Below, in pieces: positions 1 through 64,000 of a stretch of 64,000 bases of DNA (its first letter is position 1; each line of letters begins with the position of its first letter). The notes under the pieces are model-generated. The model did not search any database. It saw only the letters and a list, made by a program, of their open reading frames with translations, and was not told the DNA's origin. Made by a program: the position numbers and the translations under genes. This DNA comes from Paenibacillus senegalimassiliensis. GTDB taxonomy: Bacteria > Bacillota > Bacilli > Paenibacillales > Paenibacillaceae. The stretch is taken from the NCBI RefSeq assembly GCF_001486585.1, contig NZ_LN909044.1, positions 563,488 to 627,487 of the forward strand. Direction: 5' to 3'.

Positions 1-1
1 G

Positions 2-988
2 CACTTGTACTTATATAGTCCATACTTCTCGGCTTACGGATTGGATTATTATGGATGGAGCTACTATGCGACCCGTAATCTGGAGCAGACCAGCGCACTG
101 GCAAAATGGGGCAACCTGCTTGGCATGAAGAAGCTGATCACCATTCTTAAGGAGCAGCAGCCGGATGCCATTATCAGCACCTTTCCCTTCGGAGGAATCT
201 CGGCTCAGTTGAAGAAGCACGGTATTCATGTGCCGCTATTCACGGTCGTGACCGATTTCAGCCTGCACAACCGTTGGCTCTTCACGGAAGCGGACCGCTT
301 CTATGTGGCCACCGAGGACTTGAAGCGTGATATGGTGCGGCGCGGCGTACGTCCGGAAGCTATAACCGTCAGCGGCATTCCAGTCCGGGAGCCGTTCTAT
401 GAGCGAATGACGGCGCAGCCGCTTCATGGGACAAAGCCAATCGAGCAGGCACAGGCCCGCTCCGTGCTGGTCATGATGGGAGCCCACATTCCGTTGCCGG
501 ATATCCAGCTCATAATCCGCAATCTTCTGGCAATGCCAGAGGTCCGGGTCGATGTGATCTGCGGCGGCAATGACAAGCTGAGACGACGACTGGAGCGCCG
601 CTTCAGGGACCATAATCAACTGCATCTGTTCGGTTATGTGGAGGCTGTTCATGACCGCATGCGGCAAGCTTCCTGCGTCATCACCAAGGCCGGGGGCATC
701 ACACTCTCCGAGGCGATTCAAATCGGCACGCCAATCATCGTCTATAAGCCCTTCTCCGGGCAGGAGCGGGAGAACGCGCGCTACCTGGAGCGCAAGGGCG
801 CGGCCGTCATTGCTTCCTCCACACGCCGTCTAGGTGAGCAGGTACAGGAGATTCTCAGCTCGACTGTGAAGAGAGAGCAAATGCTGCGGCAATATCATGC
901 TCTTGCGGCTGGTCATGCCACCGACATCATTGTAAATGACGTCCTGCGGCTGGCAGGTCAATGGACCATTCTTGCTGGAAGCCGCTAA
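2..988 (+). CDS. ugtP: Processive diacylglycerol glucosyltransferase (UgtP-like), 5' end cut by window edge
   Basis: The open frame runs in from the left edge, so roughly the first 60 residues are missing; the TTG at 5 is not a real start. The visible part resembles UgtP/MGDG-synthase-type GT28 glycosyltransferases, which transfer glucose from UDP-glucose to diacylglycerol at the inner membrane face, making glycolipid and the lipoteichoic acid anchor. Family landmarks are the TFPFGG segment, VTDFSLH, the FYVATEDL strand, SGIPVR, and the C-terminal donor-binding signature ITKAGGITLSEA followed by YKPFSGQERENA. The PAP2 gene follows on the same strand 89 bp later, so a shared lipid-metabolism transcript is plausible. 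Family call is firm; exact acceptor and number of sugars added are inferred from family. Confidence 0.85.
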   Translation, partial: HLYLYSPYFSAYGLDYYGWSYYATRNLEQTSALAKWGNLLGMKKLITILKEQQPDAIISTFPFGGISAQLKKHGIHVPLFTVVTDFSLHNRWLFTEADRFYVATEDLKRDMVRRGVRPEAITVSGIPVREPFYERMTAQPLHGTKPIEQAQARSVLVMMGAHIPLPDIQLIIRNLLAMPEVRVDVICGGNDKLRRRLERRFRDHNQLHLFGYVEAVHDRMRQASCVITKAGGITLSEAIQIGTPIIVYKPFSGQERENARYLERKGAAVIASSTRRLGEQVQEILSSTVKREQMLRQYHALAAGHATDIIVNDVLRLAGQWTILAGSR

Positions 989-1077
989 GCAGCCATATAA
1001 CATGGCTAAGGCTTGGTGAACAAATAGAGGCTATTTCGCCTCCCCCTAATCTCAAGCATGGGAGTGACGTGGTACAC

Positions 1078-1614
1078 ATGAGACATCGTTATTATGTCAG
1101 GCTGCGTGAGTATGATGATCGGCTGTTCTGCTGGTGTAACCAGTCCATCAGCCACCCTTTGCTGGATCGCCTGTTGAAAGCACTGACCCATTTGGGCAGC
1201 GCGGCGTTCACGGTCCCCTTTGCCATCTCGGTGATTCTGTTCACCAACGGAATCTGGCAGCGGGCGGGTTGGCTCAGCTTATCAGCTCTGATCATCAGTC
1301 ATTTGCTGGCTGTACTCATCAAGAGAAGATTCCAGCGTGTACGCCCTTATGATGTACTGGCACAGGCGAAGATGTCCATCCTCCCGCTAAAAGATTACTC
1401 CTTCCCTTCCGGGCATACCACCGCCGCCTTCTCCACATTCATTCCCTTTCTCTTCGCGGCGCCTTCGCTTGCTCAAGTTCTGCTGCCGCTCGCTTGCATG
1501 GTCGGTCTGTCACGGATTTATCTGGGTGTTCATTATCCCTCCGACGTGTTGGCCGGGGCCCTAGTCGGGACCGTGACTGCACTCGCACTTGTGCTTGGTG
1601 CAGGAATAGCCTAA
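1078..1614 (+). CDS. PAP2-family membrane phosphatase
   Basis: 178-residue integral membrane protein of the PAP2 (type 2 phosphatidic acid phosphatase) superfamily. The three signature blocks are visible in order: KRRFQRVRP, then PSGHTTA, then SRIYLGVHYPSDVLAG, carrying the conserved Lys/Arg, Ser-Gly-His and Arg-His catalytic residues. Several hydrophobic segments separate them. Members dephosphorylate lipid phosphates such as undecaprenyl pyrophosphate or phosphatidylglycerophosphate; the substrate here cannot be read from sequence. The ATG at 1078 is preferred over the longer frame from 961 because the upstream part is not PAP2-like and would overlap the glycosyltransferase. GGAG at 1061-1064 is somewhat distant, so the start is moderately certain. 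An inverted repeat with a short T tract follows. Confidence 0.85.
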   Translation: MRHRYYVRLREYDDRLFCWCNQSISHPLLDRLLKALTHLGSAAFTVPFAISVILFTNGIWQRAGWLSLSALIISHLLAVLIKRRFQRVRPYDVLAQAKMSILPLKDYSFPSGHTTAAFSTFIPFLFAAPSLAQVLLPLACMVGLSRIYLGVHYPSDVLAGALVGTVTALALVLGAGIA

Positions 1615-1688
1615 ACACAGCAATTCGCCACAGTAGCGAGTGGAATAACTCCAAACTCAAACAACGGTAAGTAACGAACGCTAACACA

Positions 1689-1734
1689 AAATGACCCGTC
1701 TGTGGCTGCTACGGGGCAGTAAGACGGGTCATTT
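1689..1734 (+). terminator. Stem-loop terminator after PAP2 gene
   Basis: A perfect 13-bp inverted repeat (AAATGACCCGTCT at 1689-1701, its complement at 1722-1734) with a 20-nt loop lies about 75 bp after the PAP2 stop codon. The arms end in AAA/TTT, so it could act on either strand, but the following U tract is short. Confidence 0.6.
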
Positions 1735-1752
1735 CCTTGAATTTACTATATC

Positions 1753-1935
1753 AGTTGAACTAAAGAAAAGGCATAACAAGCAAGCGAGAAAAATGATTCT
1801 GAAGAAGCGGAGCGTTCGCCTTTGGGAATGGATTTCTACCTTATAAGAATTTATTGAATAAAAGAAATCCATGAGCAACAGCGATCGTAAGAACATTTTC
1901 TCGTCTGCTTCTTTGCGTTAAACATAAGTTCAACT
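1753..1935 (+). repeat. Dispersed repeat, family 2, copy 1 (MITE-like)
   Basis: About 183 bp bounded by AGTTGAACT (1753-1761) and its exact complement AGTTCAACT (1927-1935). Both outer arms match, in inverted orientation, the segment at 49819-49999: about 65 nt on one side and about 40 nt on the other are nearly identical, while the middle differs. The middle here holds a 10-bp stem (ATGGATTTCT with AGAAATCCAT, ending at 1874) directly followed by GAGCAAC. It lies between the convergent PAP2 and chemoreceptor genes and fills most of this 348-bp gap. There is no coding potential. Confidence 0.75.
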
Positions 1936-1962
1936 TATATAGCACTAATCTATTGCTGCTTC

Positions 1963-3657
1963 TTACGCCTGAATCTTGAATTTGCTAAGTGCCTGCTGCA
2001 ATTCGGTAGATACTTGCGATAACGAAACACACGAGGCATTGATCTCAGCGATTGAGGCTAGCTGATTGGATGAGGCACCGGTCACCTCTTGTGAGGCATC
2101 CCCCGCAGTACGGGCAATATCCGCGATCACCTGCACGGACGCCGTCACTTCCTGAATGCCCGCAGACATTTGCTCAACCGTCGCTGCAAGTTGTTCAATT
2201 CGATCCGCAATCTGTCCGCTTGAAGCAGCAATCCCCACGAAGCTTCGGTCCGTCTCCCTTGTCAGGGACAATCCGGCTTCGACCTCCCGCATCACTTCGT
2301 CCATAGCAGCCAGCGATTCCTTAATGTCCGAATCAATCTCACTCATCACCTCGGCAATGCGGCCGGACGAAGCTTCCGACTGCTCGGCCAGCTTGCGCAC
2401 CTCCGAGGCTACCACCGCAAACCCCCGGCCTTCTTCACCAGCACGAGCCGCTTCAATGGAAGCATTCAGCGCCAGCAGATTCGTCTGGCGAGAGATTCCC
2501 TGAATGATGCCGACCATCTGAGCGATCTCCTGGGATTTATCGTTCAAGAGACGAACCAGCGAGCCGCTGGCCTGCACCGAGCGGTCAATGGAATCCATCT
2601 GCTCCACAGTACGGCGGACCTGATCCCCGCCACCTTCGGCATGCTGTCTGGATTGCCCAGCCAGTTCGGCAGCATCGGCCGCATGCTCGGCAATTTGCTG
2701 AATGCCAACTGCAATCTCCTCCATGGCCCGAGCATTCTCGGCCATGCTTTGCGTCTGGTCCTCGGCCCCGGCGGCCACCTGCTCGATGGAGGCAGCAATT
2801 CGTGCCGAATCCTCTGTAGCCTGTTCTGCCACCTGCTGCAATTGCCGGGCTTCCTCCGCCATTTTGACGGAGGTAAGCTGGCCTTGCCGCACAAGCTGCT
2901 GCAAATTGGCTCCCATTTGATTATACCCAGCGCTTAGCCGTCCGATCTCGTCCTGGGCCGGATCATCCACTACCGTGGTGAAATCGCCAGCCCCGGCTTT
3001 ACCCATAGCTTCCGTAACGCGGCCCAGCCGCTTGCCAATTCGCCGCATATAAGCGAGCACGATGGCTACAGACAACGCCACCGCAATCAGACCTACCACG
3101 GTGTTGTAGCGAGTAAACGCCGCTTGAATGATCTCGATCTGCTCCTGCGAGGCTCCTACATAGAGAATGCCAATCACCTCGCCATTATCGGCCTTAAGCG
3201 GTTCATAAGCCGCTTGATACGGACGGCCCAGTACCTCAGCTTCGCCGTAGTAGCTGTTGCCTTGCTTCAACACAACCTCACCGACCTGATCGGACACCTT
3301 CGTTCCGACCACCCGCTCGCCTTCTGCCAATATATTGGTGGATACCCGGGTATCTCCCCGGAATATAGTGACCGTATCCTCGGTCAATTCCCCAATCTCG
3401 TCCACCAGCTCAAAGTTGCCGCTAATTTCGACATCGCCTTTATAGAGGGTTTCCCCCTCTACATGCCAGCTTCCCGGGTATTTACTATCGACATAACGGC
3501 TAGCCAGCCGGACATCACTTTTGGCCTTGGCGGTGGCGAACGTTTTAATCCCGCTCTCCATCTGCCACATCGCCACCAATCCCACGCTACCGGCGACCAG
3601 CAGTACAATAATAATTACGATAAGACTTATTTTAGTTCCGATGCTTCGTATTTGCAC
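1963..3657 (-). CDS. Methyl-accepting chemotaxis protein with extracellular Cache domain
   Basis: 564 residues with the standard transmembrane chemoreceptor layout. There is an N-terminal membrane helix (about 10-33), an extracytoplasmic single Cache-type sensor (about 35-185, with the typical RVVGTKVS and YVGAS segments), a second membrane helix (about 186-207), a HAMP domain, and a long coiled-coil signalling domain. The hairpin tip is recognisable as [21 protein letters not shown] followed by [16 protein letters not shown], which contacts CheA/CheW. The start is GTG with GGGGG about 8 nt upstream. No chemotaxis gene is adjacent, so it is a stand-alone receptor. Cache domains bind small organic ligands such as carboxylates or amino acids; the ligand is unknown. 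Confidence 0.93.
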
Positions 3658-3794
3658 ATTGGTTGCCCCCTAACTAGTATGTTCCCATCATAAAGCCAAG
3701 CCTTGCAGATTTGTAGCAAAAGAAAGCCCAGCGCCCCCAATATTTAGGGCCCCGGGCCGACTTTATTTAACCATAGGTCTTTTTTTCTTCAATA

Positions 3795-4073
3795 TCAATC
3801 TGCGTAGCCTGCAAGGCCCTTCTCCGTCAGATAATCCATCTCCAAATCAAGAATGGTCTCAACCGTCAGCTCATCCAGCTTGACGTCACGGCGACTAAGC
3901 ACATAGTCCACCAGCTCATCCCCATCGATGTCCACGTCGCCCTTGGCCTTCTTGTGCGCCTGGTCGATAAAGTCCGTCTCATATTTCAACACAAGCCGGA
4001 TGTTGTCCACACTGGTCTTGACGCGGTCGGCAATATATTGAACCAATTCTTGCTCATTAATGGTATCGCTCAT
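3795..4073 (-). CDS. Small acidic protein of unknown function
   Basis: 92 residues, acidic, predicted mostly alpha-helical, with no signal peptide or membrane segment. I do not recognise the family. Its reality is supported by position: the ATG directly abuts the TAG stop of the methyltransferase gene upstream (4074-4076), and a perfect AGGAGG lies inside the end of that gene at the right distance. This means translational coupling within the nucleotidase-methyltransferase-small protein operon. The stretch DVDIDGDELVDYV resembles an EF-hand-like acidic loop, but I would not call metal binding on this alone. A GC-rich imperfect stem with a T-rich tail follows at about 3715-3790. Confidence 0.7.
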   Translation of the reverse strand: MSDTINEQELVQYIADRVKTSVDNIRLVLKYETDFIDQAHKKAKGDVDIDGDELVDYVLSRRDVKLDELTVETILDLEMDYLTEKGLAGYAD

Positions 4074-4709
4074 CTAAATTCCTCCTCTCTCGTCAGGTTC
4101 TATCCGATAGAAATATATTTTCGTACGGTATAGGTCACTGCAGGTGATCTCATGTGCGGCCCGCCAGCCCGGTAGTGCAAAGCAAATGCTTACCACCCAT
4201 GCTCCAGCCGCCAGTCTTGATCTTAGAATCGGGTCCAGCCGCTTCATCGCGCCGGGGTACAAATAACAAAACACCGCTGCTGCTTCCTCATAGCTGTATT
4301 CATAAATATCTCCACGAAGCAGCCGTATATTTCGAACAGCGCTCAAACGGACCGCCAGCCGGGAAAAGAGCCAAGGCAGGATGGAGTTCTCAATGCCGAT
4401 AATCTGCCGCTGCGGGAAGGAACGAGCAAGGTCTACCGCCAATGAACCCCAGCCCGCTCCTGCTTCGACAATCGTTCCATACCCCGGAGGAGCATCAAGC
4501 TCCTTCGAGCATCCGTCTGCTTCATTTGAAACAGGCGTCCGCAGCAACTTGCGGAGTTCCCTCACGGCTGCACGCCGTACCACCACTGGGCTAGGCATGG
4601 GTGAAATGCCGTTACGCCAGCTCCGGTACACAATGGATAGAGCCGCCAGCAAGGCAACTCCCAAAATAACGGCCGACACTACCGGGCTGATCGATCCACT
4701 CAGATTCAT
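4074..4709 (-). CDS. Membrane-anchored class I SAM-dependent methyltransferase-like protein
   Basis: 211 residues with one hydrophobic N-terminal segment (about 10-28), followed by a Rossmann methyltransferase core. The SAM-binding glycine motif is IVEAGAGWGSLAVDLA, followed by the acidic strand end IIGIEN. A later strand reading AAAVFCYLYPGAM sits where motif IV is expected. Methyltransferases of this sort act on small molecules, lipids or proteins; the substrate is not evident. The membrane anchor suggests a membrane-proximal target. It lies 40 bp downstream of the nucleotidase gene and abuts the small gene that follows, so the three are likely cotranscribed leftward. Confidence 0.7.
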   Translation of the reverse strand: MNLSGSISPVVSAVILGVALLAALSIVYRSWRNGISPMPSPVVVRRAAVRELRKLLRTPVSNEADGCSKELDAPPGYGTIVEAGAGWGSLAVDLARSFPQRQIIGIENSILPWLFSRLAVRLSAVRNIRLLRGDIYEYSYEEAAAVFCYLYPGAMKRLDPILRSRLAAGAWVVSICFALPGWRAAHEITCSDLYRTKIYFYRIEPDERGGI

Positions 4710-4749
4710 TTACAGCGCGCTCCCTCTTTCTGATCCTGCTGTGCCTATC

Positions 4750-6402
4750 TTACCAGATCACGCCCACGCCTTGCACCGTGACCTGCCAATTTTGATCGCA
4801 TCTGGCCGCAATCGTTCCAGTTCGGACGACATAATCGGCTACTAATTCCGCCATATCCTGCTGAATCTCCCGAATGATTGGCTTACCCCGGTACATTTCA
4901 TAGTCCCCTCCGCCGCCTGCCCGGTAGTTGTTCATGACGACATCCACTTCTGCCTCATCCGCCAGCGGGATACCATGGTAGTTCAGCTTGACCACCCGCT
5001 CACCGGCAGGGCGATCCACCGCAAGCTCGTATTCGATGCCCTCCCACATATCATAGTTGTAATGCTGAGGCTTCGGCTCCATATACTGCGGATTGACCGC
5101 TACCTGCCCCGATTCGCCAACTACGAAATAGTTAGCCGTTTGTTCTAACGCTGCCCGGATATCCCTTCCCGTTAAACGAAGGACCGTTAGTGTGTTCGGG
5201 TACATAAAATTCGTCAACACATCTCGCATGGTGACACTGCCCTGGAAGCCGCCCGATTGCTCGCTCAGCAGCGCAGCATTGGATATATCTACTCCGGCCG
5301 CCTCCATCTGTACCCGGTTCACAAATTCCATGAACGGATGATCTGCCAAACGGCATAGAACAGGACTGGAAATGCTCATGTCCCCATCTATACGGCCGAT
5401 AGACTGGTCCAACCAGATCTGCGTCCCTGTCTCCATCGGAGCAATCCATTCAAGCACTTGCTCATCAGCGGGAACATCGACACCTGGAATGAGAAGCTCC
5501 GCTGTCTTGCCCGTGATAATCCATTTGTCTTGACGTCGCTGGAATTGGACCACAAGCTTACCCAGAGCTTGTCCATTACAGCCTGGCTGCACGACCGTCA
5601 CCCCATCCACCTCACCTGCAATTAATCGATGCTGGTGACCGGTGATCAGGACATCGATTCCTGGCACCTCTCGGCAAATAGCTGACCCCTGGTTCTCCCC
5701 GGTCAAGCGTTCGCTAGGCTCCCCGGTATCCAGATCACATTCGAACCCGCCATGATAGCTGACAATTAGCAGATCCGGCTGTTCCTCTTCGCGAATGCGG
5801 GGGACCCAGACCTTCACGGTCTCCAGCGCATCCCGAAAGGCCCAGTCGGCGATATGCCGAGGATTCTCCCAGTTCGGAATGTAATGGGTAGTCACGCCCA
5901 AGATGGCAACTCGAATGCCTTCACCTGTCGTCTTCATGATATAAGGCTTGCCAAAAGCCGGCTCCCCGCTGCCCGCTTCAACAATGCCCGCCGATAACCA
6001 CGGGAACGTGGACTGCTCCACCGCCTGACGGAGCACCTCCGGACCATAGTTAAACTCGTGATTGCCTGGCACGGCCGCATCGTAGCCAAGCCTATTCATC
6101 ACTTCAATGGCCGGATGCATCTCTTCCTTCCGGTACTTGACGAAGTAGGAGCATAACGGCGTTCCCTGAAGCGAATCCCCGTTGTCCAACAGTAATCCTC
6201 CGGGATGGCGCAAGCGCTCGCGGCGAATAAGGGTTGCTAGCTTGGCCAGCCCCCGTTGCTGCTCGTCTGAAGTCCGATAGTCGGTCGGGTAGATGGAGCC
6301 GTGAATATCACTGGTTACTAGAATTTGATAGTTTAACTCTTCCGAACCCGCTTCATTGGTTATTGCATCGCTAGAATGATTCATCGTTTTATTTCCTGTC
6401 AT
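4750..6402 (-). CDS. Bifunctional 5'-nucleotidase / 2',3'-cyclic phosphodiesterase family protein
   Basis: 550 residues combining a calcineurin-like metallophosphatase domain and a 5'-nucleotidase C-terminal substrate domain. Metal-ligand motifs are visible in order: TSDIHG (near 32), DNGDSLQG, PGNHEFNYG, VSYHGG and TGHQH. The C-terminal part contains SEQSGGFQGSVTMRDV and the NYRAGGGGDY loop typical of this family, which binds the nucleotide base. Such enzymes dephosphorylate nucleoside monophosphates and cyclic nucleotides. There is no signal peptide or wall anchor, so unlike secreted YfkN-type enzymes this one looks cytoplasmic. The ATG at 6402 has an AAAGGTGG site. It is divergent from the phosphonate-type transporter, suggesting a joint phosphorus-scavenging role. 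Confidence 0.88.
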   Translation of the reverse strand: MTGNKTMNHSSDAITNEAGSEELNYQILVTSDIHGSIYPTDYRTSDEQQRGLAKLATLIRRERLRHPGGLLLDNGDSLQGTPLCSYFVKYRKEEMHPAIEVMNRLGYDAAVPGNHEFNYGPEVLRQAVEQSTFPWLSAGIVEAGSGEPAFGKPYIMKTTGEGIRVAILGVTTHYIPNWENPRHIADWAFRDALETVKVWVPRIREEEQPDLLIVSYHGGFECDLDTGEPSERLTGENQGSAICREVPGIDVLITGHQHRLIAGEVDGVTVVQPGCNGQALGKLVVQFQRRQDKWIITGKTAELLIPGVDVPADEQVLEWIAPMETGTQIWLDQSIGRIDGDMSISSPVLCRLADHPFMEFVNRVQMEAAGVDISNAALLSEQSGGFQGSVTMRDVLTNFMYPNTLTVLRLTGRDIRAALEQTANYFVVGESGQVAVNPQYMEPKPQHYNYDMWEGIEYELAVDRPAGERVVKLNYHGIPLADEAEVDVVMNNYRAGGGGDYEMYRGKPIIREIQQDMAELVADYVVRTGTIAARCDQNWQVTVQGVGVIW

Positions 6403-6575
6403 AGCCTAGCCCACCTTTATATCTGGGATATATGTACTATCCCATTCTATCAAGACTAGTTCATATTTATGTAAAAATGACTATAATTTCAAATTTAACA
6501 AAAGCCTGTGTTATTTCTGACGGAGTGATAACAAAAGTCTTTTATAGTATTCACATAATCTACATATAAGAGCGC

Positions 6576-6630
6576 GTTCAAACAATCGGGTTTGCAGGAC
6601 CGAGAAGGTTGGAAAAGCCGATTTTTGAAC
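6576..6630 (+). repeat. Dispersed repeat, family 1, short copy D
   Basis: A 55-bp internal-deletion form of the family 1 repeat. It keeps both ends (GTTCAAACAATCGG at 6576 and CCGATTTTTGAAC ending at 6630) and the left-end sequence CAGGACCGAGAAGGTTGG, but lacks the middle 110 bp found in the copy at 7835-8000. It lies 20 bp before the phnD ribosome binding site. The rest of the 263-bp gap from the divergent nucleotidase gene holds AT-rich promoter sequence. Confidence 0.75.
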
Positions 6631-6665
6631 TACCTCTATAACCAAAAAAGTGGAGGTCATCCGAA

Positions 6666-7670
6666 TTGAAGAAAATTACGAAGTTAATTTTACCCTTGTT
6701 TCTGACTTTTTCCTTTGTGCTGGGGGCTTGTGGTAATAATGCTCCGGCCAACAGTGGTGGGAATGCATCCACCGGAAGCGGACAAACAAACTCCGCAGCA
6801 GCCAATACAAACACGGGAGCAGCAGAACAGCCAGCCGATCCTGGCTATGTTCCAGAAACCCTGACCGTTCAGTTCGTTCCTTCGCAAAATGCCGACACGC
6901 TGGAAGCCAAGGCTAAGCCACTGGAAAAGTTGCTGACCGACCGTCTGGGCGTTCCTGTAAAGGTCAGCGTATCGACCGATTATAACACGATTATCGAAGC
7001 TATGGCCTCCAAGCAAGTAGACGTTGGCTTCTTGCCTCCTACCGCTTACGTGCTGGCCAAGGAGAAGGGCGCTGCCGAGGTTATTTTGCAGGCTCAGCGA
7101 TATGGCGTTCAGGATGATACCGGCGCTCCTACGGATGAACTGGTGGATTTCTACAAGTCGATGATCATTGTCAAGAAAGATTCCGAGATTCAATCTATTG
7201 AAGATATGAAGGGCAAAAAAATCGCCTACCAAAACGTAACTTCTTCTGCCGGTTATGTATGGCCCGCCGGCGCGCTACTCGCTGCCGGACTGGACCCGCT
7301 GTCCGATGTCCAAGCCATTACGGTTAAGGGGCATGACCAAGGGGTCATTGCCGTGTTGAACGGTGATGTTGATGCCGCCGCGATCTTCCAGGATGCACGC
7401 AACACGGTGAAGGCGGACTATCCGTCGGTATTTGAAGACACTCGCGTCCTGACGTATACCGAACCTATTCCGAACGACACCATTTCCGTACGCTCCGACA
7501 TGAGTGCCGAATGGGTGCAAAAGTTGAAGGATGCCTTCATTGATATCGGCAAGGATGAGGAAGGTCATCAAATTATCTCCGATATCTACACTCACGAAGG
7601 ATATGTAGAGTCCAGCGACAGCGTATTCGATACGGTTCGTGAGTTTAACGAAAAAGTAAGAACCGAGTAG
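6666..7670 (+). CDS. phnD: Phosphonate/phosphite-type ABC transporter substrate-binding lipoprotein
   Basis: 334 residues starting at TTG, with GGAGG about 8 nt upstream and no better start nearby. The N-terminus is a lipoprotein signal ending in the lipobox LGAC (lipid-modified Cys22), followed by an Asn/Ser/Gly-rich linker. The body is a PhnD-type periplasmic-binding fold: LTVQFVPSQNADTLEAKAKP at the start, VDVGFLPPTAY, and SAGYVWPAGALLAAG, where the conserved Ser-Ala-Gly contacts the bound oxyanion. The family captures phosphonates, phosphite or hypophosphite outside the membrane. The phnC-phnE-phnE genes follow. No C-P lyase genes are seen in the window, so the ligand class remains open. 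Confidence 0.9.
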   Translation: MKKITKLILPLFLTFSFVLGACGNNAPANSGGNASTGSGQTNSAAANTNTGAAEQPADPGYVPETLTVQFVPSQNADTLEAKAKPLEKLLTDRLGVPVKVSVSTDYNTIIEAMASKQVDVGFLPPTAYVLAKEKGAAEVILQAQRYGVQDDTGAPTDELVDFYKSMIIVKKDSEIQSIEDMKGKKIAYQNVTSSAGYVWPAGALLAAGLDPLSDVQAITVKGHDQGVIAVLNGDVDAAAIFQDARNTVKADYPSVFEDTRVLTYTEPIPNDTISVRSDMSAEWVQKLKDAFIDIGKDEEGHQIISDIYTHEGYVESSDSVFDTVREFNEKVRTE

Positions 7671-7834
7671 TTCTAGGGGGCCTGTCTCCCGCAATCATTT
7701 CATCCTCGTTAATTCCTTAGCTTATGCCGCAAAGACCATCAGAGAGCGGCGAATACATGATGCCGGCCAGTCGGAGTGCCCCCGCGCTCGCGGCTGGCTG
7801 TGCGTTCTTGTCAGATTATTTTCTAATAATGAAA

Positions 7835-8000
7835 GTTCAAAAAGTTGGGTTTACAGGACCAAGAAGGTTGGATGAAGCTGGGACTGAGTAGCGGAGCGTA
7901 GACAGATCTACGTGAGCAACGGAAGGCTCGGCTGAATTCAAGATTCGATGTCGAATTTACTCCATGAGCAACTCCGTCCTGGGAAGACAACTTTTTGAAC
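7835..8000 (+). repeat. Dispersed repeat, family 1, copy A
   Basis: 166 bp bounded by a perfect 13-bp inverted repeat, GTTCAAAAAGTTG (7835-7847) and CAACTTTTTGAAC (7988-8000). The interior contains GGATGAAGCTGGGACTGAG, GCGGAGCGT at 7891-7899, a small hairpin (CGTAGA/TCTACG) and then GAGCAAC at 7914-7920. It is collinear with the reverse complement of copies at 24617-24885 and 45804-45970. It occupies the spacer between phnD and phnC and ends 15 bp before the phnC ribosome binding site. The preceding 7671-7834 shows no gene, only weak GC-rich inverted repeats. Confidence 0.85.
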
Positions 8001-8025
8001 TACCTTTCAATAAAGGAGTTTTTCT

Positions 8026-8829
8026 GTGATTGAATTACGTGATGTCTCAAAAACCTATCCGAACGGCACCAAGGGGCTTGACCGGATCAATCTACATATA
8101 GAACAAGGTGAATTCGTTGCCGTTGTTGGACTATCCGGTGCTGGTAAGTCCACCTTGCTGCGTTCCATGAACCGACTGCATGACATTTCATCAGGGGATA
8201 TCATCATCGGTGGCAAATCGATTACCCAGGCGTCCGGCAAAGAGCTGCGTATGATTCGCCGCGACGTGGGCATGATCTTCCAAAGCTTCAACCTGGTGAA
8301 GCGTTCGTCGGTCTTGCGCAATGTGATGGCTGGACGCGTCGGTTACCACTCTACGCTGCGCACCTTGCTTGGCCGCTTCCCCGCTGCTGATGTGGAGCTT
8401 GCCTTTCAGGCGCTGGATCGCGTCAATATCGTAGAGAAGGCCTATGCTCGGGCCGATGAACTGTCCGGCGGGCAGCAACAGCGGGTAGCCATTGCAAGGG
8501 TGCTCGCCCAGGAAGCGAAAATCATTCTGGCCGATGAACCGGTAGCCTCGCTGGACCCGCTGACCACCAAGCAAGTCATGGACGACTTGAAGCGAATCAA
8601 TGTTGAGCTTGGCATTACTACCATTATTAATCTGCACTTTGTCGATCTGGCCAGACAGTACGCCACCCGTATTATTGGTTTGCGTGCGGGGCAGGTCGTG
8701 TTTGATGGCCCGGTGTCCGAGGCCACCGATGAACGCTTTGCGGAAATCTATGGCCGCCCCATCGATGATGAAGAATTACTGGCAAGCCGTTTGCCAAGCT
8801 CGCAGGAACTGGAGGCCCGGGCCCGATGA
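8026..8829 (+). CDS. phnC: Phosphonate/phosphate ABC transporter ATP-binding protein
   Basis: 267 residues, GTG start preceded by AAAGGAG. This is a canonical ABC ATPase: Walker [10 protein letters not shown] (about 34-42), the Q-loop in MIFQSFNLV, the signature [12 protein letters not shown], Walker B IILADEP, and the H-loop in INLHFVD. The insertion after the Q-loop ([16 protein letters not shown]) is typical of PhnC proteins, which energise uptake of phosphonates or phosphite through two PhnE permeases. The stop codon overlaps the next start (ATGA), so translation is coupled with the first permease. The distance from phnD is unusually long because a 166-bp repeat sits between them. Confidence 0.95.
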
Positions 8830-9647
8830 GCATGCATCCGCCGCATCAGAATGGCGTTCAGGCCGGCAGCAGCCCGCAGCGCCCGGAAGCGCCCAGCAAG
8901 TTGAAGCACTATTTAACAGGGGCCATTATTCTGCTGCTGCTGTGGGGTAGCTCAATCAATACCGAAGCTACGCTGGGCACGCTGATTCAAGGCGCTCCTA
9001 ATATGCTTGACCTCTTGCGAGAAATGTTCCCGCCGAGATGGAGCTACTTCGACAACATCGTGCCAGCTATGCTGGAGACGATTCGCATGGCACTGGTCGG
9101 AACAACCTTCGGTGCCATCCTCGCCGTGCCGGTAGCCCTGCTCTGTGCCAGCAACCTTAGCCGTAGCGCCTGGATTTATCAGCCCATCCGCTTCGTGCTC
9201 AATCTGGTGCGGACAATTCCCGATCTGCTGCTTGCCGCTATCTTTGTGGCCATCTTTGGTCTGGGGACGCTGCCCGGCATGCTGGCGCTAACCGTATTCT
9301 CCTTTGGGCTGATTGCCAAGCTAACCTATGAGTCGCTGGAAGCAATTGACCGCGGCCCCTTGGAAGCTATGACCTCTGTTGGGGCATCTTCCATCCAGCG
9401 CATCTTCTTTGGTGTAGTGCCACAAATTCAGGCGCACTTCATGTCTTACGTGCTGTACGCCTTCGAAATTAATGTCCGTGCTGCCGCTGTCCTTGGACTC
9501 GTAGGTGCCGGAGGGATTGGCCACTATTATGAAGTCACACTTGGCTTCCTGGAGTACGACAAGACGTGCGTCATTATTTTGTTCACGCTCGCCGTTGTCC
9601 TGCTCATCGACTATGTAAGTACCAAATTGCGGGAGAAGTTGCTATGA
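8826..9647 (+). CDS. phnE: Phosphonate ABC transporter permease, first copy
   Basis: 273 residues with a hydrophilic N-terminus of about 30 residues and about six membrane helices. The binding-protein-dependent permease loop is present as [20 protein letters not shown] (about 180-199), the coupling helix that contacts the PhnC ATPase. The sequence [19 protein letters not shown] is characteristic of PhnE proteins. It overlaps phnC by ATGA at its start and the second permease by ATGA at its end. Together the two paralogous permeases form the channel as a heterodimer, as in other phnCDEE systems. Confidence 0.93.
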
Positions 9648-10483
9648 CGACAAATACGACCCATACGCCAAATAACACCCCTTCCACGAACTGGCGCCAT
9701 AAAATAACCAAGCCGAAAAAGAATCGTTACCGCTGGTTAATCTACCTGCTGCTGGCCCTGGTCTATATTTGGGCCTTCGCAGGTATCCCTTTGAATGGCA
9801 TCAAGGAAACGGCAGGGCAAATTACCCGAGCAATCTTTACCGGGCTGTTCTCTCCGGATTGGAATTACGTTTATTTGCCAGAGGGGGAGGACCTGCTGCG
9901 GGGGTTGCTCGAAACGTTGAGCATCTCCATCCTGGGCACTTTTATTTCAACTGCGATCTGTGTTCCGTTTGCCTTCTGGGCCGCAACCAATATGAGCCGG
10001 ACCCGCTGGTTCTCCGGCTCAGGCAAGATGGTGCTGAGCTTCGTCCGCACCTTCCCGGAGATTGTCATGGCTTTGCTGTTCATCAAGGCCGTGGGACCGG
10101 GATCATTCGCCGGTGTACTTGCTCTTGGGCTACACTCCGTCGGCATGCTAGGCAAGCTGTTCGCGGATGAGATCGAGAATATGGATCAAGGACCTACAGA
10201 GGCGCTACTGGCCGCAGGCGCCAACCGCCTGCAAATCATGTGGTTCGCGGTGCTGCCACAGGTATTGCCTGGCTTCCTCTCCTACACCCTATACCGCTTC
10301 GAGATCAACCTCCGCTCCGCTACGATTCTTGGAATGATTGGAGCCGGCGGAATCGGCACCCCGTTGATCTTTGCCTTAAACTCCCGGGACTGGGACCGCG
10401 TTGGTATCATCTTACTGGGTATCATTGTCATGATTACAATCCTCGATCTCATCTCCGGAGCCTTTCGCAAGAAGCTGGTATAG
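9644..10483 (+). CDS. phnE: Phosphonate ABC transporter permease, second copy
   Basis: 279 residues from the ATG at 9644, which overlaps the previous stop and has GGGAG 9 nt upstream; a longer frame from 9566 lies inside the previous gene and is not used. It is a paralogue of the preceding permease with the same helix order, the loop EALLAAGANRLQIMWFAVLP, and the FVRTFPEIVMALLF segment. The N-terminal 35 residues are polar and Lys-rich, then membrane helices begin. It is the last gene of the importer operon; a strong stem-loop follows 18 bp after the stop. Confidence 0.93.
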   Translation: MTTNTTHTPNNTPSTNWRHKITKPKKNRYRWLIYLLLALVYIWAFAGIPLNGIKETAGQITRAIFTGLFSPDWNYVYLPEGEDLLRGLLETLSISILGTFISTAICVPFAFWAATNMSRTRWFSGSGKMVLSFVRTFPEIVMALLFIKAVGPGSFAGVLALGLHSVGMLGKLFADEIENMDQGPTEALLAAGANRLQIMWFAVLPQVLPGFLSYTLYRFEINLRSATILGMIGAGGIGTPLIFALNSRDWDRVGIILLGIIVMITILDLISGAFRKKLV

Positions 10484-10500
10484 CTCTGTGAAATATAACG

Positions 10501-10538
10501 GCCTCGCCTCCTGTACTACGATACAGAAGGGCGAGGCT
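10501..10538. terminator. Bidirectional terminator between phnE and peroxidase genes
   Basis: The inverted repeat GCCTCGCC...GGCGAGGC, extended inward by CTGTA/TACAG, is followed by TGTTTGTT. It sits between convergent genes and can serve phnE on the plus strand and the peroxidase gene on the minus strand. Confidence 0.75.
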
Positions 10539-10558
10539 GTTTGTTGGCTGCAGCTATC

Positions 10559-11053
10559 CTATACGTTCGCTCCGGCACCGAGCAATTCACGGATATGCGC
10601 TTCAATGCTGGCCGGTTCATCCGCTGGGGCGAACCGCTTGACAACCTGTCCTTGGCTATCGACCAGGAATTTGGTGAAATTCCATTTGATCGCCTTGGAC
10701 CCGAGCAAGCCAGGGGCTTCCTTGGTTAAATGTTGAAAGAGCGGATGTGCATTCTTGCCGTTCACATCAATCTTGGAGAACAGCGGGAACGACACGCCAA
10801 AGTTCAACTCGCAAGCTTGTGCAACCTCTTCGTCCGTTCCCAATTCCTGATTGGCAAACTGAGCCGAAGGAAAGCCCAGCACGGAGAAGCCTTGGTCCTT
10901 GTAAGTATCATGGAGCTTCTGCAAGCCCTTAAATTGAGGGGCAAAGCCACATTTGGTCGCCGTATTCACTATCAGCAACACCTGTCCACGGTAAGGCTCT
11001 AACGTTTGCGCTTGGCCTTGGATTGTTTTCACTTCGATATCATAGAGAGACAT
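10559..11053 (-). CDS. Glutathione peroxidase-family thiol peroxidase
   Basis: 164 residues from the ATG at 11053, chosen because GGAGG sits 8 nt upstream; the longer frame would begin at the GTG overlapping that site. The family is clear: the peroxidatic Cys35 in NTATKCGFAPQ, the GFPSAQFANQE block with the conserved Gln, and the WNFTKFLVD block with the conserved Trp-Asn. It is a Cys, not selenocysteine, enzyme, and bacterial members usually use thioredoxin to reduce organic hydroperoxides. The gene is divergent from an OhrR-type repressor with palindromes between them, which implies induction by organic peroxides. Confidence 0.92.
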   Translation of the reverse strand: MSLYDIEVKTIQGQAQTLEPYRGQVLLIVNTATKCGFAPQFKGLQKLHDTYKDQGFSVLGFPSAQFANQELGTDEEVAQACELNFGVSFPLFSKIDVNGKNAHPLFQHLTKEAPGLLGSKAIKWNFTKFLVDSQGQVVKRFAPADEPASIEAHIRELLGAGANV

Positions 11054-11083
11054 ATTCATTACCTCCACAAATTAATTTAGCGT

Positions 11084-11107
11084 AATTCAATTGTATACAA
11101 TTTAATT
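11084..11107. promoter_or_regulatory. OhrR-type operator upstream of the peroxidase gene
   Basis: A 24-bp inverted repeat centred between 11095 and 11096. The inner 14 bp, AATTGTATACAATT (11089-11102), is a perfect palindrome, and the outer AATT arms extend it with a single mismatch. The half-site TACAATT is the sequence recognised by Bacillus OhrR at ohrA. The site lies 31 bp upstream of the peroxidase start. Confidence 0.65.
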
Positions 11108-11148
11108 AGCGATGTCAAATCCCGTATCATCACCTACCGGGGACTCCT

Positions 11149-11212
11149 TTACTTGCTGTCTTTGGGGATGATATAATGACTGCACAACAAATAGATTGCA
11201 TACAATTAAATG
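11149..11212 (+). promoter_or_regulatory. ohrR promoter and second operator half
   Basis: TTTACT (11149-11154), 17 bp, then a perfect TATAAT (11172-11177) form a sigma-A-type promoter for ohrR. ATTGCATACAATTAAAT at 11195-11211 is a degenerate second copy of the operator, placed over the early transcribed region just before the ribosome binding site, consistent with autorepression. Confidence 0.55.
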
Positions 11213-11225
11213 GCAGGTGAGGAAA

Positions 11226-11720
11226 ATGCAACTGAATGAACTGACAAAGCATGAATTAACGACTCAAGAGTTGATAGATGGCGGAGTGATGAAACTGGAT
11301 AATCAGCTATGCTTTGCCTTCTATACCTGCTCCAAGGAAATTATGAAGCAGTACCGGCCGCTTCTTACGGAGCTAGGCTTGACATACACGCAATATATTA
11401 CGTTGCTATCCTTGTGGGAACAAGATGGTGTCACCGTCAAGGAACTCGGGGCCAAGTTAGCGCTGGACTCGGGAACGTTAACGCCCTTGCTCAAGAAGCT
11501 GGAGGGCATGGAACTGCTCACTCGTACCCGCGACAAATCCGATGAACGCAATGTGATCATCCGGTTAACCGACGCAGGAGCCAAGCTGCAAGAGAAGGCA
11601 TGTACGGTTCCTTTGCAATTGTTCGCCGATACTCAGGTCACCCTGGAAGACGTTACGGCCATGCAGCGGCAAATTCAAGATTTCTTGAGCAAGCTTGGAG
11701 ACAAACCTGCTCGCGAGTAG
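11226..11720 (+). CDS. ohrR: OhrR-type MarR-family organic peroxide repressor
   Basis: 164 residues from the ATG at 11226, with GGTGAGG just upstream; the longer frame would include the operator. The body matches OhrR closely: LDNQLCFAFY carries the reactive Cys29 expected near the start of helix 1, then LTYTQYITLLSLWE and the winged helix with LALDSGTLTPLLKKLE and DERNVIIRL in the wing. OhrR is a dimeric repressor that leaves DNA when this Cys is oxidised by organic hydroperoxides. The N-terminus is about 14 residues longer than in B. subtilis OhrR, and a second Cys (35) is nearby. A single partner peroxidase is divergent, in place of the usual OhrA. Confidence 0.88.
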   Translation: MQLNELTKHELTTQELIDGGVMKLDNQLCFAFYTCSKEIMKQYRPLLTELGLTYTQYITLLSLWEQDGVTVKELGAKLALDSGTLTPLLKKLEGMELLTRTRDKSDERNVIIRLTDAGAKLQEKACTVPLQLFADTQVTLEDVTAMQRQIQDFLSKLGDKPARE

Positions 11721-11737
11721 CCTTCACTTAAAGTTAT

Positions 11738-11790
11738 AAAAAAAGCAAGCCAGGAGGTAAAGTGAAATGTCCTCCTGGCTTGCTTTTTTT
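11738..11790. terminator. Strong bidirectional terminator
   Basis: A perfect 20-bp inverted repeat: seven A, GCAAGCCAGGAGG, a 13-nt loop, the exact complement, and seven T. It sits between convergent ohrR and the DUF350 operon and ends both transcripts. Confidence 0.92.
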
Positions 11791-11791
11791 G

Positions 11792-12181
11792 TTAGATAAT
11801 CAGACTGCTGACGGCAAACGCCATGCCAATAAACACCATACACAGCAGCGTGCCCACGGCTACGTTGCCCTTCTTCAATTGATCGGAGACGTTGAAGCCT
11901 GGAGTGACCAATTCGAATATCCAATAGGACGCAATCAGGCAGACATACCCCACGGCAAACCAGATCACCATATGCACAATCGAAGTATTCGTAAAGGCCG
12001 ACACGCCTAAAATAATCGCCGTACCGAGAAATTTCCCGCCCAGCGCCAGGGCGACAGCGACATTGCCCTTCTTCAACTCTTCCATATCACGATATGGCGT
12101 CATCCAATTAAATACGACCATTCCCAATAGCTGCAGCAAAATCATTGCGACTACACTGATCAAGATATTGATGGCTATCAT
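11792..12181 (-). CDS. DUF350-family membrane protein (YjfL-like)
   Basis: 129 residues, four predicted membrane helices arranged as two similar halves. Each half begins with the motif LKKGNVAVA (about residues 34 and 105), the internal duplication typical of DUF350/YjfL proteins. Function is unknown; the family often accompanies ATP-grasp or spermidine-related genes. The start at 12181 shares one base with the TAA stop of the lipoprotein gene (TAATG), with GGCGGAG as ribosome binding site inside that gene. It is the last gene of a four-gene leftward operon and is followed at once by a strong terminator. Confidence 0.82.
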   Translation of the reverse strand: MIAINILISVVAMILLQLLGMVVFNWMTPYRDMEELKKGNVAVALALGGKFLGTAIILGVSAFTNTSIVHMVIWFAVGYVCLIASYWIFELVTPGFNVSDQLKKGNVAVGTLLCMVFIGMAFAVSSLII

Positions 12182-12822
12182 TACTCCGCCCACCCCCGAA
12201 ATTTCGCAAATGCTAAATCATAATCGGCAAAATCATGCACTTCCTCCAGCACGACTGAAGCCTTCTGTTCTTTCTCCAATGCCGTATAACGCGCATCATC
12301 AATCGGTTGCTTAATCCGGTTGCCCGTTGGCAACTCCAGCACTGCGAATGCCCGGGTCTTACCTTCATACTCAGTCTTGTATACCCCTACCAAGTCAACC
12401 TCGGTCGTGATGGATACCTTTAATTCAGCCAAATCTTGTTCAGCCGTCGCTTGATCCGAATACGTCTTGAGCGTCGTCCAGGACGACAGGCGAACTTCAT
12501 TCTTCTGATTCTCATCCGTCGTGAGTTCGGCATCCATAAATTGAAGCACCCAAATCCGATCCCCGGTGGCATAGTTATTATCATTAGGCAACAAGTCATT
12601 GTCGGGAAGAATGGTCATGTCGCTTCCGACCAAATCACCCACGGTAGCTTCAACAATTTTATAGTCCCACGGCACACGCGAGGTTGTTAATGTTGCTTCA
12701 CTTCCCGTATCAAATGAGAACAGATTCGATTGCCCTCCGCAAGCGCTAAGCGCCAGCATGATCAGCAGAAGCAAGGCGGCAACCGCACTGCGCCGGATTT
12801 TGGTCTGTCTGTGCACGTACAT
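12181..12822 (-). CDS. Lipoprotein of unknown function in yjf-like operon
   Basis: 213 residues. The N-terminus has a basic region, a hydrophobic stretch and the lipobox LSAC, so Cys28 would be lipidated and the protein held on the outer face of the membrane. The mature part is acidic with mixed alpha/beta character and a helix-rich end; I do not recognise a named domain. The ATG immediately follows the TAA of the ATP-grasp gene upstream, with GGGAG as ribosome binding site, so translation is coupled on both sides. Co-occurrence with DUF350 and ATP-grasp proteins suggests a role in a cell-envelope modification unit. Confidence 0.72.
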   Translation of the reverse strand: MYVHRQTKIRRSAVAALLLLIMLALSACGGQSNLFSFDTGSEATLTTSRVPWDYKIVEATVGDLVGSDMTILPDNDLLPNDNNYATGDRIWVLQFMDAELTTDENQKNEVRLSSWTTLKTYSDQATAEQDLAELKVSITTEVDLVGVYKTEYEGKTRAFAVLELPTGNRIKQPIDDARYTALEKEQKASVVLEEVHDFADYDLAFAKFRGWAE

Positions 12823-14031
12823 TTATTTCACTCCCAACGGGATAAAATGACTCGCATTACCGGTAATGAGCCCACCGGCCCGGCCCAACATACCGCAGGG
12901 GGTTCCGTTTAGCATGAACAAGCCAGTTAATAGGTGGAACTCTCCCTCAGCCGTCTGAATGCGCGCCAACTCCGCTCTTTTTTGATAGACCGAAGGGAAC
13001 AGCACGCTGCTGTCGAAGCCCTCCTGATCCTCCAGCTCAAGCTGCCCATCCGCATCGAACATCCGTACCGAACCTCCTTCACGCCCAAACATCGATTTGG
13101 ACACGAAGCTGCCGGAGAAGACTGGCTTGTTGTAGGTAGGCAGTACGTATTTGGCAATGGTATCACGTTCTTCTTCATTAAATAGCAACCCTAATTCGTA
13201 AAGGCCCCAGGCCGCTGCCAGCAAACCTTTGGATTGCAGTAAAATACTATGAGGTCCGTTAAAAATCTTCAACCTTCCGGTCTCAATGGCATAGCTGAGT
13301 GCTTCCCCAGCATCGTCTACGGCCATCCATTCTTTCGGGTATAACGCGAACATTCGCTCAACGATACGATTGTCCTTGGTCTTCAGCGTACCTTCATCAA
13401 CCCATAACTCCAGGCAATCCTCATAATGAAGCGTGAGTCCGCTATGACGCCCCAAGGCTTCAATCGTCCCGGAATCCTCCAAGTGTCGCCCATATTCCAT
13501 GCAAGCCACCGTATCAGGCTGTTCCGTTGCCCAAGCCTCGGCTAGAAGCTCCTTCATGCGGGCATTGGGTGAAGGGTAGCCTGCTTGCTCCATCAGCCAA
13601 GGCGTCGCAATCGAGGACTCGACGTACCCGGTTGGCGTATCGGCGTTCAGCTCCAGCAGTTTGATGGCTCCTTCGCTTGAGATGGCAAAGTCAAACCGTG
13701 CATAGCGGCTAATGAGCCCCGGCTCTGGCATAGGCAATTCATCAAGCATCGTCCACAGAACGGGCGGAATGCCAATCAACTCGTACAAATCATGCCGCAA
13801 ATGGACATAACGTACCGTTTTATCAAGAATGGTCCATAGCCTTGCCGCGGCCTGCTCCAACTCTATGTAGAGCTCCTTCGGCATGAGCACCAACTGATCA
13901 ATCCAATACTGCTCTTCCTCAATATTAGCCCAGGTGAAGCCTAATTCCGCAAGCTGCCGCACCCGATCCTCCCGATTAGCATGGGGCTGGCCGACGACTT
14001 CAAATACAGAATGACCCTTGTCCTCGATCAT
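12823..14031 (-). CDS. ATP-grasp, glutathionylspermidine synthase-like (YjfC-type)
   Basis: 402 residues matching the C-terminal synthetase domain of glutathionylspermidine synthase and stand-alone YjfC/YgiC proteins. Landmarks include LELNADTPTGYVES, where the family has its acidic substrate/metal residues, PHSILLQSKGLLAAAW, and the ATP-grasp segment SKSMFGREGGSVRMFD. These enzymes form an amide bond between a carboxylate and an amine at the cost of ATP. The amidase half of bifunctional E. coli Gss is absent, so reversal would need another protein. The stop of the preceding gene overlaps this start as ATGA. The actual substrates of YjfC-type enzymes are not established. Confidence 0.85.
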   Translation of the reverse strand: MIEDKGHSVFEVVGQPHANREDRVRQLAELGFTWANIEEEQYWIDQLVLMPKELYIELEQAAARLWTILDKTVRYVHLRHDLYELIGIPPVLWTMLDELPMPEPGLISRYARFDFAISSEGAIKLLELNADTPTGYVESSIATPWLMEQAGYPSPNARMKELLAEAWATEQPDTVACMEYGRHLEDSGTIEALGRHSGLTLHYEDCLELWVDEGTLKTKDNRIVERMFALYPKEWMAVDDAGEALSYAIETGRLKIFNGPHSILLQSKGLLAAAWGLYELGLLFNEEERDTIAKYVLPTYNKPVFSGSFVSKSMFGREGGSVRMFDADGQLELEDQEGFDSSVLFPSVYQKRAELARIQTAEGEFHLLTGLFMLNGTPCGMLGRAGGLITGNASHFIPLGVK

Positions 14032-14783
14032 CCGCCAAAGAACCCCTTGCTTGAACGGCCTGAGGATGAGCCGGAAATAGAGCTTTTCGATGAACCCGAA
14101 GAGTCGGAAGACGAACCTAATCCGCTTGATTTACCGCCAATCCCTCCCGCTTGCGAAGAGGTCGAGCGCCGAACAATGGACCCGGTCGACGACGTGGATG
14201 TTTTCGGCCGAACGACGGAACCTGCGGTTTGTTTATTCTGGAACGTATCGCTAGAGTAGGACTTGGGCTTATACGGCGTTGAAGTACCTGCATAGTATCC
14301 GCGATTATTGTCATGCCAGCGGCTGGACGAATAGTTCGCTCCGCTGTTGAACAGCAAGTGATACAAGAGCATGTCGTCCCAGCCGAAACCGGAGTGGTAA
14401 ATGGCTCGATTGGCCGACGTATCGCTACCAGAGCCGGAAGTTCCTTCGGCGCTTCCCGATGCCCCTTCCTCCTCTTCCTCCAGTGGAAGCGGGAGGCTCC
14501 AGTCTACATTTTTATCAAAATACTGCTTCACTTCCTCCGTTGACCAAGCCACAAGCTGGGGCTCTTCGCCGCCAGCACTAGTGCTGGCAGCCGTAGCTCC
14601 CGAGCCGGGGATCAAGAAGGCATTCGCCAATAACGCAATGCCCAGCGAGGTGGACAATACACGCAGTGGCTTGCCCTCGGATGTCAAAAACTTCGAGCCT
14701 GCCGAATCCTGCGTAGTATGCTCCCGCTGTTGTTCTGTTGAACTCATTTCCTCTGGGGATGTTGCTCTGTCATCATTAGTCAA
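14028..14783 (-). CDS. Ser/Gly-rich single-pass membrane protein (YjfM-like)
   Basis: 251 residues starting at TTG with a perfect AAGGAGG about 10 nt upstream. The N-terminus is polar; one hydrophobic segment follows at about 38-58 (GIALLANAFLIPG). A middle acidic patch comes next, then a block rich in Trp/Tyr/Gly (GFGWDDMLLYHLLF), and finally a Ser/Gly/Lys low-complexity tail ending SSKGFFGG. Glycine-rich tails of this sort occur in E. coli YjfM (DUF1190), which is also encoded beside yjfL and yjfC, and I infer the same role. First gene of the operon, coupled by ATGA to the ATP-grasp gene. It could be the substrate of that enzyme. Confidence 0.72.
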   Translation of the reverse strand: MTNDDRATSPEEMSSTEQQREHTTQDSAGSKFLTSEGKPLRVLSTSLGIALLANAFLIPGSGATAASTSAGGEEPQLVAWSTEEVKQYFDKNVDWSLPLPLEEEEEGASGSAEGTSGSGSDTSANRAIYHSGFGWDDMLLYHLLFNSGANYSSSRWHDNNRGYYAGTSTPYKPKSYSSDTFQNKQTAGSVVRPKTSTSSTGSIVRRSTSSQAGGIGGKSSGLGSSSDSSGSSKSSISGSSSGRSSKGFFGG

Positions 14784-14979
14784 AACCGGTTCCCTCCTTA
14801 CGAACTTGCTAAGAACCTTGCTTTATTTGTGCTGCTTATCGCTGCTTATTTATGCCTACCGTGCTTATCATGTGTATTCTTACCTTGGCCTAACTCAAGA
14901 TCAATCTGACATAGTCAAAAACCTTATTAGTGCTAGTGGTACTTGCTCAGGCTTAGTTATACTTAGTCGTGTACTCCAC

Positions 14980-15183
14980 TCAGTCGTGTGCAATAGGTAC
15001 GAGCAGCAGTTCCAGCTTACCCTCATCCACGTTCAAACGACCTTCCACTGTCTCAAACTCGCGCTTGCCAACCACCAGATAATTGACATGCTCCAGCGCG
15101 GCAATCATATTTCCGCTCCATACTCGCTCTTCCAGCTCCTTCAGTTCCCCATCCGGCAGCTTCTCATACAATTTCACACTCAT
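14980..15183 (-). CDS. Small protein of unknown function
   Basis: 67 residues from the ATG at 15183 (Met-Ser-Val-Lys), preferred over the longer frame because TTGGAG precedes it at a usable distance. No membrane segment or recognised motif; predicted alpha/beta, moderately acidic. It lies about 200 bp upstream of the four-gene yjf-like operon in the same orientation, so it may be an extra first gene, but the gap holds its own possible promoter. I do not recognise the family. Confidence that it is expressed is moderate. Confidence 0.5.
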   Translation of the reverse strand: MSVKLYEKLPDGELKELEERVWSGNMIAALEHVNYLVVGKREFETVEGRLNVDEGKLELLLVPIAHD

Positions 15184-15470
15184 CTCCTGCGCCACTCCAA
15201 CCACCCTCTCTATTGATATTGTACAAATATACATGGAGATTCAACAATAGCTACTCTTCATTCAACGCCTGCATTTGGCGAAAAAAGCTCCGATTTCCGT
15301 ATACAAATCTGTGCCATTAGAACGAATTCTCCAAGCCACCCTCAGCCCTTGGGAGAACTATAAAAAAACACGCTAAGTAATGATACGCAATGAAGATCGC
15401 TTAGTTTCATCATAAAAGGATAGCACGAAGATGAATAGGAATGATGTCAGAAAGTTGAGTTGCAGATGTC

Positions 15471-15500
15471 TGGACGTGGTTTTCCCATCTGCTTTATACT
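15471..15500 (+). promoter_or_regulatory. Sigma-A-type promoter of putative small RNA
   Basis: TGGACG (15471-15476), 18 bp spacer, TATACT (15495-15500). A transcript would begin near 15507, exactly before the long hairpin described next. There is no reading frame of note between here and 15704. Confidence 0.5.
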
Positions 15501-15506
15501 AAGGAC

Positions 15507-15622
15507 AAGACGAAGCACGTCCCGCACAGCTCCTTCAAGGACTGGTATTCATGGGCAGCGCAGACCTCACGGTTGTAGCGCCCTGAATTACAGTTCCGGG
15601 GGAGGAGGCGGGGCGTTTTTTT
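15507..15622 (+). ncRNA. Putative structured small RNA of about 115 nt
   Basis: The segment folds as one long interrupted hairpin. ACGTCCCGC (15517-15525) pairs with GCGGGGCGT (15608-15616) with one G-U; CTCCTTC pairs with GGGGGAG; GGACTG pairs with CAGTTCC with one bulge; and TTCA/TGAA plus GGGC/GCCC close the apical part. The 3' arm runs straight into seven T, so the hairpin is also its own terminator. It lacks the conserved loop of SRP RNA and is shorter than 6S RNA. It could be an independent sRNA or a terminating leader of the gene at 15704. Identity unknown. Confidence 0.45.
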
Positions 15623-15703
15623 GTTGGCGGCGGTTCCTTGCGAGGGGACTAGCTAGTAATGAAATCGGCTTGCTGCCGAGATAGAGAGGTTAGGTGAATT
15701 GGA

Positions 15704-16375
15704 ATGAGTTATGAAGAAAGCTATGCAGTCTTTATGGAAAGACATCTCGCGGCAAGACATGGTGAACGCCGTGCGCGGCTGGGGCGGGGCCATGCCCATG
15801 CAGAGGCTATGTTTCTAAGGCAGGTATGGTGGCCACTTCGTGGTGATTTTGCAGATTTACACCCTGAGTATGAAGTGAGCGATTGGCGGGGAAGACCGTT
15901 TTTTGCCGACTTTGCCTGGCTACCGGGAGAAATAAAGCTGCTTCTGGAGATTAAAGGCTACTCGGTTCACGTGAGGGATATGGATCGGCAAAAATACTGC
16001 CGTGAGCTCAACCGGGAAACCTTCCTGCATGCGATGGGCTACCAGGTGATTTCCTTGGCTTATGATGATGTGGAGCAACGCCCGGACTTGTGCATAAATT
16101 TGCTGCGCATGGTGTTGAGCCGCTACCTTCCCGCCCAAGCTCCGATCTCCCGTGGCCTGATCGCAGAGAAAGAAATTATTCGACTAGCCGGGCGTCAAGC
16201 CAGTCCCATTCGTCCGATCGATGTGAAGCAGCACTTTGAGCTAGATCATAAAACAGCCGTACTCATGCTGCGTAAAGTACAGGCCAAAGGCTGGATCAAG
16301 CCCGTCTACCACGGCAACGGCCAGCGAATTGTCGGCTATGAGTTGGTGCGGGGAGCACTAAACTTTTTGGAGTAA
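15704..16375 (+). CDS. PD-(D/E)XK-like (DUF559/Vsr-type) nuclease-fold protein with C-terminal helix-turn-helix
   Basis: 223 residues, ATG with GAGG about 15 nt and GGTG 9 nt upstream. The middle carries a nuclease-like pattern: Asp69 in FFADFAW, then Glu82-Ile-Lys84 in LLLEIKGYSVHV, followed by a helix with MDRQKYCRELNRETFLHAMG. This is the order seen in DUF559/very-short-patch-repair endonuclease-like folds. The last 75 residues resemble a winged helix (VKQHFELDHKTAVLMLRKVQAKGWI). A DNA-acting enzyme is likely, but no partner (methylase, helicase) is adjacent, so a restriction or repair role is only a guess. Preceded by the putative structured RNA. Confidence 0.65.
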   Translation: MSYEESYAVFMERHLAARHGERRARLGRGHAHAEAMFLRQVWWPLRGDFADLHPEYEVSDWRGRPFFADFAWLPGEIKLLLEIKGYSVHVRDMDRQKYCRELNRETFLHAMGYQVISLAYDDVEQRPDLCINLLRMVLSRYLPAQAPISRGLIAEKEIIRLAGRQASPIRPIDVKQHFELDHKTAVLMLRKVQAKGWIKPVYHGNGQRIVGYELVRGALNFLE

Positions 16376-16449
16376 CATAGGTGCAAGGTGCAGTAGACAC
16401 TTAGTACACTTAACAAGCTTAGCGCACTTGCCGAACTTAGCAGGAAAAA

Positions 16450-16625
16450 CTCCCGCTAATTGTTAATGTTTGTGCTGCAAATAGTGATTAACTGGAAATC
16501 CTCCATATAATATTGCCTGAATCACCCATTGAGGCTGAAATCGGGGCAATTAGATGAAGGATTTCCCTATAAATCGCTGATTTTGCTTATTTTGGTGAAA
16601 TTAACGGGAGGATTTCCCTATAAAG
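16450..16625. repeat. Dispersed repeat, family 3, copy 1
   Basis: About 176 bp in the convergent gap between the nuclease-like gene and the transporter. It has four short units: CTCCCGCTAAT at 16450, AACTGGAAATCCTCCATATAAT, AGGATTTCCCTATAAAT, and GGGAGGATTTCCCTATAAA at the end. The first two are inverted relative to the last two. Matching segments lie at 47257-47433 and 59206-59390. Non-coding; it accounts for most of this 338-bp gene-free stretch. Confidence 0.75.
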
Positions 16626-16713
16626 TGGATTACTCTACAAAGTTATAGCTACAGCCGCAGCCGAGATACAACCAAATTACCTTCTACATTCCATCTTCTT
16701 CCTTCAATCTCCC

Positions 16714-18177
16714 CTACACCATGAACATGGCAACCACAGTGGTCACGGCTAGGCCGATGAGCACGGGCTTCAGGTTGCGGCGAGCCAGCTCGAACGGGCT
16801 CACGCCGCATATGGCGGCGGCCGGGATGAGCGCCCACGGGATCAGGGTGCCGCCGCCAACCCAGATGGCGGCGACCTGCCCCAGCGCCGTCAAGGTGGCT
16901 GTGCCACCACCGATGGCGGTGCCGAACAGTTGGGCGATGGAACCGGCCAACGAAATGCCCGAGAAGCCGGAGCCGTCCAGGCCGGTAATCGCTCCGGTCA
17001 CGGCGAGCGTGATGGCGCCCACGCTGCCGTTTAGCGGGACGACACTGGCCAGGGCCAGGCCAAGGTCGTTCACGATGCCATGGGAGGTCGCCGGAAGGAC
17101 CTGCCCGAATAGCTCGGTAAATGCGGCATCCCCCAGATAGAAAAAGGCCGCAATCGGAATGACGGGGCCAAACACCTTGAAGCCAAAGGTTAAGCCTTCA
17201 ATCAGATAGGAGGTCACCTTCTCCAGACCGTGATCACGGTGAGCCAGCAAGGTGACGCCAACCAGAATCAGCACGGCTGTTCCTCCCACCAGTGCCGTGG
17301 CGTCACCGCCTTGAAGCCCTAACACAAACATCGCGGCAACATCCGCAGCGAACAGCAACGGAATCAGAATGGCGAGCCCCCTTCTGACCTGTGGACGGAG
17401 CACGTCGTCTGTACGGTCTGCGGCGTCGCCTTCCTCCTTGCCAACCTTCCGCCGTTCCTCACTCGTCGGACGACTATCCATCAGTCCGCCGTCAGTCCCC
17501 TTTACTTTCACCAGACCATCTCGCCATGTACCATTACGCTGATCACGGCGCATCATCCAGTAAGCCGTAACGGTGCTCACCACTCCCATGACAATAACTA
17601 ACGGTACGCTGGCCGACATCACGCTGCTGACCGGTAGACCCGCCGCATCAGCCGTCAGCTTCGGTGCACCCTGAATGATGTAGTCCCCGGACAAAGCGAT
17701 GCCGTGTCCGAACAGGTTCATCGCCATCGCCGCGCCCAAAGCCGGTAGACCCACGCGAATAGCCACCGGCAGAAGAACCGCACCCACAAGCGCCACCGCT
17801 GGAGAAGGCCAGAAAAACAAGGAGGTCACCATCATAATCAGGCCGATTCCCCAATAGGCCATGGCTGGCGTGCGCAAGAAACGCGTCAAGGGAGCCACCA
17901 TCGTCTCATTGATGCCCGTTCGAATTAGCACTCGGCTCATCGCTACAATAATGGAGATGATCATAATCGTCCCCATCAGTTCCCGCGTTGCGTAAACAAA
18001 GGATTGAAATATGCCCGATATTGAACCGCTAAGCGTCTCCGTAGCCAGCAGGCCTAATGTGAAAATTCCCACCACACAAATCATGGTGGTATCTCGCCGC
18101 CGGATCAGTAGCGCCATGATGAACACGATAAAAGACAGATATACGATGTGGATTGCCGATAACTCAGTTCCTGTCAT
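16714..18177 (-). CDS. Multi-pass membrane transporter, ion-transporter-like, substrate unknown
   Basis: 487 residues with about 11-12 hydrophobic segments and a hydrophilic central loop (about 215-262, rich in Arg/Asp/Glu) separating two halves, an arrangement common in ion-transporter-type (CitM/GntP/DcuC-like) carriers. Each half has a Gly/Ser-rich hairpin (for example SLFFWPSPAVALVGA and AQLFGTAIGGGTATL) that may be a re-entrant loop. I do not recognise the exact family. Small organic acids or sodium-coupled exchange are plausible by architecture only. The ATG at 18177 has AAAGGGG upstream. It stands alone: convergent repeat on one side, unrelated small gene on the other. Confidence 0.7.
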   Translation of the reverse strand: MTGTELSAIHIVYLSFIVFIMALLIRRRDTTMICVVGIFTLGLLATETLSGSISGIFQSFVYATRELMGTIMIISIIVAMSRVLIRTGINETMVAPLTRFLRTPAMAYWGIGLIMMVTSLFFWPSPAVALVGAVLLPVAIRVGLPALGAAMAMNLFGHGIALSGDYIIQGAPKLTADAAGLPVSSVMSASVPLVIVMGVVSTVTAYWMMRRDQRNGTWRDGLVKVKGTDGGLMDSRPTSEERRKVGKEEGDAADRTDDVLRPQVRRGLAILIPLLFAADVAAMFVLGLQGGDATALVGGTAVLILVGVTLLAHRDHGLEKVTSYLIEGLTFGFKVFGPVIPIAAFFYLGDAAFTELFGQVLPATSHGIVNDLGLALASVVPLNGSVGAITLAVTGAITGLDGSGFSGISLAGSIAQLFGTAIGGGTATLTALGQVAAIWVGGGTLIPWALIPAAAICGVSPFELARRNLKPVLIGLAVTTVVAMFMV

Positions 18178-18362
18178 GGAGCCGCGCCCCTTTCCCCCGC
18201 AATTGTCTTATATGCTATGCGGGGGCCCAAGCAAGGGTTCGGCTAGGGAAAAGGGACTAATTTTTCTTAAAAGGAGTTATCCTGACGATTTCATTCCTCT
18301 GCTGATGGTTACGCCGACGGTTCCTTAACGGTGCGGTATCTGTTCATGCGCAACTTCCCGTG

Positions 18363-18602
18363 CTAGTTTCCGCCACTTATAAACTGAAGGATACCTATCA
18401 GTATCAACAAACCGAAGATAACGGCAATACCAATAATCACCGGAACCACGACTCTGGATACAGTCCTGTTCAGCTTCTGCGATTGCTCCAATGCCTGTTC
18501 AACCTGATTTAGACGTTGCTTCAACACTTCAAGCTGTGCCGGGTCTTGGAACTCTTGCTCTTCTGACTCTTTACGCTTCTCCAAGTCATTATGCTCTACC
18601 AA
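18363..18602 (-). CDS. Small coiled-coil, single membrane-helix protein
   Basis: 79 residues. AAGGAGG lies 8 nt before a TTG at 18602, so this start (Met-Val-Glu-His) is chosen instead of the TTG of the longer frame, which would overlap the ribosome binding site. Residues 15-50 are charged and heptad-like (LEVLKQRLNQVEQALEQSQKL), predicting a coiled coil, followed by one membrane helix to the C-terminus. There is no recognised family. It lies downstream of the PadR/HAAS pair in the same orientation with an 84-bp gap, and could be part of that unit. Confidence 0.65.
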   Translation of the reverse strand: MVEHNDLEKRKESEEQEFQDPAQLEVLKQRLNQVEQALEQSQKLNRTVSRVVVPVIIGIAVIFGLLILIGILQFISGGN

Positions 18603-18686
18603 TGTTTTGACCTCCTTCAATTGTTTTACTTCACTCTGTCTTCAACTCTTGTTCTGTTAATTTAGGTCGCAGGGTTACGACTATTC

Positions 18687-19748
18687 TCATTTATACGATG
18701 AAGGCCGGGGTTGTATCCCCGCTTTACGGAAGCCCTGCCAGGTATCGATCGAAACAGCTAATGTAATGGCGAAGAAGGTAATCCACAATAGACTGGCCTG
18801 CGTAAATCCACCATCCGCCAAACTGGAATAACCAAACCAAAACCATTCGCCCATTTTGACGTGGAAGGCTGCCGAGATTAAGGTGTCGGCACGGAGCAGC
18901 ATAGATGCAAAGACGCACAACGTAACGGCATAAACGGCAGCATTGAGTGCGGCCATCCGATACGTCCACTGACCCGCCAGCCATTTATAGATAGACAAAG
19001 TCACATCGAGGGCAAGCCACAACACGACCCACGGCCAATAGGACAGAAGTACATCCTGATTAAATACCGGCATTAGCCGTTCCAGACCGTTTTGCCCAGA
19101 TTCATAAACAACGATGAGCCGATCAGCGTTAAAAAAAATACAGCCCCCTATCGCCGTCACTAGTAGGTCAAAAAAGACCTTGGTTTTGGCGATTTTTTTC
19201 TCCACAGGAATGTTACGGATGCGATAAAGCTCCTCGGGCGTCCACCCTTTAGGGTTCCTTTTCCACCCCTCTCCGGTGCTCTCCTTAACACCAGACCGCT
19301 CCAGAATGGCAAAGACCAACGTAATCCAGAAGGCGGCTTGCAGCATGACCGATACAGCTTGACTGATCACCCCGCCAATCAGCCCTGTCATAAAGTCAAC
19401 CCAATCGATTTCGGCAACGGAACCCGTGTAAATGAATAATTGATCAGCAAATACAGCGATAACCCCAATAACAGCAGCGATGGGCAGTACCATTTTGATG
19501 AGTTGAATATAAGTCTCGTAATAACGGGGTCCAATCAGGTATTGGGGCTGGTCCCGGTACTGTGCGGCTAGCACCGCAGGATTACCCAGCTTCGTCAAGG
19601 CCTCCTTAACCTCCGCTTCCTCATACTCGTCAGGCAGCATATCCTCAATTGTGGACCGCAATTCCAGCGCGATATCCTCCCGGCCCTGCTCGGGCAGCCT
19701 ACGGGTCACTTCCTGAATGTACAACTCAATCAGATTTGATGGATTCAT
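18687..19748 (-). CDS. HAAS-domain multi-pass membrane protein
   Basis: 353 residues from the second ATG (19748), 8 nt after GGGGGA; the first ATG is too close to that site. The N-terminal 70 residues form a HAAS-type helical domain (LIELYIQEVTRRLPEQGRED and LTKLGNPAVLAAQYRDQP), which is usually encoded beside PadR regulators and thought to sense or transmit a signal. Six or so membrane helices follow. It overlaps the PadR gene by 23 bp, so translation is coupled. Function of the membrane part is unknown; envelope-stress or membrane-protein control is the usual proposal for such pairs. Confidence 0.8.
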   Translation of the reverse strand: MNPSNLIELYIQEVTRRLPEQGREDIALELRSTIEDMLPDEYEEAEVKEALTKLGNPAVLAAQYRDQPQYLIGPRYYETYIQLIKMVLPIAAVIGVIAVFADQLFIYTGSVAEIDWVDFMTGLIGGVISQAVSVMLQAAFWITLVFAILERSGVKESTGEGWKRNPKGWTPEELYRIRNIPVEKKIAKTKVFFDLLVTAIGGCIFFNADRLIVVYESGQNGLERLMPVFNQDVLLSYWPWVVLWLALDVTLSIYKWLAGQWTYRMAALNAAVYAVTLCVFASMLLRADTLISAAFHVKMGEWFWFGYSSLADGGFTQASLLWITFFAITLAVSIDTWQGFRKAGIQPRPSSYK

Positions 19749-20082
19749 GGCCATCTTCCCCCTTCAATAGGTCGTGCAGCTCTCGGGAGGTTCTCTCCCA
19801 CTCCAGCTTCAACTGTTCATAAATCTCCTGACCAAATGGACTTAGCACATAATACTTACGCGGCCGGCTCTCCGACGTATCCCAACTACTGGTCACCAAT
19901 TCCTGCTTCTCCAGACGGCGCAAGAGTGGATACAATGTGCTCTGATCAATAGCCACTCCTGAATTCTCCAATCGTTGCACCAGAGAATAGCCGTATTGCC
20001 GTTCTCTTAATTGGCTAAGCACGGCAAGCGTGAGCGTCCCCCGCCGCAGCTCCGTGATGAACGAATTAAGTAATGAATTCAT
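19726..20082 (-). CDS. PadR-family transcriptional regulator
   Basis: 118 residues from the ATG at 20082, which has GAGGTGG 5 nt upstream; 16 residues of the longer frame are dropped. The winged helix is typical of short PadR proteins (subfamily 2): LRRGTLTLAVLSQLRERQYGYSLVQRL, DQSTLYPLLRRLEKQELV and the wing RPRKYYVLSPFGQ, with a short C-terminal dimer helix. PadR proteins are dimeric repressors that often control the adjacent membrane gene, here the overlapping HAAS protein. Two near-palindromic boxes 35-80 bp upstream of the start fit autorepression. Confidence 0.88.
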   Translation of the reverse strand: MNSLLNSFITELRRGTLTLAVLSQLRERQYGYSLVQRLENSGVAIDQSTLYPLLRRLEKQELVTSSWDTSESRPRKYYVLSPFGQEIYEQLKLEWERTSRELHDLLKGEDGHESIKSD

Positions 20083-20116
20083 GCTTCCACCTCGTCTGTC
20101 ACATACTGTTTTACAC

Positions 20117-20162
20117 ATAGTGTGTATCATACACTATATTTATACTATGTATCATACACTAT
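20117..20162. promoter_or_regulatory. Tandem PadR-type operators
   Basis: Two 21-bp boxes, at 20117-20137 and 20142-20162, share GTATCATACACTAT. The first has ATAGTGT and ACACTAT as inverted arms; the second is the same with one arm weakened. They lie 25 bp apart, about two and a half helical turns, just upstream of the PadR ribosome binding site on the minus strand. Confidence 0.6.
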
Positions 20163-20220
20163 TGTGTTTTTTACAGCAATAGCCTTTTACCTATAAGTTT
20201 AAATCATCATCTGTGCAGGA

Positions 20221-20273
20221 AAAGCAAAAAGCCCTGTCTTGTACCAGGGGAATGCCCCCTGCAAAAGACAGGA
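20221..20273 (-). terminator. Terminator of the aguA-aguB-EamA operon
   Basis: On the minus strand CCTGTCTT pairs with AAGACAGG and an inner GGGG/CCCC stem lies within, followed by a T tract (read from A's at 20226-20230). It stands about 55 bp after the EamA stop. Confidence 0.75.
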
Positions 20274-20327
20274 CCTCATAAAACATGTTGAACTATAGTT
20301 CATATTTAATGACTTCTAATAATACCC

Positions 20328-21281
20328 CTACCCCTTCGTAACACAGGTCGGTCCCGTCTCCAGCTTCTCGCCGCTTGGCGTGTCCGCTACAGGTATCTGC
20401 TTTCTGCCTTGTCTTCCACCACGGCCCGCAAGATATACCCCGCCGAGGATAAAGACCAGAGCAACCAGCAGACGCCAGCTCACGGGCTCATCTAACAGCG
20501 TAAAGCCCCAGAAAATAGCGCTCACTGGCACCAGATAGGTCACCATTGTAGCGAATTGCGCACTGCCCTTCTGTACCATGAAATAGAACAAAATGTAGGC
20601 AATCCCGGAGCCGAACACCCCTAAGCCAATGATCGCCCCCAGTGTAGTTGGTGACGCCAGCGGTGCCAGAGAATTTCTCTCAAACAAGAGGAACATCAGA
20701 CCGCTGCCCAGCATCGCGCTGATTAATGTACCAAACGTAATCTGATACATCGTTAGTCCGCCCGATAAGCGTTTGGACAGATGTGTGCCTATGGCATAGC
20801 ATAAGGTCGCCCCCAGCATACTGGCGAACCCTAGCAGGTCCACCGAGGCCAGTGAAGTCGGACTGACTCCCGCCAGAATAGGCAAGCCCAGAAAGGCCAA
20901 GCCCATCCCCAGCCACTGGGTACGAGTCGCTGCCACGCCAAAGATCGCAACGCCCACCACCAGGGTCCATAAAGGTGTGGTCGCATTAACCACCGACGTC
21001 ATGCTGCTTGTCAGCCGTGTCTCGCTGAATCCAATCAAGGCCCAAGGGATCGCCGTATTGATCAGAGCCATCACTACCATGAGCACCCAGGGAATCTGCC
21101 GTAAACCAAACGGCTTGCGCAATATGACCATGACCACGGTAATGGTCGCCAGCCCAAAGACTGAACGCAGGAAAGCGATGGTCCATGGGCCGAAGTCTGG
21201 CAGCAGTATTTTAATAAAGAAAAAAGAGCCACCCCAAATCAAACTTAACAACACTAAAGCCAGGTACAGTGATCGCGCCAC
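20328..21281 (-). CDS. EamA/DMT-superfamily transporter
   Basis: 317 residues, ten predicted membrane helices in two EamA repeats, each beginning near a FLR/P-rich helix (IKILLPDFGPWTIAFLRS; LSGGLTMYQITFGTL). The start is GTG at 21281 with AAGAAGG upstream. DMT carriers export amino acids, amines, nucleosides or other metabolites. It lies 30 bp after aguB on the same strand, so it is probably in the agmatine-to-putrescine operon, and a role in exporting putrescine, agmatine or a related compound is a reasonable inference. The C-terminal 25 residues are polar. Confidence 0.85.
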   Translation of the reverse strand: MARSLYLALVLLSLIWGGSFFFIKILLPDFGPWTIAFLRSVFGLATITVVMVILRKPFGLRQIPWVLMVVMALINTAIPWALIGFSETRLTSSMTSVVNATTPLWTLVVGVAIFGVAATRTQWLGMGLAFLGLPILAGVSPTSLASVDLLGFASMLGATLCYAIGTHLSKRLSGGLTMYQITFGTLISAMLGSGLMFLLFERNSLAPLASPTTLGAIIGLGVFGSGIAYILFYFMVQKGSAQFATMVTYLVPVSAIFWGFTLLDEPVSWRLLVALVFILGGVYLAGRGGRQGRKQIPVADTPSGEKLETGPTCVTKG

Positions 21282-21311
21282 TCCTATCCCTTCTTTCTCT
21301 CCAGCACGAAT

Positions 21312-22196
21312 CTAATCGATCAGCAATTCACCATCATATGAGGCAATAACCTTGTATAGCTCGGGACGACGGTCGCGGAAAATACCCCACTCAATCCGCT
21401 GGGTCTCCAGTTGATCCAGATCGAATTCAGCGACCAGCACCGTCTCTTCGGCACGGCCCGCTTCAGCAATCATATTGCCCTGTGGCCCGGCGATAAAGGA
21501 GGACCCGTAGAAGGTAATCGCAGAATCCTCATCCGTCTCCTCACCGATACGATTGGAAGCAATCACCGGAACGAGGTTCGAGGCCGCATGGCCCCGCATG
21601 CACATCTGCCAGTGGTCCTTGGAATCAATTGACCCGTCCTGCGGCTCCGACCCAATGGCCGTCGGGTAGAACAGAATTTCTGCGCCCATCAGGGCCATGC
21701 AGCGAGCCGCTTCCGGATACCATTGATCCCAGCATATGCCCACACCAATCTTGGCATAACGAGTGTTCCATACTTTAAAGCCCGTGTCCCCCGGATTAAA
21801 ATAAAACTTCTCTTCATAACCCGGACCATCGGGAATATGACTCTTGCGATAGCGCCCTAAAATCTTGCCATCCGCATCAATGACGGCCAGCGAGTTGTAG
21901 CGAGCGTTGTTCTTCTTCTCATAGAAGCTGATCGGAAGCACGACCTGAAGCTCCTTCGCTACTTGCTGAAAATGGCGAATTGCCGCATTCTCCTCAAGTT
22001 CGGTGGCGTATGCGTAGTAATCCGCTTTTTCTTTCTGGCAGAAGTAAGGGGTCTCAAATAGCTCTTGCAGCAAAATAATTTGCGCTCCCTGCTGGGCCGC
22101 TTGTCTGACCAACTTGTCCGCCTTGGCGATATTCTCTTCTTTATTGGATGAACAGCTCATTTGGGTGGCTGCTACTTTCACCTGTCTCTTGCTCAT
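21312..22196 (-). CDS. aguB: N-carbamoylputrescine amidase
   Basis: 294 residues of the nitrilase superfamily with the full catalytic set: Glu45 (LLQELFETPYF), Lys118 (RYRKSHIPDGPGYEEKFYF) and Cys155 (GVGICWDQWYPEAAR). The segment after Lys118 and the WDQWYPE block are specific for AguB-type enzymes, which hydrolyse N-carbamoylputrescine to putrescine, CO2 and ammonia in the cytoplasm. The length is normal. It starts 16 bp after the aguA stop with AAAGGGAGG as ribosome binding site, so the two consecutive steps are encoded together. Transcription is leftward with a downstream EamA transporter. Confidence 0.95.
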   Translation of the reverse strand: MSKRQVKVAATQMSCSSNKEENIAKADKLVRQAAQQGAQIILLQELFETPYFCQKEKADYYAYATELEENAAIRHFQQVAKELQVVLPISFYEKKNNARYNSLAVIDADGKILGRYRKSHIPDGPGYEEKFYFNPGDTGFKVWNTRYAKIGVGICWDQWYPEAARCMALMGAEILFYPTAIGSEPQDGSIDSKDHWQMCMRGHAASNLVPVIASNRIGEETDEDSAITFYGSSFIAGPQGNMIAEAGRAEETVLVAEFDLDQLETQRIEWGIFRDRRPELYKVIASYDGELLID

Positions 22197-22212
22197 GATG
22201 GACCTCCCTTTC

Positions 22213-23271
22213 TTAATGTCGTCCTGCTGGCATCTGCTGGGTAGTACAGTGCACGTTGCCGCCCTCGCGGATAATGGCCATGCCGTTCACCGTACGGATT
22301 CGCCGCTGCGGGTACAGCTCACCCAGTATCTTCACAGCCTGACGGTCGGTCTCTGCCGCCTCCCCGCCGAATACGGGCAAAATGATGCCCCCGTTCACAA
22401 AATAGAAGTTCAAATAACTTAAGGTCAGGCGTGTATCTTCATAAAATGCCTGAGGTGGCTGAGGAATTGGAATAATCTCCAGTTTTCTGCCCTGCGCATC
22501 CACAGCTTGGCTTAATATAGCCAGGTTCTCCTGCGTGATGGCATAGTTCTCATCATCGGGATCGTTGCAGACCTGCAAGAGAATCTTGCCCGGTGCAGCG
22601 AAGCAAGCCACATTATCGATATGTCCGTCCGTCTCGTCGCCACTGAGGCCACGCTTCAGCCAGATGATCTGATCAACATTGACGTAATTTTTCACCGCTG
22701 CTTCAATCTCTTCCCGGCTCAATTGCGGATTGCGGTTCAGGTTCAGCAAGCATTCTTCCGTAGTAAGCAATGTCCCCTCTCCATCCGTATGGATGGAGCC
22801 ACCTTCCAGCACCAATGGAGCATCAAATTGCTTGACGTTTAAGGTATTGAGGATTTGCGGGGCCACGGCATCGTCAAGATCCCAAGGAGCGTATTTGCCG
22901 CCCCAGGCATTAAAGCCCCAGTTCACCCCGCCCAGTTCACCCTGCGGCCCAACCACAAAGGTCGGTCCGTTATCTCGCAGCCAGGCATCGTTATGCTCGA
23001 TTGCCAGCAAGCTGATACGGTCATTCGCTCCAGTCTCCGCGCTGCCTGCCTGGGCAAATCGCCCTTGCACACGCTCCAGATCGGCGGAGTTCACCACCAC
23101 CGTAATGGGTTCAAACTCGGCGATGGCCTCAATAAATTCGGCATAACCGGCACATACTTCTTCATAAAGCTCCGGGTATACCATCGAGTCCTGTACTGGC
23201 CAGGAAATAAAAGTACGTTCATGTGCGGCCCATTCGGCCGGCATCGTATAGTTTAGTTTTTTAGGATACAT
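22213..23271 (-). CDS. aguA: Agmatine deiminase
   Basis: 352 residues from the ATG at 23271, preceded by GGAGG at 5 nt; six residues of the longer frame overlap that site. The family is the peptidylarginine deiminase-like guanidine-modifying enzymes. Visible are the NDAWLRDNGPTF block with its catalytic Asp, LKRGLSGDETDGHIDN with the conserved His/Asp, and the nucleophile Cys342 in GGNVHCTTQQMPAG at the C-terminus. It converts agmatine to N-carbamoylputrescine and ammonia, feeding AguB. First gene of the operon. No arginine decarboxylase is present in the window, so agmatine must come from elsewhere. Confidence 0.96.
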   Translation of the reverse strand: MYPKKLNYTMPAEWAAHERTFISWPVQDSMVYPELYEEVCAGYAEFIEAIAEFEPITVVVNSADLERVQGRFAQAGSAETGANDRISLLAIEHNDAWLRDNGPTFVVGPQGELGGVNWGFNAWGGKYAPWDLDDAVAPQILNTLNVKQFDAPLVLEGGSIHTDGEGTLLTTEECLLNLNRNPQLSREEIEAAVKNYVNVDQIIWLKRGLSGDETDGHIDNVACFAAPGKILLQVCNDPDDENYAITQENLAILSQAVDAQGRKLEIIPIPQPPQAFYEDTRLTLSYLNFYFVNGGIILPVFGGEAAETDRQAVKILGELYPQRRIRTVNGMAIIREGGNVHCTTQQMPAGRH

Positions 23272-23494
23272 CGGTTCCTCCACGTACAAATTGTAATTGA
23301 CAAACTTATCATGCTGGGAATACCCAATTTACCCTGCTATCATATAACAAAACATGCCTGTCTACAATGGAAGTCTTGCCCGCTGTCTACCTCTGGAATT
23401 CCGTAAAAATAGATGCCTGATTTTCGGCGACGATACCTTTATCCTAAAGCTATAATTCAGGAAAGTGATATAAAGGCAAGGAGGCCTATGCAGG

Positions 23495-24553
23495 ATGATA
23501 TCTGCTGAACGAAAACAACTCTATTATCAAGCCCTGCTCCAGAAAAAATCAGAATACGAGGGAGTATTCTACGTTGGGGTGAAGACCACCGGCGTCTTCT
23601 GCCGCCCAACCTGTCCCGCACGCAAGCCCAAATTCGAGAACTGTGAATTTTACGAGACGGCCAAGGAAGCCTTGCTGGCCTCCTTCCGTCCATGTCAGCG
23701 TTGCCGTCCTCTGTCCCATCCGGGCCATGTCTCGGATCTGGTCAGACAATTGGTGGAGGCGGTGGAGGCCAATCCGGAGAAGCGGTGGAAGGACGTCGAC
23801 TTCCGGGAGCTGTCCGTCGACGCGTCGACGGCACGGCGCCAGTTCAAGAAGCGCTTCGGCATGACCTTTGTGGAATACGCCCGTGCCCGCCGCATGGGAC
23901 TGGCTCTGAAGAATATTCGCTCCGGAAGTCCGGTCATCGATTCTCAGCTCTCTACCGGCTATGAATCGAGCAGCGGCTTTCGGGATGCGTTCTCACGGAT
24001 TATGGGGGCTGCCCCAACCCGGCTTACCGGAGGCAAAATTCTTCATGCCGCCTGGATTGACACGCAGCTTGGCCCTATGATGGCCATCGCGGACGAAGTG
24101 GGTCTATATCTCCTGGAGTTCATCGACCGCCGCGGGTTAGAACGAGAAGTGGAGCGCTTGCGGAACCGCACCAAGGCAGCGATCATTCCCGGCGTGACAG
24201 AACCCATCCGCTCTATTGAGCGGGAATTGACCCTCTACTTCGAGGGCAGCCTCACCCAGTTCACGACCCCGCTATGCTTGCTGGGTTCCCCCTTTCAACA
24301 GCAGGTATGGGCGCAATTGCAGCAGATCCCGCCCGGCGAGACCCGTTCCTACGCCGACCTTGCGGTCGCCATTGGCAAACCGTCCGCCTATCGGGCTGTT
24401 GCTCAGGCCAACGGAGCCAACCAACTCGCGCTAATTATCCCCTGCCACCGTGTCATTAATTCCAATGGTGACCTCGGTGGATATGGCGGTGGCGTATCGC
24501 GTAAAGGCTGGCTATTGAATCATGAGAAGCGGACAGAGAACCTGATGAAGTAA
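23495..24553 (+). CDS. ada: Bifunctional Ada: methyl-responsive regulator and O6-methylguanine-DNA methyltransferase
   Basis: 352 residues, a full-length E. coli-type Ada. Domains in order are: a zinc domain with Cys36, Cys40, Cys67 and Cys70 (FCRPTCPARKP...FRPCQRC), where the first Cys accepts methyl from phosphotriesters; an AraC-type helix-turn-helix (about 85-175); and an O6-alkylguanine transferase domain with the acceptor Cys317 in IIPCHRVINSNGDLGGYGGG. It repairs alkylated DNA and activates its own regulon once methylated. The ATG at 23495 is about 10 nt after GGAGG; a TATAAT at 23451-23456 is a likely -10. Many Bacillales split these functions between two proteins, so the fusion is notable but not rare in Paenibacillus-like genomes. 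Confidence 0.95.
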   Translation: MISAERKQLYYQALLQKKSEYEGVFYVGVKTTGVFCRPTCPARKPKFENCEFYETAKEALLASFRPCQRCRPLSHPGHVSDLVRQLVEAVEANPEKRWKDVDFRELSVDASTARRQFKKRFGMTFVEYARARRMGLALKNIRSGSPVIDSQLSTGYESSSGFRDAFSRIMGAAPTRLTGGKILHAAWIDTQLGPMMAIADEVGLYLLEFIDRRGLEREVERLRNRTKAAIIPGVTEPIRSIERELTLYFEGSLTQFTTPLCLLGSPFQQQVWAQLQQIPPGETRSYADLAVAIGKPSAYRAVAQANGANQLALIIPCHRVINSNGDLGGYGGGVSRKGWLLNHEKRTENLMK

Positions 24554-24616
24554 GCATTTTCATCCAGCGCATAACAAGGAGGAACCTCCCTGCCGAAATA
24601 TATAATATAATAGGTT

Positions 24617-24885
24617 GTTCAAAAAGTCGTCTTCCCAGGACGAAGCTATTCGAGGAGAGGGTTCGACATCGAATCTTGAATTCAGCCGGGCCTAGCATAG
24701 GCTTCCGTAGTATGTTTCCTTCAGAAACATTGTAGTTGCTCACGTACCCATATGCTTCCGAAGTCGTTTTCTCCGAAAACGTGTAGCTCCGCTACTCAGT
24801 CCCTGGCTTCATCCAACCTAAAGCGTTTTGAAAAAACGCACATCGGAAGCATAATCTTCGGTCCTAAAAACTCGACTTTTTGAAC
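24617..24885 (-). repeat. Dispersed repeat, family 1, copy B (long, with hairpin insertions)
   Basis: 269 bp bounded by a perfect 13-bp inverted repeat (GTTCAAAAAGTCG at 24617-24629; CGACTTTTTGAAC at 24873-24885). Its reverse complement is collinear with the copy at 7835-8000, but three extra hairpin modules are inserted: GTTTC/GAAAC, CGTTTTC/GAAAACG and GCGTTTT/AAAACGC. Two of these carry an adjacent CTTCCGA or TCGGAAGCAT motif. It fills most of the 435-bp gap between ada and the kinase-like gene and ends about 36 bp before a ribosome binding site. No coding content. Confidence 0.85.
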
Positions 24886-24988
24886 ACGCACTATCACGCA
24901 CTATAAGGACTTATGAACATCAAGGAGGTGAATCCGTGCGGCGATTCTGGCCTAAGACAAGCCAGTCTCGTCAAGCGCATGGAGAAAC

Positions 24989-25624
24989 ATGTGGAAATGG
25001 CTTAAATCATCCAAATCGTCCCCGGCCCCCGCGGCCGTAGAGAACCCCGATACGGAACAGAACAAGGTCATCAAGGATCAACCCAAGGTCATCATTATTA
25101 CAGGTACAAGCGGCTCCGGAAGAAAGAGCATCGCCAGTCAATTAAGTGCCGAGCTTAATATCCCTTATGTAAGGCCCTATACAACGCGCCGGATTCGCCA
25201 AGGGGAAGTTAGCGGAGAACATTACCGCTTCATCTCCCCTGAAGAATTCCAGAGCATTGAAGGCGGAGCGGGATTCAGCCAATCTGTACGCCTGGAGAGA
25301 GGAAGCTATGGCATTCCCGAACGCGATTTAATGGAAGCGCTCACCTCGCATCAGGCAGCGATTGTCGTAATGAATCATGACGGGGTTCAGGTCTTCCGCA
25401 AGCGCTTTGGGTCGCAGGCTGTTCGAATATTCCTCTATGTCACCAAGGACGACATCCGGCTACGCGGTGAGCGGGAAGGTGCACCTCATGAAGTCACGGA
25501 GGAATATTTGCGCAATTACTCAGAACAAGTCGTTCACAAGAAAGATTCCGATTATTTATTGCAAAATATCGATCCCGCCAATACCCTGGTGAAGATCAAG
25601 CAATTTTTGCAGCCGATTCTTTGA
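24989..25624 (+). CDS. Guanylate kinase-like P-loop protein
   Basis: 211 residues. After a 30-residue polar N-terminus comes a nucleotide kinase-type P-loop GTSGSGRKS (about 39-47), followed by YVRPYTTRRIRQGEVSGEHY, matching the GMP-binding YTTR..R..E..G.HY pattern of guanylate kinases. FYIT-like strands and YLRNYSEQVVHKKDSDYLL complete the fold. Classical guanylate kinase is usually encoded elsewhere with rpoZ; this longer relative may be a specialised paralogue. Arg-Lys in place of Gly-Lys at the P-loop end (SGRKS) keeps the essential Lys. The ATG at 24989 has GGAG 4 nt upstream; a stronger site lies further up, out of frame. Confidence 0.75.
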   Translation: MWKWLKSSKSSPAPAAVENPDTEQNKVIKDQPKVIIITGTSGSGRKSIASQLSAELNIPYVRPYTTRRIRQGEVSGEHYRFISPEEFQSIEGGAGFSQSVRLERGSYGIPERDLMEALTSHQAAIVVMNHDGVQVFRKRFGSQAVRIFLYVTKDDIRLRGEREGAPHEVTEEYLRNYSEQVVHKKDSDYLLQNIDPANTLVKIKQFLQPIL

Positions 25625-25641
25625 TTCTCTATAAATACGGG

Positions 25642-25674
25642 TAACCCCAATTTGGTCATCACGGGATTGGGGTT
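25642..25674 (+). terminator. Terminator after guanylate kinase-like gene
   Basis: TAACCCCAAT (25642-25651) pairs perfectly with ATTGGGGTTA (25665-25674), followed by TTTCGT. The flanking ATACG/CGTAT can lengthen the stem. The U tract is weak. Confidence 0.65.
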
Positions 25675-25699
25675 ATTTCGTATGGGGAACCTCGCCAAT

Positions 25700-25729
25700 T
25701 TGACATCTATTAAGTTTAGGAACTATACT
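25700..25729 (+). promoter_or_regulatory. Promoter of MarR gene with overlapping operator
   Basis: TTGACA (25700-25705), 18 bp, TATACT (25724-25729). A 17-bp imperfect palindrome, AGTTTAGGAACTATACT at 25713-25729, covers the -10 region. The same 17-mer, with a single change, recurs at 26289-26305 before the transporter gene, so the MarR protein likely represses both. Confidence 0.7.
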
Positions 25730-25783
25730 AAATTTATGAATATTCAACGAACCAACTCTGAGCCAAAAAATAATAGAGGGAAA

Positions 25784-26191
25784 ATGGGCATCGGACGACT
25801 CATCATGCAGCTTCGTCGGCTTGAGCGCCAGCCCTTATCCTTTGGGGCAGCAGGCTTGCTCACCCCTAGTGAAATCCACACGCTGGAAGCCGTTGGCCCC
25901 GAGGGCAGCGTGCTGATGAGCGAGCTGGCATCACGGCTGGGCGTCACCAAGGGCGCCGTTACCCAACTGGTTGCCCGCCTGGAGCCGAAGGGATTGGTGC
26001 ATCGCTCGCAGCATCCTACCGATTCTCGCAGCACCCTGATCTCCCTGTCGGACAAGGGATGTGAGGCGGTTGCCGCCCACGAAGCGTTGCACCATGATTT
26101 TTATGAGCAGCTTCGCGCTCAATTCTCAGAAGAAGAAATTGAAATTTTCGAGAGAGGCATCGAGAAATTTGCGGATTTTCTTGATCAATAA
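25784..26191 (+). CDS. MarR-family transcriptional regulator
   Basis: 135 residues from the ATG at 25784 (GAGGG 4-5 nt upstream). An earlier ATG at 25736 coincides with the predicted transcription start and is less likely; the longest frame begins before the promoter. The winged helix is clear: LTPSEIHTLEAVG, MSELASRLGVTKGAVTQLVARLEPKGLV and DSRSTLISLSDKG. MarR dimers repress drug-efflux or detoxification genes and release DNA on ligand binding. The gene for an MFS exporter follows, and the two promoters share an operator-like 17-mer. Confidence 0.88.
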   Translation: MGIGRLIMQLRRLERQPLSFGAAGLLTPSEIHTLEAVGPEGSVLMSELASRLGVTKGAVTQLVARLEPKGLVHRSQHPTDSRSTLISLSDKGCEAVAAHEALHHDFYEQLRAQFSEEEIEIFERGIEKFADFLDQ

Positions 26192-26216
26192 GCGAGTTAG
26201 AGTTGCAATTAAGTGT

Positions 26217-26280
26217 TAACTCAATACCAAGATCAACGGGCGTTGATGCCGTTCTGATTTTCAGATTGAGTTATTTTTTT
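26217..26280 (+). terminator. Branched terminator-like structure after MarR gene
   Basis: TAACTCAA (26217-26224) pairs with TTGAGTTA (26266-26273), followed by seven T. Inside it, ATCAAC/GTTGAT and CTGA/TCAG form two smaller hairpins, giving a three-way junction. It may end the MarR transcript or attenuate read-through into the exporter gene. Confidence 0.5.
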
Positions 26281-26288
26281 ACGGATTT

Positions 26289-26305
26289 AGTTTAGTAACT
26301 ATACT
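26289..26305 (+). promoter_or_regulatory. MarR-type operator and -10 of the MFS gene
   Basis: AGTTTAGTAACTATACT is a 17-bp palindrome with one mismatch (arms AGTTTAGT and ACTATACT around a central A). It contains the -10 TATACT (26300-26305), 47 bp upstream of the transporter start. It matches the box at 25713-25729 in 16 of 17 positions. Confidence 0.6.
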
Positions 26306-26352
26306 TTTATAGGACAATAACAATGGTTCCTAAGAAGTAAAGGAGGTTAACC

Positions 26353-27810
26353 ATGAACACGTTACACAACTCTGCTGCCAATCCCTCGGCAGCTAACCGA
26401 AAGGGAATGTTGGTTGCCATCAGCATCGGGGCCTTTCTGTCTCATTATATCGCCACCGTTATTCATATGTCGCTGCCCTATCTGGCTGAGGCCCTTCATG
26501 CCGATTCAGCAACCGTCTCATGGGTGACCACCGGTTACCTTCTCGCTATCACCTCCTTGCTTCCGGTCATGGGTAAGCTGGGGGAACGTTGGGGATACCG
26601 CCGCATTCATAATTACGGCTTAGCTTTGTTTACTGTGGGATCTCTCTTAACCGCATCTGCCCCTAACATTTCAGCCTTGCTTGGATTTAGACTGTTACAG
26701 GCTGTAGGTGCTGCGATGTTTCAAGCGACCAATATCGCGCTGGTCACGATTCATTGGCCCCAGCAGCACAGAGGGAAGGCCCTTGGCTCCCTAAGCACCG
26801 CCGTTGCCCTAGGTGCCATGTGCGGGCCTGCCATTGGAGGCCTTATTGTAGAATGGCTGCACTGGCGGTGGCTGTTCCTGCTTCACGTACCCGTTGCTCT
26901 GCTTGGCACCTGGCTAGCCTTCCGCTATATCCCCCGGCAAGAGCCGGAACGGGGCAAGCCTGCTTCCGACCCTGTCGGGGCACTGTTGCTGATCATTTCA
27001 GCGGCCTCCGGGGTTTACGGGCTCTCCCTGGCCGGTGCGCAAGGGTGGCTGGCGACTGAAACGCTCGTGCCTTTATCCATCTCTTTGACGGCCTTGGTGC
27101 TACTGCTTGGATGGGAGCTCCGCCAGCCTAGCCCCTTTCTACCAGTGCATGTCCTTCGTATTCCTCAAGTGGGCATCGGGCTGATCATTAGCGTCGTTTC
27201 CTTCGCCTTGGCCAATCATGGGCTGGTCACCTTGCCCTTCTATCTATCGGGCATTGAGGATTTGACTCCTTCGCTCGCCGGAGTTGTGCTGGCCTTCTAC
27301 CCACTTCTACTCGCGGTGACCGGGCCTCTCGCCGGACACTTGTCCGATGCCTGGGGCCCTAAGAGCCTGGTGCCGATGGGATTAGCCGCCATGGGCGGAG
27401 GGGCCGTCCTCTTCTTCTTGTACCTGGACAGTCTGCCGATCTGGGGCATATCCTCTGTGCTCGCGTTAATTGGCCTTGGTATGGGATTGCTAGCTTCCCC
27501 GAACAATAGCTTCATCATGCGACACACCCCCAGAGAGCATATTGGGGCGATCTCGGGAATGATCGCCTTGACGCGCAATTTGGGTATGGCTTTGGGGGCA
27601 GCCCTTGGGCTGGGAAGCATTGAGGTTCAACTCAGGCCCCTTATGGCCCGCTCTATTCAGGGGTCATTTGAAGCTAGCATTTATATGGCTTCCGCCGCCT
27701 TAATCCTGTGGGGGTTCCAGCTTTATCAGGGAAATCGTTGTCCGGACCGCTCAGGCGCTGCCAGAGAAGCTGAACACCCTATTCATAACAGAGAGGAGAA
27801 ATCATTATGA
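26353..27810 (+). CDS. MFS multidrug exporter, DHA2-like (14 helices)
   Basis: 485 residues, perfect AAAGGAGG before the ATG. About 14 membrane helices; MFS motif A appears as GKLGERWGYRRIHNYG after helix 2, and VSWVTTGYLL in helix 2 is characteristic of the DHA2 family (EmrB/LfrA-like proton-coupled drug exporters). The C-terminal tail is polar. Controlled, I infer, by the MarR protein encoded just upstream, through the shared operator. Its stop overlaps the start of the dehydrogenase gene (ATGA), so the two products are made together. Confidence 0.9.
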   Translation: MNTLHNSAANPSAANRKGMLVAISIGAFLSHYIATVIHMSLPYLAEALHADSATVSWVTTGYLLAITSLLPVMGKLGERWGYRRIHNYGLALFTVGSLLTASAPNISALLGFRLLQAVGAAMFQATNIALVTIHWPQQHRGKALGSLSTAVALGAMCGPAIGGLIVEWLHWRWLFLLHVPVALLGTWLAFRYIPRQEPERGKPASDPVGALLLIISAASGVYGLSLAGAQGWLATETLVPLSISLTALVLLLGWELRQPSPFLPVHVLRIPQVGIGLIISVVSFALANHGLVTLPFYLSGIEDLTPSLAGVVLAFYPLLLAVTGPLAGHLSDAWGPKSLVPMGLAAMGGGAVLFFLYLDSLPIWGISSVLALIGLGMGLLASPNNSFIMRHTPREHIGAISGMIALTRNLGMALGAALGLGSIEVQLRPLMARSIQGSFEASIYMASAALILWGFQLYQGNRCPDRSGAAREAEHPIHNREEKSL

Positions 27811-28877
27811 AGGATCAAATCATCGTCATTGGGGGATACGGTCAGGTAGGGCAAGCTATTTCGAGGAGGCTGGGCGAGCTTTTTCCCGGGAAGGTGTATG
27901 CTGCCGGAAGAAATTTGCAACGCGCCCGAAAGTTCAGCCAGTCTACTGGAGGAAAGGTCCAGCCACTGCATTTGGATGTCCAGGCTCCGCCCAGTCCAGG
28001 TCTGTTAGAGCAAGCACGGCTCGTCGTCATGTGCCTGGATCAGACCGATACCAGGTTTGTGCAATTCTGCTTGGAGAAAGGAACGCATTACATTGACGTA
28101 TCTGCGGACTATTCCTTCTTGGCCCAAATAGAAAAACACAACCCGATTGCCTTATCCGGCGGTGCGACGGCGGTGCTTAGCGTGGGACTGGCTCCCGGAC
28201 TGACCCATCTTCTGGCCCATCATGCCCATTACTTGCTGGATAACACGGATTCCATAGACATTTCTATTATGTTAGGTCTAGGCGATCAGCATGGGCAAGC
28301 CGCGATCGAATGGACCATCGATAATATGAACGCCAACTATACCGTTGTGGAGCAAGGAGAACCGACGGAGGTAAGCAGCTTCACAGATGGCCAAAAAATC
28401 AGCTTTGGCAGAGGAGCAAAGGGTCGTATGGCCTATCGCTTCAACTTCTCCGATCAACATGTACTCCCCATCACCTTGGGCGTGCCTACTGTTGCCACTC
28501 GCTTGTGCTTTGATTCCGCAGGCGTCACCCGCCTGCTTGCCGGGATGAAGGCGACCGGAATGCTCCGCTCGTTGAACTGGAGCCCCGTGCGCAGGGCTGC
28601 CATAGGGCTACTTGGCAAACCATACATGGGAACAGCCCGGTTTGCCGTGAAAGTAGATGCCCGAGGAACTTATCAAGGGCAGTCTGCCTTGGCCGAATGT
28701 TACCTCCAGGGAGAGCATGAAGCGCTGATTACGGCCAGGATGGCCACTATTCTTAGTGAAGCCTTATACCGCTCCGAGTTGCCTCATGGGGTTCACCATA
28801 TTGAGCAGCTATTTGAGCTTGAGCCCGTCCTGACGGCTCTGGGGAAGGAAGTCAAGGTTGAAATCGGGCGGTCTTGA
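27807..28877 (+). CDS. Saccharopine dehydrogenase-like NAD(P)-binding protein
   Basis: 356 residues with an N-terminal Rossmann fold: IIVIGGYGQVGQAISRRL (about 5-22) as dinucleotide-binding loop, then YAAGRNLQRARKF where an Arg would favour NADP. The family pattern continues with VVMCLDQTDTRFVQFCLEKG, THYIDVSADY and LAPGLTHLLA. Saccharopine dehydrogenase-like proteins include many uncharacterised oxidoreductases, so lysine metabolism should not be assumed. The gene is translationally coupled to the exporter; a role in making or inactivating the exported compound is possible. Confidence 0.82.
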   Translation: MKDQIIVIGGYGQVGQAISRRLGELFPGKVYAAGRNLQRARKFSQSTGGKVQPLHLDVQAPPSPGLLEQARLVVMCLDQTDTRFVQFCLEKGTHYIDVSADYSFLAQIEKHNPIALSGGATAVLSVGLAPGLTHLLAHHAHYLLDNTDSIDISIMLGLGDQHGQAAIEWTIDNMNANYTVVEQGEPTEVSSFTDGQKISFGRGAKGRMAYRFNFSDQHVLPITLGVPTVATRLCFDSAGVTRLLAGMKATGMLRSLNWSPVRRAAIGLLGKPYMGTARFAVKVDARGTYQGQSALAECYLQGEHEALITARMATILSEALYRSELPHGVHHIEQLFELEPVLTALGKEVKVEIGRS

Positions 28878-28922
28878 ATTGGAGCAGAGCGCGGCAGGAG
28901 AGCAAAACTAGCCCATTTCTGC

Positions 28923-29345
28923 TTAGTCCGGGTCCGTGAGATCCGTGAAGACTTGCAGCGTCTCCCCCAAGGCTTGCAGCAGGCTGCCGATGGAGTTCAA
29001 TTGATCGCTCTCCGACTGTCCCTGCTGTAAAATCAAGTCAGCTTGGGCCGCATTGGATATCGCCTGCAACGTATTGCCGACGATAACCAGCCGGTCCCCT
29101 TCCTCTCGCACGCTTCTGCGGTTCGACAAGGACTTGGACTGGCCAATGGCCGCAAGGTTCGTGCCGATGGCCTGGAGCCAGGCGTAGGCCACCAGTTGCT
29201 TGTCAATGCTGGACGGGCCACTCCAACCTGACGATGACCTGCGGGAAGACCGGCGCGAGCGTCCTCCCGCTGCGACCTTGGCCTTGATGGGCCGTCTGGC
29301 CGATTTCGATCTGGCAGACTTTCGCGAAGGCACGGCTGGCATCAT
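28923..29345 (-). CDS. Small repetitive helical protein of unknown function
   Basis: 140 residues. The first 45 are very basic and Ser/Arg-rich (RSRRSSRRSSSGWSGPSS), the rest is made of amphipathic repeats around the theme LQAIGxxLAAIGQ, NTLQAISNAAQA, LNSIGSLLQALGETLQ. Such repeats occur in small Bacillus/Paenibacillus proteins of unknown function, sometimes associated with spores. There is no clear ribosome binding site before the ATG at 29345 and the exact start is uncertain. The basic N-terminus could bind nucleic acid or simply be a misassigned extension. Confidence 0.6.
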   Translation of the reverse strand: MMPAVPSRKSARSKSARRPIKAKVAAGGRSRRSSRRSSSGWSGPSSIDKQLVAYAWLQAIGTNLAAIGQSKSLSNRRSVREEGDRLVIVGNTLQAISNAAQADLILQQGQSESDQLNSIGSLLQALGETLQVFTDLTDPD

Positions 29346-29465
29346 AATCCCCTTCCTTCCAAGTTCACTTGCGTCAAGCGCAGGTGTTCTTCTCTATTAT
29401 ACGAAGGAATGTCAGCTCCCGAGTTAGGCCCGATCCTTATTTTCGGATAACCTGCGAGGGGCCTG

Positions 29466-30527
29466 TCAAGCCTCTTCCTCGCCAGCCGCTTCCCAGCGGG
29501 CTATTTCCTCACGGACACGCGGAGCTACCTCGGTCCCGAGCAGTTCAATAGCGCGCATCACATCCTCATGCGGCATCGTGCCAAGCGGGCAATGCAGCAT
29601 GAACCGGGTGATGCCTACCCGCTTGCGCAAATCAATGATCTTGTTCGCTACGGTCTCCGGATCGCCTACATACAGTGCTCCTTCCGGACTACGCGCCGCG
29701 TCATAGCTGGCCCGATCATAACGGCCCCATCCCCGCTCACGTCCAATGACATTCATGACGGCTTGGGTAGACGGGAAGAATTTCTCAACGGCTACCTCAT
29801 TGCGTTCAGCCACGAATCCATGGGAATGCGAAGCAACCGTAAGCTTGGAGACATCATGCCCGGCCTGTGCCGCTGCCCGCTTGTACATCTTCACGAGCGG
29901 CGCAAATTGCACCGGACGCCCGCCGATGATGGCCAGTACCAACGGTAAACCAAGCAGGCCTGCGCGGATAACCGATTCGGTATTCCCGCCGCTACCGATC
30001 CATACGGGAAGTGGCTGCTGGACTGGACGCGGATAGATACCCAGATTACGAATGGACGGACGATGCTTGCCCTCCCAGGTTACTTTTTCTGAAGCACATA
30101 ATTTCAGTAATAAATCCAGCTTCTCGTCGAACAGTTCATCATAGTCATTCAAGTCGTAGCCAAACAACGGGAAAGACTCAATGAAGGAGCCCCGGCCAGC
30201 CATAATCTCCGCCCGCCCGTTCGATATGCCATCTAGAGTAGCAAAGTCCTGAAAGACGCGCACGGGATCATCCGAGGACAATACGGTCACCGCGCTGGTC
30301 AAGCGAATCCGCGAGGTTTGGTGCGCAGCAGCAGCCAACAGCACCGCTGGAGAAGAAGCAGCATAGTCCTGACGATGATGCTCCCCGACACCAAACACGT
30401 CCAGGCCGACCTTATCAGCCAGCACAATCTCCTCCACCACCTCCCGCAGCCGCTGGGCATGACTAATGATTTCGCCTGTCACCACATCGGGAGTCGTCTC
30501 CACAAAGGTACTGATACCAATTTCCAT
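29466..30527 (-). CDS. LLM-class flavin-dependent oxidoreductase (luciferase-like)
   Basis: 353 residues from the ATG at 30527, 8 nt after a perfect GGAGG; five residues of the longer frame are dropped. TIM-barrel luciferase-like family: MEIGISTFVETTPD at the start, DVFGVGEHHRQDYAASSPAV with the conserved Glu-His-His, RAEIMAGRGSFIESFPLFGY, and VWIGSGGNTESV. These enzymes use reduced FMN or F420 to oxidise small organic compounds; the substrate is unknown. It is divergent from a MATE pump with about 120 bp between the starts, so common control is possible. An FMN reductase that could supply reduced FMN lies 2 kb away. Confidence 0.9.
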   Translation of the reverse strand: MEIGISTFVETTPDVVTGEIISHAQRLREVVEEIVLADKVGLDVFGVGEHHRQDYAASSPAVLLAAAAHQTSRIRLTSAVTVLSSDDPVRVFQDFATLDGISNGRAEIMAGRGSFIESFPLFGYDLNDYDELFDEKLDLLLKLCASEKVTWEGKHRPSIRNLGIYPRPVQQPLPVWIGSGGNTESVIRAGLLGLPLVLAIIGGRPVQFAPLVKMYKRAAAQAGHDVSKLTVASHSHGFVAERNEVAVEKFFPSTQAVMNVIGRERGWGRYDRASYDAARSPEGALYVGDPETVANKIIDLRKRVGITRFMLHCPLGTMPHEDVMRAIELLGTEVAPRVREEIARWEAAGEEEA

Positions 30528-30646
30528 GTTACATTCCTCCATTTTATGTTTATCAATTCAGTGAAGCCCATTCCACGGCCCTATACGAAGACAATATTTT
30601 CCGGTAAACTAGGTCAATATACAGACGTTCGGAAATTTCTACTATA

Positions 30647-32080
30647 ATGCGAAAAGAATGTGATGACTTGAAACACTTCCTCGCCAAGCATAAAACAAGA
30701 CTTCGATTAAGGCAAAAGAGCCACGCCCTTCTGGAGAAACATTTGTCGGGCGAATCGATGGATTATCGGCAAATCATCGCCTTGTTCATCCCGATCCTGA
30801 TTGATCAGGCTTTTATTATCGGCCTCAATCTGGTCAATACGGCCATGATCAGTTCCTCGGGTGTGGCTGCTGTTAGTGCGGTCAATATTGTGGACTCGCT
30901 TAATATTTTCCTGATCAATGTATTCGTCGCGGTAGCCACCGGCGGTACGGTATTAGTCGCGCAGTATAAAGGAAGTCGCAATGACCGCAATGTATCACGG
31001 GCCTCGGCGGCCACTGTGACCTCCGTCTCTCTGCTGTCCGTGGCTATCGCCCTGCTGCTGATCGCCTTCCATCAGCCGATGCTAAATTTACTGTTCGGGG
31101 CCGCCTCGCCAGAGGTCCTGGAAAGCGCCCGCGTCTATCTGATCGGCAGTAGCATTTCCTATACGGGGCTGGCTACGGTCCAGGCGGTGTGCGCCTCACT
31201 GAGAGGAATCGGTAAGACCCGGGCCTCTCTGTTCCTGTCGCTAATTATGAATCTGCTGTATGTGCTGTTGAATGTTCTATTTATTACCCTGCTCGATATG
31301 GGGGTATTCGGCATGACGTTAGCCGTGAATATTGCCAGATATGTAGGGGCCGGGTGTGCCCTGTACTATCTGTTCCGGGTAGAGACCTCGTTGCATTTGC
31401 AGTGGCGAGACCTGTTCCAGTTCCCTATCGAGATGCTGCGCAAAATGCTATTCATCGGCATTCCCTTTGCTGCGGAGCAGATGTTCTTCAATGGCGGCAA
31501 GCTGCTGACCCAGGTCTTCATCGTCAGTCTCGGCACCTACGCCATCGCCACCAATGCGATTGCCGGGGCGCTGGCCGGGGTGTTCCAAATTCCGGCCTCG
31601 GCTCTATCGCTCACCATCGTCACGGTGGTGGGACAATGCATTGGAGGTGGCAACATCCGGGATGCCCGCAAGTTCATCAAGTCCTTCCTGTGGTTGGGCT
31701 CGATCTTCCTGGCTGCACTCAGTCTCATTCTGATGCCGTTCTTCTATCCGCTGGTGCATCTCTTTGAACCGCCGACGGAAATCATTGGCGATATCTTCCT
31801 CGTACTGATGGTGAGCTTGATTGCCCAGCTCCCACTCTGGCCGATCAGCTTCATCTTGCCATCGGCCTTGCGGGCAGCCGGGGATTCACGCTTCACCTCC
31901 ATCTCCTCCATGCTGACCATGTGGTTATTCCGCGTCATATTCGGCTACGTTCTCGGAATTAGCTTCGGGCTCGGTATCCTCGGCGTCTGGCTGGCGATGT
32001 GCTGCGAATGGGGTGTACGCGGGTTCATCTTCCTTTGGCGGTTCCGCGGCGAGAAATGGTATGCGCATAAGCTGATCTAA
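30647..32080 (+). CDS. MATE-family efflux transporter
   Basis: Twelve membrane helices in two halves typical of MATE proteins (LINVFVAVATGGTVLVAQYKG in the first half, FQIPASALSLTIVTVVGQCIGGG in the second). MATE pumps export drugs or metabolites using sodium or protons. The longest frame starts at 30647 (477 residues), but a perfect TATAAT (30643-30648) overlaps that ATG, so translation more likely begins downstream, at TTG 30668 or ATG 30758 (Met-Asp-Tyr-Arg); neither has a strong ribosome binding site. A strong shared terminator follows. Confidence 0.88.
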   Translation: MRKECDDLKHFLAKHKTRLRLRQKSHALLEKHLSGESMDYRQIIALFIPILIDQAFIIGLNLVNTAMISSSGVAAVSAVNIVDSLNIFLINVFVAVATGGTVLVAQYKGSRNDRNVSRASAATVTSVSLLSVAIALLLIAFHQPMLNLLFGAASPEVLESARVYLIGSSISYTGLATVQAVCASLRGIGKTRASLFLSLIMNLLYVLLNVLFITLLDMGVFGMTLAVNIARYVGAGCALYYLFRVETSLHLQWRDLFQFPIEMLRKMLFIGIPFAAEQMFFNGGKLLTQVFIVSLGTYAIATNAIAGALAGVFQIPASALSLTIVTVVGQCIGGGNIRDARKFIKSFLWLGSIFLAALSLILMPFFYPLVHLFEPPTEIIGDIFLVLMVSLIAQLPLWPISFILPSALRAAGDSRFTSISSMLTMWLFRVIFGYVLGISFGLGILGVWLAMCCEWGVRGFIFLWRFRGEKWYAHKLI

Positions 32081-32117
32081 GCACAACCTCTATAAGAGGA
32101 TAAATATTATCAAAAAA

Positions 32118-32153
32118 AAACCCCCCGCCTCTATCTAAAGAGGCGGGGGGTTT
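32118..32153. terminator. Strong bidirectional terminator
   Basis: AAACCCCCCGCCTCT and its perfect complement (15-bp stem, 6-nt loop), flanked by nine A on the left and TTT on the right. It separates the convergent MATE and FMN reductase genes. Confidence 0.93.
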
Positions 32154-32180
32154 AAGCTTCTATCTGATCAACGCCCGATC

Positions 32181-32720
32181 TTAACGCAAAGTTTTCAAAG
32201 CGCCGCCCCAAGCATTCACTTGATCCAGCATTTCGTTCAAGTTCGTCAGGTGCAATTCAGCAGGTTTGAACGTGCTGAAGTTCTCGAAATCGGTGAACAG
32301 CGACAACGCTACGTGTACACGTACGTCCGCTACCAGCAATTCGCCCAGGATGCCGCGCAGATGCTCAGCCGCACGAGCTCCGCCTACGGAACCATAGCTG
32401 ACAATCCCAGCGGATTTATTGTTCCATGCTTCACGAGCATAGTCGAGAGCATTCTTCAACGCAGCAGAGATGCTGTGATTATATTCTTGCACGACGAATA
32501 CAAAGCCATCCAGACTGTTCAGCTTAGCATTCCAGGCAGCAGCTTGCTCGGAAGCATCGGCTTCGCCAAGTAATGGCAGCTTGTAATCAGCGATATCAAT
32601 AATCTCGTAGTTGGCGTCGCCGCGGGCATCTGCATGCTGCTTCACCCATTCCCCTACTTGTGGGCTAACGCGGCCTTCGCGTGTACTTCCCAAAATGATT
32701 CCGATATTCAACTTCGACAT
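32181..32720 (-). CDS. NAD(P)H-dependent FMN reductase-like flavoprotein
   Basis: 179 residues from the ATG at 32720, 8 nt after GAGGAGG. Flavodoxin-like NADPH:FMN reductase family: the phosphate loop GIILGSTREGRVSP near the start, FVVQEYNHSISAALKNALDY for the isoalloxazine-contacting segment, and GIVSYGSVGGARAAEHLR. Members reduce FMN, quinones or chromate. The upstream 250 bp are AT-rich and contain repeated AACTTAC-like motifs (32750-32760, 32877-32886) that could be regulator sites; no regulator gene is adjacent on this strand. Confidence 0.88.
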   Translation of the reverse strand: MSKLNIGIILGSTREGRVSPQVGEWVKQHADARGDANYEIIDIADYKLPLLGEADASEQAAAWNAKLNSLDGFVFVVQEYNHSISAALKNALDYAREAWNNKSAGIVSYGSVGGARAAEHLRGILGELLVADVRVHVALSLFTDFENFSTFKPAELHLTNLNEMLDQVNAWGGALKTLR

Positions 32721-32983
32721 GACTTTTTCCTCCTCGATATTGGTAGACCTACTAAATAACTTACCCAAAAATCCCAACCGTCACACCACCAGCATATTTC
32801 TTTAACTTCTCCAATAACTTTAATATGAATTATTTGAATGTGAGATTATCATACCTTGGTTGGTTTCATTTGTCAAGTAACTTACTAAAAGTTTGTTAAA
32901 GTATTTTAGAGGGTCCATTTCTTGTGGAAAAATTCGCCCTGGCTTAGAATAGGGATAAATTCGAAGCAGGAAGAGGCGAAATC

Positions 32984-33691
32984 ATGGAGGGCAAAATATT
33001 CATGGTTGAGGATGATCCCTCCATCAGCACGATGGTGCAGGATTACTTGACCAAAGAGGGTTATGACATTACCCTCGTCAGTGACGGCGAACAGGCACTT
33101 CAGCAATTCGTACCGGGTAGCTACGATTTAGTGCTGCTTGATCTTATGCTGCCTAAACGAAGTGGGTTGGAGGTCTTGGAGCATATTCGCCGGCTTAGCC
33201 GCGTCCCCATCCTGATTCTGTCCGCCAAGGATAATGAGGTCGATAAAGCGCTGGGCCTGCGAATCGGCGCAGATGACTACATCGCCAAGCCCTTCTCATT
33301 AATGGAATTGGCCGCACGCGTGCAGGCATCCATCCGCCGGGCGACATTGTATTCAAGTCAAGAGCAAGTGGAGCAGGACGCTTCACCGCAATTACTGTCC
33401 CTGGGCGATTTGACGGTTGACCCTGATAATTTTACGGTAATCAAGCGTGATCAGGAAATTTCACTTACTCCCAAGGAGTTTCAAATTTTGAAGCTGTTCC
33501 TTCAGCATCCAACCCGGGTGTACACCAAGGCCATGCTGTATCAGCAGGTCTGGAACGAGGAATACTACAATGACGACAACGTTATTAATGTACATATGAG
33601 AAGGCTACGCGAAAAAATCGAAGACGATCCCTCCCATCCCCGGTATATCCGGACTTTATGGGGCATCGGCTATCGGCTGGGGGAAGGATAA
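32984..33691 (+). CDS. OmpR/PhoB-family response regulator
   Basis: 235 residues. Receiver domain with acidic pair Glu9-Asp10/11, phosphoacceptor Asp53 in LVLLDLMLP and Lys in YIAKPFS; then a winged-helix DNA-binding domain (LTPKEFQILKLFLQHPTRVYTKAMLYQQVW ... VINVHMRRLREKI). It abuts the kinase gene by consecutive stop and start codons (TAA then ATG), so they form a two-component system. An ABC exporter of the bacitracin/lantibiotic-resistance type follows, suggesting a cell-envelope antibiotic sensing unit, as in Bcr/Bce-like modules. Confidence 0.94.
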   Translation: MEGKIFMVEDDPSISTMVQDYLTKEGYDITLVSDGEQALQQFVPGSYDLVLLDLMLPKRSGLEVLEHIRRLSRVPILILSAKDNEVDKALGLRIGADDYIAKPFSLMELAARVQASIRRATLYSSQEQVEQDASPQLLSLGDLTVDPDNFTVIKRDQEISLTPKEFQILKLFLQHPTRVYTKAMLYQQVWNEEYYNDDNVINVHMRRLREKIEDDPSHPRYIRTLWGIGYRLGEG

Positions 33692-34660
33692 ATGACAGGG
33701 TACTCTTGGCTGCCATGGCTGCTGTTGATTCCTCTCATCTTATTTGCATTGCTGTATTGGCACGAGCGCAGGATGGCCCAAACACTGCGCAGAGAGTTAT
33801 CTTATGTCCATAAGAAGCTCCTGCCCTTCACCAATCCGCGAGAGCCGCTGACTCAGGAACGCATCCTTACGGTAACCGCTCTGCCCGAATTGCGGGAACT
33901 GCTGCAGACTATTAATGCCCTGCTGGACCGGGCAGGCCAGTCGGCGGCAGATTATGCCGGTACAGAGCGAGCGATGCGAATGATGTTGTCCAACGTCTCG
34001 CACGATCTGAAGACTCCACTGACGGTGATCATGGGTTATGCCGAGATGTTGTCTCAGCAGCCCGAGCTGCCTGAAGAGGAACAGCAACGTATGCTAGGTG
34101 AAATACATAGAAAGACGGTGCAGGTTCATCAACTCATCAATACCTTCTTCGACCTGGCCCGGTTGGAATCTGGTGATCTGGACATTCCTCTATCCGTCAT
34201 AGATGCAGGAGAGGTCAGCCGCCAGCGCATATTGGCCTACTTCGATCTCCTGTCTGAGCAAGGCTTCCAGGTGGATATCCAGTTGCCAGAGCATCCGGTA
34301 TGGGTATACGCCAATGCTGAGGCGCTCTCCCGCATTCTGGACAACCTGCTATCCAACGCCATGCGTTATGGAGCCGAAGGCCATTATCTCGGCCTGCTGC
34401 TTGAAGAGGATAAGAAAGAAATACACATTCAGGTCATCGACCGGGGACGTGGTATTTCATCCAAGGAGCAAGCCCGGGTATTTGAGCGGATGTATACGAT
34501 GGAAGATTCCCGTAATCGCAATATGCAAGGCAGCGGACTAGGCCTAACCATCGCCAAGCGGCTGACCGAACGGTTAAACGGTAGGCTTGGACTGGAGAGC
34601 ACGCCAGGCGTTCGCACCTGCTTCACGATCACCTTGATCCGGTCGGAACGAGCAACGTAA
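33692..34660 (+). CDS. Sensor histidine kinase
   Basis: 322 residues with a single clear N-terminal membrane helix (about 5-23), a short linker, then the HisKA domain with His104 in NVSHDLKTPLTVIMGYAEML, and an HATPase domain: N box DNLLSNAMRYG, G1 IDRGRGIS, F box VFERMY, G2 GSGLGLTIA. With only one helix and no extracellular domain it is an intramembrane-sensing type, which often senses through the linked ABC transporter. Immediately after the response regulator gene; 80 bp before the ABC exporter gene. Confidence 0.94.
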   Translation: MTGYSWLPWLLLIPLILFALLYWHERRMAQTLRRELSYVHKKLLPFTNPREPLTQERILTVTALPELRELLQTINALLDRAGQSAADYAGTERAMRMMLSNVSHDLKTPLTVIMGYAEMLSQQPELPEEEQQRMLGEIHRKTVQVHQLINTFFDLARLESGDLDIPLSVIDAGEVSRQRILAYFDLLSEQGFQVDIQLPEHPVWVYANAEALSRILDNLLSNAMRYGAEGHYLGLLLEEDKKEIHIQVIDRGRGISSKEQARVFERMYTMEDSRNRNMQGSGLGLTIAKRLTERLNGRLGLESTPGVRTCFTITLIRSERAT

Positions 34661-34740
34661 GAAATAAGTAAGAAGTCCGAAATAGAAAAGAGAGTTTCCC
34701 CCGTTACGATAGGTATAGATCAAGCAAAGGGAGTGAAACC

Positions 34741-35673
34741 ATGAAGGAATTAGTCAGAACCAGACAGCTTACAAAAAGCTACGGACCTGCAGAAGTGGTG
34801 TCCGGGGTTAATATGAATTTACGTCGTGGCGAAATTTACGGATTTCTCGGACCCAACGGAGCCGGGAAATCGACGGTGATGAAAATGCTGCTCGGTCTGG
34901 TGAAGCCCACCGGCGGCGAGATTGAAATTTTTGGTGAGAAGTTGTTGCCTGGGTCTACGGAACATCTAAAGCGCATCGGGCATTTAATTGAAACGCCGGT
35001 CTTCTATGAGAAGCTGACCGCAGAGCAAAATCTAGAGCTGCACACGGAGTACATGGGGTATTACAAGGAAGGCGCTATCCGGGATGCTCTGGAAATGGTA
35101 CAACTGGCAGCCACCTATGATAAGCCAGTCAAGCAGTTCTCGCTCGGCATGAAGCAGCGACTCGGAATTGCCCGGGCCATTGTCACGCGGCCAGAGCTGC
35201 TATTGCTGGATGAGCCGATTAATGGACTTGACCCGGAAGGCATTCAAGCAATGCGCCAGCTCTTTGTCCGAATTCGCGATGAATGGGGCACCGCAATCCT
35301 GATCTCCAGCCATTTGCTCTCGGAAGTAGAACAAGTAGCCGATACCATTGGCGTCATTGATGGAGGTCGCTTGCTGCGGGAGGTATCCATGGAAACGGTC
35401 CACGCTTCCACCACAGAATATGTAGAGATCGTGACCTCCAACGTTAGCCTGGCTGCTTTTGTCCTGGTGGATACATTGGAGATCGAGAATATCAAGCAAA
35501 TGGGCGATAACACCATTCGCATCTACGATACCAAGCTGTCGCCAGAGGTGTTGGCCAAGGGGCTAATCGCCAGTGACGTGCCAATCCAATCCATCAACCG
35601 CAGGCATCACAGCCTGGAGGAATATTTCTTCGATATGATCAAAGGAGGTAATGAGCATGTTGCAACTCATTAA
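34741..35673 (+). CDS. ABC transporter ATP-binding protein, bacitracin/lantibiotic-resistance type
   Basis: 310 residues, start with GGGAG upstream. ABC ATPase motifs: Walker A GPNGAGKST (about 38-46), signature FSLGMKQRLGIARA, Walker B LLLLDEPINGLDPEG, H-loop ISSHLL. The C-terminal 90 residues are the extension usual in BcrA/drug-exporter ATPases, ending HHSLEEYFFDMIKGG. It partners the membrane protein encoded next, with which it overlaps by 17 bp. Likely substrate classes are bacitracin-like or lantibiotic peptides, based on family and the preceding two-component genes. Confidence 0.92.
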   Translation: MKELVRTRQLTKSYGPAEVVSGVNMNLRRGEIYGFLGPNGAGKSTVMKMLLGLVKPTGGEIEIFGEKLLPGSTEHLKRIGHLIETPVFYEKLTAEQNLELHTEYMGYYKEGAIRDALEMVQLAATYDKPVKQFSLGMKQRLGIARAIVTRPELLLLDEPINGLDPEGIQAMRQLFVRIRDEWGTAILISSHLLSEVEQVADTIGVIDGGRLLREVSMETVHASTTEYVEIVTSNVSLAAFVLVDTLEIENIKQMGDNTIRIYDTKLSPEVLAKGLIASDVPIQSINRRHHSLEEYFFDMIKGGNEHVATH

Positions 35674-36352
35674 GCTGGAGCTCAAGAAAGGGCGGTTTGA
35701 TAGCTACCTCTGGGGATCCCTGATTACCTATCTTATCATTGCCGGATTGGTGGGAACCATGTATTATGTCGGAGGTTCAGGCTTGGAAGAGCTCGCCTTC
35801 ACGACGATGCCCGAAATGTTAGCGCTCATTGATCTGGTGGTTCGAGCTACCTTCATCATCTATGCTTCCGTATTATTGTCCAAGCTGGTCATTAATGAGT
35901 TTAAGGATAAAACAATTGCCCTGATGTTCTCTTATCCCATCAGCCGCAAGAAGCTGATCTTCGCCAAGCTGGCGATGGTCTTCGGCTGGACTTTCGCTAA
36001 TGTGGTTATTGCTAATCTGTTAATCGACGCACTGTTTGTCGGAATCAACTCAGTGGTCCAATATATCCCCGGCCCGCTTACTACGGAAATGCTGCTTAGC
36101 CATGGCCTTACCGTGCTAATGCAAGCCTTCGGCGCTGCGGGGATGAGCCTGCTGCCGTTGGTCATCGGGTTACCTAAGAAATCCGTTCCTATGACCATCG
36201 TCTCGTCCATTGTTATCGTCGTAGTGGTGTGCTCCAACAACTTTGGCTTCACCCTCAGTTCCATCATTGCCATTCCGTTATCGCTGGCGGCGCTGGGCAT
36301 CTTCATTACCTACCTCAGCTTCCGCAATATCGACCGGGTCGACGTTGGGTAA
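35657..36352 (+). CDS. ABC-2-type permease partner of the bacitracin-like exporter
   Basis: 231 residues from the second ATG (35657), 8 nt after AAAGGAGG; the first ATG at 35651 is too close. Six membrane helices in the ABC-2 layout: a first helix after LELKKGRFDSYLWG, a cytoplasmic loop with LVINEFKDKTIALMFSYPISRKKL, which is the BcrB-like coupling region, then four more helices. It overlaps the ATPase gene, so subunits are made in step. Followed by a strong bidirectional terminator. Confidence 0.88.
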   Translation: MLQLIKLELKKGRFDSYLWGSLITYLIIAGLVGTMYYVGGSGLEELAFTTMPEMLALIDLVVRATFIIYASVLLSKLVINEFKDKTIALMFSYPISRKKLIFAKLAMVFGWTFANVVIANLLIDALFVGINSVVQYIPGPLTTEMLLSHGLTVLMQAFGAAGMSLLPLVIGLPKKSVPMTIVSSIVIVVVVCSNNFGFTLSSIIAIPLSLAALGIFITYLSFRNIDRVDVG

Positions 36353-36377
36353 GAACAATATGTCTTCAAATATAGAG

Positions 36378-36420
36378 AAACGGCCGCATCAGGGTGACTC
36401 CCTGACACGACCGTTTTTTT
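36378..36420. terminator. Bidirectional terminator, shared-sequence type, copy 1
   Basis: AAACGG at 36378-36383 pairs with CCGTTT at 36411-36416; inside, TCAGGG pairs with CCCTGA. Seven T follow. Its sequence is nearly the same as the terminator at 40477-40518, including the loop and the ACACGACCGTTTTTT end. Confidence 0.9.
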
Positions 36421-36437
36421 GCATTAATTCAATGTAT

Positions 36438-38822
36438 CTAACCTTCCAGCGGCAGCTTCACCAGCACCCGGTATTTCCGGCCTTGCTGCACATCTCGCAG
36501 TACGCCATCCTCTACCAGTTGGTCAGCCACGTAAACCTCCGCCGACATAATACCGGCTTCCCGCTTCATTTCAATATCCAGCGTAGCTCCGCGGAAGCTG
36601 CGAGTCACCTTGGCCTCTGGCCAAGTACTTGGCAATTGCGGACGAATGCGAATCCCGTCCTTGGTGCCCTGTACGCCAAACAATCCGTCGATCAGACAAC
36701 GATACACCCAAGGCACCGTTCCTGTATTGAACAGGTGACTGGAGCGTCCCGCTGTACGTGGAAATTGACGATAGGCTCCCCGGTAATAGTTGGGGATGAA
36801 GATAGGAAGCTGGCCACGTTGAACGATATCATCCACGTCTGGCCCAGGCAACATCTTGCGCAGCAGCCGGAACGCATCTTCCTGCTCGCCTACCGTATAC
36901 AACGCGTAGATGTAGAAGGCAGCGGCATGATTATAGACAGCCCCGTTCTCGGCTGAGCCCGGATGCTTCTGAGTTACCCGCCCCACGTCCTCACGCATCG
37001 CGGTATAGGAAGGAGCCAGCTTCTCCACGCCATACGGCGTCTCCAGTTGCTCCTTGACCGCCTGCATCAGCTTCTCCTTCTTGTCGCTATCTGCAGCGCC
37101 GCTAAGCAGCGACCAGCCCTGCGGATTGATGAAGATCCGCCCTTCCTTGTCCGTGTGAATTCCGAATACGACGTTATCATCCGTAATCCCCCGGGCATAC
37201 CACTCTCCATCCCACAAATGGCGGTTAACGGCATCGTTGGTCTCTTGCGCAGCAGTGCGGTAGGCTTCCGCCTGCTCAGCTTGGCCGTTTTGTTCACAAA
37301 TATCGGCCCAGACCTGGAAGGCATAGGCGGTAGCAATCGTTAGCCAGCCGGAGACGCCTTTGCCTTTGTACCCGACCATATTCATCGGGTCACACCAATC
37401 CCCTTGATTGATATAGTTCAATCCCCGCTCGTCACGGTCATGAATCAGCCAGCGCATCGCCCGGTCCACATGCTCATACACCGGGGTAATCTCTCCGCTG
37501 CCAGCATAAGGAACCCGTTCCTCCAGAATCGAATAGTCCCCCGTCTCGTCAAGATATGTGGCCAGGCAAATCGGCAACCAGACACAATGGTCGGTATGAG
37601 GCACCTGGTTAATATATTTCAGTTCCGCATCCGGGTGCAGCACAATCCCGTCCGGCATGGCACCACTAACCTCCTGCTGACTCATCGCCGTCAGGAAGGA
37701 CGCCCGTGCCACCTTCGGTTTGATATAGCTCATGCCCATATGGTCCTGTAAGTAGTTACGAGTCTGCGGATCGGTCGTTAACCGGTTGGTCTGACCATGA
37801 TAATAAATTTGCCGGGGCAGCCAGTGGTTAACGAAGTTATCCAGATCTGCATCCGGTGTGCTAATCGTCAGACATCCCTTACCCTCGCGAATATACTGGT
37901 CATATTCTTGCAGAGCGGCAGTAAAGCCATCCTCACCAATCTCAGAGCCACGCAGGAAATAAGTCTCGCGGATCTGGGCGATTTGCTGCTCGTCCTGCGC
38001 AGGTCCGAACAGGAAGCGGTACTCCTTCTCTTCTCCCGGGACCAATTCTACACGATATTGCATGACGGCCACCGGTGTTTCGTAACGGGCATCGCCTCCC
38101 GCCAATTCCTCCCCGGCAAGGGCGGACGGCATCGTAATGCCCCCCTCCCCTTCGAATGCTTCCTGGCTTACCTCCCAGGAGGTTGGCGATTGCTCAGCAA
38201 TCAGGAAGGTTTTATCACGGAAGTTCTTGATTTTATCGTAGTCCTGATATTTCTGGTACGGGGTCACAGCGGAGCACACGATAGCTTGAAGCTCCTGAAG
38301 ATATTCGCCCGCCTGATTCATCCAGGACATATAGCCCACAGTAAAATACGGATACACACTGAGCTTCTTCTTCACGGAAGAGGTATTCTTGATCTTGACG
38401 CGCCAGAGCTCCAGCGGATCTTGCTTGGGCAAGCTAAGCGTCATCTCCACCTGCACGCCCTGATGTTCCACGGTCCAGACGATACTGCTCTTTCCTGCTG
38501 CGAAGCTGTAGCTGTCTGTGCCCACGCGTACTGGCTCATAGGGCGCCGAGAATACGCTTTCGGTTTCCTCGTCCTTTACAAAGACGAAGCGACCCGGATG
38601 ATGAGCATAATATGGCTGCTCGGGCTGCATAAATGTTTTAGCTTCCAGATTGGGTGCATAGGAATACTTTGCCGGCTCCGGCTGCATGAACTGGGCTACG
38701 GCATAGCCGCGGCAATTCATATGAATCATCATAGTTTCGTTCCACAGAAATCCCGAAGCCTTAGGCAATATTGTAGGGCTCAGCAGCTCATAAAATTCCT
38801 GATCCTCCGTTGCTCTGAACAT
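36438..38822 (-). CDS. GH94-family glycoside phosphorylase
   Basis: 794 residues from the ATG at 38822, with GAGGG 7-8 nt upstream; 21 residues of the longer frame contain the operator and are dropped. It matches cellobiose/chitobiose phosphorylase-like GH94 enzymes: an N-terminal beta-sandwich (about 1-300), a linker helix, then an (alpha/alpha)6 barrel. The catalytic acid is Asp478 in NQGDWCDPMN, where many relatives have DWND. The enzyme splits a beta-linked disaccharide with phosphate in the cytoplasm to give sugar-1-phosphate. No signal peptide. It stands alone; a palindromic operator sits directly downstream of its -10 box. Confidence 0.88.
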   Translation of the reverse strand: MFRATEDQEFYELLSPTILPKASGFLWNETMMIHMNCRGYAVAQFMQPEPAKYSYAPNLEAKTFMQPEQPYYAHHPGRFVFVKDEETESVFSAPYEPVRVGTDSYSFAAGKSSIVWTVEHQGVQVEMTLSLPKQDPLELWRVKIKNTSSVKKKLSVYPYFTVGYMSWMNQAGEYLQELQAIVCSAVTPYQKYQDYDKIKNFRDKTFLIAEQSPTSWEVSQEAFEGEGGITMPSALAGEELAGGDARYETPVAVMQYRVELVPGEEKEYRFLFGPAQDEQQIAQIRETYFLRGSEIGEDGFTAALQEYDQYIREGKGCLTISTPDADLDNFVNHWLPRQIYYHGQTNRLTTDPQTRNYLQDHMGMSYIKPKVARASFLTAMSQQEVSGAMPDGIVLHPDAELKYINQVPHTDHCVWLPICLATYLDETGDYSILEERVPYAGSGEITPVYEHVDRAMRWLIHDRDERGLNYINQGDWCDPMNMVGYKGKGVSGWLTIATAYAFQVWADICEQNGQAEQAEAYRTAAQETNDAVNRHLWDGEWYARGITDDNVVFGIHTDKEGRIFINPQGWSLLSGAADSDKKEKLMQAVKEQLETPYGVEKLAPSYTAMREDVGRVTQKHPGSAENGAVYNHAAAFYIYALYTVGEQEDAFRLLRKMLPGPDVDDIVQRGQLPIFIPNYYRGAYRQFPRTAGRSSHLFNTGTVPWVYRCLIDGLFGVQGTKDGIRIRPQLPSTWPEAKVTRSFRGATLDIEMKREAGIMSAEVYVADQLVEDGVLRDVQQGRKYRVLVKLPLEG

Positions 38823-38851
38823 CGTTAACCCTCTTTTCGTTAATATTGTGT

Positions 38852-38873
38852 ACTTGTCGACAAGTCTATTATA
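38852..38873 (-). promoter_or_regulatory. Operator next to the -10 box of the GH94 gene
   Basis: ACTTGTCGACAAGT (38852-38865) is a perfect 14-bp palindrome. Three bases further up on the minus strand lies TATAAT (complement of 38868-38873). The spacing places the palindrome at the transcription start, a typical repressor position. The sequence resembles GntR- or AraR-type operators; no such regulator is encoded in the window. Confidence 0.6.
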
Positions 38874-38908
38874 CATCGGAATCACAGTTGTAGTGAATAT
38901 TATAATTT

Positions 38909-39445
38909 TTAAGGCCGATACTCGCTTAGCTTACCTTCATACACCAGCTTCAAGCGCTCGCACTGACGGAAGTCATCCGGCGTCACCAGAGCGGGCAGCT
39001 TGTTCCAAAGCTTGATCCCTGAACGCTCCAGCACCTCGGCGACAAACTGGGAGCAGAAGTAGGAATTGCTGAACTCGACCGGCTCCTTCAAGGCGATGCC
39101 AATCACCCCAAGGATGTTGTATAAATATTTCTCCCGCTTGCGAATGAAGAGATCGAGCACCCGCTCCATCTTCTCCACCTCACGGCTCGTTACTCTTAGC
39201 TCATACATTACGCAGGTCGTATTGGGGTATTTGCTAAAGGTCCCGGTCTGGATATCCTCCTTCACAAACCCGCCGTTAAGCGGATTATTCGGATTCTTCC
39301 GCCCAAAGCTGTATAGCTCCGATAGCTCCCGGTTAAAGGAGATGGAAGCATGATTATAGGGGGCTCTGGTGTAGCCCTTAATCATTTTCGTGAATAACGT
39401 ACCTGTATTCGTTAGCAAAATAAACACCGAGCGTTCCTCTAACAT
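38909..39445 (-). CDS. Permuted papain-like (YiiX/NlpC-type) amidase fold protein
   Basis: 178 residues, ATG with AAGGGGA about 9 nt upstream, no signal peptide. The conserved features of the permuted papain-like group are present in the right order: an early His in APYNHASISFN (about 28-38), then a late Cys in NSYFCSQFVAEVLERSG (about 128-144). In secreted NlpC/P60 enzymes the Cys comes first, so this order indicates the permuted (LRAT/YiiX) type. Such proteins hydrolyse or transfer acyl or peptide bonds; target unknown. Divergent from the CdsA-like gene with 98 bp between, which suggests a link to lipids but does not prove it. Confidence 0.72.
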   Translation of the reverse strand: MLEERSVFILLTNTGTLFTKMIKGYTRAPYNHASISFNRELSELYSFGRKNPNNPLNGGFVKEDIQTGTFSKYPNTTCVMYELRVTSREVEKMERVLDLFIRKREKYLYNILGVIGIALKEPVEFSNSYFCSQFVAEVLERSGIKLWNKLPALVTPDDFRQCERLKLVYEGKLSEYRP

Positions 39446-39543
39446 CGATGAAATCCCCTTATCAAGTATGGACTATTCCTCCATAATAACATATGATTCC
39501 TTTGGTGGAATCTACCTCTCGAAGGAAGCAGGCGACAGAAACA

Positions 39544-40458
39544 ATGAACAATTTGCACTGGACGTTGATCGTTATCTTTTGGTCCTTGGCGGCCATTCAT
39601 TCTATATATTTCGTACTCAAGCGGCGGAACCGCGCAAAAGATTACTCGGTTTGGAGCCAACGGCTATGGACCTGGTGGGGCATGTGGCTGATTTTATGTC
39701 TGGCGACGTTGTTCAACCCGATCGTGTCGCTGCTGGGCATCATGCTGCTCTCCTTCTTCGCACTGAAGGAATACTTCTCCATGATTCGTTCACGCAAAGC
39801 CGAGCGTCGCTTGTATCTCTGGGCATACCTGTCCATTCCCGCACAGTTCTACTGGATATATATTGAGTGGTACGGCATGTTCATCATCTTTATTCCCGTA
39901 TACGTGTTCCTGTTCCTCCCCCTCCCCCGCATCGTCAACAAAGGTACGGCAGGATTTCTGCGCAGCGTAAGCCGTGTGCAATGGGGCCTGATGCTGATGG
40001 TCTTCGGTCTTAGCCACCTGGCCTATTTCCCCTTCGCCACCCCACAATACGGCGCAGGACTGGTATTGCTGCTCGTCGTACTGACTCAACTTAACGATAT
40101 TGTGCACTACCTGGCCTCCTACTATATCGGCAAACATAAAATCGCCCCGACAGCCAATCCCTACCTGACCTGGGAAGGCTTCATTGTGGCCATGCTGTCT
40201 ACGACGGGAGCCGCCTATTTGCTGGCGCCATTCTTTACCCCGCTCGATGCCTCTTTTGGCTTGTTCGCAGGCAGCCTGATCGGCCTGGGCGGCTTCATCG
40301 GCAGCCTCACGGTCTCCGTACTCAAGCGTGATCTGCGGATTGGTCAAGAGGATCAAGTTAATCACCCAAGGAAGATCTATTTGAACCTGGTCGACAGCTT
40401 GACGTATACATCTCCCGTGTTCTTCCATGTGACAAGGTATTTCTTTGACTTCATGTAG
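39544..40458 (+). CDS. CdsA-like phosphatidate cytidylyltransferase family membrane protein
   Basis: 304 residues from Met-Asn-Asn-Leu-His (39544); the upstream 17 codons of the longer frame are not convincing and neither start has a strong ribosome binding site. About eight membrane helices. The CTP-transferase signature region appears as LTQLNDIVHYLASYYIGKHK and the C-terminal block as GGFIGSLTVSVLKRDLRIGQ followed by VDSLTYTSPVFFHVTRY, matching the D..AS..KR..GVKD..PGHGG.LDR.D pattern loosely. It is a divergent relative, so CDP-diacylglycerol synthesis is possible but not certain. Followed by a terminator nearly identical to that at 36378. Confidence 0.75.
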   Translation: MNNLHWTLIVIFWSLAAIHSIYFVLKRRNRAKDYSVWSQRLWTWWGMWLILCLATLFNPIVSLLGIMLLSFFALKEYFSMIRSRKAERRLYLWAYLSIPAQFYWIYIEWYGMFIIFIPVYVFLFLPLPRIVNKGTAGFLRSVSRVQWGLMLMVFGLSHLAYFPFATPQYGAGLVLLLVVLTQLNDIVHYLASYYIGKHKIAPTANPYLTWEGFIVAMLSTTGAAYLLAPFFTPLDASFGLFAGSLIGLGGFIGSLTVSVLKRDLRIGQEDQVNHPRKIYLNLVDSLTYTSPVFFHVTRYFFDFM

Positions 40459-40476
40459 CTATCAAGGTAAGACAAG

Positions 40477-40518
40477 AAACGGCCGTGCCAGGTGGACTCC
40501 CGGACACGACCGTTTTTT
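40477..40518. terminator. Bidirectional terminator, shared-sequence type, copy 2
   Basis: AAACGG/CCGTTT outer stem and an inner stem around a TGGACTCC loop, followed by six T. Nearly the same sequence as 36378-36420. Placed between the convergent CdsA-like and solute-binding protein genes. Confidence 0.88.
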
Positions 40519-40542
40519 GTTGTTCGCTCATTTCATATTAGC

Positions 40543-42051
40543 TTATTGCTTGCTGCGCCATTCCTGGAACTGCTTATCATATTCGGCAACCACGGCATCA
40601 AGGCCTGCTGCTTTCATATTCTGCAACGCATTAGGGAAGCCTGCGTCATAATCGACCACGCCATACATCAGCGGATAGATACTGGTCTTGAGTTCCGCCA
40701 TACTGTTGGCATACTCGCTCGCTACATTCGTCGGATCAAAGTTAAACCCGATCGTTACACTGTTGATGGCATCCTCTGCAATTGTAGTACGACGTTCCAG
40801 ACGTCCATCTTCAATATTGCTTTGGTAACGGTTGAATTCGACATGCCCCAGCAACCAGTTCGCCAATTCATAGACGGGAGCGCCATTGTCCGTTGTAGCC
40901 AGGATGTCTTTCTTCTGGTCTCCGGTGTTCTTCCAATGCACACCCTCGATACCACTTTGCACCAAATCGAAATTCGCTTTGTCACTGAATACCCAGTTCA
41001 AGAACTGAATGCCCGCTTCCGGATGAGGAGTCGTAGCCGATACGCCGTTGGAATTACGCAGCGCATTCGCTCTGAATTTGATTGTGTCGTTCATATAGAA
41101 CGCATCGTTGCGTGCGCCTGGGAACTCTGCGCGCACCGCATCGTTAAGGCCAACATCGCCCGGACGGAACAGATAACGCCCAGCCAGTTCCTCTTGGTTG
41201 ATTACTTCGGCCGGAGCCGTCAGAACGTCCTTCATAATCAAGCCACGTTTATAAGCTTCATTCATAAACTGAATGTCTTTCTTAAATTCTTCGGTCTCCA
41301 GCCAAGACTTGACCTGGCCCTCCTGATCGACATAAATCAACGTATCGACCACGGTGAATGGATAAGTCTCATAGGTAGTATGCAAGTGGTTAGCTGGCTC
41401 CGTTAACACTTTGATGTATACATTTTTGTTGTCCTGTGGCCAGTTCTTCTGGAACACCTCGGCAACATTCAGCAGTTCTTCTGTAGTTTTAGGTGGTTGC
41501 AGACCATGTTGCTCCAGCATGTCCACCCGGAACGTAATCATGCCTTCGTTCATCGCTACGTCGATCCAGAAATTGGGAACGGTTACAATTTTCCCATCCG
41601 TCTTAACTGATTCCCACGCCCAGTCCGGCAGCTTCTCCTTCAGCACAGGACCGTATTCATCCAGTAGATCGTTAATTGGAATAATACCGCCATTACCGGC
41701 CAGCACGTTAGGTCCTTTGGTATCATGCATGATAGCAATCAATTCGAACTCTTCGCCGGTCGACATCATCAGGTTGGTCTTCTGATCCCAGGCATCCCAA
41801 GCTATATAGGTGGGTTCATATACCAGATTGAGACCATCTGCCTCCATCTTCTCGTTAATTGCCTTCACAACCTCATCCAAGCCTTCAGGTTCATTGCCAG
41901 GAAGCAAGTAGCGTACCGGTAATTTCCCAGCAGCCGCCCCTCCTTCTTCTCCCCCGCCGTTTCCTTGCGTGTTCTTATTACCTCCCGAACAACCCGCTAA
42001 CAGCAATGCGAATATCAGGACTGGTCCAAGCCATCGTTTCCAGTGCTTCAT
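40543..42051 (-). CDS. Sugar ABC transporter substrate-binding lipoprotein (Lpl/LipO-type)
   Basis: 502 residues. Lipoprotein signal with lipobox LLAGC (Cys21), then a Gly/Asn/Glu-rich linker. The mature part is a family 1 extracellular solute-binding protein of the large Paenibacillus type: ISWD-like WDQKTNLMMSTGEEFELIAI early, then NDLLDEYGPVLKEKLPDWAWESVKTDGKI, and SATTPHPEAGIQFLNWVFSD near the middle. It should deliver oligosaccharides to the LplB/LplC-type permeases encoded 2.8 kb away on the other strand. The regulator gene lies upstream in the same orientation. No ATPase gene is nearby; such systems usually share MsmX. Confidence 0.9.
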   Translation of the reverse strand: MKHWKRWLGPVLIFALLLAGCSGGNKNTQGNGGGEEGGAAAGKLPVRYLLPGNEPEGLDEVVKAINEKMEADGLNLVYEPTYIAWDAWDQKTNLMMSTGEEFELIAIMHDTKGPNVLAGNGGIIPINDLLDEYGPVLKEKLPDWAWESVKTDGKIVTVPNFWIDVAMNEGMITFRVDMLEQHGLQPPKTTEELLNVAEVFQKNWPQDNKNVYIKVLTEPANHLHTTYETYPFTVVDTLIYVDQEGQVKSWLETEEFKKDIQFMNEAYKRGLIMKDVLTAPAEVINQEELAGRYLFRPGDVGLNDAVRAEFPGARNDAFYMNDTIKFRANALRNSNGVSATTPHPEAGIQFLNWVFSDKANFDLVQSGIEGVHWKNTGDQKKDILATTDNGAPVYELANWLLGHVEFNRYQSNIEDGRLERRTTIAEDAINSVTIGFNFDPTNVASEYANSMAELKTSIYPLMYGVVDYDAGFPNALQNMKAAGLDAVVAEYDKQFQEWRSKQ

Positions 42052-42215
42052 TGTGGAGCATCCCCTTCCGTTTATGTGGTTTGAGTGTTGCTAGTGCCTA
42101 ATATAATGGAGGGGAACGCGGTCGTATACTTCAATAATAGGGATTACTTCTTTTTGCAAACGACAGATTGATTTTGAATTGGGGATTGCCCAATTTTGAA
42201 TACTGACAAGCTACG

Positions 42216-44474
42216 TTATTGAGCTGTTCCTTCCCGCACATTACCTTGCAAGCGAAATTGCGCCGGCGACATCTTGTAATGCTTCTTGAACAAGGTATAG
42301 AAATACGTAGTATTGTAAATACCCACCTGCTCGCTGACAAGTTGCACAGGCATATCGCTAGCCATTAACAGTTCCTTCGCTTTGGTCAACCTGACCCCGT
42401 TCATATAGTCGTTGAAGGAAATATGACAGTGCGCTTTAAACAGCTTGCCCACATAACTCCGCGAGAGACTTACTTCGCTGGCCACCAGCTCCAGGGAAAG
42501 GTCCGGACGCATATAATGCTTCTCCACAAACCTCTTGATGTCGGATACGATCTTCTTGTATCTGGCATCGCTCGCTTCTTCCATCTCATCGCACAGCCGG
42601 TGAGCCAATTCCTTCAGAGCATCGCCAATTTCCTCCAGCGTCTCGTAGACATCGATGTGGTGAATGAACTGCGAGAAGGATGCGGATACACTGCAATCAC
42701 GTAACGTCTTCGCATGAAATTGCCGATACAAGCTTCCTACCAATTGGTTCATGTAAAATAAAGCTTCATGATACTCGCAATCCCGGATTCCATGCAGCCA
42801 CTGTTCAATCTCCCGGTTCAGACGGAAACGTTGTTGCAATTTAATCGCATCGATGATACTTGTCTCATATTTATGAGGGTATTCCTTGCTCTCCGCAGGC
42901 CCTTCTTCCTGACCGCAAAAATGAATTTGCCCCGCCCCTTGCAAGAAGCGCTGCTGGACACAAGTGCAGGCTTTCTCGAAGGATACACATAGCTCATCAT
43001 ACTCGTAGGCTGAGGGGCCAATGCCAATCGTAACCGATACGCCTAACTTCTCATAAATTTGACTTTGCAATTCAATAAAGGCACTCCCCGGCTGCGTCGG
43101 ATACGGTCCCTCCGAAGCCTTCAATACACCGGTAATTATTCCTTCGCCAGCAATGGCGAGCCGGGCTTCGTGTTCACCCAGTACCTCCTCGGCCATTTTG
43201 TAGATTGAAGCATAAGCGAAGGACCTGGTCTCAGCGTCCCCATGATTACGGAAGTGGCTAAGCTTGTCCACCAGAATGACCATAACTGAATACCGCTTGG
43301 CCGGAAAATGCTGCTTGAACCGCTCATATTGCAGCGAATTGCCGCCTTTGAGCATTTGCACCAATTCAGCCTGCTGCCCTCTACTGGCCGCCGACTCCAT
43401 GGCAGACAGGCGTTCCTTCAGTTGGGAGTAACTATCATCCAGCAATGCAAATTCATTAAGCCGCATATTGCCGATTTTCGTTTTACCTGCCGGCAACATC
43501 TTTTCGAGCAGATGGCGCAGAGGATTATAAGCATGATTGGTGAGCCATAGGGACACGCCAAGGCTAAGGGCGAAGATAAGCACAGCCAGACCCAAGGCCG
43601 ACCATTTCAACAAGTTCATATTAAATAGCAAATTTTTATAATCGCTAACGCTGACAAACATCCAGTCCATATCCGGTGATTTGACGTAAGTGACCAGCTT
43701 GCGTTTGCCGTCCATGAAATAACCACTGGGCTGGTCCGTCTCCAGAATATGCTGAATATTGGGGTCCCCGGACATGTCGGTCAGGAAGCGATCCGACTCC
43801 GAATGCGTCAAGACTTGGCCTTTCGCATTGACGACAAACAATTCATCCGCAGCATCATTCTTGTAGCCGCCGATCAACGACTGAATGTACTCCGAATCAA
43901 TATTAATCAGGAGCGCCCCTCGCGCCGGCATCAAGGAATAATAGCTGGGCAACAGGACGAAGGTGAGCACCTGCCGTTCCTGGGAGGAGCCTGGCACATT
44001 TACCGTTCTGGGGAACAGGTTAAAATAAGAGCCGTTTTTTTGGACTATCTGCTGCAACAGGGGTTGTTCCTGCTCATGCGAAATCCCCGTCGTATTCATA
44101 TAGGTGTCGGTCAAGCCGTTATAGAGGCCGATGGACTGAATATATGGATAGGTTGATTGCATTCGCTGCAACGCGAACGATGCATGATATCTCTTGATCT
44201 GATCCGCATCGTTATCAAACAAAGCCGAGACGACTTGCCTATCTGCCAGTAACAAGTTACCGATATTATACACTTCATCTTTAATGACGCTGGATACCGC
44301 GCTATTCTGCTTCAGCATGGACTCGGATATATGGCCAACCTCTCGTGCCGTACTCCAGGAAAACAGGGCGAACAATACTACGGTCACCAGGGCGATAATT
44401 CCGGCCGTCAACAGCACGAAGCTTAGAAACATGTTGCGGTAAACAGAATAGCGTATCAGCCTTTGTCTAATCAT
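42216..44474 (-). CDS. Membrane-bound Cache-domain AraC-family regulator
   Basis: 752 residues from the ATG at 44474 (AAAGGGGG upstream); 14 residues of the longer frame dropped. Layout: membrane helix (about 10-35), extracellular Cache-like sensor (about 36-285), second helix (about 290-312), a central cytoplasmic region, and a C-terminal AraC double helix-turn-helix (LSLELVASEVSLSRSYVGKLFKAH ... VQLVSEQVGIYNTTYFYTLFKKHYKMSP). This architecture (YesN/YtdP-like) is frequent in Paenibacillus beside Lpl-type sugar importers, where it senses the extracellular sugar or the loaded binding protein and activates transport genes. A cre-like site lies about 50 bp upstream. Confidence 0.9.
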   Translation of the reverse strand: MIRQRLIRYSVYRNMFLSFVLLTAGIIALVTVVLFALFSWSTAREVGHISESMLKQNSAVSSVIKDEVYNIGNLLLADRQVVSALFDNDADQIKRYHASFALQRMQSTYPYIQSIGLYNGLTDTYMNTTGISHEQEQPLLQQIVQKNGSYFNLFPRTVNVPGSSQERQVLTFVLLPSYYSLMPARGALLINIDSEYIQSLIGGYKNDAADELFVVNAKGQVLTHSESDRFLTDMSGDPNIQHILETDQPSGYFMDGKRKLVTYVKSPDMDWMFVSVSDYKNLLFNMNLLKWSALGLAVLIFALSLGVSLWLTNHAYNPLRHLLEKMLPAGKTKIGNMRLNEFALLDDSYSQLKERLSAMESAASRGQQAELVQMLKGGNSLQYERFKQHFPAKRYSVMVILVDKLSHFRNHGDAETRSFAYASIYKMAEEVLGEHEARLAIAGEGIITGVLKASEGPYPTQPGSAFIELQSQIYEKLGVSVTIGIGPSAYEYDELCVSFEKACTCVQQRFLQGAGQIHFCGQEEGPAESKEYPHKYETSIIDAIKLQQRFRLNREIEQWLHGIRDCEYHEALFYMNQLVGSLYRQFHAKTLRDCSVSASFSQFIHHIDVYETLEEIGDALKELAHRLCDEMEEASDARYKKIVSDIKRFVEKHYMRPDLSLELVASEVSLSRSYVGKLFKAHCHISFNDYMNGVRLTKAKELLMASDMPVQLVSEQVGIYNTTYFYTLFKKHYKMSPAQFRLQGNVREGTAQ

Positions 44475-44524
44475 CTGCCTTTCCCCCTTTGATACATCCC
44501 TTCTAAAACGTGACACAAGCTGTA

Positions 44525-44538
44525 AGAAAGCGCTTTAA
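44525..44538 (-). promoter_or_regulatory. cre-like catabolite control site
   Basis: AGAAAGCGCTTTAA at 44525-44538 matches the CcpA consensus TGWAANCGNTNWCA in all but two positions, with the palindromic core AAAGCGCTTT. It lies 51 bp upstream of the AraC-type regulator start, in the 375-bp gap to the divergent permease genes, consistent with carbon catabolite repression. Confidence 0.5.
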
Positions 44539-44700
44539 TTATTTCTTATTCCTATTTTAAGTCCTTCTCGGAATAGTTCAATAGCCCGTAGGGCCTTCAC
44601 TAATGATGTGAACTATAAAGCTTGGGCAGGCAAAACCTTGACGGGACAAGGCTTTTCGCCAAGTAGCACGGGCTTCTTCACTTCGGAGTATTGCTCAAAC

Positions 44701-44728
44701 TTGAAGTTCAGGCCCAATTTTGAAGTTC
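44701..44728 (+). promoter_or_regulatory. Direct repeat, possible AraC-type activator site
   Basis: TTGAAGTTC occurs at 44701-44709 and again at 44720-44728, 19 bp apart. Direct repeats near two helical turns apart suit an AraC-type activator. The pair lies about 120-150 bp upstream of the first permease gene and next to the gene for such a regulator. An additional small stem (CCTTG/CAAGG, about 44636-44651) lies further upstream. Confidence 0.35.
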
Positions 44729-44849
44729 TATTTAACCCGTTCAAACCCGGTATCATCCACTATTCAAAGTTTACCGACGCCCCCGGCCCTCTTACACTAA
44801 AATCAGACCAAGCAACAACAACCGAGGGAAAGGACGTGACTGAATCGTT

Positions 44850-45779
44850 ATGCAAACCAAACGCAAAAAAGGTTTTTTCCATGAAATAAGACATAATGGC
44901 TCCGCTTACTTGCTAGTTATCCCGGCTGCCATCTATACCCTTATTTTCGGCTACTTCACTCTGCCGTATATGTTAATCGCTTTCCAGAAATTTAATTTTA
45001 AGACCGGGTTGTTCAACTCGAAATGGATTGGGCTCGATAACTTCGAATTTTTCTTCAAGTCCCCCAGAGCCTGGGAGGTCACCTTCAACACTCTGAAGCT
45101 CAACTTCTTGTTTATCGTGGTTGGGACGATCGTGGCTATGGCACTGGCCATTCTCTTTAATGAATTGCGCAGCAAGTTATTTTCCCGAATTACGCAATCC
45201 ACGATCTTGTTCCCGCATTTTCTATCCTGGGTTATCGTCAGCTATGTCATCTACAGCTTGTTCTCCACGGACTATGGCGTGATCAACAAAATTATCGGCT
45301 GGTTTGGCCTGGATGCTATCAACTGGTACTCCTCCCCACAATACTGGACTTCGATTCTCGTAAGCGCTGCCGTCTGGAAGGACGTCGGTATGAATCTGGT
45401 CATCTATCTGGCGGCGATTACCGGTATCGACGATACGTATTACGAGGCGGGCCGCATTGACGGAGCAAGCCGCTGGCAATTGATTCGCCGGATTACGATC
45501 CCGCTCATGATGCCCACGATCATCATCCTGTCCTTGCTGGCGCTTGGCAAGATCATGTACGGCAGCTTCGATATGATCTACGCAATTATCAAGGACAACG
45601 GGGTCCTCTACCCGGCGGTTGACGTTATTGATACGTATGTGTTCCGTTCTCTACGTACCATCGGGAACCCCGCGCAAGCCATGGCCGTGGGCCTCTACCA
45701 GTCGGTGGTCGGGTTCATTCTCGTCTGGGGCAGCAACCGGATTGTGCGGAAGATTAATCCCGATCACGCCCTATTCTAA
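44850..45779 (+). CDS. Sugar ABC transporter permease, LplB-type
   Basis: 309 residues, ATG at 44850; the GAGGGAAAGGA ribosome binding site is somewhat far (about 14 nt). Six membrane helices; the MalF/LplB-like coupling loop is EAGRIDGASRWQLIRRITIPLMMPT (about 200-224 in part). LplB-type permeases pair with LplC for polysaccharide-derived oligosaccharide uptake. The N-terminus is short and basic (TKRKKGFFHEI). The second permease follows after 215 bp because a family 1 repeat is inserted in the spacer. Confidence 0.92.
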   Translation: MQTKRKKGFFHEIRHNGSAYLLVIPAAIYTLIFGYFTLPYMLIAFQKFNFKTGLFNSKWIGLDNFEFFFKSPRAWEVTFNTLKLNFLFIVVGTIVAMALAILFNELRSKLFSRITQSTILFPHFLSWVIVSYVIYSLFSTDYGVINKIIGWFGLDAINWYSSPQYWTSILVSAAVWKDVGMNLVIYLAAITGIDDTYYEAGRIDGASRWQLIRRITIPLMMPTIIILSLLALGKIMYGSFDMIYAIIKDNGVLYPAVDVIDTYVFRSLRTIGNPAQAMAVGLYQSVVGFILVWGSNRIVRKINPDHALF

Positions 45780-45803
45780 TATCCTAATCGTAGAAAGAGG
45801 TTC

Positions 45804-45970
45804 TTCAAAAAGTCGTCTTCCCAGGACGAAGCTATTCAAGGAGTGGATTCAACATCGAATCTTGAATTCACCCGGGACTTCCGTTGCTCACGTACCCAAT
45901 ACGTACGCTGCGCTACTCAGTCCCTAGCTTCATCCAACCTTCTTGGTCCTGAAAAACCGACTTTTTGAAC
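45804..45970 (-). repeat. Dispersed repeat, family 1, copy C
   Basis: 167 bp bounded by TTCAAAAAGTCG and CGACTTTTTGAA, collinear in reverse complement with the copy at 7835-8000. The core holds a hairpin CGTAC/GTACG (45891-45907) next to GTTGCTC (the complement of GAGCAAC, 45883-45889). The element is the entire spacer between the two permease genes and ends about 9 bp before the ribosome binding site of the second. Confidence 0.85.
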
Positions 45971-45994
45971 AAGCATTGAAAAGGAGAGTGCCGT

Positions 45995-46876
45995 GTGACT
46001 ATGAAGAAAATTAAACCGTTTGACCTCGCCAACTATACCTTTATCGCTCTATTTTCCATACTATGCATTCTGCCAATGCTACTAGTGTTGATGGTGTCAG
46101 TGACCGATGAAGCCAGCATCAAGCAATTTGGATATCAATTAATTCCGGACAAGTTCTCCTTCGATGCCTACAAGCTGCTGCTATTCGGTAATACACCGCT
46201 CTATCGCAGCTATATGATCTCTATCTTTATTACGGTCGTAGGGACGACAGCAGCCGTACTAATGACAGGCATGGCCGGTTATACCCTGTCAGCCAAGCAT
46301 GTCAAATACCGCAATCAACTAGCCATCTTCTTCTTCATTACAATGGTATTCAACACCGGCCTGGTCCCCTGGTACCTGATCAATCTGCAATTAGGCCTTA
46401 AGAATACGATCTTTGCTCTTATTGTACCATCTTTGATTTTTAACCCATTCAACCTATTTCTGGTACGAAACTATATGTCGCAAATTCCGGTATCTCTTAC
46501 CGAAGCAGCCAAAATTGACGGCGCCAGCGACTTCTATATTGCGTTTCGTATCTACTTTCCGCTCTGTATGCCCGTACTGGCTACCATCACGCTGTTCTAC
46601 GGCATCGGCTACTGGAACAACTGGTTTAACGCCATCATGCTGGTGGACGACCAGCAACTGTACCCGCTGCAGTATCTGTTATTCAAGCTGAACTCAGAGA
46701 TTAATATGATCCAGCAGATGCAGAGCAGCGGTGTACTGTCCGGCACAGGCACCATGCCGCAGGAATCCGTCAAAATGGCCACCGCCATTCTGACCATCGG
46801 TCCTGTCGTACTCTTCTATCCTTTCCTGCAACGCTATTTCATCAAGGGTCTATTGATTGGTTCGGTGAAAGGTTGA
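45995..46876 (+). CDS. Sugar ABC transporter permease, LplC-type
   Basis: 293 residues starting at GTG 45995, 8 nt after AAGGAG; an ATG two codons later is the alternative. Six membrane helices, the MalG/LplC-like loop EAAKIDGASDFYIAFRIYFPLCMPV in the cytoplasm, and the C-terminal TIGPVVLFYPFLQRYFIKGL typical of LplC and YtcP proteins. Forms the membrane channel with the LplB-type protein. Followed by a strong terminator 17 bp after the stop. Confidence 0.93.
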   Translation: MTMKKIKPFDLANYTFIALFSILCILPMLLVLMVSVTDEASIKQFGYQLIPDKFSFDAYKLLLFGNTPLYRSYMISIFITVVGTTAAVLMTGMAGYTLSAKHVKYRNQLAIFFFITMVFNTGLVPWYLINLQLGLKNTIFALIVPSLIFNPFNLFLVRNYMSQIPVSLTEAAKIDGASDFYIAFRIYFPLCMPVLATITLFYGIGYWNNWFNAIMLVDDQQLYPLQYLLFKLNSEINMIQQMQSSGVLSGTGTMPQESVKMATAILTIGPVVLFYPFLQRYFIKGLLIGSVKG

Positions 46877-46893
46877 TCTGAAAAGACTACGAG

Positions 46894-46922
46894 CCCCCTA
46901 GCAGCCATTGTCTGCTAGGGGG
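46894..46922 (+). terminator. Terminator of the permease operon
   Basis: CCCCCTAGCAG (46894-46904) pairs perfectly with CTGCTAGGGGG (46912-46922), 7-nt loop, followed by TTCTATTT. Confidence 0.9.
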
Positions 46923-46929
46923 TTCTATT

Positions 46930-47240
46930 TATATCCACTGTATAGTTAGCTGCTACTAGATAAGTGGGGCTACTATTGAGATATATGTATGCGCGGAGTG
47001 ATGCGCTTCTATGAAAGCTGTCAGAGCATGCAAGTATCGTGTGCTGAGAATGCGCGTGGTGTGCGTGGTGTGGACACAGTGAGCGAGGGTTGTTACTAGT
47101 CAGAGGGGTGAGGGACGGCGGCGGTATAATCGTGAGGGAAAAGTGAATAGTGAGGGGAGGACAGCAGTGCGATAGTGAAGATAAAGTGCGTATAGTGAGG
47201 GAGTGTAGTAGAGAAAGCTCGAATAGGAGCACGGCCGAGG
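46930..47240. other. Non-coding stretch with purine-rich, GTGAGG-repetitive composition
   Basis: Between the permease terminator and the family 3 repeat lies about 310 bp without a convincing gene. The plus strand is strongly G/A-rich from about 47080 with many copies of AGTGAGG, ATAGTGA and GTGAGGG at irregular spacing. The only frame of length on the minus strand translates to Ser/Leu/His/Pro low complexity without a ribosome binding site and is not a gene. Nothing else was recognised. Confidence 0.5.
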
Positions 47241-47256
47241 AATTTAGTGGGAAATA

Positions 47257-47433
47257 CTCCCGCTAATTATTGGCGATCGTGATAAATAAGGGAATTAACT
47301 GGAATTCCTCCCTATAATCTTATGCAAATCGGCGATTGGGGCCAAAGGATGGACATTTAGCTGGAGGAATTCCCTATAAATCGATGATTTAGCTCGTTTT
47401 GGACAAATTATAGTGAGGATTTCCCTATAAAGG
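47257..47433. repeat. Dispersed repeat, family 3, copy 2
   Basis: About 177 bp, collinear with 16450-16625. Units in order: CTCCCGCTAATTATTGG, TTAACTGGAATTCCTCCCTA, TAGCTGGAGGAATTCCCTAT and GTGAGGATTTCCCTATAAA. The two inner units contain the palindrome GGAATTCC. It lies in the convergent gap between the permease operon and the GH3 gene. Confidence 0.78.
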
Positions 47434-47449
47434 CTACTCACAAGCATAC

Positions 47450-47488
47450 ACAAACGGTGCCGACGGCTATGGCCGTAGCACCGTTTGT
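47450..47488 (-). terminator. Stem-loop after GH3 gene
   Basis: ACAAACGGTGC (47450-47460) pairs perfectly with GCACCGTTTGT (47478-47488); the loop has a further small stem. It lies 9 bp after the GH3 stop on the minus strand. The U tract is limited to TTTGTGT. Confidence 0.65.
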
Positions 47489-47496
47489 ATTGCTAG

Positions 47497-49791
47497 TTAT
47501 TCAACCGTCAACCGGCCGACTAATCCTTCTGCACTGCTCGGGCCGACGATAATATCGAAAGCGCCAGGTTCAACGACAGCCTGCAAATCAAGTCCCACCA
47601 ACTCAAGCTGCTCACGGTTAAGGACGAAGCTGACTTCCCGGGTTGCACCAGGTTCAAGCTCGATCTTCTCAAACCGCTTGAGTGCCTTCTCCGGACGCGT
47701 CACGGAAGCCGCCAGATCAGATACGTACAATTGCACGACCTCTGCCCCTGCTACTGTTCCGGTGTTCTCCACCTGGACCGTAACCGTTGCCTCACCTGAC
47801 TCGTTGATCACAGCAGGCTCAATCCGCAAATCCCTGTATTCGAAGGTAGTATAGCTTAAGCCGTAACCAAAAGGGTAACGAGGAGCAAGATCGGTTTCCA
47901 GGTAACGCTTGCCCCGTGTACGCCGGGAATGGTAGTAGACCGGAAGCTGGCCCACTTCCTTGGGAATACTAACGGGCAATTTACCGGAAGGATTGACATC
48001 CCCGAACAAAATATCCGCAACAGCATGTCCACCCTCCTGTCCCGGATACCAGGCTTCCAGAATGGCATCGGCCTGTTCATCAATCCAAGGCTCCGTAATC
48101 GGCCGGCCATTGATATATACTACAACAAGCGGTTTACCGAGCTTACGCAGCTCCTGCACCAGTTCCAGTTGCACTCCCGTCAGATGAAGGGTCGTACGGT
48201 CAATGCCTTCGCCACATTCCATATCGTTCCAGCTATTGTCCGTGACATTGGACGCTCCTGTCCGCAGATCGATCGACCCTTCGCCAAAATCACGGGCGCT
48301 TGATCCTCCCACTACAACGACTATAGCATCCGCCTTACCCGCTTGCTCCAGCGCCAGCGGGAAGCCATCGCGATCCTCACCTCGCACCCGACAGCCAGGC
48401 GCATACAAAATCTCCGCCTGCTCTGCTGAAAGCTTCGCGCGCAATCCGTCCAGCACGGTAACAATCTGCTCTCTACGCTGCGGCGACGTATAATCACCCA
48501 ATTGATGGTATGGAGCGTGGGCATTCGGGCCAATCACGGCCAGCTTGCTGAGCTTGCGCGATAACGGCAATGTAGCCTGCTCATTTTTCAGCAGGACGAT
48601 TCCCTCAGCAGCCACCTGGCGGGCCAACTGCTTGTGCTCGGGCCGCCCAATCACGACCTTGGCACGCTCGGAATCCGCATAAGGTCGCTCGAACAAGCCC
48701 AATCTGAATTTCATTTCCAGCACGCGGCCGACAGCCAAGTCCAGGTCGGCTTCATCCATCCAGCCTTGTTCTATAGCTGAATCTGCGTATTTGTTCAGCA
48801 TTTCGCCGGACATTTCCATCTCCACTCCGGCTTTAAGGGAAGCCGCCACCGCTTCTTCTCCTGTTGCCGCCGTGTTATGGCCATTAACCAGCATGTTGAT
48901 GGCGCCGCAATCGGTTATGACAAAGCCGTCGAAGCCCCATTGCTCACGTAGCACATCATGCAGCAAATAACGATTGGACGTACAAGGGACACCGTCAATT
49001 TCATTGTACGCAGGCATGACGGAGCCGGCCCCCGCTTCCACCGCCTTGCGGAACGGGTACAGATCAACCTCATGCAGCTCACGCAAGCCAATATGAGCCG
49101 GTGCGCCGTTACGCCCACCTTCGGAGCTGCCGTAGGCGGTGTAGTGCTTCAGCGTAGCCAAGACGCTGCTCTCCGATGCCAGATCATCACCCTGAAGTCC
49201 TTCCACAGCGGCCACACCCATCTCAGCTACCAGCACGGGGTCTTCCCCGAAGTTCTCCTCTGTTCGTCCCCAGCGTGGGTCCCGCACTACATCGAGCACC
49301 GGCGAATAAGTCGTCGCCCCGCCCTGTGCCCTCGTCTCCGCAGCTACGACTTGGCACATCTCCTTGAACAAGGTCGGGTTCCACGTACTGCCAATCGTTA
49401 GTGGAACCGGGAATACAGTTGCGCCAATAGCCATGTGGCCATGGGAGCATTCCTCGCCAAATAGAATCGGGATGCCGAGCCGTGTCTGTTCAACCGCATA
49501 TCGCTGAATTGTATTGACAGCCTCTGCCCCCTGCTGCGGGGACAACCCGGTGTCCAGTGTGACGCCTGTCCAAGGGTCAGCTCTCAGCGCTCCGTACAAT
49601 GAGCCTACGCCGCCTGCTTTCAACTGCTCCTTAAAGGCCTCCGTCACCTCTACGGTTCCGTCCTCCAGCTTGCGGTAGCATTTCCAGCCAAAAGGCTGAA
49701 CGAGTTGTCCAATCTTCTCAGCCCTCGTCATTTTGGATAGCAAATCCTGCACGCGTTCCTTCGCAGGAAGCGAAGCATTGCGATAACTCAT
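47497..49791 (-). CDS. GH3-family beta-glycosidase
   Basis: 764 residues without signal peptide, hence probably cytoplasmic. A standard GH3 arrangement: TIM-barrel domain (about 1-350) with KHYTAYGSSEGGRN and the nucleophile Asp294 in DGFVITDCGAINM; an alpha/beta sandwich (about 390-600) with VVVVGGSSARDFGEGSIDL; and a C-terminal fibronectin III-like domain (about 650-760). Members remove glucose, xylose or other beta-linked sugars from oligosaccharides; substrate specificity cannot be told. AAGGAG precedes the ATG. Last gene of the leftward glycosidase operon; a 181-bp repeat element separates it from the gene before. Confidence 0.93.
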   Translation of the reverse strand: MSYRNASLPAKERVQDLLSKMTRAEKIGQLVQPFGWKCYRKLEDGTVEVTEAFKEQLKAGGVGSLYGALRADPWTGVTLDTGLSPQQGAEAVNTIQRYAVEQTRLGIPILFGEECSHGHMAIGATVFPVPLTIGSTWNPTLFKEMCQVVAAETRAQGGATTYSPVLDVVRDPRWGRTEENFGEDPVLVAEMGVAAVEGLQGDDLASESSVLATLKHYTAYGSSEGGRNGAPAHIGLRELHEVDLYPFRKAVEAGAGSVMPAYNEIDGVPCTSNRYLLHDVLREQWGFDGFVITDCGAINMLVNGHNTAATGEEAVAASLKAGVEMEMSGEMLNKYADSAIEQGWMDEADLDLAVGRVLEMKFRLGLFERPYADSERAKVVIGRPEHKQLARQVAAEGIVLLKNEQATLPLSRKLSKLAVIGPNAHAPYHQLGDYTSPQRREQIVTVLDGLRAKLSAEQAEILYAPGCRVRGEDRDGFPLALEQAGKADAIVVVVGGSSARDFGEGSIDLRTGASNVTDNSWNDMECGEGIDRTTLHLTGVQLELVQELRKLGKPLVVVYINGRPITEPWIDEQADAILEAWYPGQEGGHAVADILFGDVNPSGKLPVSIPKEVGQLPVYYHSRRTRGKRYLETDLAPRYPFGYGLSYTTFEYRDLRIEPAVINESGEATVTVQVENTGTVAGAEVVQLYVSDLAASVTRPEKALKRFEKIELEPGATREVSFVLNREQLELVGLDLQAVVEPGAFDIIVGPSSAEGLVGRLTVE

Positions 49792-49818
49792 TTGTCAACA
49801 TCTCCTTTAGTCAAAATA

Positions 49819-49999
49819 AGTTGAACTTATGTTTAACGCAAAGAAGCAGACGAGAAAATGTTCTTACGATCGCTGTTGCTCACAAAGGCGAACAAGCATA
49901 TGCTTAAGGGTGCAGCTTTCTTGCAGAAAGCTTTGACCTTCTTCAGAATCATTTTTCTCGCTTGCTTGTTATGCTTTTCCTTAAATAAACTTATTTAGT
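49819..49999 (-). repeat. Dispersed repeat, family 2, copy 2
   Basis: About 181 bp, the inverted counterpart of 1753-1935. Conserved arms: 49819-49883 and about 49939-49977. The middle differs and contains the palindrome AAGCATATGCTT and a hairpin AGCTTTC/GAAAGCT. On the minus strand it begins at the stop codon of the large hydrolase gene and ends about 15 bp before the GH3 ribosome binding site, so it is an intra-operon spacer. Confidence 0.75.
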
Positions 50000-52900
50000 T
50001 AAATTCGCTCAATTAGAACCTGTTCGGGCCGATACACAGCCAGTAGTTCCCCTTGCTTGTCTGTGGCGAACATGACGGTCCGCTCGCGTTCCACGATAAA
50101 CTGATAAGACGCCTGCGTCTCGGGATCTCGAACCGCAATCTCGGCATCTGCTCCAAACTCCGAGACAAAAATATAAAGGTTGGCTTGCTCAAAGCTCAGC
50201 TTGCGTCCATATATCCCTGGCAGTTTCCCACCCTTCAGCCATTCCAGCTCTCGGGTTACACCACTCTCGGCCAAAGCGTGCCGATAGGCAGCAATAATCG
50301 GTTCATCCCGTTCATTTAGTTCCAGTGGCAACGGGTTGTAAATCAGCTTGCCAGCGCCCAGACTTACTACGATCTGCTGCAACGCGCTTCCCGGCTTGCT
50401 GTCATAAGTGGCTGGACGCTCTACGACCAGCGTATTAATCTTGCGCTCTCCGAAGGCTACAGAATGCGGAATGCCACCAAGTTCCAGCACCTCTTCCCTG
50501 AGCACATTGCCTTGGTGCAGCTCACCCAGTTCCTCTCGCAAGCGATCCGCGGCCTCTCCCCAATGCGCGTCCAGACGAATCGGGCCATTCCACAGGACAG
50601 TAGCACCTTGCTCCGCCAGCGCGATCAGTTCGGCAAAAGCCCCATCGTCAAAGTTATGGGCGCTTGGCACGATGATCAGTTTGGCTGACTGCTCGCGCAG
50701 TTCAAACAAGTGATATTCCCCGATGCCACGCGGATGCACATTCATCACATGCGCAAGGGTACGAATGGCCTTGGTCGTTGCTCCATATGCCAACGGCTGG
50801 TTGGAGAAGTCGTTGGAGTACGGATAGACCACCGCCACTTCCTCCAGCTTCCGGCCACTGAACCACTGTCCAATCTCACCCATAAAGCTGCCAAAATCAT
50901 AAGACACATCGGCTTCCGGCTTCTGCGTGCCATCAGCGCGCAAAGCCCCTATGTTCGATTCGTTGGCATTGTTCATGTAGTAATTGATATTCCAAATCCA
51001 TTGCACAGCACCGGCCCCCCCGGTCGAAAAGGCATACGCATATTTACGTTCAAGAATGTTGCGCAGCTCGGCTTCGGTTCGTTTAGCGCGTCCATCTGGA
51101 TGCTGTATATGCATAATGCCCGTTTCCTGCACCAGATTGGGCTTACCCGGCGTCTTCGTGAACAGGCCGTCCCAGGCCAGATGATCATTTTGCCACCAGG
51201 AATGCACCGTCGTATAGTCAACCTCCTGGGCGTAGAACGACGGAGATGGACGCTGTGAGCAGATCCCTTCATCTTGTCCGACCGTCGCCAGATGCTCCGG
51301 ATTAATGCGCCGCAAGGTGCCGATCAGGTCGGAAGCCCAGCGATTGTGCATGTCCATCGAAAATAACGTAAAGTCCAGCCAACGCGCCCATTTCTTCGGC
51401 TGCACCACACTGCGAAACACCTTGTCATCTGGGTCCGGCGCTTGAGCGGAAGCAAAGTCCGGCAATTGCTCAGGCGTCATATTCCAACGTTCTTGCAGAG
51501 CCGCTAGATCGCCCTCGTAACGCTGATTCAGCCATTCTGACCAAGCTTGCTGCTCATAGTTGTCTCGTGCGGTAACTGGGCCTTCAAAGATACGGGCCGG
51601 ATCGAACAGACTCGGCTCGTTGATCAAATCCCAATGCACATTGGTCGTCCCCTGCTGACGCGACACAATGGCTGCGATAAATCGTTTCTGTGCCTCAAGC
51701 GAACGCGGGTCCAGATACGGATTAACACCTTCCCAGCTTTCGGGAGCAAAGGAGAAGAAGGTGAAGGTCACTTCAAGCTCAAACCGTTTGGCTGTTAAAA
51801 TAAAAGCATCGATCGCGCGTAGTGCATCTTCAACAGCGTGACCGTCGGCAAACATAATCTGACGGTACCCCGTCCAAATGCCTGTCCGGATCAGGTTAAT
51901 GCCGGCCCGGCTCATTTCGCCCATATCCCGTTCCCAGCGCTCCACATTCGGCAATTGCAGAAATTTACGCGAAACATCTGAGGTCATATAAGTCATGCCT
52001 ACAATCGGCACGGGCTTGCCGCCGCGTTCGAAGTAATCCCGTCCCGCTTTTAGCGGCTCTCCGCTTTGCAGCAGCTCCCGGTCCATACCCCAGAAGGCCT
52101 GGATAAGCACCCGGCGCTCTCCCTTGGCAGACAAGGCAGAGGCCTTGACCCGGTACAATCCCGGCTCAGCGGCTATCTTCACCGGAAGACGAACGGGCTG
52201 CAAGTCAGGAACGTCTCTTCCTGCTGCAAATTCCAGGCTGGCTGTCCAAACGGGCTCATCCACCCCGTCCTTGCGCACCTCCACTTCAAAGCTCCAACGG
52301 TTCTCCCCGCCCGCTTCCGTGCGAGAAAGGGCTTGCAATTGCAAGGTAAGTAGCGGCTGCTCTCCAAGCTCGTAGCAAGCATAATTAGGCTTGAGCCAGA
52401 TTTCCGTCACGCCATAGCCCGTGAACAATGCCAGTTCTCGCAGCACCTCGGCTCCTTCCGCACCGCCAACAATAGCTGGGATCTCCTGATTGACGAGCAC
52501 CCAACGTCCGCCGGCATAAATTCCCTTGTTCTGCTCCAAAAGTACCACGGAGGCAGCGCGCTCCCGCCCAGTAGCATCAACACCGATCAGCAGCGGTGTA
52601 ATGATAGAGTCCATTGGCCCACATGATCCCATCTCAGCGGGAATATCGCTTGTTTTGCTCGGATGCAAAGTGAGGCCCCAGGTAGGCTCGATGCCAAACC
52701 AGCTTTCTTTACCGCTTAGTACGGGGAACTCCTCCCCGGCTTTTTGGGTCTGGACGAGCGAGACATCAACAGGCAAAGCATCATGAATATCCAGCACTTG
52801 GTGGTAGCCTACCTGCTCGCGTTCTATGCGCCAGTCTCCTGTGTCCGTCTGTACTACTGGCCGCCGGAAAGGAGCCCCGCCCGTATGCAGCAGACCCCCA

Positions 52901-53118
52901 CCGGACTGGAGATGGGCGCGTACCGCCGCCCAGGCCTCCTTGGGGAAATATGGACCATGCAGCCATACAAGCGTGTCCCACTTGTTCGCTTGCAGTCTGG
53001 ACACCAGTCCTTCGGTATCAACCACCTCGGCCCATGCGGACGCCGCCGTCAGAAATGAGGCCTCTGGCCTTTTGCCCTCAAAGGGAAAGGATTGATCGTA
53101 GAATAGCAATATGTTCAA
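49999..53118 (-). CDS. Large clan-A glycoside hydrolase (GH42/GH5-like), 1039 residues
   Basis: No signal peptide. Apparent layout: an N-terminal alpha/beta domain (about 1-230) resembling glutamine-amidotransferase/ThuA folds (GGGLLHTGGAPF), an Ig-like beta domain (about 235-345), a TIM barrel (about 360-700), a second amidotransferase-like domain (about 725-880) as in the trimerisation domain of GH42 beta-galactosidases, and a beta-rich end. The barrel has clan-A catalytic glutamates: Glu501 in HWDLINEPSLF as acid/base and Glu665 in NLVQETGIMHI as probable nucleophile. The exact family is uncertain; beta-galactosidase-like activity is the best guess. It follows the M20 gene by 42 bp. Confidence 0.75.
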   Translation of the reverse strand: MNILLFYDQSFPFEGKRPEASFLTAASAWAEVVDTEGLVSRLQANKWDTLVWLHGPYFPKEAWAAVRAHLQSGGGLLHTGGAPFRRPVVQTDTGDWRIEREQVGYHQVLDIHDALPVDVSLVQTQKAGEEFPVLSGKESWFGIEPTWGLTLHPSKTSDIPAEMGSCGPMDSIITPLLIGVDATGRERAASVVLLEQNKGIYAGGRWVLVNQEIPAIVGGAEGAEVLRELALFTGYGVTEIWLKPNYACYELGEQPLLTLQLQALSRTEAGGENRWSFEVEVRKDGVDEPVWTASLEFAAGRDVPDLQPVRLPVKIAAEPGLYRVKASALSAKGERRVLIQAFWGMDRELLQSGEPLKAGRDYFERGGKPVPIVGMTYMTSDVSRKFLQLPNVERWERDMGEMSRAGINLIRTGIWTGYRQIMFADGHAVEDALRAIDAFILTAKRFELEVTFTFFSFAPESWEGVNPYLDPRSLEAQKRFIAAIVSRQQGTTNVHWDLINEPSLFDPARIFEGPVTARDNYEQQAWSEWLNQRYEGDLAALQERWNMTPEQLPDFASAQAPDPDDKVFRSVVQPKKWARWLDFTLFSMDMHNRWASDLIGTLRRINPEHLATVGQDEGICSQRPSPSFYAQEVDYTTVHSWWQNDHLAWDGLFTKTPGKPNLVQETGIMHIQHPDGRAKRTEAELRNILERKYAYAFSTGGAGAVQWIWNINYYMNNANESNIGALRADGTQKPEADVSYDFGSFMGEIGQWFSGRKLEEVAVVYPYSNDFSNQPLAYGATTKAIRTLAHVMNVHPRGIGEYHLFELREQSAKLIIVPSAHNFDDGAFAELIALAEQGATVLWNGPIRLDAHWGEAADRLREELGELHQGNVLREEVLELGGIPHSVAFGERKINTLVVERPATYDSKPGSALQQIVVSLGAGKLIYNPLPLELNERDEPIIAAYRHALAESGVTRELEWLKGGKLPGIYGRKLSFEQANLYIFVSEFGADAEIAVRDPETQASYQFIVERERTVMFATDKQGELLAVYRPEQVLIERI

Positions 53119-53160
53119 TGTGGACCCGCCTTCCTATTCTTTAGCTCGACTTAACTCGAC

Positions 53161-54366
53161 TTAAATCGTTTTCACATTCAGTATCAAATCACGAAGGGCG
53201 CAAACCGCCTGCTCTACTTGGATCAGCTCAATCCATTCGTCCTGCGTATGCGCTTCCGAAATATGGCCCGGGCCAAATACCACGGACGGCACAGCTACTC
53301 TGACCAGCTTGCTGGCATCGCTGCAATAGGCTGCGCCCCGGATGATCGCTTGCGGCTCATATGTCTGCGTTGCCGTCAATAAATAGCGAACGATCGGCTC
53401 TTTCTGATCCGTCTCCATGGCATAGTCGATTACAAACGGCTCACTCACAGTTAACTCCAAGCCCTCGGCACCTGCTAGCTCCTCCAGTTCGCGTTTCATT
53501 TCCTCGTAGACTATAAGCGGTTCTTCGCCGGGAACCGTACGCCGATCGACCGTGATTCGGCAATGCGCAGGCACCGTATTGGGAGCAACGCCACCTTGAA
53601 TGCCGGTTACGCAGACCGTCGGCGGACCCGTCAATGGATGGGCGCGCTGCGGATAACGCCGCTCATGTAGCTCGTTCACAAATGACAGCACCTTACTCGT
53701 CTGGTCAATCGCATTAATCCCTAGCGCCGGATTGGAGCTATGACAGGCTATGCCGTTGACATCGACGTAAAATCGGCAACAACCCTTATGCGCCGAAATG
53801 ATATCAAGACCTGTCGGCTCGCCCACTACGGCACCAATATATTCAGCAGCGTCTGGCTTAATCCGCTCCGCAAGAGCGGATACCCCGATATAGGTTGTTT
53901 CCTCATCGACAACCGCCGCCAGTTCAATCGTGACTTCCGGACGGATGCCAGCCAGCGCCAGCACTTCAATTGCGGCCAGCATAGCGGCCAGTGAAGCCTT
54001 GGTATCACAGGCTCCCCGTCCGTACAATTTACCGCCCTCTATCGTGCCGTCGAAGGGTGGGATGGTCATGCCGATGGTCTGAACCGTATCCATATGAGCT
54101 TCCAGCAGCAGCTTGCGCTGGCTGCGGCCGGGCAGTGTGCCCAGCACATTAAAGCGCCCTTCGGCCACTACCTGACGTTCAGCAGGTAAATTTAGACGAA
54201 GCAGGAATTCCTCCACATAACGCCCCAATTCAGCTTCTCCCGTCCCACCGGGAAACGCCGGATTAATACTGGGGATACGGACCAACTGCTGTAAAATTTC
54301 TGCAACACGATTACGGTTGATGTCAGGCACCATCTGCTCGCTGTCTCCTTTACCCAGGCTGCTCAT
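53161..54366 (-). CDS. M20-family ArgE/DapE-type metallohydrolase
   Basis: 401 residues. Di-zinc hydrolase motifs: LLLEAHMDTVQTIG (His and Asp), YGRGACDTKASLAAML (bridging Asp), AAVVDEETTYIGV (catalytic Glu pair), and a lid domain (about 190-310) with IACHSSNPALGINAID. A late His lies in FGPGHISEAHTQDEWI. M20 enzymes of this group remove acyl groups from amino compounds (ArgE, DapE) or cut small peptides. The start overlaps the stop of the RidA gene (ATGA). Within a glycosidase operon, action on an N-acylated amino-sugar or amino acid decoration is a plausible but unproven role. Confidence 0.9.
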   Translation of the reverse strand: MSSLGKGDSEQMVPDINRNRVAEILQQLVRIPSINPAFPGGTGEAELGRYVEEFLLRLNLPAERQVVAEGRFNVLGTLPGRSQRKLLLEAHMDTVQTIGMTIPPFDGTIEGGKLYGRGACDTKASLAAMLAAIEVLALAGIRPEVTIELAAVVDEETTYIGVSALAERIKPDAAEYIGAVVGEPTGLDIISAHKGCCRFYVDVNGIACHSSNPALGINAIDQTSKVLSFVNELHERRYPQRAHPLTGPPTVCVTGIQGGVAPNTVPAHCRITVDRRTVPGEEPLIVYEEMKRELEELAGAEGLELTVSEPFVIDYAMETDQKEPIVRYLLTATQTYEPQAIIRGAAYCSDASKLVRVAVPSVVFGPGHISEAHTQDEWIELIQVEQAVCALRDLILNVKTI

Positions 54367-54833
54367 CTCTCTCTATCTACTTCCACAATTAATTCAATCT
54401 CGACCGGGGTATTAAAAGGTAGCTCATTCGCCGATAACGCGGAACGCGCATGCTTACCAGCATCGCCAAACGCTTCCACCAGCAAGTCCGAAGCTCCATT
54501 AATTACGAAGGGTTGCTCCACGAATCCAGGAGCGGAATTGACGAACGCCAACATTTTGACGACCTGCTTGACGCGGTCCAAGTCGCCCAACTCAGCCTTC
54601 AGCACCGTCAACAGGTTGATTGCCACTTGACGGGCAGCTTCATACCCCTGCTGTATCGTGAGTTCAGCACCTACCTTGCCCGTATACATCAACACGCCGT
54701 TCACCCGGCAGTCATTCCCGGAGGTATATACGAGATTGCCTGTCTGCTTGGCTGGCACATAATTAGCTACGGCAGGTGGAACCTCACCCAATACGATTCC
54801 TGCTGCCGCCAGTCGCTCTTCTGCTACACTCAT
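54363..54833 (-). CDS. RidA/YjgF-family protein
   Basis: 156 residues, ATG with AGGAGG upstream (about 54840). The fold is the YjgF/YER057c/UK114 type, of the longer YjgF-like subgroup: GIVLGEVPPAVANYVPAKQTGNLVYTSG at the start, GKVGAELTIQQGYEAARQVAINLL in the middle and VEIELIVEVDRE at the end. RidA proteins hydrolyse reactive enamine/imine intermediates, releasing ammonia; this longer group often lacks the catalytic Arg and may do something else. I do not see the RidA Arg motif clearly. Coupled to the M20 gene by ATGA and 36 bp after the fucosidase gene. Confidence 0.88.
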   Translation of the reverse strand: MSVAEERLAAAGIVLGEVPPAVANYVPAKQTGNLVYTSGNDCRVNGVLMYTGKVGAELTIQQGYEAARQVAINLLTVLKAELGDLDRVKQVVKMLAFVNSAPGFVEQPFVINGASDLLVEAFGDAGKHARSALSANELPFNTPVEIELIVEVDRER

Positions 54834-54869
54834 AGCTGTTTCCTCCTGAAAATAAAGGGTTTATTGTTG

Positions 54870-56234
54870 CTACCGCTCTCGCCCATCGACATATACAGAA
54901 CCGCCACGTCGCTCCCGAGCCCAAGCCGCCACGCGCTCCGGCTCACCTTCCCAGAGTCGATACTCTCCCCACTCATTCGTGGTGGGCTTGCCGTCACAGG
55001 TAATGCGGATTACCGGGAACAAACGCGTCGGCGCTTCCCGTGGCAGACCGTTAATGATCAGCGTGTCGCCCTCCTGCTCGAACGGCAATGACTGACCTGT
55101 CGTCAGCAGTTCCACGTCCAGCACACGGCTTGTCAAATCCCGCAGCTTCAGCTCAGGACGGCCATCCCAGAACCGGATAATCAGATATAGCCGGTTATCC
55201 TTCATCGTCTGACGACCCCGAGTAATAAATTCGGTCAACGAGCCGCCATCCGTGCCGTAAATCGCTTCCCCATGTACGTCCAGCCAGCGGCCGATTTCAA
55301 GCGCACGTTCCACAAATTCAGGCGGAAGCTGTCCGTCTGCGGTTGGACCTACATTAAGGAGCAGATTGCCTCCGTGTTTGCCTCCCTTTTCTGCACATTC
55401 GCACAGCATATCCAGCAGGACATCGGTATTGCGCCAACGTTCGCCAATCACATGACTCCATAAACGCCAAGTCGTTACCTGACAAGACTCCCACAGCCGG
55501 GTCGCTTCCGAAGCGATGGCGTGTTCAGGTGTGCCGAAGTCACCTAGCGTATCCGAATCCCCTGCACCAATGCCGCCATCGGCCCGGTGGCCTTCGATTT
55601 TATTGGAATAACCCAGCCGATTGTTAATGAGAATATTGGGCTGAAGCTTACGCATTTCCTCCAGCAACTCTACACTTTGCAGGTCATCGGCATTGCGCGG
55701 CCATACCCCGTCAAAAAAGAAATGGTCGATCTGCCCGTAGTTGGTGAGCAATTCCTTAACCTGATTGTGCAGATAGGTTCTGATTCTCTCCCAGCCCTCG
55801 GGGTCCTTCTGCGGACCGTCAAAGTAAGCAGGCAACCGCCAATCAATCCAGGAATAATACAAGCCCACGCGTAGCCCCGCCTTGCGGAAAGCGTCGGTAT
55901 ATTCCTTCACAAAGTCGCGTCCGGCGGCTTGCTTGGCGCTGCTGTAATCCGTGTAGGCACTATCCCACATACAGAATCCGTCATGATGCCTTGTGGTGAA
56001 GCAAGCATACTTGAAGCCTGCCTTCTTGGCCGTATAAGCCCACAATTCGGGATCGAAATGCTCCGGGTTCCAGGCGCAAGCCTGCTTCGCATATTCCTCA
56101 TGATTTAAATGCTCACGGAACAATACCTGTTCGCCCCGTCCAAACTGTGCATATGGGCCCCAATGAATAAACATGCCATAACGACTATCTGTGAACCAAT
56201 TCCATTTGTCGGGTACAACAAAAGCTCCACTCAC
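54870..56234 (-). CDS. GH29-family alpha-L-fucosidase-like protein
   Basis: 454 residues, GTG start with AAGGGG upstream, no signal peptide. Typical GH29 sequence: DSRYGMFIHWGPYAQFG, KKAGFKYACFTTRHHDGFCMWDS, LRVGLYYSWIDWR, and the nucleophile Asp175 in QIDHFFFDGVWPRN; the later GGKHGGNLLLNVGPTADGQLP is a family hallmark. The C-terminal beta-sandwich is short. The enzyme would release L-fucose from imported oligosaccharides in the cytoplasm. First gene of the five-gene operon GH29-RidA-M20-hydrolase-GH3. Confidence 0.92.
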   Translation of the reverse strand: MSGAFVVPDKWNWFTDSRYGMFIHWGPYAQFGRGEQVLFREHLNHEEYAKQACAWNPEHFDPELWAYTAKKAGFKYACFTTRHHDGFCMWDSAYTDYSSAKQAAGRDFVKEYTDAFRKAGLRVGLYYSWIDWRLPAYFDGPQKDPEGWERIRTYLHNQVKELLTNYGQIDHFFFDGVWPRNADDLQSVELLEEMRKLQPNILINNRLGYSNKIEGHRADGGIGAGDSDTLGDFGTPEHAIASEATRLWESCQVTTWRLWSHVIGERWRNTDVLLDMLCECAEKGGKHGGNLLLNVGPTADGQLPPEFVERALEIGRWLDVHGEAIYGTDGGSLTEFITRGRQTMKDNRLYLIIRFWDGRPELKLRDLTSRVLDVELLTTGQSLPFEQEGDTLIINGLPREAPTRLFPVIRITCDGKPTTNEWGEYRLWEGEPERVAAWARERRGGSVYVDGRER

Positions 56235-56461
56235 TTGACTTCAACCCCTTCTTGATCGTTTCGATGATGCGGCTTTTTGCCGTTATTCCGCTTGCACTGC
56301 CATCATATAGAGGGGGAAAACCTTTGTAAATTTGATTCCGCGCCGCTTGTCTCCAAATTTGGGCAATGCAAGCTTTGTTTTTGCGCAATGCACTTTAAAA
56401 AGGGGATATTCATGCCATATTGCGGAAAAAAAGCAACAAAATGAGGATGTATATGTGCAAA

Positions 56462-56502
56462 AAGAGGGTATTCCCAAAAGATCACTTTGGAAATACCCTC
56501 TT
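56462..56502 (-). terminator. Terminator of the metallo-hydrolase gene
   Basis: Two 17-nt arms (56462-56478 and 56486-56502) pair with one mismatch (AAGAGGGTATT.CCAAA type) around a 7-nt loop. On the minus strand it follows the stop codon directly and runs into TTTTTGC. Confidence 0.88.
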
Positions 56503-56503
56503 A

Positions 56504-57601
56504 TTACTTCCACCATGCGTTCAATTCTGTTGCGGCGGCTTTCAGCCGCAGTACCTCACCAATTTGGGGTGTAGCCATTGGCACCCTACTCATCTCCGCT
56601 TGTGCGACCACGCGCCGAATCGGGTCATCCCAATCATGCAGGGCAAGCGTAAAGGCTCCCCAATGAATAGGCAGCAGCCGCTTCCCTTGCACGTCCAGAT
56701 AGGCCTGAACCGTCTGTTCCGGCAACATATGTATATCCACCCAGCGGACATCATATTGACCACATTCCATCAGAGCGAGATCAAACGGCCCATACTTTTC
56801 CCCAATTTGCTGAAAATGAGGGCCATATCCACTATCCCCACTAAAAAATATTCGTCGCTCCGGTGAATAAATCACCCATGAGCACCACAGGCTGCGATCC
56901 CGCTTGCCCCTGCCTCTGCCCGAGAAATGGCGTGCTGGCGTACAAGCGAGCTTAAGCCCTTCCCATTCCAGTTCATCCCACCAGTCATGCTCGCTGATCT
57001 GCTCCGGTTTTACCCCCCACCGTTCCAGGTGACAGCCTACGCCCAATGGCACGATGAACCGCTTCGTCTTGTCCTTAAGCTTGGTGATCGTCCCGTAATC
57101 CAGGTGATCGTAGTGATCATGGGAAAACAAAACAGCATCCACCTGCGGCAGTGCCTCTATATCAAATGGGAGCTCGGGAGCATAACGTTTTCCGCCAAAG
57201 GGCTTAACCGGGGTCGGCGACGTACCCAGCATCGGGTCGAGCAGCAGCCGCTTGCCTCCGATATGCAGCAGCAAGGCCGAATGTCCGAGCCAGACGATGC
57301 TATCGCCATTAGGCTCCGTCCATACCGAAGGTTCCAGCTTCACAACCGGAAGCGGCCGCGAGGGGCGAATGCGGTCATTACCGCGAATATAATCGCGTAC
57401 CAATGACAACATATTTCCCAGGGAAACCTGAAAGGAACGGGTAAGCTCGGGGTAGGCGAATTTCTGACCGTCCCAGTTGGGGGACTGGGCATACCGCCGA
57501 AGCTGCTCCGGTGACGGCTTGCCGCCAAAGGCCGGGTTCAGCCTAAGGAACAACCAGATACCAAGGATGAGAATCCCGAGTGTGAAGAGAAAAATAATCA
57601 T
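56504..57601 (-). CDS. Membrane-anchored metallo-beta-lactamase-fold hydrolase (UlaG/NAPE-PLD-like)
   Basis: 365 residues from the Met that begins the hydrophobic N-terminus (MIIFLFTLGILILGIWLFL); the longer frame adds an unlikely 19-residue extension including the AAAGGAG ribosome binding site. The metal-binding motifs of the fold are complete: WLGHSALLLHIGGKRLLLDP, FSHDHYDHLDY (HxHxDH), CTPARHFSGRGRGKRDRSLW, FSGDSGYGPHF and a late HWGAFTLALH. This order matches the L-ascorbate lactonase/NAPE-phospholipase D-like branch. Substrate is unknown; the N-terminal anchor points to the membrane or a lipid-like substrate. Single-gene transcript with its own terminator. Confidence 0.87.
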   Translation of the reverse strand: MIIFLFTLGILILGIWLFLRLNPAFGGKPSPEQLRRYAQSPNWDGQKFAYPELTRSFQVSLGNMLSLVRDYIRGNDRIRPSRPLPVVKLEPSVWTEPNGDSIVWLGHSALLLHIGGKRLLLDPMLGTSPTPVKPFGGKRYAPELPFDIEALPQVDAVLFSHDHYDHLDYGTITKLKDKTKRFIVPLGVGCHLERWGVKPEQISEHDWWDELEWEGLKLACTPARHFSGRGRGKRDRSLWCSWVIYSPERRIFFSGDSGYGPHFQQIGEKYGPFDLALMECGQYDVRWVDIHMLPEQTVQAYLDVQGKRLLPIHWGAFTLALHDWDDPIRRVVAQAEMSRVPMATPQIGEVLRLKAAATELNAWWK

Positions 57602-57862
57602 GCGAATGACCGCTCCTTTGTTTTTGGCGAGATCATGAAGGCTTATTGTCAGGCGCACCTTTTACAAGAAAGGGCCTGGAACGCAAAGAAGCCCTCTGTA
57701 GCAGAAGACTTCCGTAGGTCTGAGATGATTCCAGCTATATCATGCCCTTTGTGCCCTTGAATCACGCTGTCGTACCAGCCTGCTTATGGCTCGTTATCAT
57801 GTCTTGTCCATTATAAATAGGTTACCAGGCTAAAAGCAAACTAGCTAAGTCCCAGCAGCTAT

Positions 57863-59054
57863 TCAGGTTCCGCAAAAGGTGCGGTAAGGACGATCACAGG
57901 CAGGTGGTAAGCCTGTATATTCCGCTTGCTCCCCCGTATGAGCGTAAGGGGCCGACAATACGGATAGCAAGCGATGCATCACGGTATAATCATCCCGCTC
58001 CACCGCAGCTTCCAAGGCTTCCTCCACCCGATGGTTGCGAGGTATGACCGCCGGGTTGCTGCTTAGCATGAGCTGGCGAGAAGCTTCACGGCTCTGCTCC
58101 TGTGCGCTCAGTCTGGTCTTCCACTGCTCCAGCCAGCTTGCCCATTCCGGTGTGCCAGCCATCGCTGGCTCCTCCAGCCTGCCAAAGGTCAGCGCCAGAA
58201 AGGTATTGGTGAAATCCGCTTGATGAAGCTGCATTAATTCCAGCAAGCGCTGAATCAGGGCTTCATCGTCCGGCTGCTCGCCGAAGAGCCCCAGCTTCCC
58301 GCGCATGCCTTGCAGCCAAGCTGCCTGGAAGTAATCATCGAAGCTCGCCAGTTCGTTCTCGGCGAGCTTCACGGCTGCCTCGGTATCCTCGTGCAGCAAG
58401 GGCAGCAGGCTCTCCGCCAGGCGAGCCAGGTTCCACGCTCCGATATAGGGCTGGTTGCCGTAGGCATAACGCCCGCCCGAGTCGATGGAGCTGAACACGG
58501 TCGCCGGGTCATAGGCGTCCATGAAAGCGCAAGGCCCGTAGTCGATTGTCTCGCCGCTGAGGGTCATGTTGTCGGTGTTCATGACGCCATGGACAAAGCC
58601 GACAAGCTGCCACCTCGCGATCAGCTCCGCCTGGCGGCGGATCACCGCCCGCAGCAGCGCGAGATAGCGGCCGGCCGCCGCGGGAGTAGGGCGTCCGGCC
58701 CGCGCCTTTGAGCTGGATGTCAAACCGCGCGCCGGAAGGCGCGGTTTGTTCACCCAGCAGCAAGGCCCGGCCGTCGCCCAGCATCGTGAAATACCCGAAC
58801 TGGTGCCCGGCGTAGGCCTGGGCCAGCGGCTCCGCCCCGGGCGGCAGCCGGTTGCCGGCCAGCATGGCAATGTTCTCTTCGCTGCTCAGCGCCTGAGCAT
58901 CCAGCCCGAGCTGCTCCGCAAGCTCCCGGTTCAGGACGACCGCCTGCGGCGACCGGACCGGCTTCGCCTCTTGACGCGTATAGAACATGTCGGGTAATTC
59001 CGTATAGCTGTTGCTCAGGTTCCAGCCGCTTCTTTTTTCGCCGGACATCGTCAT
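57863..59054 (-). pseudogene. selO: selO (ydiU) with internal deletion and frameshift
   Basis: SelO is a pseudokinase-fold protein adenylyltransferase (about 480-490 residues). The 5' part (from ATG 59054, GGAGG upstream) encodes the N-terminus through [20 protein letters not shown] and [12 protein letters not shown]. At about 58671-58685 the sequence jumps, in a different frame, to [20 protein letters not shown], then [31 protein letters not shown] and on to the normal C-terminus ending TFCGT. Compared with E. coli YdiU, about 90 residues between these points are missing, including the VAPSHLR-type segment of the nucleotide site. Hence the product cannot be full length or active. Local GC is high; the break is at a GGCGGC/CGGCCG run, so a sequencing or assembly collapse should be considered. 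Confidence 0.82.
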
Positions 59055-59205
59055 AGGTATCCTCCGCTCTCTCTGTCTTTTCGTTGCTGTTATGTGGCTA
59101 TGTGGTATTGCTTTAATTACGGGCTGTATCGCTTGCTAAGTTGCTTAGTGAGTAGCTGGGTGAGTGGCTTGATGAGTTTCATTATAGTGGCGTACTACAT
59201 CATTT

Positions 59206-59390
59206 AGCAGGAAATCCTCCCGTTAAATTCCACTTTTTCTTGGAAATTTGCTGTTTAGCTGGAATTCCTCCATCTATTTTGCCTGTTTTCGGTGCAAACC
59301 AACCATTTCGCAGATATTAGCGGGAGAAATTCCATATAACTTAAGTATTTCGGCAATTTACCGGTAGATTAACGGGAGCTTTTCCAGTTA
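59206..59390. repeat. Dispersed repeat, family 3, copy 3
   Basis: About 185 bp with four units: AGGAAATCCTCCCGTTAA, TAGCTGGAATTCCTCCATC, TTAGCGGGAGAAATTCCATA and TTAACGGGAGCTTTTCCAGT. The order and inverted arrangement match 16450-16625 and 47257-47433, but this copy is more diverged. It lies in the 385-bp gap between the selO remnant and the SseB-like gene. Confidence 0.65.
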
Positions 59391-59439
59391 GTTCGAGTAT
59401 TAGAGTTTATTTTAGGGATAATCGCTAATGTAATCTCCG

Positions 59440-60804
59440 CTAAAACAGGCCAAACCGCTTCTTTTTATAAAAAGGCGTAAGGTTCGCAGCTTCTTCTGCC
59501 CAGGTTCCTTCCAGCTTGACCAGGTTAAGTGGCATCCCTTGCAAATGAGGAGCGGCCGCCGAAGAAATGGCTCCAAACACCGCTTCGGGTTCGTCATTCG
59601 TGTCCACGATCAGCAGATAACTTTGCGTCTCACCTTGAACCATCAGCCGCAGATACGCTTCGCTGACGGACTTTTGCGTCTTAAGACAAGACTTCACCGC
59701 TTCGATCATGGCTGTAGGATAGTTGGCCGGCTCACCGAGCAGGACCTTCGTATCCTTGGGGACGACGACCTTTTCCACTGTTTCTGTCACCTGATCTGCT
59801 GTATGAGCTCCGTTCTCCCCCGCGCTGTCGCGTGCCTTGCGGTACGCTTCAATCCGCTCCCGGTTGCTGGGATCAATGCGCAGGGCGACGCCCCGGCAGT
59901 TGATAACCACACCACTCATATTAGCAGATACGGTAAGCAGGTCCTCATAGGTGCCAATGTTGCTGCTCCAGATGGTTTTGTCGTAGACTTTTTCAAATTC
60001 GGGCCAATCTGTAAATGCTGGCAACCAGGACGATTCATCCTCGGCACTCAAAACGCCAAATTGCAGAACTGTACCTTCTTTAAGTGTCTTACGTCCTTCG
60101 GCATCAGCAGTGGAGGGATTAGCTTCCTGTAGCTGCATAGGCAACAGATATCTGGCTTGGAGTACCTCATCCAGCATTTGCGCCTCCAGACCGTTCAACA
60201 GTTGCTCTCTCGCCTCCTGACTTCCGGATGGTGCATGCAGGCCTTGAAAAAATTGCAGAAGTGCTCGTTGTAACCCCGGATTGGTGACAGGAATATTGAT
60301 CTCTGGCGTTCCGCTCCAGTCGGGCGGTGGCAACAGTTCGTCCCGCTTGAGGTCAACATGATATTGTCCGTTATCCAGTAAAATCTCAGGGAGTCCCCAC
60401 ACATGAAACAAACCAAGGATAGGAAGGATTTCCTTCTGTCCGATCTTTTTCATCTCCAGCATAACAAGTTGTTGCATGAAATAGTCCTGGGCACTGTCGG
60501 CAAATTCCTTCTGGGAAAAAATCCACACCCGGCCCTCACCATCAATGTACGGGTACTGTGTAGCTTTGTCGTATGCAACATAAAGTGCTTCGGCAGCTTT
60601 AAATTTGTCGTGTAGCGTAGTAGTGAAACTTTGAATACGTTCATCGAGGTAGATATGGGGAAAGGCTTCTTCCTCTTTGAACCTTTTGGCGGTATGTACT
60701 AAAAAGTTCAATTCCTGAATGGAGAGCTGATTTAGCTCCTCTACCACAAACTCCGGAGTCAGAATAAATCTTCTGCCGATCTCATCCTTGCGTTCCTCAT
60801 TCAT
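59440..60804 (-). CDS. SseB-family protein, two-domain
   Basis: 454 residues, soluble. The first half (LNFLVHTAKRFKEEEAFPHIYLDER ... GRVWIFSQKEFAD) contains the SseB N-terminal fold (IDGEGRVWIFSQKEFAD is typical: a value plus file-like strand), and the region from about 235 (LQFGVLSAEDESSWLPAFTDWPEFEKVYD) is another SseB-type domain, followed by an SseB C-terminal-like region (VLLGEPANYPTAMIEAVKSCLKTQKSVSEAYLRLM). SseB was named for enhanced serine sensitivity in E. coli; some relatives accompany type VII secretion or toxins. Its function here is unknown. Start ATG 60804 with GGGAGG upstream. Confidence 0.75.
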   Translation of the reverse strand: MNEERKDEIGRRFILTPEFVVEELNQLSIQELNFLVHTAKRFKEEEAFPHIYLDERIQSFTTTLHDKFKAAEALYVAYDKATQYPYIDGEGRVWIFSQKEFADSAQDYFMQQLVMLEMKKIGQKEILPILGLFHVWGLPEILLDNGQYHVDLKRDELLPPPDWSGTPEINIPVTNPGLQRALLQFFQGLHAPSGSQEAREQLLNGLEAQMLDEVLQARYLLPMQLQEANPSTADAEGRKTLKEGTVLQFGVLSAEDESSWLPAFTDWPEFEKVYDKTIWSSNIGTYEDLLTVSANMSGVVINCRGVALRIDPSNRERIEAYRKARDSAGENGAHTADQVTETVEKVVVPKDTKVLLGEPANYPTAMIEAVKSCLKTQKSVSEAYLRLMVQGETQSYLLIVDTNDEPEAVFGAISSAAAPHLQGMPLNLVKLEGTWAEEAANLTPFYKKKRFGLF

Positions 60805-61011
60805 TCCTGGATTCCTCCCTTATCTGCTCTTTTGCGTTGGTTTTAGTATAGCTTTGTTCGCTAGAGGGGGAAAGGGACCATGGATGCTTTTGTGGGTTGC
60901 TAAGATTGTTGACTGTGGCCGTGGTGGACGGAATTTGTTAGGAGGTTGGTAGAAAGGAGCGTTAGTGTTCACCAGGCCAATGAGGAATGTGGGCCACGGG
61001 GGAATCACGCA

Positions 61012-61053
61012 AAAAAATAGGCCGACCTTGGAGAATCCCCCAGGATCGACCTG
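61012..61053 (-). terminator. Terminator of the tail-fibre-like gene
   Basis: On the minus strand, AGGTCGATCCTGG pairs imperfectly with CCAAGGTCGGCCT around a short loop, followed by TATTTTTTT. It stands about 160 bp after the stop of the large phage-type gene. The rest of 60805-61215 shows nothing recognisable. Confidence 0.7.
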
Positions 61054-61215
61054 CTTAAAGTTACGTAATACAGTATTTGCTTGGCAATGCCACTTCACTG
61101 CATAGCATAATCGCATTTCTTTATCTTAGCCCAATAAAGCTAGTATAAACATCACTCGCTCGCCTTCGTTAGAACACGTTCCCCCCAATGCAAGCGACAC
61201 TAAAATAGCAGAAGA

Positions 61216-63798
61216 TTATAGCCTTACTCCAACTACCTTAATTAATTTTAGCGTATCACTAGAAGTGCTATTAGCTGTTGCTGTAGGTGCTACATAGCTA
61301 TCCGCTGCAGGCCAACTCCAGAGATTGGTAAAATTAAAAACTATCTTTCTTGAATCAACTCGGTTTAGCCGCATTTCTGAGAAATTAAGGGTTCTGGAAT
61401 TACCCAAATCAGCAATATTGGCTTGCCTTACATACATATTATCACGCAATTGGTGCTGCCAAATATGATCGGTATATCCATTATTATTGGTTGTGACAAT
61501 TAGAAAATCAAATTGTTTAACGTCAGAGTTAAGCTCAATTATTGTCTCCGCTACCCCCACGCTACCATTAAATAATTCTACATACCTTGCCCCTGTCCTC
61601 TGCTCTTGCACTGACACTGCTTGCCTTACCCTTGCCAGTTCATTGGTTAAACTACGAATTTGAGTCTTTTCATTATCGGCTATCGTTCCAATGATTGGTG
61701 GTATCGGTGAGTTGGCTAATTTGAGATAAGTTGCGGTATATGATGCAGCGTAGTCGAACTTACTAGTTTCAATCGTTGCCTTTTTCAGACCCTGCATATT
61801 AACACCAGAGTTATAAAATACCCAATTCAGAGAATTGTCAAAGGAATTTTTATATACTTTCATGATGTCCCTCGGTGCAAATTTAAGAAGTGATGAGGAT
61901 TCTCCCGTATCAGCAATAAATTTATTTGTTCCTCCACCGGGATGCACTGTCTCACGCAAAACAATTCCCGTACCTACCATAATGAGGTTGTAGCCCTCAT
62001 TAAGTAATAATGACCCTTCGCTTATTACAGGCTCTACTTCGTCTTTGGCTAAACGGTAAAGAACTTGGTAGGGAAAAAAAGATATCCCTGCGCTGTCTAT
62101 ACCCGCAGGATCAATTGGCAAAGCAGACGTATAGTCACTTGATGACATTGTAACATTTGGGCTTTTAACCATAGTGGTTTTAACCCAAACTTTAGTTCCC
62201 ACTCCGTTATAAGGAACTGTTCTTGCGCTGCCTGCCACACTCATAGTCCAGCCCATAAAGTAAGCCCTAATCTCCTCAGCAGTAGGTACATACTCTTCTC
62301 CCCAACCAGTATCTGTATTAAACATACTTATACCGAGATATTGTGAACTCAAATTTCTCCAATTAACAGAGCTAAATCTATCAGCCGTTGTTGATGGAGA
62401 ATCTGGTCTAATAGGAGTATCTGAGAATTTTATGATTTGCGGAAGAATATTAGGATTTCGATCAGCAGGAGCACCTTTTACCACAGATATATTTTTTCCA
62501 CCAGCATAGCTTGTATAGAATGAGAAGTTAAAGGAACCATCTATAATATAACTTTTCCACTTTAACAGCTTATAATATATGTCGTCTCGCTCAAATAGTA
62601 AATCTGCATCACTGCCATCTTGAGGATTTGCATATAATTTTGTTTGAAAAGCAACCATAGATTTTTGCTGAGGCTGAAATGGCATCGGAGTTGCTCCTAT
62701 AGTAAGTATGGGCTGCTTGAAATAATAATCTCCTGCACCTAGCTGATGATTACTGAAACAAATTGCTACAATTGAATTATCACCGGTGTTAAATGTATGT
62801 GATTGGTTATTTGAATAGTATGAAATAACCGTTTTTAAGTCTTTTTGGTATACTCCTAGGTAACCATTGTGCTCTACATTTAAAGCATAGTTCGAATGGG
62901 GCAGAACATTAACTAAGCAATAGTTGAACTGAAAAGTTTCGCCTGCTTCAACCACCAATTCGTATGGCCCTTCTAGCTTTTTATTTATGAGATTAGCATT
63001 TAGGTTCCACTCATAGAAAGGCGGCAGCAAATTCCCCGACGTATTAATTACATAAGGATTTTCCACTCCAATGATGCCTGTAGGAACAAATGGATATCTC
63101 TCAGAGATTTGCTCAGGTGACATGCCATCAATGGCTATAGACTCCTCACTAGATAATTCATAGACACAAACCGAGTCATAAGATATAAATCCTTGTAGGT
63201 TGTTAACTTCAAAAAAGCAGCCTACTCCTGACTCTGTACCGTCAGCAATAAATTTAAGATAGCTGTACGTGTAAGAAGTACTACGCTGGGTTGTAGGGGC
63301 AGATACATTTCCTGTTGCTTTGCGAATAGCAACTCTACCACCCATTTTTGTATTATTTGTTTTTACATATACAGAAGCAAGGTACGTCCTTCCTTCTACT
63401 AGTGAGATAGGTGCATATTTGGCAAAAGAGCTACCCATGTCAGGCGTATCCCAAGTAGCCCGAATACCACGAGTTCCCGAATGTGCGTCATCCACTGTTG
63501 TTGTAAAAAATGTAGGTGTAGCAGAGCCAGAGAACTGAGAGTATAGTGTCTCATTCTCACAATCCCCTGCTACCCCCAACAAATTCACCAACGTCCGTCC
63601 CCGGATCTCGCCCAGCTTGAAGCGGGCGTCCTTTTCAGCGTGGACGACCTGGAGGCCGGGCTGGAGGGTGAGGGGAGTGTTGGCTTCGTGGTCGAAGCGG
63701 GTGGATATTTCGGTGCGTAGTCCGTTGAGTTCTTCCCCGATTCCATTGAGGTCCTCCGGGATGACGGTATCTGTAAATCTCCAATCGGTTTTGGCCAT
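61216..63798 (-). CDS. Phage-type tail fibre / receptor-binding-like protein, modular, 860 residues
   Basis: The first 80 residues (TVIPEDLNGIGEELNGLRTE, LQPGLQVVHAEKDARFKLGE, IRGRTLVNLLGVAGDCEN) form a conserved-looking, GC-richer head. The remainder is AT-richer and contains beta-sandwich-like blocks of the carbohydrate-binding type (SGTRGIRATWDTP, SLVEGRTYLASVYVKTN, YSYLKFIADGTESGVGCFFE; about 105-210), further beta-rich regions, a coiled-coil segment (NEKTQIRSLTNELARVRQAV, about 715-735) and a C-terminal domain. This suggests an adhesive tip on a phage tail or tail-like particle. Its ATG overlaps the stop of the preceding gene (TGATG), so it is coupled to another tail-type gene. Function inferred from layout and context only. 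Confidence 0.62.
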   Translation of the reverse strand: MAKTDWRFTDTVIPEDLNGIGEELNGLRTEISTRFDHEANTPLTLQPGLQVVHAEKDARFKLGEIRGRTLVNLLGVAGDCENETLYSQFSGSATPTFFTTTVDDAHSGTRGIRATWDTPDMGSSFAKYAPISLVEGRTYLASVYVKTNNTKMGGRVAIRKATGNVSAPTTQRSTSYTYSYLKFIADGTESGVGCFFEVNNLQGFISYDSVCVYELSSEESIAIDGMSPEQISERYPFVPTGIIGVENPYVINTSGNLLPPFYEWNLNANLINKKLEGPYELVVEAGETFQFNYCLVNVLPHSNYALNVEHNGYLGVYQKDLKTVISYYSNNQSHTFNTGDNSIVAICFSNHQLGAGDYYFKQPILTIGATPMPFQPQQKSMVAFQTKLYANPQDGSDADLLFERDDIYYKLLKWKSYIIDGSFNFSFYTSYAGGKNISVVKGAPADRNPNILPQIIKFSDTPIRPDSPSTTADRFSSVNWRNLSSQYLGISMFNTDTGWGEEYVPTAEEIRAYFMGWTMSVAGSARTVPYNGVGTKVWVKTTMVKSPNVTMSSSDYTSALPIDPAGIDSAGISFFPYQVLYRLAKDEVEPVISEGSLLLNEGYNLIMVGTGIVLRETVHPGGGTNKFIADTGESSSLLKFAPRDIMKVYKNSFDNSLNWVFYNSGVNMQGLKKATIETSKFDYAASYTATYLKLANSPIPPIIGTIADNEKTQIRSLTNELARVRQAVSVQEQRTGARYVELFNGSVGVAETIIELNSDVKQFDFLIVTTNNNGYTDHIWQHQLRDNMYVRQANIADLGNSRTLNFSEMRLNRVDSRKIVFNFTNLWSWPAADSYVAPTATANSTSSDTLKLIKVVGVRL

Positions 63799-64000
63799 CA
63801 GTTGTTGACCTCCTTGATTTGTAACGTTTGTAGCATGAGCGTGTCCGATGGCACGGGTAAGTTTACCGTGTGGATAGACAGTGTGGCATCGGTCTCATCC
63901 CGTAGCTCGATTTGCGTGATGATCGGCAGCTCGTTCGCCGGGATCAGATATTGCAAGACCACGGTGGAGTCGTTAACGACACTCTGCTGAAATTCTGTAA
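63798..64000 (-). CDS. C-terminus of phage tail-type protein, cut by window edge
   Basis: The last 66 codons of a gene entering from the right edge, ending in a TGA (63798-63800) that overlaps the start of the fibre-like gene. The visible part is beta-rich (VVLQYLIPANELPIITQIEL, DATLSIHTVNLPVPSDTLML) and ends with LQIKEVNN, where AAGGAGG inside the gene serves the next start. Such short proteins upstream of fibre genes are common in prophage tail operons, but the family cannot be named from this fragment. Confidence 0.55.
   Translation of the reverse strand, partial: TEFQQSVVNDSTVVLQYLIPANELPIITQIELRDETDATLSIHTVNLPVPSDTLMLQTLQIKEVNN

Follow-up and report, generated by a model that had tools for sequence, protein, structure and literature searches.

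A dispersed structured repeat of the Paenibacillales whose inner domain may be selected as folded single-stranded DNA

Near the start of a 64,000-nucleotide stretch of the Paenibacillus senegalimassiliensis genome (hereafter the window) lies a repeat in which stems change sequence and keep their complementarity. What kind of element is this, and does it share a core with a second repeat family in the window? The original prediction proposed such a common core, in which a sequence-variable hairpin ends at a constant GAGCAAC. In the repeat of interest, a member of what we call family 2, the words on which that proposal was built are all present: GCGGAGCGT at 1807-1815, the stem strands ATGGATTTCT at 1828-1837 and AGAAATCCAT at 1863-1872, and GAGCAAC at 1873-1879, which directly abuts the stem.

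The genome that contains the window (5.06 Mb in 15 contigs) holds 31 family-2 matches, fragments counted, in a BLAST-type comparison with the window copy. In the structured centre of the element, about 130 nt long, two arms enclose a three-way junction; its further parts are the mini-hairpin P3, the short helix P4 and the hairpin P5, whose stem is variable. From the outside inward, the outer arm is followed by TTCT/AGAA and then by the junction with P3 and P4, the latter formed by TCGC/GCGA and then TTG/CAA, with P5 atop P4. At four loci of the same genome (L071, L072, L073 and L082), the family-2 core sits inside very different outer arms that still pair. The outer arms at L118, L120 and similar loci contain a symmetric internal loop of purines, in which CGGAG faces CGGAG with the same strand sense in both arms. 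The features are collected in Table 1, where R1 denotes a covariance model of family 2 and R2 a model of family 1.

Table 1. Features of repeat families 1 and 2 in the window, and loci of related arrangements
Feature	Position	Strand	Remarks
Family-2 element, whole	1746-1942	+	End inverted repeats TATCAGTTGAAC / GTTCAACTTATA, with CTA and TAG outside
Family-2 structured domain	1778-1910	+	R1 match, 164.4 bits
5' arm: CGAGAAAAATG (P1), TTCT (P2)	1785-1800	+	Partner is 1890-1903
Mini-hairpin P3, GC-GGA-GC, GNA triloop	1807-1813	+	Constant GCGGAGC of the original prediction
P4, 5' side (TCGC, TTG)	1816-1824	+	Partner is 1876-1884
P5 hairpin, variable stem ATGGATTTCT / AGAAATCCAT	1828-1872	+	
P4, 3' side (CAA, GCGA)	1876-1884	+	
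3' arm: AGAA (P2), CATTTTCTCG (P1)	1890-1903	+	
Second family-2 element	49844-49967	-	Sub-module at the P3 place; without P5 hairpin
Family-1 element, hairpin CGTAGA/TCTACG	7828-8007	+	R2 match 7847-7956, 125.9 bits
Family-1 element, sub-modules at three positions	24661-24837	-	R2 match, 58.2 bits; element about 24609-24895
Family-1 element, hairpin CGTAC/GTACG, first word GCGCAGCGT	45847-45958	-	R2 match, 133.5 bits
Opposite-strand family-2 neighbour pairs (loci)	L150, L160, L162, L168, L176, L177, L188, L206, L218, L123, L126		
Family-1 ends with core lost (L335-L340)	C12:320837, C13:512011, C13:81795, C14:175513, C14:779907, C12:91083		

The family-2 fold is accompanied by extensive compensatory change. 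With a structure drawn by hand on 17 copies, 8 of the 26 pairs have changed on both sides, and none of 500 shuffles reached this value. In alignment A3, which holds 55 matches (52 distinct) from several genera, two-sided changes occur at 20 of the 26 pairs (0 of 500 shuffles); arms P1 and P2 change at all ten of their pairs and P5 at six of seven. The covariation score of A3 is 0.343, versus 0.136 when shuffled and at most 0.100 when slid. As had been claimed, complementarity is kept in the variable stems of both families, with 99.0% of cells pairing in A3 and 99.3% in the family-1 alignment A6, percentages that lean toward the structure because these alignments, like the wider family-2 alignment A4, were each made with their own model. 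Copies without preserved pairing, which the original prediction had named as the contrary outcome, were absent among the copies examined. Its broader view is supported: the element is structured, its stems change yet stay complementary, and it recurs many times in genomes within several repeat contexts. Among the non-Watson-Crick cells of A3, G-T outnumbers A-C by 47 to 2, as expected if one strand folds on itself; the corresponding counts are 92 and 32 in A4, in which the arms are less well aligned. Folding of the single strand as RNA also scores (z -6.1).

Family 2 is widespread. Across the genus, 39 of 40 genomes contain R1 matches; the number in each of those 39 runs from 2 up to at least 84, the highest count that the scoring allowed. 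Across the order, matches were found in 237 of 296 genomes and in 30 of 48 genera, and copy numbers from these order-wide searches are lower bounds because the candidates scored per genome were limited (at most 11 for R1 and 19 for R2). When named genomes were scanned for two conserved family-2 words, at least 117 stretches were found, and the 80 of these that were analysed carry Paenibacillus names except for four kinds of record: Saccharibacillus deserti, Gorillibacterium timonense, a Paenibacillaceae bin and one strain labelled Bacillus sp. Several genomes also carry tandem arrays, in which the copies repeat every 198 to 245 nt.

We found no published description of the family-2 repeat in the open-access literature. 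Rfam 15 gave no match at the gathering cut-off in the 64-kb window, and a search of seven loci at E<=5 returned one chance-level match, mir-135, at 20.4 bits against a cut-off of 59.2. Identity with an Rfam family was rejected, since no score for the window or the seven loci exceeded the cut-off of any family. An origin from plasmids or phages was likewise rejected, relatives of the window copy being found in 2 of 72,556 plasmid records and 0 of 50,697 phage records. Both plasmid records belong to Paenibacillus cellulosilyticus; NZ_CP054609.1 and NZ_CP054613.1 are large replicons of this species that are filed as plasmids, with 4 and 11 places resembling the window element, respectively.

The smallest helix bears most directly on which kind of molecule folds. 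R1 had paired column 39 with column 117, where change is effectively one-sided (CG in 35, TG in 18). The covarying partner of column 39 is column 30 (GC in 35, AT in 18, GT in 1 and GA in 1 of 55), and GCGRAGC is therefore itself a small hairpin, P3. Its loop was parsed in 131 of 151 distinct sequences, the other 20 comprising several with a sub-module (described below) at the P3 place and others of regular appearance. Of these 131 loops, 124 are GNA or GNNA (72 of 76 triloops and 52 of 55 tetraloops; an earlier version of the parse gave 85/100 and 54/55), and both types co-occur within 12 of 18 labelled species. The closing pair is C-G in 126 copies. According to the available excerpt of the discoverers' report, extraordinarily stable mini-hairpin DNA combines a GNA or GNNA loop with at least two G-C pairs (PMC4686876). 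The P3 loop obeys this rule, and the part concerning two G-C pairs holds in about four of five copies, because the second pair is G-C in only 104 of the 131 (A-T in 25, G-T in 2). In 38 of the 52 GNNA loops the third position is a pyrimidine (GNYA), and these are therefore not the GNRA loops favoured by RNA.

When the plus strand was folded as DNA, P3 formed in the window core and in L118 and was absent from the minimum-energy form of L072. Nearly all of the 48 hairpins counted in inserted sub-modules end in GAA, GGA, GCA or GTA, with stem ends read by eye. The RNA-seq check suggested in the original prediction presupposes that the element acts as RNA; as far as can be judged from sequence, the loop statistics would favour a fold made of DNA rather than RNA, and it is mainly because the P3 loops obey the GNA/GNNA rule that we read the fold as single-stranded DNA. 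Compensatory changes across genera, together with GNA/GNNA loops whose middle letters are free, point to selection on shape.

The second repeat, family 1, is about 180-190 bp long, or more where modules are inserted. The hairpin CGTAGA/TCTACG of the original prediction exists near 7.9 kb but had been placed one base off, its true position being 7897-7902 and 7907-7912. Near 45.9 kb, on the minus strand, the predicted hairpin is also there, but the accompanying word reads GCGCAGCGT rather than GCGGAGCGT, which leaves GCGGAGCGT in only one of the two family-1 copies that had been cited. The genome that contains the window gives 42 BLAST matches to family 1, from a search in which 40 of 123 first-look candidates were scored. 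R2 detects family 1 in 82 of 198 genomes, representing 14 of 43 genera, with at most 19 candidates scored per genome.

Family 1 also shows compensatory change across genera, with two-sided changes at 13 of the 27 pairs of A6 (0 of 500 shuffles); its further pair types were equalled by 8 of 500 shuffles. The evidence is weaker in an alignment restricted to the genome that contains the window (A5), which has 3 two-sided pairs, a number equalled by 13 of 500 shuffles; within this genome, however, the pair adjoining GCGGAGC is U-A in 22, G-C in 6 and A-U in 1. The ends of family 1, AGTGCG..GTTCAAAAAGTCG, were aligned in 50 elements and are unlike those of family 2. A flanking 3-bp target duplication is identical in 23 of the 50, versus 2.9 expected, in a test that compared 49 boundary offsets and 6 lengths; a 5-bp alternative is identical in 19 of 50, versus 1.9 expected, the exact boundary being ambiguous. 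Among the 100 of 161 ends that were listed, there was no inverted pair at the distance of an insertion sequence and no autonomous partner. At L335-L340, the ends are kept and the core is lost, with as little as about 37 bp remaining between the ends.

The proposal of one core common to both families, built around GCGGAGCGT and GAGCAAC, did not withstand comparison of their words and folds. Within the window, GAGCAAC is enriched (22 occurrences versus 9.0 expected, 0 of 100 shuffles), whereas GCGGAGCG alone is not (6 versus 3.1, with 11 of 100 shuffles reaching 6). The genome-wide collection of the combined pattern that had been suggested gave 45 places versus 0 in a backwards control, of which 40 are family 1 and 5 are of the long family-2 type. 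Among 155 family-2 relatives, GCGGAGCGT and GAGCAAC occur together in 6 and GAGCAAC alone in 25. Searched against 16 loci at E<=10, R1 recovers no member of family 1, and its two matches in those loci (L320 and L317) lie elsewhere within them. In the fold of family 2, GCGGAGC folds back on itself and P5 has GAG at its base; in that of family 1, two GC dinucleotides, one ahead of GGA and the other within GAGC, pair with each other across an internal loop. A shared core was therefore rejected, because R1 recovers no family-1 element in those 16 loci, the two words co-occur in few family-2 relatives and they occupy different structural places. Families 1 and 2 are distinct structured families that each range across the order, and the word match between them is best taken as a coincidence or a recurring small motif.

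The description of a variable stem beside a constant flank does fit a different part, absent from the original prediction. This sub-module consists of a stem-loop followed by C..CGGAAGC.TA.GC, and it occupies three positions in family 1 and the P3 place in family 2, each position with its own stem. It has 37 exact places in the genome that contains the window, and allowing one mismatch gives 72 versus 27 in a backwards control. At 24609-24895 of the window and at L269-L298, it is found at up to three family-1 positions, one of them in reverse orientation. The window holds other repeats as well: two terminator-like sequences (AGAAACGGCCG..CGACCGTTTTTT) at 36376-36419 and 40475-40518 that are 86% alike, and a 193-nt direct repeat at 16433-16625 and 47240-47432 whose copies are 74% alike.

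How family 2 is placed in genomes offers further indications. Clusters named by eye from 732 ORFs at 88 loci revealed no gene that recurs beside the element, and a recurring partner gene family was rejected because the clusters read looked like ordinary transport or housekeeping genes. Insertion after intrinsic terminators was also not upheld, a weak result (among 133 elements, the upstream counts are 37 in sense and 38 in antisense orientation, the downstream counts 29 and 19). At L156 and L205, in two species, the element lies between a T-box-like leader with a terminator and the start of alaS, the leader and gene being named by eye.

The dispersal of family 2 is MITE-like, with numerous scattered copies of variable number and partly shared end repeats that are mostly flanked by TA. 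In a set of 171 elements that includes a few near-identical copies, 39 are flanked by TATAAGTTGAAC and GTTCAACTTATA with at most three changes in each, against a background of 10 in 3,823 control windows that may itself include genuine copies. These ends are found in 12 of 21 elements in the genome that contains the window and in 27 of 150 elsewhere, and they are unrecognised in the other 132. TA lies on both outer sides of 26 of the 39, often as CTA...TAG, which is expected of a MITE of the TA-duplicating IS630/Tc1 type; the duplication is uncertain because the ends are TA-rich and palindromic. In the nearest genome (G024), the genes on either side of the window copy are both retained, and the matched flanks lie 150 rather than 351 nt apart. 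The corresponding site has no intact family-2 element and holds a short AAGTTG..TTCAA. This sequence could be a scar, and for that reason gain and loss of the window copy are indistinguishable at this site.

We consider it slightly favoured by the evidence that the window repeat is one copy of a short, palindromic, non-autonomous MITE-like element whose inner domain is selected as folded single-stranded DNA. Two ambiguities limit our confidence, namely whether family 2 truly duplicates TA and whether the difference at the G024 site reflects gain or loss. It also counts against this reading that the analysis turned up no enzyme and, among the 100 family-1 ends listed, no autonomous partner. An ordinary MITE would account for the end repeats with TA, the target duplications of family 1 and the deletion derivatives with ends only. 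Its inner fold would have no role of its own, and its arms would be paired through youth or through DNA processes that keep complementarity. However, the unpaired core words of family 2 are better conserved than the end repeats, which are kept in only 39 of 171 elements, and neither the compensatory changes across genera nor the GNA/GNNA loops with free middle letters sit well with a passive interior. We therefore regard this account as quite improbable. It is also unlikely, in our judgment, that the element is transcribed into a functional RNA whose three-way junction serves within messenger ends or as a small RNA. The tetraloops are mostly GNYA rather than GNRA and alternate with GNA triloops, neither the window nor the seven loci gave an Rfam match above chance level, and copy number varies from 0 to at least 84 inside one genus. 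Strong covariation in one strand sense, with G-U tolerated, does suit an RNA, as does the position of many elements after a gene on the same strand (62 of 92, with 30 that do not; for the downstream gene, 52 same versus 40 other, all with a crude ORF caller). In three species, moreover, the element occupies the same place before a gene that we take to be yabS-like, with much of the spacer divergent; yet, by eye, it lies there upstream of the better-conserved sequence near the gene.

A third view, that these are REP-like elements moved by a Y1 (RAYT/IS200-type) transposase, draws on the folded single strand, the high copy number and the tandem arrays. Opposite-strand neighbours less than 1.5 kb apart are head to head in 11 of 13 cases, with mostly unrelated spacers, and one genome (G005) combines a Y1 gene with at least 84 copies. 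Even so, Y1_Tnp was matched in 20 of the 39 genomes searched within the genus, those with 73, 80 and 81 copies all lacking it, and 30 Y1 loci contain 0 elements. In the genome that contains the window, the sole Y1 trace is a broken gene with several stops (G000:C11:27807-28148). A Y1/RAYT partner was rejected because Y1 is missing from high-copy genomes and no element lies in the 30 Y1 loci, all within one genus, and we consider this view very improbable indeed.

If the preferred reading of a MITE-like element with a selected DNA fold is correct, the fold would be extruded when its locus becomes single-stranded, as during lagging-strand replication, repair or DNA uptake. A putative enzyme would recognise the single-stranded fold and help the element to copy, move or survive. 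A double-strand-cutting transposase, in family 2 one of the TA type, may move the outer envelope, and several envelopes could have come to contain the same folded domain. Perhaps, and here we are decidedly more tentative, the three-way-junction fold with its GNA/GNNA mini-hairpin is an order-wide natural DNA structure that is selected in thousands of chromosomal copies. It might then be the recognition site of an undescribed single-strand-DNA enzyme, be it a transposase, a resolvase or a replication factor, whose action moves or maintains the structure regardless of the end repeats around it. If so, selection on folded single-stranded DNA would be readable from genomes through loops that obey DNA stability rules and stems that covary, a ready set of natural DNA folds would be at hand for finding an enzyme, and a common repeat of a large bacterial order would be explained. 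Even without the DNA reading, an order-wide, multicopy structured element with no Rfam match merits description.

Several known systems invite comparison. MITEs of the IS630/Tc1-mariner group are short, with end inverted repeats and TA flanks. Terminal inverted repeats are found in both of our families (50 aligned elements of family 1 and 39 of 171 of family 2). Family 2 further resembles these MITEs in being short, with no gene seen, in its many dispersed copies and in the TA on both sides of 26 of 39 elements with ends. It differs in having an inner fold that covaries across genera and that occurs with other ends or no recognisable ends. The bcr1 repeats of the Bacillus cereus group are structured, mobile-looking chromosomal repeats of Bacillota, a likeness to family 2 that we draw by description only. 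The GNA/GNNA mini-hairpin distinguishes family 2 from the attC sites of integrons, of which it is, to our knowledge, no feature. In other respects attC is similar, since the accessible part of the literature describes a site that conserves its structure, not its sequence, and in which one of the DNA strands folds (PMC2727003), and family 2 also keeps structure over sequence in a proposed one-strand DNA fold. REP/REPIN sequences with their RAYT (TnpA_REP) are, in the excerpts available, high-copy palindromic DNA repeats that are thought to act as folded single strands (PMC8266576, PMC3733652). Family 2 shares with them, as so described, its high copy number, its proposed folded single strand and the frequent head-to-head arrangement of neighbours, whereas it is larger (about 200 bp), contains a three-way junction and occurs in several high-copy genomes from which Y1 genes are missing. 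Finally, the mini-hairpins d(GCGNAGC) and d(GCGNNAGC) are described, in the portion of the report available, from synthetic fragments used in aptamers (PMC4686876). P3 obeys the same GNA/GNNA rule and, compared with the fragments covered there, differs in being a conserved part of a genomic repeat.
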